This document shows, piece after piece, positions 1-25,132 of a stretch of DNA of 25,132 nucleotides. The notes below the pieces were generated by a model, which was not told the origin of the DNA, made no database searches, and worked only from the letters and a program-made list of their open reading frames with translations. The DNA is from a virus. The position numbers were made by a program, and so were the translations under genes. Numbering within the stretch: position 1 is the first letter of the stretch; each line of letters begins with the position of its first letter. The stretch lies in the IMG/VR virus record IMGVR_UViG_3300020463_000123, positions 1-25,132 of that record; one strand, 5' to 3'.

Positions 1-177
1 CAAGGTGCATCAATGAGACCGGGTACAGAAGAAAGAACAATCTTACATGGTCGACATGAAAATAGTACTATACATGACGAAGTTGGTATGCGTCATTACT
101 ATGCTGAATGGGGTAAGTATTTAGACTTAGATCCTAGTAATCCAATTACAAGTGATCAAGTAAAAAAAGCGGCATAA
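1..177 (+). CDS. C-terminal end of probable Rieske-type ring-hydroxylating oxygenase (partial)
   Basis: The window opens inside a plus-strand reading frame of 58 codons ending in TAA. The residues visible include RPGTEERTILHGRHE, then EVGMRHYYAEWGKYLDLDP and a short polar tail. The E-x-x-x-RHYY-x-x-W-x-x-YL pattern resembles the last helix of aromatic-ring-hydroxylating (Rieske) dioxygenase large subunits, which end in E..xR.[FY][YW]..W...[LM]. The catalytic His/Asp and Rieske Cys/His residues would lie upstream of the window, so the assignment rests on tail similarity only. It lies 9 bases before an oxygenase-like gene on the same strand, so the two are probably co-transcribed. It could be some other enzyme; the reading frame itself is clear. 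Confidence 0.4.
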   Translation, partial: QGASMRPGTEERTILHGRHENSTIHDEVGMRHYYAEWGKYLDLDPSNPITSDQVKKAA

Positions 178-186
178 GTATGTTTG

Positions 187-828
187 ATGATAAAATATTG
201 TGAACCATTATCTAGTGATAAACTAAATGAACTAAAAGAAATATATTACAGTCAACCAAAACAAGAATCAGACGGATATAAAATGGCTTGTCTAGAGCCT
301 GCATTAGCTGTTTTAAGAGATTATGTAAGTAATGAATTAGGACATAATTATTGGAAATGTAATCAAGGTAATTATTTCGAAGCATATCATCCTTACAGAA
401 TACATGCTGACACATCAGCTGATGAACATAATCATCAAACTATTGTATTTCCGCTAGATTGGACTCATGAAGATAATGCACGAGTAGAGGATAACTCACT
501 TTATATTTTCAAACAAAGATGGGCCTACGAAGCTACAAATTTTAGATACGGATCTAAAAAACATGTTGGTTATAGGTTCAATTCTGATACACGGGATTAT
601 AGCAAAGTAGAAAGTCTAGAACCTGACAATTTTATAGATAAAGAAACAGCTAAAGATTGTGATCATCTAAACTTAAAACATTTCACTGGGTTATCAGTTG
701 AAGCTAAGTTACAATGGAAACCTGGACATCCACTAACTTTTCCTAGGACTGCTTTACATTGTTCTAATAATTGGAAAAGGTTAGGTATAAAAACAAAATT
801 AGGATTAAGTTTCTTTACTTGTATCTGA
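187..828 (+). CDS. 2-oxoglutarate/Fe(II)-dependent oxygenase-like protein
   Basis: A 213-residue protein with a double-stranded beta-helix oxygenase pattern. An HxD pair (H73-A74-D75, in YRIHADTSADE) is followed by a hydrophobic strand (TIVFPLDW). A distal histidine lies at about 191 (TALHCSNNWKRLG), followed by R198/K202/K204, which could hold the 2-oxoglutarate carboxylate. Family knowledge: such proteins couple 2OG decarboxylation to hydroxylation of a protein, sugar or small molecule, and marine T4-like phages carry several of unknown substrate. I chose ATG 187; TTG at 184 is in frame, and ATG at 180 opens only a seven-codon frame. The 3' end overlaps the convergent minus-strand gene by 24 bases, so no terminator fits between them. 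The substrate is unknown. Confidence 0.6.
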   Translation: MIKYCEPLSSDKLNELKEIYYSQPKQESDGYKMACLEPALAVLRDYVSNELGHNYWKCNQGNYFEAYHPYRIHADTSADEHNHQTIVFPLDWTHEDNARVEDNSLYIFKQRWAYEATNFRYGSKKHVGYRFNSDTRDYSKVESLEPDNFIDKETAKDCDHLNLKHFTGLSVEAKLQWKPGHPLTFPRTALHCSNNWKRLGIKTKLGLSFFTCI

Positions 829-1464
829 TTCGTCTATAGTTTTATATTGCCATTCGTCAGTGTGCCCCACTGACCATTTAGGTTCTGTTTCTACGCAATA
901 GTTTTGTGTGCAAACTTTAAAATCAGGCTGTAGTAATTTTTCTGGAGTCAGGCTACTATCACGCCATATAACTCTATTATTAGGCTGTGCGGCAAATTGT
1001 CCGTTATCTAATCTAATTACATTAAATGATTTATGTTCAGGATCATGTTCTGAAAAATTAGTGTCGATATAACTGTGATCTCTATGTGCATTATCAATAG
1101 TAAACTCGTATTCACCCGCATGCATTTTTTTATCTTTACCAAAAAATTCACATCTACTTAACAACGGCTTTTGCACAACAGTTATATCATAATCAAAACA
1201 ATCCCATAGTTGTAATACATCAAGAGATAATTGATTATTTTTATCGTAGTTCTCTTTCCATACAAATGCCGATATGGGTAACTTGTCAAACAATGCTCCA
1301 TAGTCTGTTAGTAATGTTTCAAAATATAGTGCTTTGTATTTGGTGCTTTTTACACTTATCCAAATTCCTGGAGTTAGTTCTCCATGACCTTTTTCTAAAT
1401 CATATAGATATTCTTTTTTAACGTATACTGATACCGGAGGTAATGGATGTACTAAAAATGCCAT
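805..1464 (-). CDS. Conserved T4-like marine phage protein of unknown function
   Basis: A 219-residue protein beginning MAFLVHPLPPVSVYVKKEYL. I recognise this N-terminus, and the later KSFNVI.LDNGQFAAQPNNR and SSLTP segments, from conserved hypothetical proteins of T4-like cyanophages and pelagiphages. No catalytic motif, signal peptide or membrane segment is visible. The sequence is rich in aromatic and acidic residues and looks like a compact, soluble beta-rich protein. The start ATG follows the SOD stop by one base, so it is probably translated from the same transcript. Its last 24 bases overlap the end of the plus-strand oxygenase gene. The protein is well supported as real; its function is unknown. 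Confidence 0.8.
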   Translation of the reverse strand: MAFLVHPLPPVSVYVKKEYLYDLEKGHGELTPGIWISVKSTKYKALYFETLLTDYGALFDKLPISAFVWKENYDKNNQLSLDVLQLWDCFDYDITVVQKPLLSRCEFFGKDKKMHAGEYEFTIDNAHRDHSYIDTNFSEHDPEHKSFNVIRLDNGQFAAQPNNRVIWRDSSLTPEKLLQPDFKVCTQNYCVETEPKWSVGHTDEWQYKTIDESDTSKET

Positions 1465-1465
1465 A

Positions 1466-2023
1466 TTATAATAATCTTTGGTTTATTGTTTCCCAATTAA
1501 TAATCTTTAATATACTCGTGATATATTTCTTTTTTGCATCTTTTGCTGGTACGTAATCCATAAAAGAATGCTCCCACATATCAATGGGCATTAAAATATC
1601 TGTTTTGTAACTCTGATTCGGTGTTGTTTTTATTGTACCGTTTTTAGAAAGATATGCCCAACCAGAACCTTGTAGTTTCATAGCTGAAGATAGCATTTCA
1701 TCTTTAAATGTATTGTAATCACCAAACTTATCTTCAATAAGTTCTTTGATAGATCCAACAGGAGTGCTTGAACCACCTGGCTTACGTAGTTGAGCCCACC
1801 ATAAATTATGTAGCATTGCACCGCCATAATTAAAACTAGGATCTCCTTCTTTATTATTATATCTATCTACATAACCTTTAGACAACACATTGTAGTGATA
1901 ATCAACATTATCCTTTGAAAGTACTGGAGATAAATCCCCTAGGTTGTATGGTAGTTTAGAAAGAGTAAGTTTGTCTTCTTTTGCTTCAAACAAATTAATA
2001 TACTTGCGGATATCTTGATTCAT
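1466..2023 (-). CDS. Fe/Mn-family superoxide dismutase with phage-type N-terminal leader
   Basis: A 185-residue protein that should dismute superoxide to peroxide and oxygen. The four metal ligands are visible: H43 (VDYHYNV), H72 (AMLHNLWW), D148 and H152 (DMWEHSFMDY). The GSGWAYL signature and gateway Tyr51 are also present. Aligned with human MnSOD (H26, H30, Y34), the usual gateway His30 is Leu47 and the next His is Ser48, so the familiar KHH motif is lost. Unlike bacterial SODs, it has about 18 extra residues before the LPYNL start of the fold. These read MNQDIRKYINLFE-AKED, with an L-F-E/A junction like a gp21 prohead-protease site. The start overlaps the upstream small ORF by four bases. 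Whether it binds Fe or Mn cannot be told. Confidence 0.88.
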   Translation of the reverse strand: MNQDIRKYINLFEAKEDKLTLSKLPYNLGDLSPVLSKDNVDYHYNVLSKGYVDRYNNKEGDPSFNYGGAMLHNLWWAQLRKPGGSSTPVGSIKELIEDKFGDYNTFKDEMLSSAMKLQGSGWAYLSKNGTIKTTPNQSYKTDILMPIDMWEHSFMDYVPAKDAKKKYITSILKIINWETINQRLL

Positions 2024-2214
2024 ACTGTATTTATATTTCTCTTAGCCCAGACCTCTTCGAACCCTTCTTCATACATACCTGATTCTTCGTTATACCAACG
2101 TCTTTTAAAATACCCATCATAACAGCTTAATGCATCTTCTGGAGATACATTGATATGACCCTTTACACTATAGAACATTCTATATGCTTCTTTAAGTGTA
2201 GGTTTGTCGTCCAT
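2020..2214 (-). CDS. Small hypothetical protein, 64 aa
   Basis: I do not recognise this protein. It is 64 residues, rich in Tyr, Trp and acidic residues (YNEESGMYEEGFEEVW), with no Cys pair, signal peptide or membrane segment. It starts one base after the DadA-like gene's stop and overlaps the SOD start by four bases (ATGA). This tight packing supports a real, translationally coupled gene. Its position between two redox enzymes does not reveal its role. Confidence 0.6.
   Translation of the reverse strand: MDDKPTLKEAYRMFYSVKGHINVSPEDALSCYDGYFKRRWYNEESGMYEEGFEEVWAKRNINTV
2028..2035 (-). promoter_or_regulatory. TATAAATA element before SOD (possible late promoter)
   Basis: The minus strand carries an exact T4 late-promoter octamer, TATAAATA, 5 bases upstream of the SOD start codon. 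Transcription from it would begin at or near the ATG and give a leaderless message, which argues against a simple promoter role. In AT-rich DNA the match could be chance. It is noted because ordinary SD spacing is not evident here. Confidence 0.25.
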
Positions 2215-2215
2215 G

Positions 2216-3376
2216 CTATGGTCCTGTGATTTGTTCTACTATGCTTTGTGCTGTATAGGCACTTAATGTCCAGCCTAAATGTCCATGTCCGGTATTGTAG
2301 TAAACTCTTTTGTTATTTGTACTTTGTTTTACAATTGGCATCATATTTGGAGTCATAGGTCTAAGTCCAGCCCAAGGAGTAATGTCCTCGGTATTTATAC
2401 CAGGAAATATTCTTTGGCTCCATTCAATTAATGGTTTTATTCTATTTTGTATTATATCAGTATTATAGCCGTTGAACTCTGCTGTTCCTGCTACTCTTAA
2501 TCTATCTTCACCTAATCTTGATGTAACAATTTTTGCTTCATCGTCTAACATACTTGTCCATGGAGCAATTACTGGTTTATGGATTGTTATTGAGTAACCT
2601 TTTACAGGATATATATCTAAATTATCGTTTACTGTCTTAGCTAGTTTTCTTGATCCTATTCCTGCACAAATAACCACAGGGCCTCTAAGATCATTTATTT
2701 GTTTAATATGCCGTATATTTCTTTGTTCATATTTGACTTTATATTTTTCCTGTAACACTTTCGTAAGTTGCACACAAAATTTGTGAATGTCACCTGTATA
2801 ATCTGTGCTATTGAACATTCCTCCTAGTAGCTCTGGAGGAGGCACTAATGCAGGTTCAATCTTAAGGCATTCTTCTGGTGATACTTCCCATCTTTTCAAT
2901 CCAGCCTTTGCATAAATTTTATTTACACGCCTTGCGTTATCAAACTCTTGTTGATTTGTATAGATATGTAAAATACCTTTTTCAACTTTATCAAATCGAA
3001 TATCTTCTTCAAAGGCTATTTCTTTATATAACTTGTGTGCCTTCAGTGCCATTACACAGGTATCAAATGTACAGTCATCACCTTGAGGGATTGCTTTTAA
3101 AAATTTGTATAGCCAACTATACTTTTCGATATTTGGGGAAAGATTTATTTTGAGAGGAGCGTCTGCCTTTGCTAACCACTTTATAGCTTTAACGAAACTT
3201 CGCCAACTATTCCAAACTTCAGCATTTGATGCACTCAGTTGCCCTCCGTTAGCATAGGAGGTTGCCATTGCAGGGTATCGACGTTGGTCAAAAATTGTAA
3301 CGTCATACCCTGCTTTAGCTAGATTGTATGCAGTTGTTATACCGGTGATGCCGGCACCCACTACTGCCGCCTTCAT
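2216..3376 (-). CDS. dadA: DadA-like D-amino-acid dehydrogenase (FAD oxidoreductase, DAO family)
   Basis: A 386-residue flavoprotein. The N-terminus holds the dinucleotide-binding motif G7-A-G-I-T-G12 in VVGAGITGITTAYNLAKAGY, then an acidic FAD-ribose residue (IFDQR). YANGGQLSASNAEVW matches the DadA family. Near the C-terminus, WAGLRPMTPNMMPIV and NTGHGHLGWTLS are the conserved FAD/substrate segments of DadA. The enzyme oxidatively deaminates D-amino acids to 2-oxo acids and passes electrons to the respiratory chain. At 386 residues it is shorter than E. coli DadA (about 430). The start ATG is immediately next to the preceding gene's stop. Other DAO-family amine oxidases, such as glycine oxidase, are possible, but the C-terminal motifs favour DadA. 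It is a host-type auxiliary metabolic gene. Confidence 0.82.
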   Translation of the reverse strand: MKAAVVGAGITGITTAYNLAKAGYDVTIFDQRRYPAMATSYANGGQLSASNAEVWNSWRSFVKAIKWLAKADAPLKINLSPNIEKYSWLYKFLKAIPQGDDCTFDTCVMALKAHKLYKEIAFEEDIRFDKVEKGILHIYTNQQEFDNARRVNKIYAKAGLKRWEVSPEECLKIEPALVPPPELLGGMFNSTDYTGDIHKFCVQLTKVLQEKYKVKYEQRNIRHIKQINDLRGPVVICAGIGSRKLAKTVNDNLDIYPVKGYSITIHKPVIAPWTSMLDDEAKIVTSRLGEDRLRVAGTAEFNGYNTDIIQNRIKPLIEWSQRIFPGINTEDITPWAGLRPMTPNMMPIVKQSTNNKRVYYNTGHGHLGWTLSAYTAQSIVEQITGP

Positions 3377-3553
3377 CTACATTGCGTTCTTTTTTTCTTG
3401 GATTTCTTTTCTGCGTTCTTTGGTAAGTTTACCTAGATCGCCTAGTGCTTTTCTTGCTCTTGCGGCTGCGGCCTTAACACCTTTATCTTCGAACGTTGTT
3501 GTCTCTGACAGATAATTATTAAATGCTTGGACAATATTTTCGTGTGTACTCAT
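3377..3553 (-). CDS. Small basic conserved phage protein (histone-H1-like composition)
   Basis: A 58-residue frame translated directly from the sequence: MSTHENIVQAFNNYLSET, then an Ala/Lys/Arg-rich helix (KAAAARARKALGDLGKLTK) and ERRKEIQEKKNAM. It is preceded by a strong ribosome-binding site (AGGAGG, 4 bases before ATG). It ends directly against the DadA-like start, suggesting one transcript. I recall similar small proteins in T4-like cyanophages with an N-K-A-A-x-x-R-A-R-K-A-L core. The basic helix suggests nucleic-acid binding, but that is inference. Confidence 0.75.
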   Translation of the reverse strand: MSTHENIVQAFNNYLSETTTFEDKGVKAAAARARKALGDLGKLTKERRKEIQEKKNAM

Positions 3554-3569
3554 AGTTCCTCCTAATAAT

Positions 3570-3884
3570 TTAGTTTGTTGTTACACTTGGTTGTGGTGGC
3601 ATTGCTAAACCTGTTGTAGTTGCAATGTACTGACTGGCCATTTGCTTTTCAGTTTTACTTGCACACAAAACATTATTTGTGGCAAATGTAATTTTAGCTA
3701 ACGGCTCAATAGTAAACATAAAAGGTGCTAGTGCTAGACCTTTTTCGGACATAGTAAGCATTAAGGGTTTAGTAACAACGTATCTTGTTTCATCCAACCC
3801 ATCAAGTTTAGCAACAACTTCTTCACCTGATGCTAACTTAAAACTTACAACATCGCCTTTGGTAATACTTTTTTCAATTAACAT
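3570..3884 (-). CDS. Conserved marine T4-like phage protein, unknown function
   Basis: A 104-residue protein starting MLIEKSITKGDVVSFKLASG. It shows a repeated short beta-strand pattern (VVSFKL, EVVAKLDGLDE, YVVTKPLMLTM) typical of a small Sm/SH3-like barrel. A C-terminal helix and a flexible Gly/Pro/Thr tail follow. I recognise close relatives in T4-like cyanophages, where it is an uncharacterised conserved protein. The Sm-like reading is from strand spacing only. It lies 3 bases after the glutaredoxin gene in the same direction, so it is probably part of the nrdB-glutaredoxin transcript. Confidence 0.75.
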   Translation of the reverse strand: MLIEKSITKGDVVSFKLASGEEVVAKLDGLDETRYVVTKPLMLTMSEKGLALAPFMFTIEPLAKITFATNNVLCASKTEKQMASQYIATTTGLAMPPQPSVTTN

Positions 3885-3887
3885 ATA

Positions 3888-4145
3888 TTATCCTAATGAG
3901 TGTCCAGTTCCATTAAAACCTGTGTTCTCTATATACTTAATTAGCTCTTGGTAGCCACCAATGACCTGATTACTGATTACTATTTGCGGCATTGTACGGG
4001 CATTTGGTAAAATTTCCAAAAGTTCTTCTCTCGTTATATCCGTTCCTAGATTTTTGGTTTCGTATTTTACGCCCATTCTATCTAAAGTTGCCTTTGCCAT
4101 ATCACAATATCCGCAAAGATCCTTAGTATAAATTGTAACAGTCAT
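3888..4145 (-). CDS. Glutaredoxin
   Basis: An 85-residue thioredoxin-fold protein with the redox pair C11-G-Y-C14 after a first beta strand (VTIYTKDLC). It also has the cis-proline loop TMPQIVI and the GSH-site GGY motif. Glutaredoxins use glutathione to reduce the C-terminal cysteine pair of class I ribonucleotide reductase. Its place directly behind nrdB fits that role, as with T4 nrdC. I chose ATG 4145, which shares one base with the nrdB stop (TGATG). An in-frame GTG one codon upstream is the alternative. The length is normal for the family. Confidence 0.92.
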   Translation of the reverse strand: MTVTIYTKDLCGYCDMAKATLDRMGVKYETKNLGTDITREELLEILPNARTMPQIVISNQVIGGYQELIKYIENTGFNGTGHSLG

Positions 4146-5248
4146 CACAGTTTAAATCCTTTCAATGCATCTTTATCAACGTCTTGTTTAATTCCTCCGA
4201 TGATGTAAGATTCAACTTCTGTTTCTTGAGGAGCAACTTGTAGTCCTGAACTTGACAGCCAATGTTGTGTCCATGGAAGAGGATTAGTGTTTACTGGTTG
4301 ATCAAAAATTGTTTGCATTCCTAGTGCCTTTAATCTTCTGTTAGCAATATATTCAACATACTGATGTAGTAATGTGTCGTTGAGACCAATCATAGATCCA
4401 TCCTTAAACAAATACTTTGCCCAGGCCTTCTCTTCTTCAACACAAGTACGCCACATGTCATAAACTTCATCTTGACACTCTTTTGCAATTTTTACCATTT
4501 CAGGGTCGTCTTTGCCTTGTGTCCAATGTTTTAGAATATGTGTGCTTAGTGCTAAATGCTGACTTTCATCTCTGGCAATTAAACTAATAATCTTAGCAGA
4601 GCCTTCCATCAACTTTAATTCTCCAAATGCAAATGTACAGGCAAACGAAACATAAAATCTTAGTCCTTCAAGAATGTTTACATTTTGCATAGCAAGATAT
4701 AATTTTTTCTTTACATCTCTCATACTACCTTTTTTATGGAAGTTCCAATTATCTACAGCTTCTGTAAATGCATCATAATTTTTTGTAACCGAAATAGCAC
4801 GTTTAATAATTTCATCATCGTCAAGTATAGTATCAAATACTTCTGCAGGATCTGCATAAACGTTCTTCATTATATGAGTATAAGAACGACTATGAATAGT
4901 TTCAAAGAAGTCCCAAGTAACTATACAGCCTTCTAATTCAGGCAACGATACGTGTGGCAAAAATGCCAAACATGGTCCACGCCCTTGTACACTATCTAAA
5001 AGTGTTTGGTACTTTAAATTACTTGTAAAGATATGTTTTTGTTCTGGTCTGAAACTTTGAAAGTCTGCTCTATCTTTTTGTAGACTTACTTCTTCCGGTC
5101 TCCAAAAATATCCTAACATGGTTTGATTTAGTTTATCAAACACAGGAAATTTGAATACATCATAACGTTGTGTGTTTTGATCTGCTCCAAAAAACATATT
5201 TTGTTTGGTGAAGTCTACTTTATCTCTATTAAAGACAGTCTTTGCCAT
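4145..5248 (-). CDS. nrdB: Ribonucleoside-diphosphate reductase, beta subunit (class Ia)
   Basis: A 367-residue radical-generating subunit. The diiron ligands line up with E. coli NrdB: D85 (LLDSVQ), E116 and H119 (FFETIHSRSY), E194 (NILEGL), E228 and H231 (ARDESQH). The radical Tyr is Y123. A C-terminal tail (DALKGFKL) would dock on the alpha subunit. With NrdA it makes deoxyribonucleotides for phage DNA synthesis. The start has a good ribosome-binding site (AGGAAGG). It overlaps the glutaredoxin gene by one base and has its own promoter-like sequence just after nrdA. No intron or inserted homing endonuclease is present. Confidence 0.97.
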   Translation of the reverse strand: MAKTVFNRDKVDFTKQNMFFGADQNTQRYDVFKFPVFDKLNQTMLGYFWRPEEVSLQKDRADFQSFRPEQKHIFTSNLKYQTLLDSVQGRGPCLAFLPHVSLPELEGCIVTWDFFETIHSRSYTHIMKNVYADPAEVFDTILDDDEIIKRAISVTKNYDAFTEAVDNWNFHKKGSMRDVKKKLYLAMQNVNILEGLRFYVSFACTFAFGELKLMEGSAKIISLIARDESQHLALSTHILKHWTQGKDDPEMVKIAKECQDEVYDMWRTCVEEEKAWAKYLFKDGSMIGLNDTLLHQYVEYIANRRLKALGMQTIFDQPVNTNPLPWTQHWLSSSGLQVAPQETEVESYIIGGIKQDVDKDALKGFKL

Positions 5249-5274
5249 TTCTTTTCCTTCCTATTAACAATATC

Positions 5275-5303
5275 ATTTTATAGTATAATTATCTAAAAGT
5301 CAA
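5275..5303 (-). promoter_or_regulatory. Sigma70-like promoter for nrdB-glutaredoxin
   Basis: On the minus strand, TTGACT (5298-5303) and TAAAAT (5275-5280) are separated by 17 bases, about 27 bases before the nrdB start. It lies immediately after the nrdA stop codon, in the only gap between the two reductase genes. The -35 hexamer is identical to those at 10818-10823 and 24923-24928. Confidence 0.65.
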
Positions 5304-5304
5304 C

Positions 5305-7614
5305 CTAAATCGCACACGCTTCACAATCTTCTTCATCAACTGTCTCTGGAGTTTCATCGTGCCATCCTAAACTGTGTTTAGGTTCCTCATATTCTATATC
5401 ATTGTCTGTTTTATAATCATATGTATTTTGATAATAACTTGTTTTCCAACCTAGCTTGTAGGTTGTTAATAAATCTTTTAACATCACACTCATTGGTACT
5501 TCGTTATCTTCAAAGTGTGTTGGATTGTATGACCAATTACCAGATATGGCTTGATCAAAGAACTTTTGCATCACAGCAACAGTATTGATATAACCGTCAT
5601 TGTTTGGCATTTCCCATAACAAAGTATAATAATTTTTTAGTGTATTATACTGCGGAACAATCTGCTTAAGAGGCCCTTTTTTGCTTTTCTTAACGGACAA
5701 GTACCCTCTAGGTGGTTCAATTCCGTTTGTGGCATTTGACACAACAGAACTGCTCTCCGATGGCATCTGTGCGGACAACGTACTATGCCGTAACCCGTGG
5801 CTTCTAATGCTCTCACGAAGACCATCCCAGTCATAATGTAATTTTTCCTTTACAATATCGTCAAGTTCTTTTTTGTAAGTATCAATTGGTAAGATACCTT
5901 CCGAATATTTAGTGCGATCAAAGTATTCGCATGCTCCTCTTTCTTTTGCTAATTGATTACTTGCTTTTAGCAAATAATATTGAAATGCTTCTGAAAGTTT
6001 ATGTGTTAACTTCCATGCTTCTTTGTCGTTATACTTTGCTTTGTTTTTAGCAAGGTAGTGAGCAAGGCCAATATAACCTATACCTAAACTTCTTCTTGCT
6101 TTTGTAGATACTTCTGCGGCGGCAATAGGATATCTTTGGTAGTCTATAATTTCTTCTAGTGCTCTTACTGCCAAATCACATAAGTCTTCTAAATCATTTA
6201 GGTCTCTCAATAATCCAACATTTATAGCACTAAGAATACATAGTGCAATCTCTCCTTTGCTATCATCAATATGTTCTAACGGTTTTGTAGGCAAAGTAAT
6301 CTCTTGGCATAAATTACTCATATATACTTTATCTTTAAATGAACTATGTGTGTTACAATGGTCAACATTCATTATGTATATTCGTCCAGTTTCGGCACGT
6401 TCCTTAATTAATGCAGAAAATAATTCCATAGCAGGAATAGTTTTTTTCCTTATGGAATGAGCTCTTTCATATTTTTCATATAATTCTTGAAATTTATCTG
6501 AATCATCAAAATATGCTTCATATAAATCCGGAGCATCATGCGGCGAGAAAAGAGTAATATCTTGATTAGATAATAACCTTTCATACATAGTTTTATTAAG
6601 TTGAATTGAATAATCTAATTTTCTTACACGGTTATCTTCTGTGCCTTTGTTATTTTTTAAAACTAGAATATCTTCTATCTCATAATGCCATAATGGAAAA
6701 TGTGTTGTTGCACTTCCACCACGCACTCCATTTTGTGTGCAACATCTTACAGTTGCTTCGAATTTTTTCAGAAACGGGATTATACCAGTGTGTGCTACCT
6801 CCCCACCCCTAATCTTTGAGTTGACTGCTCTGATTCGGCCAGCATTGATACCAATGCCTGCCCTTTGTGCAGTATAACGGCCAATGGCCATATCACTAGC
6901 AAAGATACTGTCAAGAGTATCGTTAGAATCAACGAGAACACAACTCGCAAACTGACGAACAGGGGTCCTGACTCCAGCCATGACTGGCGTTGGGATATTA
7001 ATTTTAAATAATGAAGTCGCATCGTAATATCTCCTTACGTAATACATTCTATCTTCTTTAGGATAATTGGCAAATAAAGTTGCCGCTATCATCATATACA
7101 TATACTGTGGAGTTTCAAATAGTTCACCACTGCTTCTATCTTGACAAAGGTATTTGTCAACTACTTGTCTTAAACCTGCATATGTGAAGTTTTCGTCTCT
7201 TTCGTGTCTAATATATGAATTAAGTTTGCTTATTTCTTCGTCAGAATATTTTTCTTTTATGTCAGAATCATAAACTCCTCTTTCAATATTTAAATTAATT
7301 AGTTCTGTCAAAGGAAGTGTAGTAAAGTCCCCAAATACTTCTTTGTAGATGTTGTATGCTAAAAGTCTTGCCGCGGCATATTGATAGTTTACTGAATCCA
7401 ATGTAATAAGATCGTTGGCACTTCTAATTAATACTTCTTGTATCTCCTTGGTACTCATACCATCATAAAATTGCAAATTGGCATTCATTTCAATCTGTGA
7501 ACTACTCACTCCCGCTAAACCTTTACATGCGTGTTCCACAACAATGTGGATCTTATCTATATTTAAATTCTCTTTGCTTCCATCTCGTTTAACGATCATA
7601 GTACCGTTGGACAT
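5305..7614 (-). CDS. nrdA: Ribonucleoside-diphosphate reductase, alpha subunit (class Ia)
   Basis: A 769-residue catalytic subunit. The N-terminus (MIVKRDGSKENLNIDKI) is an ATP-cone allosteric domain. Catalytic residues fall almost exactly on E. coli positions: C225 (QFASCVLVD), N434/C436/E438 (SNLCQEI), C459 (ALCILS), radical-transfer Y727-Y728 (TSYYQNT) and the C-terminal redox pair C764-E-A-C767. The ORF could start at ATG 7632, but ATG 7614 is preceded by AAGAGGA at good spacing while 7632 has no ribosome-binding site, so I chose 7614. It is separated from nrdB by a short promoter-bearing gap. It lacks inteins and introns. With nrdB and glutaredoxin it forms a complete reductase module. 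Confidence 0.97.
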   Translation of the reverse strand: MSNGTMIVKRDGSKENLNIDKIHIVVEHACKGLAGVSSSQIEMNANLQFYDGMSTKEIQEVLIRSANDLITLDSVNYQYAAARLLAYNIYKEVFGDFTTLPLTELINLNIERGVYDSDIKEKYSDEEISKLNSYIRHERDENFTYAGLRQVVDKYLCQDRSSGELFETPQYMYMMIAATLFANYPKEDRMYYVRRYYDATSLFKINIPTPVMAGVRTPVRQFASCVLVDSNDTLDSIFASDMAIGRYTAQRAGIGINAGRIRAVNSKIRGGEVAHTGIIPFLKKFEATVRCCTQNGVRGGSATTHFPLWHYEIEDILVLKNNKGTEDNRVRKLDYSIQLNKTMYERLLSNQDITLFSPHDAPDLYEAYFDDSDKFQELYEKYERAHSIRKKTIPAMELFSALIKERAETGRIYIMNVDHCNTHSSFKDKVYMSNLCQEITLPTKPLEHIDDSKGEIALCILSAINVGLLRDLNDLEDLCDLAVRALEEIIDYQRYPIAAAEVSTKARRSLGIGYIGLAHYLAKNKAKYNDKEAWKLTHKLSEAFQYYLLKASNQLAKERGACEYFDRTKYSEGILPIDTYKKELDDIVKEKLHYDWDGLRESIRSHGLRHSTLSAQMPSESSSVVSNATNGIEPPRGYLSVKKSKKGPLKQIVPQYNTLKNYYTLLWEMPNNDGYINTVAVMQKFFDQAISGNWSYNPTHFEDNEVPMSVMLKDLLTTYKLGWKTSYYQNTYDYKTDNDIEYEEPKHSLGWHDETPETVDEEDCEACAI

Positions 7615-7656
7615 ATTATTTTTCCTCTTCATATATAATTTTTACTGTGATATTTA

Positions 7657-8079
7657 TTATTGTAGCTCCGGCATAGAATAATTTCTTTCTATTATTACAC
7701 TCTCTGGTAGTTCATCAACATGTAGATAATTATCATCTATGCCAATAATATTGTTATCAATTGAAAGTAAGTACATCCTTTTGTTACAATCAATGTCTCT
7801 CCCTATAATTATCTCAAAAGTTTTCTCTTTAAAACTTTCTGTTAACTGTAGAGTATAGCACATACCCAATATTTTACAGAAACTACAATATTGATTTTCA
7901 TGTAAAAGTTCCCAAGGACCTGGCCATGTTTTATTATTGTAAGGATCTGTATGTATACTAACGGTAGGTGCTAACCTGTAGAATCTAACAACGTCATCTA
8001 CAGCATTAGGAGAATTTTCTAATCCTTCTCTAAATTCACGCCATCTAGACAGCCTTCCTTCATAGTTCAGATTAAACAT
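7657..8079 (-). CDS. Conserved marine phage protein next to tail fibre, unknown function
   Basis: A 140-residue protein with the pattern LSRWREFREGLENSP, then DPYNNKTWPGPWELLHENQY and CSFCKILGMCYTL. I recall relatives with the W-x-x-PWEL-(I/L)-H-(D/E)-N-x-YC motif in T4-like cyanophages, usually near structural genes. Four Cys cluster around residues 85-98 (YCSFCKILGMC), which could bind a metal, but the spacing is not a standard finger. It starts ten bases after the tail-fibre stop and is probably co-transcribed with it. The function is unknown; a role in fibre assembly is only a guess from position. Confidence 0.7.
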   Translation of the reverse strand: MFNLNYEGRLSRWREFREGLENSPNAVDDVVRFYRLAPTVSIHTDPYNNKTWPGPWELLHENQYCSFCKILGMCYTLQLTESFKEKTFEIIIGRDIDCNKRMYLLSIDNNIIGIDDNYLHVDELPESVIIERNYSMPELQ

Positions 8080-8088
8080 TCATCCACA

Positions 8089-9744
8089 TTAAGTTTGAGT
8101 ATTTGTGACTGTGAAAGTCATTTTAGTTTGATCATCCGTTGGCATTGTGCTAGTATAAGTTATGTTAATAGTATCGCTTGTCGCATCTCCATCTTCATCT
8201 GTTTTGTTTACGTTAAATTTAATTGCTTCTAAATAAGTTTCAGTACCTGTGAAATGAAATTCGTCATTAAATTCAATATCGCCATCAGTACTGTTTATAG
8301 TTATATGTAGTTTCCCGCTTCTTGTTAGTGAATAATTTGCACTTACTAACAAATAATCCACAACAAAACTTTGATGCTTGTACTGTGGTAACCTAATTGC
8401 TTTAACATCTGTTCCTCTACCAATAGTAACAGTATGTGACTCTTTCCAAGACCATATACCGGAGTTTTCTACTTCAGGCCAATATACTTTACCTGTCATG
8501 TTTGCCGCTGTGTAGGACATTTCTTTAGTTCTAGCAAAGAAGTCATCTGTAGTTGAATTGCCTGTTTCTACAAATTTTATTACTGATGTATTAGGATTAG
8601 CATCTGAAGAACCATCATTAGCTACTAAACTAAAAGTATTATTAGCACTTGTATTATACTTGCCCTTTTGTATCCATATACCGTGATAATTTATATTTGT
8701 AAAATCTGAATGCACTATAGAGTTATTAACAGGTCCTGTTGATTGTCCTGTCGATGGTGCTCCGATTACCATATCGACACCAAAAATAATGCCATAGCCT
8801 AAACTATCAAACTTACAATTTTTCCATGTATTGTTATTAATGTCATAATTACTCATCACTCCGTAGCCAAAACCATGTACTTCAACTTTATCAAAAATAT
8901 TTCCAGTAGACTCAACAGATCCACTTAAACTGCTTACCAGAATACCTATATCAGTTGAATAATCTGATGGAATAGTGTTACCTGATTGCCAAGGACCTAT
9001 AATTTTTAAATCACTAAAAATACTATCCTTACAAGATTGTACCACAAGTCCTTGCCCGTTAGCTTGTGTAGTTTCTAATGTTAGTCCTTCTAATCTAATA
9101 TTCCTAGCTTGATTTAATAAAGACGAACCGCTATCATCACCTCTAGCTGATTTTCCTGATGTGCCAGCAATTAGTTGATTCTCTGTTTTAAAAATATCAC
9201 CTGAAGTTGTCTTTTTAATAATTGTTTTATCAGAGCCTGCACCAACAATAGTTGTGTATGGCGGAATAAACACAGTACCATTTAAACTGTAAACACCTGG
9301 TTCCAAGTGTAAAATTACTCTGCTTTGACTAGTACCTAATGACGAGGAATTTAAATAAAGTTGATCAATGGCATTTTGTAATTTGACAGTTGCGTCTGCT
9401 CCTTCAATGCCATTTAACCCAAAAGATCTACCAGTGACTGTGTCATCTAATCTATCTTGTAGTGTTCTTCTAACTGGATTTGTTGCAGAATCGCCTGTAA
9501 CAACATAAGGATCATTGACTCTGTAAGCATATGTATCAATTAATGTAAATAAATTATCGTGTTCAGTTAAAATTTTAGTATTACCAACTCTAGGAGCACC
9601 TTCTGAAACTGCGCCATTACCTACATACAATTCTTGTGAATCAATAGCCCAGCCTAGTTCTCCACTAGACAGTTGTGGTAGTCCAGAACCTTGGTTCTTT
9701 TGACCTCTTCTAATTTGTATTTTCGATATTTGTACGACTGCCAC
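8089..9744 (-). CDS. Tail fibre/spike-like protein with right-handed beta-helix
   Basis: A 551-residue structural protein. The first 65 residues (MAVVQISKIQIRRGQKNQGS, LPQLSSGELGWA, ELYVGNGAV) are the conserved N-terminal module of tail-fibre-associated proteins in T4-like cyanophages and pelagiphages. Residues about 110-400 show repeated short strands with Asn/Gly turns and pectate-lyase-like openings (VILHLEPGVYSLNGTVFIPP, TTIVGAGSDKTIIKKT). This is typical of parallel beta-helix spikes that bind or degrade surface polysaccharide. The C-terminal 120 residues look like a beta-sandwich adhesion domain. The start is GTG 9744 with AAGGAG six bases upstream. No catalytic residues can be assigned. 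Confidence 0.85.
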   Translation of the reverse strand: MAVVQISKIQIRRGQKNQGSGLPQLSSGELGWAIDSQELYVGNGAVSEGAPRVGNTKILTEHDNLFTLIDTYAYRVNDPYVVTGDSATNPVRRTLQDRLDDTVTGRSFGLNGIEGADATVKLQNAIDQLYLNSSSLGTSQSRVILHLEPGVYSLNGTVFIPPYTTIVGAGSDKTIIKKTTSGDIFKTENQLIAGTSGKSARGDDSGSSLLNQARNIRLEGLTLETTQANGQGLVVQSCKDSIFSDLKIIGPWQSGNTIPSDYSTDIGILVSSLSGSVESTGNIFDKVEVHGFGYGVMSNYDINNNTWKNCKFDSLGYGIIFGVDMVIGAPSTGQSTGPVNNSIVHSDFTNINYHGIWIQKGKYNTSANNTFSLVANDGSSDANPNTSVIKFVETGNSTTDDFFARTKEMSYTAANMTGKVYWPEVENSGIWSWKESHTVTIGRGTDVKAIRLPQYKHQSFVVDYLLVSANYSLTRSGKLHITINSTDGDIEFNDEFHFTGTETYLEAIKFNVNKTDEDGDATSDTINITYTSTMPTDDQTKMTFTVTNTQT

Positions 9745-9765
9745 TGAGTTCTCCTTAATTTATTA

Positions 9766-9773
9766 TATTTATG
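9766..9773 (-). promoter_or_regulatory. Late-promoter-like element (CATAAATA) before tail fibre
   Basis: The minus strand reads GCATAAATAT, 21 bases before the GTG start of the tail-fibre gene. It overlaps the 3' end of the nuclease gene. The same GCATAAATA core stands before the abundant virion gene at 15426-15770. It differs by one base from the T4 late consensus TATAAATA. No -35 hexamer is needed for T4-type late promoters. Confidence 0.45.
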
Positions 9774-10452
9774 CGAACTTGTCGTAATACTCATAAACCC
9801 TGTCCCACCATTTAGACTCCCATTTAGCAAAGTCGTCGGGCCATAGGTCAAATTGTTGGTATTCTAAGTCTCTAGAACACATGAATATGTGTCCTTCTTT
9901 AATTTCTGTGCCATATAGTTCATTATGTGCTAATGCATATGCAGTCAATTGTAGGAAATAATCATCTACCCATTCAAGTTTTTTAGGTTTATTAGTTTGC
10001 TTAAAATCCATTATAGCAGGTGAATCATCGTAAGTACCAACTAGATCTGTCGTGCCAGCATATATTTTAGGATGATAAAGTTGTACTTCACTACCCCATA
10101 TTTCGGTCACATGATTATCTAGTACATTTTGTTTCACTTGTTCGGCCATTTTATGTGCTTGTTGAGCATAAGGATTAGAACCTGGAGTAGGCCAAGCACC
10201 TTGTTCAATATAATCCTCTAGATATTTGTGCATACGAGTGCCTACACCTGCGGCTTCTGTTGTAATTTCTTTAGCTTTAGTTTCACCTACACGTCTACGC
10301 CATGCAATAAGATGTGTTTTATCTTTTGTACTGTCTAATATTGTAGTGACACTTGCTACTGCATTCCCATCAGGACATGCATATAGGCGTTTGCCCTCTA
10401 CACTCTTTTTTTGTATTTCTTTGTAATCGTACTTCTCTGTAATAAGACTCAT
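9769..10452 (-). CDS. PD-(D/E)XK superfamily nuclease
   Basis: A 227-residue nuclease of the Cas4/RecB-like (MGME1-like) group. Visible motifs are GTRMHKYLED (H75, motif I), E122 (GSEVQLYHP), G-T-T-D136, the core D149-F-K151 (AIMDFKQTNK) and Q168-x-x-x-Y (FLQLTAYALAH, motif IV). Family members are metal-dependent DNA exonucleases or endonucleases in recombination and end processing, and many marine T4-like phages carry one. Only two cysteines are present (26 and 192 by rough count), so it lacks the Fe-S cluster of true Cas4, despite sitting next to an Fe-S scaffold gene. The start overlaps the NifU-like stop by one base (TAATG), indicating translational coupling. Confidence 0.82.
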   Translation of the reverse strand: MSLITEKYDYKEIQKKSVEGKRLYACPDGNAVASVTTILDSTKDKTHLIAWRRRVGETKAKEITTEAAGVGTRMHKYLEDYIEQGAWPTPGSNPYAQQAHKMAEQVKQNVLDNHVTEIWGSEVQLYHPKIYAGTTDLVGTYDDSPAIMDFKQTNKPKKLEWVDDYFLQLTAYALAHNELYGTEIKEGHIFMCSRDLEYQQFDLWPDDFAKWESKWWDRVYEYYDKFA

Positions 10453-10775
10453 TACTTTTCTTCTTTATCGTCTGGATTCATTTCATAATAGTGAGGAGAA
10501 TAACTGTAATAAGGGTCAACTGTAGAATTTGGATCGTCTTCAGCGGTAATTGTATGTACTTCTGGTACATAGTGTTTTACCATATTTTCTACACCAAGCT
10601 TCAAAGTAATAGTACTACTTGAACAACCACTACAAGCACCTCCTAATATTAATTTTAGATGTCCATCATCATAATCTACAAAGTCTATTACACCTCCGTG
10701 ACTTGCCACGGCTGGTTTAATGTTTTGATCTATTACGTGTTTTATTTGCTCGATAATCTCTTCGTTTGAACGCAT
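10452..10775 (-). CDS. NifU/Nfu-type Fe-S cluster scaffold protein
   Basis: A 107-residue protein whose core (residues 5-75) is the NifU C-terminal domain: helix, IKPAVASHGGVIDFVDYD, then the cluster-binding G-A-C-S-G-C-S-S-S motif and a closing helix. Nfu proteins bind a 4Fe-4S cluster between two subunits and hand it to client enzymes. The tail (SYSPHYYEMNPDDKEEK) is extra, acidic and aromatic-rich, and absent from bacterial Nfu. It has a near-consensus sigma70 promoter 20 bases upstream and AAGGAAA as ribosome-binding site. It is the first gene of a two-gene unit with the nuclease. The client is unknown. Confidence 0.88.
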   Translation of the reverse strand: MRSNEEIIEQIKHVIDQNIKPAVASHGGVIDFVDYDDGHLKLILGGACSGCSSSTITLKLGVENMVKHYVPEVHTITAEDDPNSTVDPYYSYSPHYYEMNPDDKEEK

Positions 10776-10794
10776 TATATTTCCTTATTCCGTT

Positions 10795-10823
10795 ATTATA
10801 CGACATAAGATTACAAAAGTCAA
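10795..10823 (-). promoter_or_regulatory. Strong sigma70-type promoter before the NifU-like gene
   Basis: On the minus strand, TTGACT (10818-10823) and a perfect TATAAT (10795-10800) are separated by exactly 17 bases. The start codon of the Nfu gene lies 20 bases further on. This is the best host-type promoter in the window and suggests early expression of Nfu and the nuclease, in contrast to the late-type elements before structural genes. Confidence 0.85.
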
Positions 10824-10832
10824 GTGTTATTT

Positions 10833-11237
10833 TTATAATTTTGCGCCAACGTCAGTAGCTGACTTAGCCATCTGTGATACTGTTTTATCGCCTTGGTCTG
10901 TGTCTGCTTGGTTTGCGCCAGAGGCTGCTTTTTTAGTCTTTGGTTCTATACCTTTTTCACTAAAATTTGCAACCATAGTTTTAACTCTAGGATCTGTATC
11001 GTATGCGGCTTTAAATGTTGCATAATCAAACATTTCTCCGCCTATGTTCTGCATCAATTTATTGATGTCTAGAATTTTTGCACCTGGGTGGCTTTTAGCA
11101 AGTTCTGTTCTCATTTTGCCATCTGGTTTTTCGAAAGGAAGGTATAGTGATGTGCCACCTGCGTCGGCACTTCCTATTATTGTTCTGAGTAGCTGTACTA
11201 GTTTTGAGGGTTGACCGTCTTCACCGGCCTCTATGAC
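10833..11237 (-). CDS. -1 frame extension of the upstream virion gene (probable frameshift product C-terminus)
   Basis: This 134-codon open frame begins at a run of nine A residues on the minus strand and ends in TAA. It contains no ATG, GTG or TTG until Met at 11114, yet the 41 codons before that Met read as ordinary protein (VIEAGEDGQPSKLVQLLRT, then GSADAGGTSLYLPFEKPDG). The best explanation is that ribosomes enter it from the 11231-12250 gene by a -1 slip, giving a product of about 472 residues. After Met it continues MRTELAKSHPGAKILDINK and ends in a Lys/Ala/Thr-rich tail. If no frameshift occurs, a 93-residue protein from ATG 11114 is the alternative. I do not recognise a domain. Confidence 0.65.
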   Translation of the reverse strand, partial: VIEAGEDGQPSKLVQLLRTIIGSADAGGTSLYLPFEKPDGKMRTELAKSHPGAKILDINKLMQNIGGEMFDYATFKAAYDTDPRVKTMVANFSEKGIEPKTKKAASGANQADTDQGDKTVSQMAKSATDVGAKL

Positions 11238-11243
11238 TTTTTT
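11213..11243 (-). promoter_or_regulatory. Candidate -1 ribosomal frameshift signal
   Basis: The zero frame reads TCA AAA AAA AAG TCA TAG. The heptamer A AAA AAG (11237-11243) is the dnaX-type slippery site. The zero-frame stop follows one codon later. Seven bases downstream lies a potential hairpin GGCCG-GTGAAGA-CGGTC (11213-11229; five pairs, one of them G-U), within the usual 5-9 base spacing for a stimulator. A shift here joins the frame ending at 10833. A homopolymer sequencing error, or a genuine one-base mutation, would look the same. Confidence 0.6.
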
Positions 11244-12250
11244 TTTGAACCTGCCAAAATCTGTCCAAGCCTTCTTGACATTTCAACTGATTCTCGTTTA
11301 GCTCTACCTGCTTCTTCTTCGCCACCTGCACCTGCTTCTGCAGCAGCAAATTCATCTTCTTGATCTACTGTAGGTTCCATTTCATCGTCTACTGCTGGAG
11401 CTTCTGGATCTGGCTCACCGCCCATATCTTCTGGTGGTGCTTCTCCTTCTCCTGTAAGCATGCCAACACCTTGTGTTAGTGCGGCTCTGGTAGTTTCCAT
11501 TGCGGCATACATAGATTCAAGTGCAGGCTTTACTGTTTGCACAAATGCATCTGATTGTTGTATACCCATCTCATCACGGATAGCATCCGCTAATTCAAGC
11601 ATTGATTCTGTTTGCATTTCAGCTGTGTCTTCCATCCAACTAGTAACTCTATCTACCATGTCTTTTGAAGCCATAACTAATTCTGCTTCGTCCTCTTTGC
11701 CTTCATTAGTTTTTTTCTTAGCAATAGCTTTTTGTAAACCTTTTGGAAGTTTCTTTTGTTTTGCACTTAGACCTTTTCCGCCTTTGCTATCTTTTTTAGC
11801 ATGATCATCTTCACCTGGCTTCTTGTCTGCCCAATCTGGGACACCATCGCCGTCATCGTCTGGCTTCTTTTCTTTTTCATTAACTTTTTTGCTTCCACCC
11901 TGTGATGGAGATGAAGTAGCATGTGACCCTTTCTTCTGCATCTTTTTAGAATCTTTATCTGCTTCTTTTTCGTCTTCTTTGTTAAACTCGGAAATGGTAT
12001 TACGCTCTGATATTTCTGCGTTTAAAACATCAAGCATTAATTTGGATTTTTGGTACGTATCACTCTTATGTACATCGTCGAAACTTTCGGTTGTTTCAAT
12101 AGCGGAAAGCTGTGTTCTTAACTTATTACGAGCGTCATCAAGTTGCTCATTAGTAAAGTCTTGAACATTAAGTTTCTTTCCAAATCTTTTGGCTAGAGTT
12201 TCATTTAAACTTTTAGCTGTAATAGGTTTAGTTATTTCTTTTAAATTCAT
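11231..12250 (-). CDS. Acidic/low-complexity virion-cluster protein (upstream partner of -1 frameshift)
   Basis: A 339-residue protein. It begins MNLKEITKPITAK, one of the leader-like N-termini of this block. Residues about 30-95 form a helical domain (FTNEQLDDARNKLRTQLSAI, KLMLDVLNAEISER) that I recall from T4-like cyanophage virion proteins. A Lys/Asp-rich linker follows with a calcium-loop-like DDDGDGVPDWADKKPGEDD, then a helical segment and a very acidic Pro/Glu/Ala stretch (PEDMGGEPDPEAPAVDDEME). It ends SRRLGQILAGSKKKS beside the slippery A9 run. ATG 12250 has GAGGAAA upstream; an in-frame TTG at 12265 is less likely. The composition suggests a head-core or scaffold-like role, which is inference. 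Confidence 0.75.
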   Translation of the reverse strand: MNLKEITKPITAKSLNETLAKRFGKKLNVQDFTNEQLDDARNKLRTQLSAIETTESFDDVHKSDTYQKSKLMLDVLNAEISERNTISEFNKEDEKEADKDSKKMQKKGSHATSSPSQGGSKKVNEKEKKPDDDGDGVPDWADKKPGEDDHAKKDSKGGKGLSAKQKKLPKGLQKAIAKKKTNEGKEDEAELVMASKDMVDRVTSWMEDTAEMQTESMLELADAIRDEMGIQQSDAFVQTVKPALESMYAAMETTRAALTQGVGMLTGEGEAPPEDMGGEPDPEAPAVDDEMEPTVDQEDEFAAAEAGAGGEEEAGRAKRESVEMSRRLGQILAGSKKKS

Positions 12251-12286
12251 AGTAGCTTTCCTCAATGGACTTATATTGTTTACTTT

Positions 12287-12294
12287 TATTTATC
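12287..12294 (-). promoter_or_regulatory. Late-promoter-like element (GATAAATA)
   Basis: GATAAATA on the minus strand stands 37 bases before ATG 12250, overlapping the stop of the gene at 12290-12721. It matches seven of eight bases of the T4 late consensus and leaves room for a leader with a ribosome-binding site. Chance matches are common in AT-rich DNA. Confidence 0.4.
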
Positions 12295-12721
12295 TAAAGA
12301 TATGTGATTCTAGGGCTTGTGTGGCATCCTCTACTTTAATTTTGGCTATATCGTAACGATCATATGTAGTAACTCTTTTAACCTCATCAGCTGTATTTTT
12401 AATAGTATGTGAATAAAATATACAATCTATGTAGTTTTTCTGTAATATTTGATCTAGTTTGATTATTTCTTGGTGGTCTCTTGGATTTTTTTTGGCTAAT
12501 TTCTTAGCTAATGCAATAGCGGCTGTCTGTGAAAACATTTGATGTATTATTCTGTTAGTGCTACAATCTATAATAATATACGCACTTTTCTTTTTGCGTA
12601 TTGCGTAACTGCCAATACGAATGCTGTTTCCTTTTTTATAGGGAAAATCTGCAATATCTATACTCCTGTTTATTAAATCAGAGAGTTCTTGTATTATTTG
12701 ATTATTTTCGGGTTTCCCCAT
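12290..12721 (-). CDS. Hypothetical protein, 143 aa
   Basis: I do not recognise this gene with certainty. It is a basic protein (many Lys, Ile, Asn) with a beta-strand pattern in the middle (IRIGSYAIRKKKSAYIIIDC, TNRIIHQMF), a helix (KTAAIALAK-like) and a C-terminal helix. The YAIR..SAY.IIDC.TN.I...F.KTAAIALAK pattern looks like a small fold shared by hypothetical proteins of marine phages. It has no signal peptide. Its start overlaps the end of the preceding small gene by 20 bases. It lacks the leader seen on its neighbours. Confidence 0.65.
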   Translation of the reverse strand: MGKPENNQIIQELSDLINRSIDIADFPYKKGNSIRIGSYAIRKKKSAYIIIDCSTNRIIHQMFSQTAAIALAKKLAKKNPRDHQEIIKLDQILQKNYIDCIFYSHTIKNTADEVKRVTTYDRYDIAKIKVEDATQALESHIFR

Positions 12722-12908
12722 TTTTTACCACCATTACAGTTGAGCCCATCTTAAATTTACTTACCAAACTTTTTCGAACTAATTGTTCTATAATGACTTG
12801 TTGTCTTTCGGTAAATCCTTCAATTGGACTTGCTTTATCAATTTTCTTCATCATTTCTGCTTCTTCATTAGTTGTAAACGTACTTTGAATTAAATCTGAA
12901 ATTTTCAT
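12702..12908 (-). CDS. Small hypothetical protein, 68 aa
   Basis: A 68-residue protein beginning MKISDLIQSTF, which resembles the short leaders of its neighbours but has no L/I-x-E site. The remainder is a helical, Met/Lys-rich stretch (EEAEMMKKIDKA, ERQQVIIEQLVRKSLVSKF) ending in a beta hairpin (TVMVVKNGE). The start overlaps the upstream stop by one base (TAATG), so it is translationally coupled. The function is unknown. Confidence 0.65.
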   Translation of the reverse strand: MKISDLIQSTFTTNEEAEMMKKIDKASPIEGFTERQQVIIEQLVRKSLVSKFKMGSTVMVVKNGETRK

Positions 12909-13243
12909 TATACTGTACCAGTGGTACCGGTTGTGCCCTGTGGTTTTTGTTGGTCTTGTTTAGCTTTTATTTCTGCATCTTTTTGTTGTTTATCCATAGT
13001 CATTTTTAACTTTTTTGGATCTGCAACTAAGTTGTTATCTGCAGGAGTCTGCCCAGGCTCTAATGATTTACCTGGTTCGGCTATTCCTATGTTTCCTTCT
13101 TTATCCTGGAACAAAGTTCCAGTAGATTTATTACCAGCGTCAGTATCTAAGTCTGCTACTGAACCATCTGGCATGACTGCTTGTGTAATTGTTTTAGTTT
13201 GGATGGTAGGCATTACATTTTCTGTTATTTCTCTTATTTTCAT
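12908..13243 (-). CDS. Low-complexity virion-block protein with leader MKIREITE
   Basis: A 111-residue, probably disordered protein. The leader MKIREITE-N ends in an I-T-E site like the T4 prohead-protease consensus (L/I-x-E). The rest is Asp/Lys/Gln-rich, with a repeated-looking TITQAVMPDGSVADLDTDAG segment and a Gln/Thr/Gly tail (QQKPQGTTGTTGTV). There is no recognisable domain. It overlaps both neighbours by one base (TAATG). T4 internal proteins are likewise small and leader-bearing, so an internal head protein is a reasonable guess. Confidence 0.65.
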   Translation of the reverse strand: MKIREITENVMPTIQTKTITQAVMPDGSVADLDTDAGNKSTGTLFQDKEGNIGIAEPGKSLEPGQTPADNNLVADPKKLKMTMDKQQKDAEIKAKQDQQKPQGTTGTTGTV

Positions 13244-14235
13244 TATATTCTACCTCCACGTTTTCTGTTGGTTGGTCTGTTAATAGTTTGTAGACGTCTG
13301 GATCTTACATTTTGTGCTCTAGTTTTAATACCAGTCATTCTAACTTTACCTTGTTTAGATGCTTTAGTTTTTTTCAAGGTCTGTCCTTTAGCAACATCAA
13401 GTGGCATATTACACGATGCAGGAGAAGCCATAGTTCTACCTTTACGTACTCCGCTTGTACATCTATATTTTCTAACCTGTTTGCCACCTTGTCTCGACCA
13501 AACTAAACCTTCTCCGAACTTAGAAGCATTGCCGGCTTCTATCCATTTTTGAACTTCTTCAGGATCTACACCATGTCTTTCTGATGCCTTATCTAATGCA
13601 TCCTCTGGCTCCATTCCCTGATCCATGTATTTGTCTCTATCTCCTTTAATAGCAAACCATCTACCTTTGATTAGAGGATCAAACCCTTTATCATTAGGAT
13701 TTTGTTCATATTCTTTATCAGCTCTATCTGCCCAGCTACCATCTTCAGCCTCTTGTGGTACAAGGTCTTGATGAGCAGGATCTAAAGGATCTGTCATATA
13801 CTGAAACACTATTCCAGGATAAGGTATTTCTGGAAATTGATCTTCTATAACTAAAACATAAGCGGTGTAAAGTGATATAGTACCGTTTGCTTCTTTAAAC
13901 TTTTTAAGTGCAGCGTCTCTTATAGCTTCAAACTTTTCTTCAACTAATGCCGCTAATCTGCCCATATATCTAGGCTTCATCATACTTTGAGCCTTTTGTA
14001 TAGCAGTTGCAGTTTGCTTCATCTTATTGATTTCGTCTTCAGGTGCTTCTTTGATATTTTCATTATAATATTTTAAAAATTCTTCATGCTTTTTATGCAT
14101 TGCCGCTACATCTGGATTCTTTAAATATAACTTTAACCAACCTTTGAATTCAGGACTATCTTTTAATTCTTTTTCACTTTTGAAGATATCTAATATACCT
14201 TCATTAGTGTTGCCTGTTATTTGTCTAAGTAACAC
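13243..14235 (-). CDS. Virion-block protein with basic KYRC/C-terminal domain (long paralogue)
   Basis: A 330-residue protein that starts at GTG directly after the upstream stop (TAAGTG). After the leader MLLRQITG, residues about 15-160 are helical (DSPEFKGWLKLYLKNPDVAA), then an acidic middle follows (RADKEYEQNPNDKGFDPLIK). The last 90 residues are strongly basic: GEGLVWSRQGGKQVRKYRC, then GVRKGRTMASPASC, a Lys/Thr stretch, and SRRLQTINRPTNRKRGGR. Two Cys are 16 residues apart. This domain is clearly homologous to the whole of the next gene (14236-14532). The basic tail suggests DNA binding in the head; the function is not known. Confidence 0.75.
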   Translation of the reverse strand: MLLRQITGNTNEGILDIFKSEKELKDSPEFKGWLKLYLKNPDVAAMHKKHEEFLKYYNENIKEAPEDEINKMKQTATAIQKAQSMMKPRYMGRLAALVEEKFEAIRDAALKKFKEANGTISLYTAYVLVIEDQFPEIPYPGIVFQYMTDPLDPAHQDLVPQEAEDGSWADRADKEYEQNPNDKGFDPLIKGRWFAIKGDRDKYMDQGMEPEDALDKASERHGVDPEEVQKWIEAGNASKFGEGLVWSRQGGKQVRKYRCTSGVRKGRTMASPASCNMPLDVAKGQTLKKTKASKQGKVRMTGIKTRAQNVRSRRLQTINRPTNRKRGGRI

Positions 14236-14532
14236 TTACTTTCTCCTACGAGTTGACTTGTTCATAGCCTGCACTCTTCTACTTGCAGGATTGGTTCTCT
14301 TAGTTCTTTTTGTTTTCCTAATTAGCCTTTTACCTAGACGTGCTTTCATACGTTTGATATTAGCCCTTTTTTTAGGATCAATCCTAGCATAACATTGTCC
14401 TGGTACTGATACAATACGGCCGTGCCTAACGCCGCCCACGCATCTATACTTGCGGACTACGTCTTTACCTGATCTCGCCCAGGTAAGACCTTCATCGATT
14501 TCGTCGTTAGATGTGATCTCTCTTAGTAGCAT
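14236..14532 (-). CDS. Small highly basic protein, paralogue of the neighbouring C-terminal domain
   Basis: A 98-residue protein. Leader MLLREITSNDEIDE-G ends in I-D-E. GLTWARSGKDVVRKYRC and GVRHGRIVSVPGQC follow, with C31 and C47 16 residues apart, then a very Arg/Lys-rich end (RKTKRTKRTNPASRR, STRRRK). Nearly every segment has a counterpart in the C-terminal 90 residues of the 13243-14235 product, so one arose from the other by duplication. I recall similar basic KYRC proteins in marine T4-like phages. It is probably a DNA-binding internal or virion protein. No ribosome-binding site is seen; AATAAATA lies 6 bases before ATG. Confidence 0.75.
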   Translation of the reverse strand: MLLREITSNDEIDEGLTWARSGKDVVRKYRCVGGVRHGRIVSVPGQCYARIDPKKRANIKRMKARLGKRLIRKTKRTKRTNPASRRVQAMNKSTRRRK

Positions 14533-14584
14533 GTAGTTATTTATTAAATTTTAGGAGTGTGTAAGGTATTTTGGAGGGTTACTA

Positions 14585-14818
14585 TTAGGATGGAAAATTG
14601 GTTATTACAACAATAATAGTTGATGCTAATCCAGTAATAATAGTAGCTGTAGCGCCAAACATCACTTTTATCATTGTTTTGTTACCATGTGTAATATCGT
14701 GATGAATGTGCTCTACCTTCTCTTCAATCTTTGTCAAACGAGTGTCAAGTTGCTCATATCTTTCTTGACATAAGTCAACGTGTGCTTCTAGATTCTTTTT
14801 TTCGAGGGCAGTTGCCAT
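14585..14818 (-). CDS. Small coiled-coil plus membrane-anchor protein
   Basis: A 77-residue protein. Residues 1-45 form an amphipathic coiled coil (KKNLEAHVDLCQERYEQLDT, KIEEKVEHIHHDI). Residues about 50-74 are a membrane segment (MIKVMFGATATIITGLASTI, then IVVIT). The arrangement matches the XhlA-like phage proteins that associate with holins, and similar ORFs occur in T4-like cyanophages. A holin-accessory or membrane-scaffold role is inference. AAGGAA lies 11 bases before ATG. It is flanked by non-coding gaps of about 50 and 135 bases. Confidence 0.7.
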   Translation of the reverse strand: MATALEKKNLEAHVDLCQERYEQLDTRLTKIEEKVEHIHHDITHGNKTMIKVMFGATATIITGLASTIIVVITNFPS

Positions 14819-14953
14819 TTTATAAATATTCCTTATATATTAAGTAAACTCGCAGTTAGCCTTAAGTGTGTTTTTATAAAATAGCCTAGTTGAAGTTGTT
14901 CTTCTTCAACATTATTATTTATTCCGACTTTATGTAAACATAATATATACATA
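14819..14953. other. Non-coding gap with a weak stem-loop
   Basis: This gap holds no credible gene. It contains a 7-pair inverted repeat (GTTGAAG 14889-14895, CTTCAAC 14904-14910) without a following T run, so it is at best a weak terminator or an RNA-stabilising hairpin. An AATAAATA sequence on the minus strand at 14916-14923 could be a late promoter for the gene at 14585. Confidence 0.3.
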
Positions 14954-15346
14954 TTATTCTTCTGTAATGTGAAATATTATATTTTTTTCCTTGCTATCCG
15001 TTGTACGGAATACACTATTTTTAAAATTCACTGTTTCTTTCAACCCAGAAAGCACAGGTACCAAATCAAAATCCTGTTCAAGTAATTCTAAATTTAAACC
15101 TGCTTCTGTTTCAAAATTAAACTTAAAAGTCCAATAACTTTGCTTACCTGTAAATGATGTTCCAAAACCAAGACCATTTAATTCCTTTGTATATTGTTTC
15201 AAAGAAACTGGGTTTGGGTTTATCCTTAGTCCTGCTGTTTGTAACATTGTCATGTAATTTGCTTGTTGACTTAACCTAAACTTATCATCTCCTCTACGAG
15301 CTTTAGTTTCAGTTACATCTACTAGAGTTGTCAAAATTACGTTCAT
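14954..15346 (-). CDS. Hypothetical protein, 130 aa
   Basis: A protein of unknown function, starting MNVILTTLVDVTETKARRGD. I chose ATG 15346: an upstream TTG-type start at 15379 would run back through the terminator hairpin. The sequence alternates strands and loops (SYWTFKFNFETEAGLNLELL, TVNFKNSVFRT, NIIFHITEE) and looks like a beta-rich domain. FRLSQQANYMTMLQTAGLRI near the N-terminus is helical. DVTETKARRGDDK and N(F)xT-type segments recall conserved T4-like phage hypotheticals of this length. The start codon lies within a perfect inverted repeat (15345-15362), so translation may be controlled by structure. Confidence 0.7.
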   Translation of the reverse strand: MNVILTTLVDVTETKARRGDDKFRLSQQANYMTMLQTAGLRINPNPVSLKQYTKELNGLGFGTSFTGKQSYWTFKFNFETEAGLNLELLEQDFDLVPVLSGLKETVNFKNSVFRTTDSKEKNIIFHITEE

Positions 15347-15362
15347 ACTGTATTTACAGTAT
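15345..15362. repeat. Perfect 18-base inverted repeat over a start codon
   Basis: ATACTGTATTTACAGTAT has two perfect 8-base arms around a 2-base centre and includes two bases of the start codon of the 130-residue gene. As RNA it could form a 6-pair stem with a 6-base loop; as DNA it could be an operator. The CTG-N6-CAG core resembles, but is four bases shorter than, the E. coli LexA box. Confidence 0.6.
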
Positions 15363-15395
15363 AAAAAAAGAGCCCACAATAAATGTGAGCTCTTT
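15363..15395 (-). terminator. Rho-independent terminator after the abundant virion gene
   Basis: On the minus strand a 12-pair stem (AAAGAGCTCACA / TGTGGGCTCTTT, one G-U pair) closes a 5-base loop and runs into seven T residues. It lies 31 bases after the stop of the 15426-15770 gene. The opposite strand also has a T-rich side, so it may act in both directions. It is among the clearest terminators in the window. Confidence 0.88.
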
Positions 15396-15425
15396 AGTTT
15401 TTAACAATCTAACTGTTAAGTTAAA

Positions 15426-15770
15426 TTATGCTACTGCAAATGTAGTTGCAGCTGTTACAGTTGCGCCTGAAGCGTCATAGTTGTTAGGTCCTGCAGTAGA
15501 GCCTAATTCTCTGATTCTGCCCTGTAAAGAAGCAGCTGTTACGCTGTGTCCGTCACATACAACAGAAAGTTGTCCGCTGTTGTCGTTTACAAAACAGTAA
15601 GCCAAAGGCTGTACTACTGATAGGATTAATTCACATGCTTCGTTAGCCGCGTCGTCTTCTGCACGTAGATCGCCGCCTGCGTCAATTACGAATAATGCAA
15701 TTTGTGATGTTGATACGGTGTTACCTGCAATTACTGGTGGTATACCGTTTACTCTTGTTACTGATGCCAT
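15426..15770 (-). CDS. Probable abundant virion (capsid-decoration-like) protein
   Basis: A 114-residue, Ala/Val/Thr-rich, mildly acidic protein: MASVTRVNGIPPVIAG, DLRAEDDAANEACELILSVV, QLSVVCDGHSVTAASLQGRI, DASGATVTAATTFAVA. I recall relatives in T4-like cyanophages with the same MA(S/T)VTRVNG start, DIRAEDDA, VDGH.(A/V)TAA and G.TVT..T.F.VA segments, where it is a virion protein. It is a single-gene unit: a late-promoter-like element and hairpin upstream, a strong ribosome-binding site (GGAG), and an efficient terminator downstream. That is the pattern expected for a highly expressed structural protein. The exact location in the particle is not known to me. Confidence 0.75.
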   Translation of the reverse strand: MASVTRVNGIPPVIAGNTVSTSQIALFVIDAGGDLRAEDDAANEACELILSVVQPLAYCFVNDNSGQLSVVCDGHSVTAASLQGRIRELGSTAGPNNYDASGATVTAATTFAVA

Positions 15771-15803
15771 TTTTTATCTCCTTGTTTCTCTTAAATAGCC
15801 AAT

Positions 15804-15818
15804 CCCACGCTCAGTGGG
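15804..15818 (-). other. 5'-leader hairpin of the virion gene
   Basis: CCCAC-TGAGC-GTGGG on the minus strand forms a 5-pair GC-rich stem in otherwise AT-rich DNA, between the late-promoter-like element and the ribosome-binding site. Lacking a T run, it is not a terminator. A message-stabilising 5' hairpin is a plausible role. Confidence 0.5.
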
Positions 15819-15829
15819 TTTGTTAATAG

Positions 15830-15837
15830 TATTTATG
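15830..15837 (-). promoter_or_regulatory. Late-promoter-like element (CATAAATA) before the virion gene
   Basis: The minus strand reads GCATAAATACTATTAAC, 60 bases before the start codon. The GCATAAATA core is shared with the tail-fibre promoter at 9766-9773. It fits a T4-type late promoter recognised by a gp55-like sigma factor. Confidence 0.5.
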
Positions 15838-15866
15838 CATTTGGAAAGAAATAGGTGTAATAGAGC

Positions 15867-16742
15867 TTATTTTCTAGCTTTTTTTGCTCTATTATGTAAA
15901 ACTCTTAAGTTTTGAACGTATGTAGGGCCTGCTGACACTATATCGTCTACCATTTTAATTATAGGCATGTAACCTTTTAAAAATGTACTAGGTATGGATT
16001 GACCTGACTGTGCTAGGTCTAAAAAACGTTTTGCGGCCATTAAATTGCCTGTGCCAACTAATAATCTATAAAACTGTAGTGCTGATTGTCCAGCACCTAA
16101 ATCTGGAGTACTTACAGTTGGCTCATTATCTTTGACATCTCTTGTTTCCAATCCTTTTTCTTTAACAAATTTTTCGAAGTCAGATATAATGTCACTTGAT
16201 CTTAATTTTGCTCTTACTGCAAATAATAGTTTAGTTGTGCTGTTTTCACGTTCAATATTTGTTAAACTTCTTACGTTAGTAATTAAACGTCTAATATTTT
16301 TATAGTCAGTATTTTTTATATTTAAAGCACCCTCTAGTTTAATAAACAATTCACTAGGACTAGTGGGTTCTGCATTAAAACTTAATTGTGTGAGGTATCT
16401 GTTGACAGCCATTACAGGCAATCTAGTTTTTGATCTCATAGCTTTAGCAGCTTCTGGATCTTTTAGTTTTGTCATTGCCTCATCATCGCCATTAACAAAA
16501 TACATAAAATTATGTAAGTCTGTGCTAAACATTCTAAAAATATTATAGTTGTTTCTATTGGTTGTGTTACCCGCATATCTTTTTACAATGTTGCTGTACT
16601 TTGGAAAATGCCTCATCAGCTCAAGGCAAAGGAGTATCAAGTACAACCTTTGACAGCAATCAGTATAAGTTAATACCCTTGCATTATTGTCATCACGTAA
16701 CATTCTAGCTTCGTAAATTTCTTCTTTTAGAAACTCCATCAT
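15867..16742 (-). CDS. Hypothetical virion-block protein, 291 aa
   Basis: A mostly helical, basic protein of unknown function. The N-terminus (MMEFLKEEIYEARMLRDD) is helical and contains an I-Y-E/A site near residue 11, like its leader-bearing neighbours. The middle has a hydrophobic Cys-rich helix (YTDCCQRLYLILLCLELMRH) that could be buried or membrane-associated. The end is basic (RVLHNRAKKARK). Patterns such as EARM.R....AR.LT and a long helix resemble conserved virion-cluster proteins of T4-like cyanophages. Two adjacent in-frame ATGs exist at 16742 and 16739. It is separated by 4 bases from the small membrane gene before it. No enzymatic motif is seen. Confidence 0.7.
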   Translation of the reverse strand: MMEFLKEEIYEARMLRDDNNARVLTYTDCCQRLYLILLCLELMRHFPKYSNIVKRYAGNTTNRNNYNIFRMFSTDLHNFMYFVNGDDEAMTKLKDPEAAKAMRSKTRLPVMAVNRYLTQLSFNAEPTSPSELFIKLEGALNIKNTDYKNIRRLITNVRSLTNIERENSTTKLLFAVRAKLRSSDIISDFEKFVKEKGLETRDVKDNEPTVSTPDLGAGQSALQFYRLLVGTGNLMAAKRFLDLAQSGQSIPSTFLKGYMPIIKMVDDIVSAGPTYVQNLRVLHNRAKKARK

Positions 16743-16746
16743 TGTT

Positions 16747-16944
16747 TTATCTGCTTCCTATGTAACCTGCTATTATTCCTATAAGTCCGGTGAGTGCCAT
16801 TTTCATTAATGTTATCACGCTTTCGTCTACTGGTCTGTTTTCCTGTAAGGCTACATAATAGTCCCCTACTATAATTACCCCCAGTAAAAGCAAAACGCCA
16901 GCTACTAAAATACATATAATTATGTCCTTTAAATTCTTAATCAC
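16747..16944 (-). CDS. Small two-helix membrane protein (holin-like topology)
   Basis: A 65-residue protein with two membrane segments: ILVAGVLLLLGVIIVGDYYV (residues 12-31) and MALTGLIGIIAGYIG (about 49-63). They are joined by a polar loop (ALQENRPVDESVITL). The first segment is preceded by a positively charged end (MIKNLKDII). I recall the same arrangement with the VGDYYVAL.ENRPVDESVI loop in T4-like cyanophages. The topology would fit a class II holin, but this is not demonstrated. The start is GTG, overlapping the upstream stop by four bases. Confidence 0.7.
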   Translation of the reverse strand: MIKNLKDIIICILVAGVLLLLGVIIVGDYYVALQENRPVDESVITLMKMALTGLIGIIAGYIGSR

Positions 16945-17420
16945 TCAGGCAATCCGCGACTTTTAAGTGCCATTAAAGTAGTATCAGACATATATTTTTT
17001 AATATATAAACTTTGCATTGTTTTTCCATCGGTAGCATCTAAAAAAGGTATTAAACCTACTTTGGTTTCTATGTCTTGACGAAATTGATCTTTCTCTTCT
17101 CTGTCAGTAAAATTCTTAGTTTCTCTTTTGAGTAATCTAAGTAAATTCGATGCTTGATCCATAGTAATCTTAATACTTGACCCATCTTTTGTTGTAATAG
17201 AATCAATAGGATTAGGATTTCCTCTTGAATCTAAAATTCTTGCTAATTGATCAACCATTGAAAATTTATCCTTCTTACTGGTAGGATCAAATGACGGCTC
17301 ATCTTTATCTAGTTCACTACCGTGACTTTTTAACCCTAGATCATCCATATCACCTTCATGGATTTTCATTAATCTATCGCCAAGTTCTCTAATTTCTTGG
17401 GCTGCTGATTTCTTTTCCAT
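16941..17420 (-). CDS. Hypothetical virion-block protein, 159 aa
   Basis: I chose ATG 17420, preceded by AAAGGAG at ideal spacing; the frame is open to TTG 17486, but that start would lie inside the preceding gene. The protein (MEKKSAAQEIRELGDRLMKI) is helical at both ends with an acidic, disordered-looking middle (LKSHGSELDKDEPSFDPTSK). The C-terminal part (MDQASNLLRLLKRETKNFTD) is helical. I have seen similar ORFs in marine T4-like phages without a function. It may be a structural or assembly protein by position. Confidence 0.7.
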   Translation of the reverse strand: MEKKSAAQEIRELGDRLMKIHEGDMDDLGLKSHGSELDKDEPSFDPTSKKDKFSMVDQLARILDSRGNPNPIDSITTKDGSSIKITMDQASNLLRLLKRETKNFTDREEKDQFRQDIETKVGLIPFLDATDGKTMQSLYIKKYMSDTTLMALKSRGLPE

Positions 17421-17430
17421 TTTAACTCCT

Positions 17431-18672
17431 TTATCGTTGTACGGCTCTATTTGCCGCTGTAAATCCACCCTCGCCTCTGTTGACAAGTTTCATGTCTCCG
17501 CCAGGGTTAGTTAATACGTAGCCTTCTCCGCCTCTATTTTTGCCTATTGTTGCTATAACATCTTGATCGTGGTTGTCAAATTGCTGTATTATATCATCTT
17601 TGACAGCAATCAAGCCTTTCATAATCGTCCACATGCCTTCCCAACCTTTTTTGTTGGTCTTTACATGTTCTAATATTTTTTGTTGTTTCCTTGCACTTAC
17701 TCCACTGCCAGGTAACCATTTAAAAAAGTCTTCTCCAAGATCGCTAAATCCTGTATCAACTTTGCCATTAGTATACTTATAAATTATTTTTGGTAAATCT
17801 TTCATTTGCATCTGTGTAAGATATGCTTCGTCTAATAATTGGTCTAATGAAGGACCATCTCTTGAAATTATTTCTTTCATTTTGTTAATTTTGCTATCAT
17901 CTATTGTGGCAGGCTTCTGTACTGATTGTGGAGGAAATACAAAAACATCGTCACCTAAGAAAACTTGATTAAGATCAGCAGTTACAGGAACTTCAGTACC
18001 TTTGTCATCTAATACTCTGTGTACCACAACACCTGTTCGAGATGCTTTAATTTTAGCACCTAATGGTGAGTCTTGTTTTACTTGGTAAGTTACAATGTTT
18101 GGTGTGAACTCAAAATAACCATCGTCATTAATAGGCGGGGTTGTGTAATATAATAAATCACCTTTGTAATATCCTTCAAAGCCTTCAGGTAACGCTGTTT
18201 TGTATGTGTTAAAAATATTTTTCATGTTGTTAGCAAATGCAACATAACCTGGGTCGCCACGGTTAGCCCCACCTTTGCGATCTAAAAACATATTTTTTAA
18301 TTTGTCTGGACTTTTAGGTTTACCATCATATTTTACTGCTGTAAAACCTGACTTATCTGTAAGTATAAATTCTCCTTGCTCATTATTACCAAAAATTATT
18401 GCAGGTGAACCGTCCCATTTTATTGTAGCATCTACATGTCCGCCTTTTTCTAAACTACGCAATCCTTCTAAAGCTCTTGCGGCTCCTTTAGAACCTTCAA
18501 AATAAACCAAATCCTCTAAGTGTTGTATACGTGCTTCCATACCTTCGGCTACTTTTTCCTTAGGCTTCTTTCCTTTGCCAAAAAGTTCTTTACGTTTTTT
18601 AAAATCTCCTACTACTTTCTTTTTAATATCTTGTAGTACGTTTTCGTTTACTTTAAATTCATGATATCTCAT
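17431..18672 (-). CDS. DNA/RNA-ligase-like nucleotidyltransferase-fold protein (DUF6267-like)
   Basis: A 413-residue protein that I relate to the DUF6267-type proteins of T4-like cyanophages. Ligase-superfamily motifs occur in order: motif I K85-W-D-G88 (VDATIKWDGSPAIIFG), a motif III-like YYKGDLLYY, motif IV E383-G-Y-V (GGEGYVLTNPGG) and motif V K395-L (DMKLVNR). This is the set used by ATP-dependent ligases and capping enzymes to form an enzyme-AMP or -GMP adduct on the motif I lysine. The N-terminus (MRYHEFKVNEN) matches the block's leader pattern. The C-terminal OB fold of a full ligase is not obvious. It overlaps its upstream neighbour by four bases. Ligase activity is inference; a tag, capping or nucleotidylation role is also possible. 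Confidence 0.7.
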   Translation of the reverse strand: MRYHEFKVNENVLQDIKKKVVGDFKKRKELFGKGKKPKEKVAEGMEARIQHLEDLVYFEGSKGAARALEGLRSLEKGGHVDATIKWDGSPAIIFGNNEQGEFILTDKSGFTAVKYDGKPKSPDKLKNMFLDRKGGANRGDPGYVAFANNMKNIFNTYKTALPEGFEGYYKGDLLYYTTPPINDDGYFEFTPNIVTYQVKQDSPLGAKIKASRTGVVVHRVLDDKGTEVPVTADLNQVFLGDDVFVFPPQSVQKPATIDDSKINKMKEIISRDGPSLDQLLDEAYLTQMQMKDLPKIIYKYTNGKVDTGFSDLGEDFFKWLPGSGVSARKQQKILEHVKTNKKGWEGMWTIMKGLIAVKDDIIQQFDNHDQDVIATIGKNRGGEGYVLTNPGGDMKLVNRGEGGFTAANRAVQR

Positions 18673-20288
18673 AGCATCATTTCTTTCATTATATCAAAGT
18701 AAAGTTTGGTTTCTTTTGTTGGCTGAAACTGTGTGCCATCCCATGTGCCATCTTTGTTTGCACCTTTGCCATAGTATGTTGTTTTACCATTTACATCAAC
18801 TTCTCCTGCTGGATGAACAAGTGTCTTTGCTTTTTCTGCTTGTGACCGTAAATCACGAGCTTGTTGTTTTAATTTAACATATCCTGGGTCTTGTGTAAAG
18901 TCAAATCTCTTTGCAGTAGGATTTTGTTTTTTATAGTTGTCGGCAAACGCTCTCATTTGAGTACGTTCAACTTCTTTTGCTTGATCTCTAAGTTTATTAC
19001 TTTCGTCATTGTCTGCATACTTTGAAGCGAATCTTGTAGTACTACCTCCACCTGACTGTTTTACAGATGTAGTAGTGCCTCCTGTTCTTGTTACATTAGA
19101 AGTTGAAGTGCTATTACTAGTAGTATTACTTGTGCTAGTATTAGTATTAATATCATCGTCGCTGTCAAGTGCTTTGTCAAAATCATCATCTCCATCTAGA
19201 GCTTTATCAAAATCATCATCTCCATCTAGAGCTTTATCAAATGCCGCATCGCCCTTTGGATCATCTGCAAATGGATCTTTCATATTACTTTTTCCAAAGG
19301 CATCATCGTCTCCATCGAGTGCTTTGTCAAAGTCTGACTTTACATTATTAGCAACTCTTGGGTCTGAAGATAAGTCTTTAATCTTTTGTTGGTCTGCAAC
19401 ATTTTGTTTTGCATATTTGTCATCTATTGCTTTTAACTCTGCAGGATAATTTGGATCACGCTTATCACTTGGTACACCTTTATTATATTTACTATTAGGG
19501 TCTTCTAGTTGTGCTTGTACCCATCTTTGTTTTTCATCGCTAGCCGCTTTACTGCTACCTTGTATTTTTGCTTTTAAATTTGCTACATCGTTTTGTCTGC
19601 CGCTTACATCTGTACCAAATCTTTTTTCGTACTCTGCTCTAGTAGCTGGCTTACCATCAAGTGTATATGTGCTTGCATCACCGCCATCTTGTGCTTTAGT
19701 TGGTGTTTGATCTCCTGTTGAGGCTGTATTATTAGTAGTGCCAGTTGGCTCGGCATCACCTGTAGGTTCAGCTGTAGTTGTGTCAGTTGCTGGAGTCGTA
19801 TTTGTCGTAGGTTTAGCTGTAGTTGTATCAGTTGCTGGTGTTGTAGGTTTAGCATCAGCTGGCTGTGTATCAGCTGGCTGTGTAGTTTGTGGAGTAGTTG
19901 ATGCGGCCTTAGCTTGTGTTCCGCCCGTTGGTGCAGCGTTTGCTGGTTGGCCAGGAGCAGGTGCTTTAGCTGGTGCACCTGTTGTAGCTGGTGCGGCCTT
20001 TTGTGTAGCTGGTGCTTGCGCCTGCGGAGCGGCTCCACCTGTATTAATTTTTGCTAATGTACTATCTCCTGCTTGACCGTCTGCTTGTAAGCCATTTGCT
20101 TTCTGATATGCTTGTACTGCTTTAAATGTTCCAGGACCATACTTTCCGTCTATTCCGTTTGGATCAAATCCTGCCGCCTTTAGTTTAGTTTGCAAATCTT
20201 TAATTGCTGGCAAGGCTTTCTTGCCGCCTCGATTGTATTGAGTCATCAAGTCGGGTGCTTCTACAATTTTTATTTCTTTAAATCTCAT
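18669..20288 (-). CDS. Peptidoglycan-binding-domain protein with long disordered linkers and acidic repeats
   Basis: A 539-residue protein. Leader MRFKEIKIVE-A (I-V-E/A site) precedes a PG_binding_1 domain at about 26-82 (LQTKLKAAGFDPNGIDGKYG, FKAVQAYQKANGL). Next comes a 110-residue Ala/Pro/Thr/Gln linker, then helical segments, three near-identical acidic repeats (FDKALDGDDD) with two diverged copies upstream, a Ser/Thr/Asn stretch, and a helical Lys-rich region ending LYFDIMKEMML. PG_binding_1 modules anchor virion or lytic proteins to the cell wall, but no lysozyme or peptidase domain is visible here. It overlaps both neighbours by four bases (ATGA). A packaged or tail-associated cell-wall protein is the likely role. 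Confidence 0.72.
   Translation of the reverse strand: MRFKEIKIVEAPDLMTQYNRGGKKALPAIKDLQTKLKAAGFDPNGIDGKYGPGTFKAVQAYQKANGLQADGQAGDSTLAKINTGGAAPQAQAPATQKAAPATTGAPAKAPAPGQPANAAPTGGTQAKAASTTPQTTQPADTQPADAKPTTPATDTTTAKPTTNTTPATDTTTAEPTGDAEPTGTTNNTASTGDQTPTKAQDGGDASTYTLDGKPATRAEYEKRFGTDVSGRQNDVANLKAKIQGSSKAASDEKQRWVQAQLEDPNSKYNKGVPSDKRDPNYPAELKAIDDKYAKQNVADQQKIKDLSSDPRVANNVKSDFDKALDGDDDAFGKSNMKDPFADDPKGDAAFDKALDGDDDFDKALDGDDDFDKALDSDDDINTNTSTSNTTSNSTSTSNVTRTGGTTTSVKQSGGGSTTRFASKYADNDESNKLRDQAKEVERTQMRAFADNYKKQNPTAKRFDFTQDPGYVKLKQQARDLRSQAEKAKTLVHPAGEVDVNGKTTYYGKGANKDGTWDGTQFQPTKETKLYFDIMKEMML
19153..19251 (-). repeat. 30-base tandem repeat coding FDKALDGDDD
   Basis: Two nearly identical 30-base units (19171-19200 and 19201-19230, differing at one base) are flanked by partial copies on both sides. 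A further diverged copy lies at about 19300-19330. They encode the decapeptide FDKALDGDDD or close variants. The near-perfect DNA identity suggests recent expansion. Confidence 0.85.
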
Positions 20289-21178
20289 ACCCCTGCCAAC
20301 TGTTTAATTCTATCTAATTCTTTATCGTCTTTAGTAACTTTGTTTTTAATTTCATCTGGAACACCGATATCTTTAACTACACCGTTCTTTGCAAAACTAT
20401 CTATAATTTTTTGATATAGTTCTGGTTTGTAATTTTTTTTAATTGCTTTATGGATAGTTTCAAATGAATGCAAATCTGCACCACTATTCAATCCTAATGC
20501 TTTAGCTATTTGATCTGGATTCGTTATTGGTTTTTGTAAATCTGTATCTATATGTGCTTTTGTATATCCGTTACCATCAGCTCTTGGCTTTGGTACACGT
20601 TTAATTCTCACTAGTCCTTTTGAAGGAGACCATATCCAACGTGTAACTTCCATAGCTCTATCATCAGCAGTACGTTCTTCAGATGATTCTCTTTCCCATA
20701 ACGCACACATTGTAGCAATCATAATATTACGATATACGCCTTTGTATTTTGATTCAGTTTCACTTGGTGAATGGTAGTATGTTTTCATCCATCCCGGATC
20801 ACCTGGCATATAGTCAACTTGTACATAACCTGTACGACCTGATGGTACGCCTTTGCTTTCGCCAGTGTTAGGATCTATCTCTTCTCTTTTCGGATCATAG
20901 TCTTGTATTTTAACTTTAGTAATGAACACACTGGTTTTAGCAAAGTACAATGTTAATGGGCTTTCTTGAACTTTTTTACCGAATACTCCAATATCATCTG
21001 GATTGATCTGAACAGCTACATCTATATCTCCGCTAAATTGCTTTTTACCTGCACTACCTAACATATTATCGATTAGGTTAACTCCTAATGCTTTTCCTAA
21101 TGGTGCAAGTGTAGCTTCAATCTCGTCTTTATGTATAGGTCCTACACCTGGTGCTGAACCGCCCTCATTTAGAAACAT
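20285..21178 (-). CDS. Pol-beta-type nucleotidyltransferase-like protein
   Basis: A 297-residue protein. The hallmark G41-S42 ... D51-x-D53 pattern (LGSAGKKQFSGDIDVAVQI) is that of the polymerase-beta nucleotidyltransferase superfamily. A candidate third acidic residue is D122 in GYVQVDYMPGD. The preceding helix-turn (IEATLAPLGKALG) also fits the fold. Members add nucleotides to RNA, antibiotics or proteins. The leader is only MFLNE-GG, with an L-N-E/G site. The C-terminal part is helical. It overlaps the PG-binding gene by four bases and the preceding small gene by fourteen. The substrate is unknown. Confidence 0.7.
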   Translation of the reverse strand: MFLNEGGSAPGVGPIHKDEIEATLAPLGKALGVNLIDNMLGSAGKKQFSGDIDVAVQINPDDIGVFGKKVQESPLTLYFAKTSVFITKVKIQDYDPKREEIDPNTGESKGVPSGRTGYVQVDYMPGDPGWMKTYYHSPSETESKYKGVYRNIMIATMCALWERESSEERTADDRAMEVTRWIWSPSKGLVRIKRVPKPRADGNGYTKAHIDTDLQKPITNPDQIAKALGLNSGADLHSFETIHKAIKKNYKPELYQKIIDSFAKNGVVKDIGVPDEIKNKVTKDDKELDRIKQLAGV

Positions 21179-21428
21179 TCTTCTTACCTTCTATGATTTT
21201 TTGAATTCCACGTTTAAATTTTCTTGGATCGCCACTTTTAATACTATTCAAAAATCTACGTTCAAGCTCACTCGCAGTAGTTTCATCATAGGTATTAGAT
21301 ATACGACTGAGTAAATTTATTGCACTTTCAATAATATTACTAGCTGATGTTTCAATTAAAAGGTCTTTATTAGTAGATCTGTTAATATTACTCAGTTCTT
21401 CAAGGATGCTACGGGTATATTTTTTCAT
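21165..21428 (-). CDS. Small helical protein with leader, first gene of the virion operon
   Basis: An 87-residue protein starting MKKYTRSILEELSNINRSTN, so the leader contains an I-L-E/E site. The rest is helical and basic at the end (FKRGIQKIIEGKKNVSK), with NLLSRISNTYDETTASELER in the middle. It has no known domain. It begins an operon of four overlapping genes (PG-binding, nucleotidyltransferase-like and ligase-like products follow). It is transcribed divergently from the DUF1353 gene across a 78-base gap. CTAAATAC on the minus strand (about 21449-21456) could be a weak late promoter. Confidence 0.65.
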   Translation of the reverse strand: MKKYTRSILEELSNINRSTNKDLLIETSASNIIESAINLLSRISNTYDETTASELERRFLNSIKSGDPRKFKRGIQKIIEGKKNVSK

Positions 21429-21455
21429 TTTACGATTCCTTACAAGTGTATTTAG

Positions 21456-21485
21456 TTGGCTTTGTAATAAATATTGCTGTATAAG
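21456..21485 (+). promoter_or_regulatory. Possible plus-strand promoter before the DUF1353 gene
   Basis: TTGGCT (21456-21461) and TATAAG (21480-21485) are 18 bases apart, followed by AAAGGGAA as ribosome-binding site and ATG 21507. TAATAAATA within the spacer is a late-promoter-like alternative. Both readings are weak, but a plus-strand promoter must exist here since the neighbours point the other way. Confidence 0.4.
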
Positions 21486-21506
21486 AGTTAATTCGAAAGG
21501 GAACTT

Positions 21507-21977
21507 ATGGGACAGTATAACGCAAAGATTATGGCAGAATTCAATCCTCCACGTAAATGGGTGTTAGGTAGAGACTTATCTTACACTACAGAAGACCTTA
21601 CACCAGATGATATCAAAGCATTAAAAGGTGTAGGAGTAAAAATTACTAAGAAAACTATTACAGTACCAACAGGATTTGTAACTGATTTAGCATCAGTGCC
21701 TAGAGCAATGTGGTGGGCAATAGCACCATTTGATGTGGCAAGAGCGGCAATAATCCACGATTTATTGTATAAAACTATTAGACAATATCGTTGGAAAATG
21801 AAAGATAAAGAAGATAAAGATCTAATTAAACAAGCTAAGATTGCATCAGATAAAGTTTTTAAGTTAGGCATGGAAGATGCAGAACCAAAAGTTGCGAAAT
21901 GGAAAATATATTCATCGTGGAAAGCAGTTGACGTATTTGGAAATAGTTCTATAGTACCTACAGAAGATAATATATAA
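21507..21977 (+). CDS. DUF1353 family phage protein
   Basis: A 156-residue protein with the DUF1353 core: TVPTGFVTDLASVPRAMWWA, then AAIIHDLLYKT, and a helix ending in a D-K-V-F-K-L-G-M segment. DUF1353 proteins occur widely in phages and prophages, often near endolysin or tail genes, and are suspected to act on the cell wall (His/Asp pairs as in HDLLY), but no activity is proven to my knowledge. It is the only plus-strand gene between 829 and the end of the window. It has its own ribosome-binding site (AAAGGGA). Confidence 0.85.
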   Translation: MGQYNAKIMAEFNPPRKWVLGRDLSYTTEDLTPDDIKALKGVGVKITKKTITVPTGFVTDLASVPRAMWWAIAPFDVARAAIIHDLLYKTIRQYRWKMKDKEDKDLIKQAKIASDKVFKLGMEDAEPKVAKWKIYSSWKAVDVFGNSSIVPTEDNI

Positions 21978-21978
21978 T

Positions 21979-22164
21979 TTACTTAAAAAGATTGAAATAA
22001 GATCCGTTCCTATCGAAGTCTATCCATCGCATAGGAACGAATCTTAGATACCATTTTACATTTCTTGACGTCATATCATTCCATACCTCTGTAACTTTAT
22101 TAGGATAATTTCCTGCCCTAGCTAAACCTACACAGGCTGGGTATGATACAATTCCTATATCCAA
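21979..22164 (-). CDS. Small hypothetical protein, 61 aa (TTG start)
   Basis: A 61-codon frame directly behind the glycine-zipper gene's stop, with TTG as first codon and AAAGG five bases upstream. The sequence (SYPACVGLARAGNYPNKVTE, VKWYLRFVPMRWIDFD) has the aromatic/basic texture of a real protein and ends convergent to the DUF1353 gene one base apart. I do not recognise it. The lack of an ATG leaves moderate doubt. Confidence 0.45.
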   Translation of the reverse strand: MDIGIVSYPACVGLARAGNYPNKVTEVWNDMTSRNVKWYLRFVPMRWIDFDRNGSYFNLFK

Positions 22165-22590
22165 CTAAGACCTTTTAAACCTTACTGTATATGTTTTACC
22201 ATCTATAGTAAATGTTATATTGGAATGAGAGTATACCTCTTGGTATTCTTCGTTATAACGAGTTTCAACAGTACAACGTCTTTGTGTGCCTCCAGTTGCA
22301 GTTGAACTATTATGACCAAGAATACCACCAATAATTGCTCCGGCTGTTCCACCATCTGGCAAGTTCTTAGTTACATTATTACCAATAATTCCTCCAATGA
22401 TAGCACCACGTAACATATCACCAGATTTATCTCCGCCTACGTTAACATCTGTACAAACTTCGACAGAGTAAGGTGTCTTATTGATGACTTGTTTATAGTT
22501 ATCGGTAACATTACCAGTAACATTGCGTTCTGCAAATGCTGGTGTTGTAAGGAATGCCATTGCAGTAATGGCTGTGAGTGTTTTATACAT
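22165..22590 (-). CDS. Secreted glycine-zipper (SlyB/Rick_17kDa-like) protein
   Basis: A 141-residue protein with a Sec signal peptide (MYKTLTAITAMAFLTTPAFA, cleavage after AFA), so it should go to the periplasm. No lipobox Cys is seen at the junction. Two glycine-zipper segments (GAIIGGIIGNNV and AGAIIGGILGHN) fit the 17-kDa surface antigen/2TM glycine-zipper family of envelope proteins. The end (FTIDGKTYTVRFKRS) is a beta hairpin. Two Cys (about 47 and 106) could form a disulfide. A phage protein of this type may alter or protect the host envelope; that is inference. It overlaps the SH3-like gene by eight bases. Confidence 0.78.
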   Translation of the reverse strand: MYKTLTAITAMAFLTTPAFAERNVTGNVTDNYKQVINKTPYSVEVCTDVNVGGDKSGDMLRGAIIGGIIGNNVTKNLPDGGTAGAIIGGILGHNSSTATGGTQRRCTVETRYNEEYQEVYSHSNITFTIDGKTYTVRFKRS

Positions 22591-22900
22591 CTAGTTCTCC
22601 CTGACGTTTTATTACTTCCTCAACACGATCGTATCGAAAGCTTCTCCATCCCTTTGCATTAATATCCCAAACAGAACAAACTTTATCGGAAATTGTTCTG
22701 ATCTTCTTTTGACTCAAAGGGTCCTTTTTTGTTGCTGGCGGAACAACATCTTCACGAAGGGTGCAAGTCATTACTCGCCTATCGCCATCTAGTTTAAGGA
22801 AGGTTACTATAAGTTCGTCTTCCTTCAACATAGTCATAAGTTCATCCTTAGTAGGAATCCCCTTCATATCTGCTATAGTTTCTTTTAAGTTAGTTTCCAA
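22583..22900 (-). CDS. SH3-barrel-like conserved phage protein (DUF2693-like)
   Basis: A 105-residue protein: LIVTFLKLDGDRRVMTCTLR, a Lys-rich loop, then VCSVWDINAKGWRSFRYDRV. The V.F.K.dG..R.MTCTLR ... VWD....WRSFRY pattern is one I know from T4-like phage proteins (DUF2693/SH3-like). It may be a nucleic-acid- or protein-binding barrel. The start is TTG 22900 with GGAG eight bases upstream; a later Met at codon 13 is the alternative. The downstream glycine-zipper gene overlaps it. Confidence 0.65.
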   Translation of the reverse strand: METNLKETIADMKGIPTKDELMTMLKEDELIVTFLKLDGDRRVMTCTLREDVVPPATKKDPLSQKKIRTISDKVCSVWDINAKGWRSFRYDRVEEVIKRQGELDV

Positions 22901-22902
22901 TT

Positions 22903-23103
22903 TTATTTCTCCAATTTAAAACAAACGTATTCTTTGCCGGTAGATTCATTCTTAGCAGCAATATATAAAGTACCTTCTTCTGGTGCCCTACATTTCATCG
23001 CCTGCCATTTATGCCCTGATTTAATTTGTTCATCTGCAACTTTAAAAAATTCTGCATTATCTGAAACAAACATACCGCCCATAAGTATCATCGCTAACCA
23101 CAT
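22903..23103 (-). CDS. Small hypothetical protein with hydrophobic N-terminus, 66 aa
   Basis: A 66-residue protein beginning MWLAMILMGGMFVSDNAEFF, a short hydrophobic stretch that could be a signal peptide or anchor. It continues into a soluble part with AMKCRAPEEGTLYIAA and YVCFKLEK. It has a strong ribosome-binding site (AAGGAG, eight bases before ATG). It follows the PRPP synthetase gene by 14 bases and is probably co-transcribed with it. I do not recognise it. Two Cys in the exported portion could pair. Confidence 0.6.
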   Translation of the reverse strand: MWLAMILMGGMFVSDNAEFFKVADEQIKSGHKWQAMKCRAPEEGTLYIAAKNESTGKEYVCFKLEK

Positions 23104-23117
23104 AGTTTTCTCCTTTC

Positions 23118-24071
23118 TTATCCAAATAGACTGCTTACACTTTCCTCATTCGTTACCCTACGTATTGCTTCACCAAACAAATTACCAATAGTAACTTGCC
23201 TAGTTTTTTTACAATTTTTAGGACAACGATTTGGAATAGAATCTGTTACAACACATTCTTCTAAAACAGACTTTTCTACTTTCTGACATGCCTCATCACT
23301 CAATACCCCATGAGTAATATAAGCTCTTACACTTGATGCACCTGCATCCATAATAGCTTTTGCGGCATTACATAAAGTTCCTCCACTATCAATAATGTCA
23401 TCTACAAGGATTGCATGTTTACCTTGGACATTACCAATAAGATTCATTACTTCTGACTTTCCTGCTTCTGGTCGACGCTTATCAACTATTGCTATCTCAC
23501 CATTAAACATGTCAGCAAATTTTCTTGCTCTTACAACTCCACCAGCATCTGGTGAAACAAATACTGTTCCTACTTGTTGCACATCAGGATCATCTATTAT
23601 ACCAATTGATGCTTTTATATCTTTCGCAAATACTAATCTACTTGTTAAGTCATCAACAGGAATATCAAAAAATCCTTGTATCTGCCCTGCATGTAAATCC
23701 ATTGTTAAAATTCTATCTGCACCTGCTTTTGTAATTAGGTTTGCAACAAGTTTAGCACTAATTGGTGTACGTGATGCACTCTTACGATCTTGTCTTGCAT
23801 AACCAAAGTAAGGAATAACAGCCGTTATACGATCGGCACTACTTCTTCTCGCCGCATCAATCATAACCATAAGTTCCATAAGACTATCATTTACTGGAGA
23901 ACATGTTGGCTGTATAATAAAAACATCTTCGCCTCTAATGTTTTCTAAAAATTCTACACTAGTTTCGCCGTCAGCGAAAGTTGATATATTTGCAGGTACC
24001 AAATCACTAAAACAATGTTCAGCGATCTTTTTTGCCAATTCGGGATTAGCATTTCCGGCGATAATCTTCAT
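23118..24071 (-). CDS. prs: Ribose-phosphate pyrophosphokinase (PRPP synthetase)
   Basis: A 317-residue enzyme that makes PRPP from ribose-5-phosphate and ATP, feeding purine, pyrimidine and NAD synthesis. Visible motifs: the flexible loop YFGYARQDRK, the ATP/ribose segments MDLHAGQIQGFFDIPVD and SPDAGGVVRARKFAD, and the PRPP loop LVDDIIDSGGTLCNAA. Length is standard. An atypical Cys-rich stretch (PNRCPKNCKKTRQV) replaces the usual linker after VVTDSI. ATG 24071 is chosen, with AAGGAG upstream; TTG 24080 is in frame. It starts 5 bases after the upstream dehydrogenase's stop. With RNR it suggests active nucleotide supply by the phage. Confidence 0.93.
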   Translation of the reverse strand: MKIIAGNANPELAKKIAEHCFSDLVPANISTFADGETSVEFLENIRGEDVFIIQPTCSPVNDSLMELMVMIDAARRSSADRITAVIPYFGYARQDRKSASRTPISAKLVANLITKAGADRILTMDLHAGQIQGFFDIPVDDLTSRLVFAKDIKASIGIIDDPDVQQVGTVFVSPDAGGVVRARKFADMFNGEIAIVDKRRPEAGKSEVMNLIGNVQGKHAILVDDIIDSGGTLCNAAKAIMDAGASSVRAYITHGVLSDEACQKVEKSVLEECVVTDSIPNRCPKNCKKTRQVTIGNLFGEAIRRVTNEESVSSLFG

Positions 24072-24076
24072 ATGCT

Positions 24077-24853
24077 TCAAATCTCCTTCCTTACTGTATT
24101 ATTATACTTTTGTGATTCATTGATAAGGCTTAAATCTATATTGTGAGCCCTTGCTGTTGCAAGTATTGCCTGCACGTCTTTGGGAAAACAATGTCCACCA
24201 TAGCCTCTACTTGTATTTACTTCTGTATGACTTTTTCCGATCCTTGTGTCCAATCCTACACCTCTTTGCACATTCTTATAATCAACACCAGTTGCTTTGC
24301 ACAAATCATAAACTTGATTAAAGAAACTGACTTTGGTTGCCAAGAATGCATTTCTAAAATACTTTATTAGTATAAGATCTTTTACGGGCATTGTCAAGAC
24401 ATTTATATCACCTGATGGTATTCTGTCTTTCCGATATGCATCTTTATAGAATTTCATCCAGAATCCTAGTGCATCTCCTCCTATTAAAACATCTTCTGCA
24501 TAGCAAATGTCTTCAACCGCGGAGTTAGCTCTAAGAAATTCAGGTGAAAAAGCAATAGTATGTTTGGGATAATCTTTTTTGATTAGGTCCCATCCTTCTA
24601 AACTTATGGTGCTTTTAATTAATACAGGAGTAGTAGGCTTTGTCTTGCTAAGAACGTCTAGCACATTTGATATATCACACTCACCATTTTCTAGTTCTGG
24701 TGTGTTGACACATATAATAACTGCTTCAGGATCAAGATGTTGTAGACCTACGTGTTTATACTTAGGATCTACCACTTGTAAATCGTAATGGTTTTTAAAA
24801 AAAGTTTCGTGGGCCTGGCCAACAAAGCCATATCCTGCAATGATGATACTCAT
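24077..24853 (-). CDS. Short nucleotide-sugar (UDP-glucose/GDP-mannose-type) dehydrogenase
   Basis: A 258-residue protein with an NAD-binding start (MSIIIAGYGFVGQAHETFF), the conserved ICVNTPE and IKSTI..G segments, SPEFLRANSAVED, and the catalytic Cys222 in GYGGHCFPKD. This family oxidises nucleotide sugars to uronic acids in two steps. Full enzymes have about 390-450 residues. This one ends shortly after the catalytic Cys and so lacks the C-terminal UDP-binding domain, as in other phage versions I recall. It may act on a different substrate or be regulatory. It is the first gene after a strong sigma70 promoter and precedes prs. Activity is uncertain. Confidence 0.82.
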   Translation of the reverse strand: MSIIIAGYGFVGQAHETFFKNHYDLQVVDPKYKHVGLQHLDPEAVIICVNTPELENGECDISNVLDVLSKTKPTTPVLIKSTISLEGWDLIKKDYPKHTIAFSPEFLRANSAVEDICYAEDVLIGGDALGFWMKFYKDAYRKDRIPSGDINVLTMPVKDLILIKYFRNAFLATKVSFFNQVYDLCKATGVDYKNVQRGVGLDTRIGKSHTEVNTSRGYGGHCFPKDVQAILATARAHNIDLSLINESQKYNNTVRKEI

Positions 24854-24900
24854 TTGCCAAAGTCACCTGATAATTCGAATACTACTTTGCTCATATTGTA

Positions 24901-24928
24901 ATTATACACTCTTTGAGTAATAAGTCAA
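24901..24928 (-). promoter_or_regulatory. Strong sigma70-type promoter before the dehydrogenase-prs unit
   Basis: On the minus strand, TTGACT (24923-24928) and perfect TATAAT (24901-24906) are 16 bases apart, about 47 bases before ATG 24853. It lies right after the terminator of the preceding gene, so a new transcription unit starts here. The -35 hexamer is the same TTGACT as before nrdB and the Nfu gene. Confidence 0.82.
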
Positions 24929-24929
24929 G

Positions 24930-24959
24930 AAAAAAGGCAATGTAGTTGCACATTACCTT
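24930..24959 (-). terminator. Rho-independent terminator
   Basis: On the minus strand, AAGGTAATGT / ACATTGCCTT forms a 10-pair stem (one T-G pair) with a 6-base loop, and runs into six T residues. It ends the transcript of the membrane protein gene at 24966-25132 and directly precedes the next promoter. Confidence 0.85.
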
Positions 24960-24965
24960 CCTTTT

Positions 24966-25132
24966 TTAGTACCCGTTAGGTACTATAACATAATGTATCA
25001 TTAACACTACGCCTACTGATGCACCTAAGCCTATCATCATCTTGAAGAAGTCTTTTGTGACCAAAGGAAATACTGTCTTGAACTTTTCTTTGCCTGTCAT
25101 AGTTGCCATAGCAAGTTCACGTCCACATAGTA
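24966..25132 (-). CDS. C-terminal end of a small membrane protein (partial)
   Basis: Translated from the minus strand, the frame runs from the window edge to TAA at 24966. It contains CGRELAMATMTGKEKFKTVF, then a hydrophobic segment of about 20 residues (MMIGLGASVGVVLMIHYVIV) and the end PNGY. It is a single-pass membrane anchor at a C-terminus. An in-frame ATG at 25109 would give a 47-residue protein, but no ribosome-binding site precedes it, so the gene more likely continues beyond the window. No family is recognised. Confidence 0.55.
   Translation of the reverse strand, partial: LCGRELAMATMTGKEKFKTVFPLVTKDFFKMMIGLGASVGVVLMIHYVIVPNGY

Follow-up and report, generated by a model that had tools for sequence, protein, structure and literature searches.

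The locus examined here raises the question of whether two overlapping reading frames of an uncultivated phage, the first ending at a run of A residues and the second lacking a start of its own, are joined into one protein, and what such a joined protein could be for. The window, that is the whole stretch of DNA analysed, comprises 25,132 nucleotides (IMG/VR virus record IMGVR_UViG_3300020463_000123, positions 1 to 25,132). Gene A (11231..12250, minus strand, ATG at 12250) encodes a 0-frame product of 339 aa that matches PHROG 14154, and its 3' end reads ...GGT TCA AAA AAA AAG TCA TAG on the minus strand, down to 11231. The slip site, TCA AAA AAA AAG, contains the A9 run at 11238..11246 (minus strand) and, as read from the sequence, an in-frame A_AAA_AAG heptamer at 11237-11243 (minus strand). 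The 0-frame stop TAG (11231..11233, minus strand) lies one codon (TCA) past the run. After the slip the -1 frame reads VIEAGEDGQPSKLVQLLRTIIGSADAGG... and continues for 134 residues to a stop at 10833. This frame constitutes domain B (10833..11237, minus strand), the predicted C-terminal part of a fusion of 338 + 134 = 472 residues. Its first ATG, GTG or TTG is residue 42, which leaves 41 codons without a start. A first-pass annotation of the window had described a nine-A run with A AAA AAG and a stop one codon on, a -1 frame open for 134 codons with no start for 41, and a product of about 472 instead of 339 residues; all of these readings are borne out.

Homologues were sought by scanning a viral contig collection with the A part, the B part and members of the family. 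Loci carrying both A and B number 348, or 158 when only unique DNA is counted, and A without detectable B occurs at one locus only, from a contig fragment. At 125 of the 158 unique loci a run of 8-10 A residues precedes the end of A, and B always follows in the -1 frame. The run is nine residues long at 116 of these fused loci, ten at seven and eight at two; it holds an in-frame slippery heptamer in every case (125/125) and is followed by a stop within 1-2 codons at 104. The remaining 33 loci lack the run; their B is an ORF by itself that may lie in any frame, has its own ATG and is mostly preceded by a GGA-type ribosome site. None of the 158 unique-DNA relatives has B fused in frame with A or in the remaining frame. 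Clustering at 85% protein identity gave 71 fused and 14 separate lineages. One locus, L019 (A6G), was first taken as a case of the minimal heptamer; its B has an ATG of its own, and it was counted as separate.

Alignments of A and B show good protein conservation either side of the junction. Over the first 33-36 codons after the slip, differences at -1 codon positions 1/2/3 amount to 152/67/359, and codon changes in the -1 frame comprise 289 synonymous versus 189 non-synonymous. Judged by these substitutions, B is under purifying selection in the -1 frame, and the codon-position pattern among relatives agrees with the earlier reading of the start-less codons as ordinary protein. The relatives with a separate ORF indicate in turn that B is a real protein.

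Other accounts would dispense with frameshifting at the junction. One is an A too many or too few, through faulty sequencing or assembly or in a gene decaying to a pseudogene; long single-base runs invite such errors, and the window by itself does not rule this out. Many metagenomes, however, supply the same layout, at 125 unique loci in all, both parts show purifying selection, and identical recurrence of a one-base error in more than 100 contigs is impossible; by this comparison sequencing error, pseudogene and chance are excluded, what doubt is left about the first two being negligible. Nor do the homologues resolve into two ordinary genes, since the 33 loci with a separate B are run-less and form a derived minority that the combined tree places inside the frameshift group. 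Alternatively, B could arise without frameshifting if ribosomes re-initiated, or translation were coupled, at a start codon close to where A stops. A GTG does overlap the TGA stop of A (AAAAAAAAAGTGA) in 11 of the 71 fused lineages, several of which continue V/M-[KR]-I-x-E in the manner of a targeting leader, but the other lineages, including the window, have no start there. An ATG, GTG or TTG lies within 30 nt of the run in only 16 of 71 fused lineages (just one of them an ATG) and in none of the other 55, the median first ATG of the -1 frame is 150 nt past the run in the 71 fused lineages, and conserved B sequence begins well ahead of that first ATG. Re-initiation is thus very improbable as an account of the family and is at most an extra route in one subgroup. 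Since over 70 divergent lineages, defined by 85% clusters, conserve the arrangement, a programmed net -1 recoding at the A/B junction is about as well supported as comparison alone allows, and is regarded as nearly certain. The first-pass annotation had proposed a likely -1 programmed frameshift, to be supported by homologues that keep the slippery run with both frames open and to be refuted by a homopolymer error or by homologues with separate genes. The proposal stands: the run and both frames are kept at 125 of 158 unique loci, more than 70 lineages conserve the site and both frames, and both grounds for refutation fail.

The agent of the slip could be the ribosome or RNA polymerase. A ribosomal slip is considered probable; this step is inferred, there being no RNA or expression data. 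The third lysine codon of the run is AAG in 56 lineages versus AAA in 6, against a background of 120:177, and AAG makes up only 40% of the lysine codons upstream in A (nominal p 3e-16 for the preference, relatedness among lineages being ignored). The pairing of E. coli tRNA-Lys is stronger with AAA than with AAG (PMC5009743), and AAG as the A-site codon is therefore expected to favour slippage. Transcriptional slippage, by which polymerase would add one A or drop two on A9 and normal translation would then yield the same A-B fusion, has no need of this codon preference. It remains a rival because the whole A9 run is conserved: the run is never shorter than eight and nearly always nine, though A6G suffices for the ribosome, and polymerase is known to slip on runs of more than seven A's (PMC3711429). 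In an E. coli reporter study frameshifting climbed with run length to ~40% at nine A's, the two mechanisms not being separated (PMC3711429). The lack of a conserved ribosomal stimulator is also in keeping with a polymerase slip. The shift is nevertheless -1 only in all 71 lineages, a single direction being taken as a sign of ribosomal frameshifting by Antonov et al., whereas slippage families tend to show both directions (PMC3711429), and the runs never exceed ten. Taken together, transcriptional slippage is rather unlikely, without being disposed of. The dnaX-type heptamer in which the first-pass annotation saw the signal is present, but what the family conserves is the A9 run in full rather than only the heptamer.

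A stimulator had also been proposed, in the form of a 5-bp hairpin, GGCCG-GTGAAGA-CGGTC (11213..11229, minus strand), 7 nt 3' of the heptamer. The hairpin exists in the window, but its fold is unremarkable, a 101-nt stretch that contains it folding with little advantage over shuffles (z -1.17), and it is unconserved in the family. A conserved downstream hairpin was tested for across the family in two ways and was not found, and a Shine-Dalgarno-like element upstream of the slip, also looked for in the family, was not found either. Hairpins with a score of at least 12 lie downstream of the slip in 28% of lineages versus 3-34% at other positions, with unrelated sequences; downstream hairpins are thus weakly enriched and lineage-specific. 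The window hairpin may help locally, outside the conserved signal. Certain phage frameshift sites are without stimulators (PMC5009743).

Gene A belongs to a family of head proteins. All 20 A-family members searched match PHROG 14154, 'virion structural protein' (head and packaging), with a best E of 2.8e-16, and the window A matches phrog_14154 at E 2.1e-10. By alignment and AlphaFold2 model, the conserved C-terminal region of A (11234..11713, minus strand) consists of long helices, an acidic linker and an RRLGxIL tail. The conserved helical region is also present in gp044 of the Agrobacterium jumbo phage Atu_ph07 (profile E 8.5e-13), which is annotated as a virion structural protein; with the conserved A region as query against cultured phages, Atu_ph07 was the sole match, at E 0.09, and was later confirmed by profile. 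The Atu_ph07 cluster of CDS 31-76, which includes gp044, is rich in virion proteins identified by mass spectrometry (PMC6102473). Unlike the window A, gp044 is a single ORF of 771 aa with no detectable B nearby and no A-run junction. Among 50,697 cultured phages searched by tblastn, neither A nor B had a usable match, and Pfam returned nothing for either protein.

Domain B is less readily placed. It is modelled by AlphaFold2 as an alpha/beta domain of 134 aa with a confident core (pLDDT 80; about 90 or more over residues 11-100). A PHROGs search returned nothing reliable for B, the model had no significant match in the PDB (best E 0.7), and in BFVD it matched one uncultured phage protein (E 0.0012). 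Going by the model, B has no recognisable fold or function. A winged-helix domain was considered for B; its best VIA Z of 4.2 is too weak to name a fold.

A 262-kb relative, G001, carries a T4-type head module comprising portal, Peptidase_S77 protease (gp21), scaffold-like protein and gp23, the portal and scaffold being named from sequence together with gene order. The gp21-type protease and gp23 were seen on G001 only, the window being a 25-kb fragment. The gp23 of G001 has a matching YLAE/T site; its nearest counterparts are the gp23 proteins of T4-like jumbo phages, Phosso and PA5oct among them, with 66-72% identity.

In T4, internal proteins enter the prohead by means of a short N-terminal capsid-targeting sequence, and gp21 cuts after L/I-X-E (PMC9026906); Alt is cut at ITE-6 (PMC5694885). 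The window A begins with a capsid-targeting-like peptide, MNLKEITKPITAKSLNE, with a protease-like LNE site (12200..12250, minus strand), recognised by its conservation and by the T4 gp21 cut rule. Nearly all members of the family, fused or separate, have an A starting M[NK][IL]x[ED][IL]xKPxTxxxLNE. The separate B starts M[KRL][IVM]x[ED][ILV] in all 14 lineages, each with an [IL]xE within 14 residues (shuffled sequences gave 5 lineages on average and 12 at most), and the fused B is without a leader of its own. At the fused junction, [ILV]xE occurs within 14 residues past the slip in 68 of 71 lineages, where 5000 shuffles gave a mean of 28 and a maximum of 44, and it is found in only 1.6% of other 14-aa windows of B. 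From this enrichment across lineages, V-I-E/A at the A/B junction of the window (11229..11237, minus strand) is a putative prohead-protease site. The junction Glu stands at a variable distance from the slip and is most often followed by Ala or Ser. The strict [IL]xE of the T4 consensus is present at the junction of only 29 of the 71 fused lineages (shuffle mean 17.6, maximum 30), which weakens the case for capsid loading and cleavage. Val at P3 dominates the fused junctions, unlike the Leu/Ile of T4, and is partly a by-product of the slip site, since wherever AAG precedes a codon beginning with T, the -1 frame must read GTN there.

These data are best explained overall, with confidence somewhat above even, by a frameshift A-B fusion that is loaded into the head and cleaved at its junction. 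Most ribosomes would stop one codon past the A9 run to give A, which would be an internal protein of the head and bears a capsid-targeting peptide at its N-terminus. Some would slip -1 on A AAA AAA AAG by two tandem lysine-tRNA slips, favoured by AAG as last codon, and would read into B to give the fusion. The targeting peptide of A would then bring B into the prohead core, where a gp21-type prohead protease would cut after [ILV]xE at the junction and free B inside the head, to be kept there or injected with the DNA. In relatives without the slip site, the separate B has gained its own targeting-like leader ending [IL]xE. The simplest reading of the two kinds of leader is that B must enter the head, on the leader of A when fused and on its own when separate. 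What can be read from sequence is the -1 fusion and its conservation, the motifs, the separate state and the gp21/gp23 head module on a relative. Loading of B through A is moderately favoured, packaging being inferred only from leader-like sequences and the partner, and cleavage of the A-B junction, inferred without proteomic data, could equally be right or wrong.

The fusion could instead persist uncleaved as a functional minor form of A, like T7 10B or CsoS2, with B as a C-terminal extension that is never released. This is the commoner phage use of frameshifting in structural proteins (PMC5009743), and the frequent Val at P3, in place of the T4 Leu/Ile, fits it as well. Relatives make a free B with its own leader, however, so the covalent link to A is dispensable, and the protease-like motif is conserved at the junction despite its variable distance. 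A permanent extension is considered unlikely on these grounds, and loading followed by cleavage is preferred.

When the A and B regions are joined and a tree is built, separate loci fall within the fused group and 3 changes are needed; the combined A + B alignment rejects a tree in which all separate loci form one clade (AU p 0.0008). Several origins of the separate state were not demonstrated by A alone (AU p 0.11) or by B alone (0.30), each being too short to decide, and recombination could blur the combined-alignment result. More than one origin, as inferred from these alignments, is thus likely without being certain. In one fused subgroup the sequence is AAAAAAAAAGTGA[GA]A..., with the GTG followed by [KR]-I-x-E-[VI]. 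GTG-over-TGA junctions placed directly after the A9 run and continuing in this way are seen in L025, L028, L072, L091, L104, L234 and L246. The subgroup may stand midway between frameshifting and a separate gene, a stage at which the post-slip sequence could double as start and leader.

Tailed phages frameshift in tail-chaperone, capsid and tail genes. As in T7 and gpG-GT, for which the details compared here are partly general knowledge, recoding takes place near the 3' end of a virion-related gene, but A is of another gene family (PHROG 14154, head) and has a conserved protease-like site at the junction. The A-B system shares the heptamer, the -1 direction and the nearby stop with the A_AAA_AAG frameshifting of bacterial dnaX and IS elements (PMC3711429, PMC5009743). 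It differs from these in always having an A8-A10 run, in lacking a Shine-Dalgarno-like stimulator and a conserved hairpin, and in that its longer product arises from the shift. With T4 IPI-III and Alt (PMC9026906, PMC5694885) it has in common the short leader ending [IL]xE on A and on the separate B, and relatives of the window encode gp21 and gp23. Unlike the T4 internal proteins, the fused B is leaderless and would depend on frameshifting onto A, and its junction often has Val at P3.

In retroviral and totiviral Gag-Pol (PMC5009743) a slip near the end of a structural ORF likewise fuses a second protein to a capsid component and can carry it into the particle before cleavage; such a fusion can aid packaging ahead of cleavage (PMC5009743). 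The present system differs in belonging to a dsDNA tailed phage, in that B is no recognised enzyme, and in having no strong downstream stimulator, and packaging and cleavage of A-B are inferred only. A Gag-Pol-like strategy in tailed DNA phages, in which one targeting peptide loads A and a passenger, the maturation protease frees the passenger, and slip-less lineages evolved a separate leader more than once on the combined tree, is put forward tentatively and falls a little short of even confidence.

No report of frameshifting in the gene family of A was found in the literature on T4-like, jumbo-phage and capsid-targeting contexts, in which most subscription papers were not covered; the first-pass annotation had known of none either. 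Within the same incomplete coverage, no report was found of frameshifting coupled to prohead maturation. Recoding that is widely conserved in a T4-like phage head gene has no counterpart in the papers searched. Further findings of this analysis are the T4-like capsid-targeting N-terminus on A, the prohead-protease-like [ILV]xE motif at the junction and the targeting-like start on all 14 separate B lineages. The arrangement suggests a way by which a phage fixes the ratio of a packaged protein that has no targeting signal of its own. As relatives exist in both the fused and the separate state, the family offers a natural experiment on the role of the capsid-targeting peptide. In fused genomes, gene prediction programs will end A early and overlook B, which databases are therefore likely to lack. 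Should B be injected along with the DNA, it would be a candidate early takeover or counter-defence factor, which is speculation.

Additional observations concern the neighbouring genes and Atu_ph07. A run of window genes between 10833 and 21428 (minus strand) share capsid-targeting-like N-termini, most of which end [ILV]xE. On the minus strand, leader-like starts include MKIREITE/N at 12908, MLLREITSNDEIDE/G at 14236, MRYHEFKVNE/N at 17431, MRFKEIKIVE/A at 18669, MFLNE/G at 20285 and MKKYTRSILE/E at 21165. Their N-termini suggest that these genes may encode a large set of packaged head proteins. In Atu_ph07 (L354), gp043, gp046 and gp047 have the leader-like starts MRLIDLLE/S, MKFIDIVG and MRYKDLKLNE/D, by which this style of targeting may extend to cultured jumbo phages. 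The C-terminal part of a 330-aa protein of the window (13243-14235) repeats its 98-aa neighbour (14236-14532), with the pattern GLxWxRxGxxxxRKYRCxxGVRxGR, likely a tandem duplication of a small, cysteine-containing basic domain to judge from the two sequences. A 30-base tandem repeat at 19171-19241, within a gene of 539 aa, encodes acidic DFDKALDGDD repeats.
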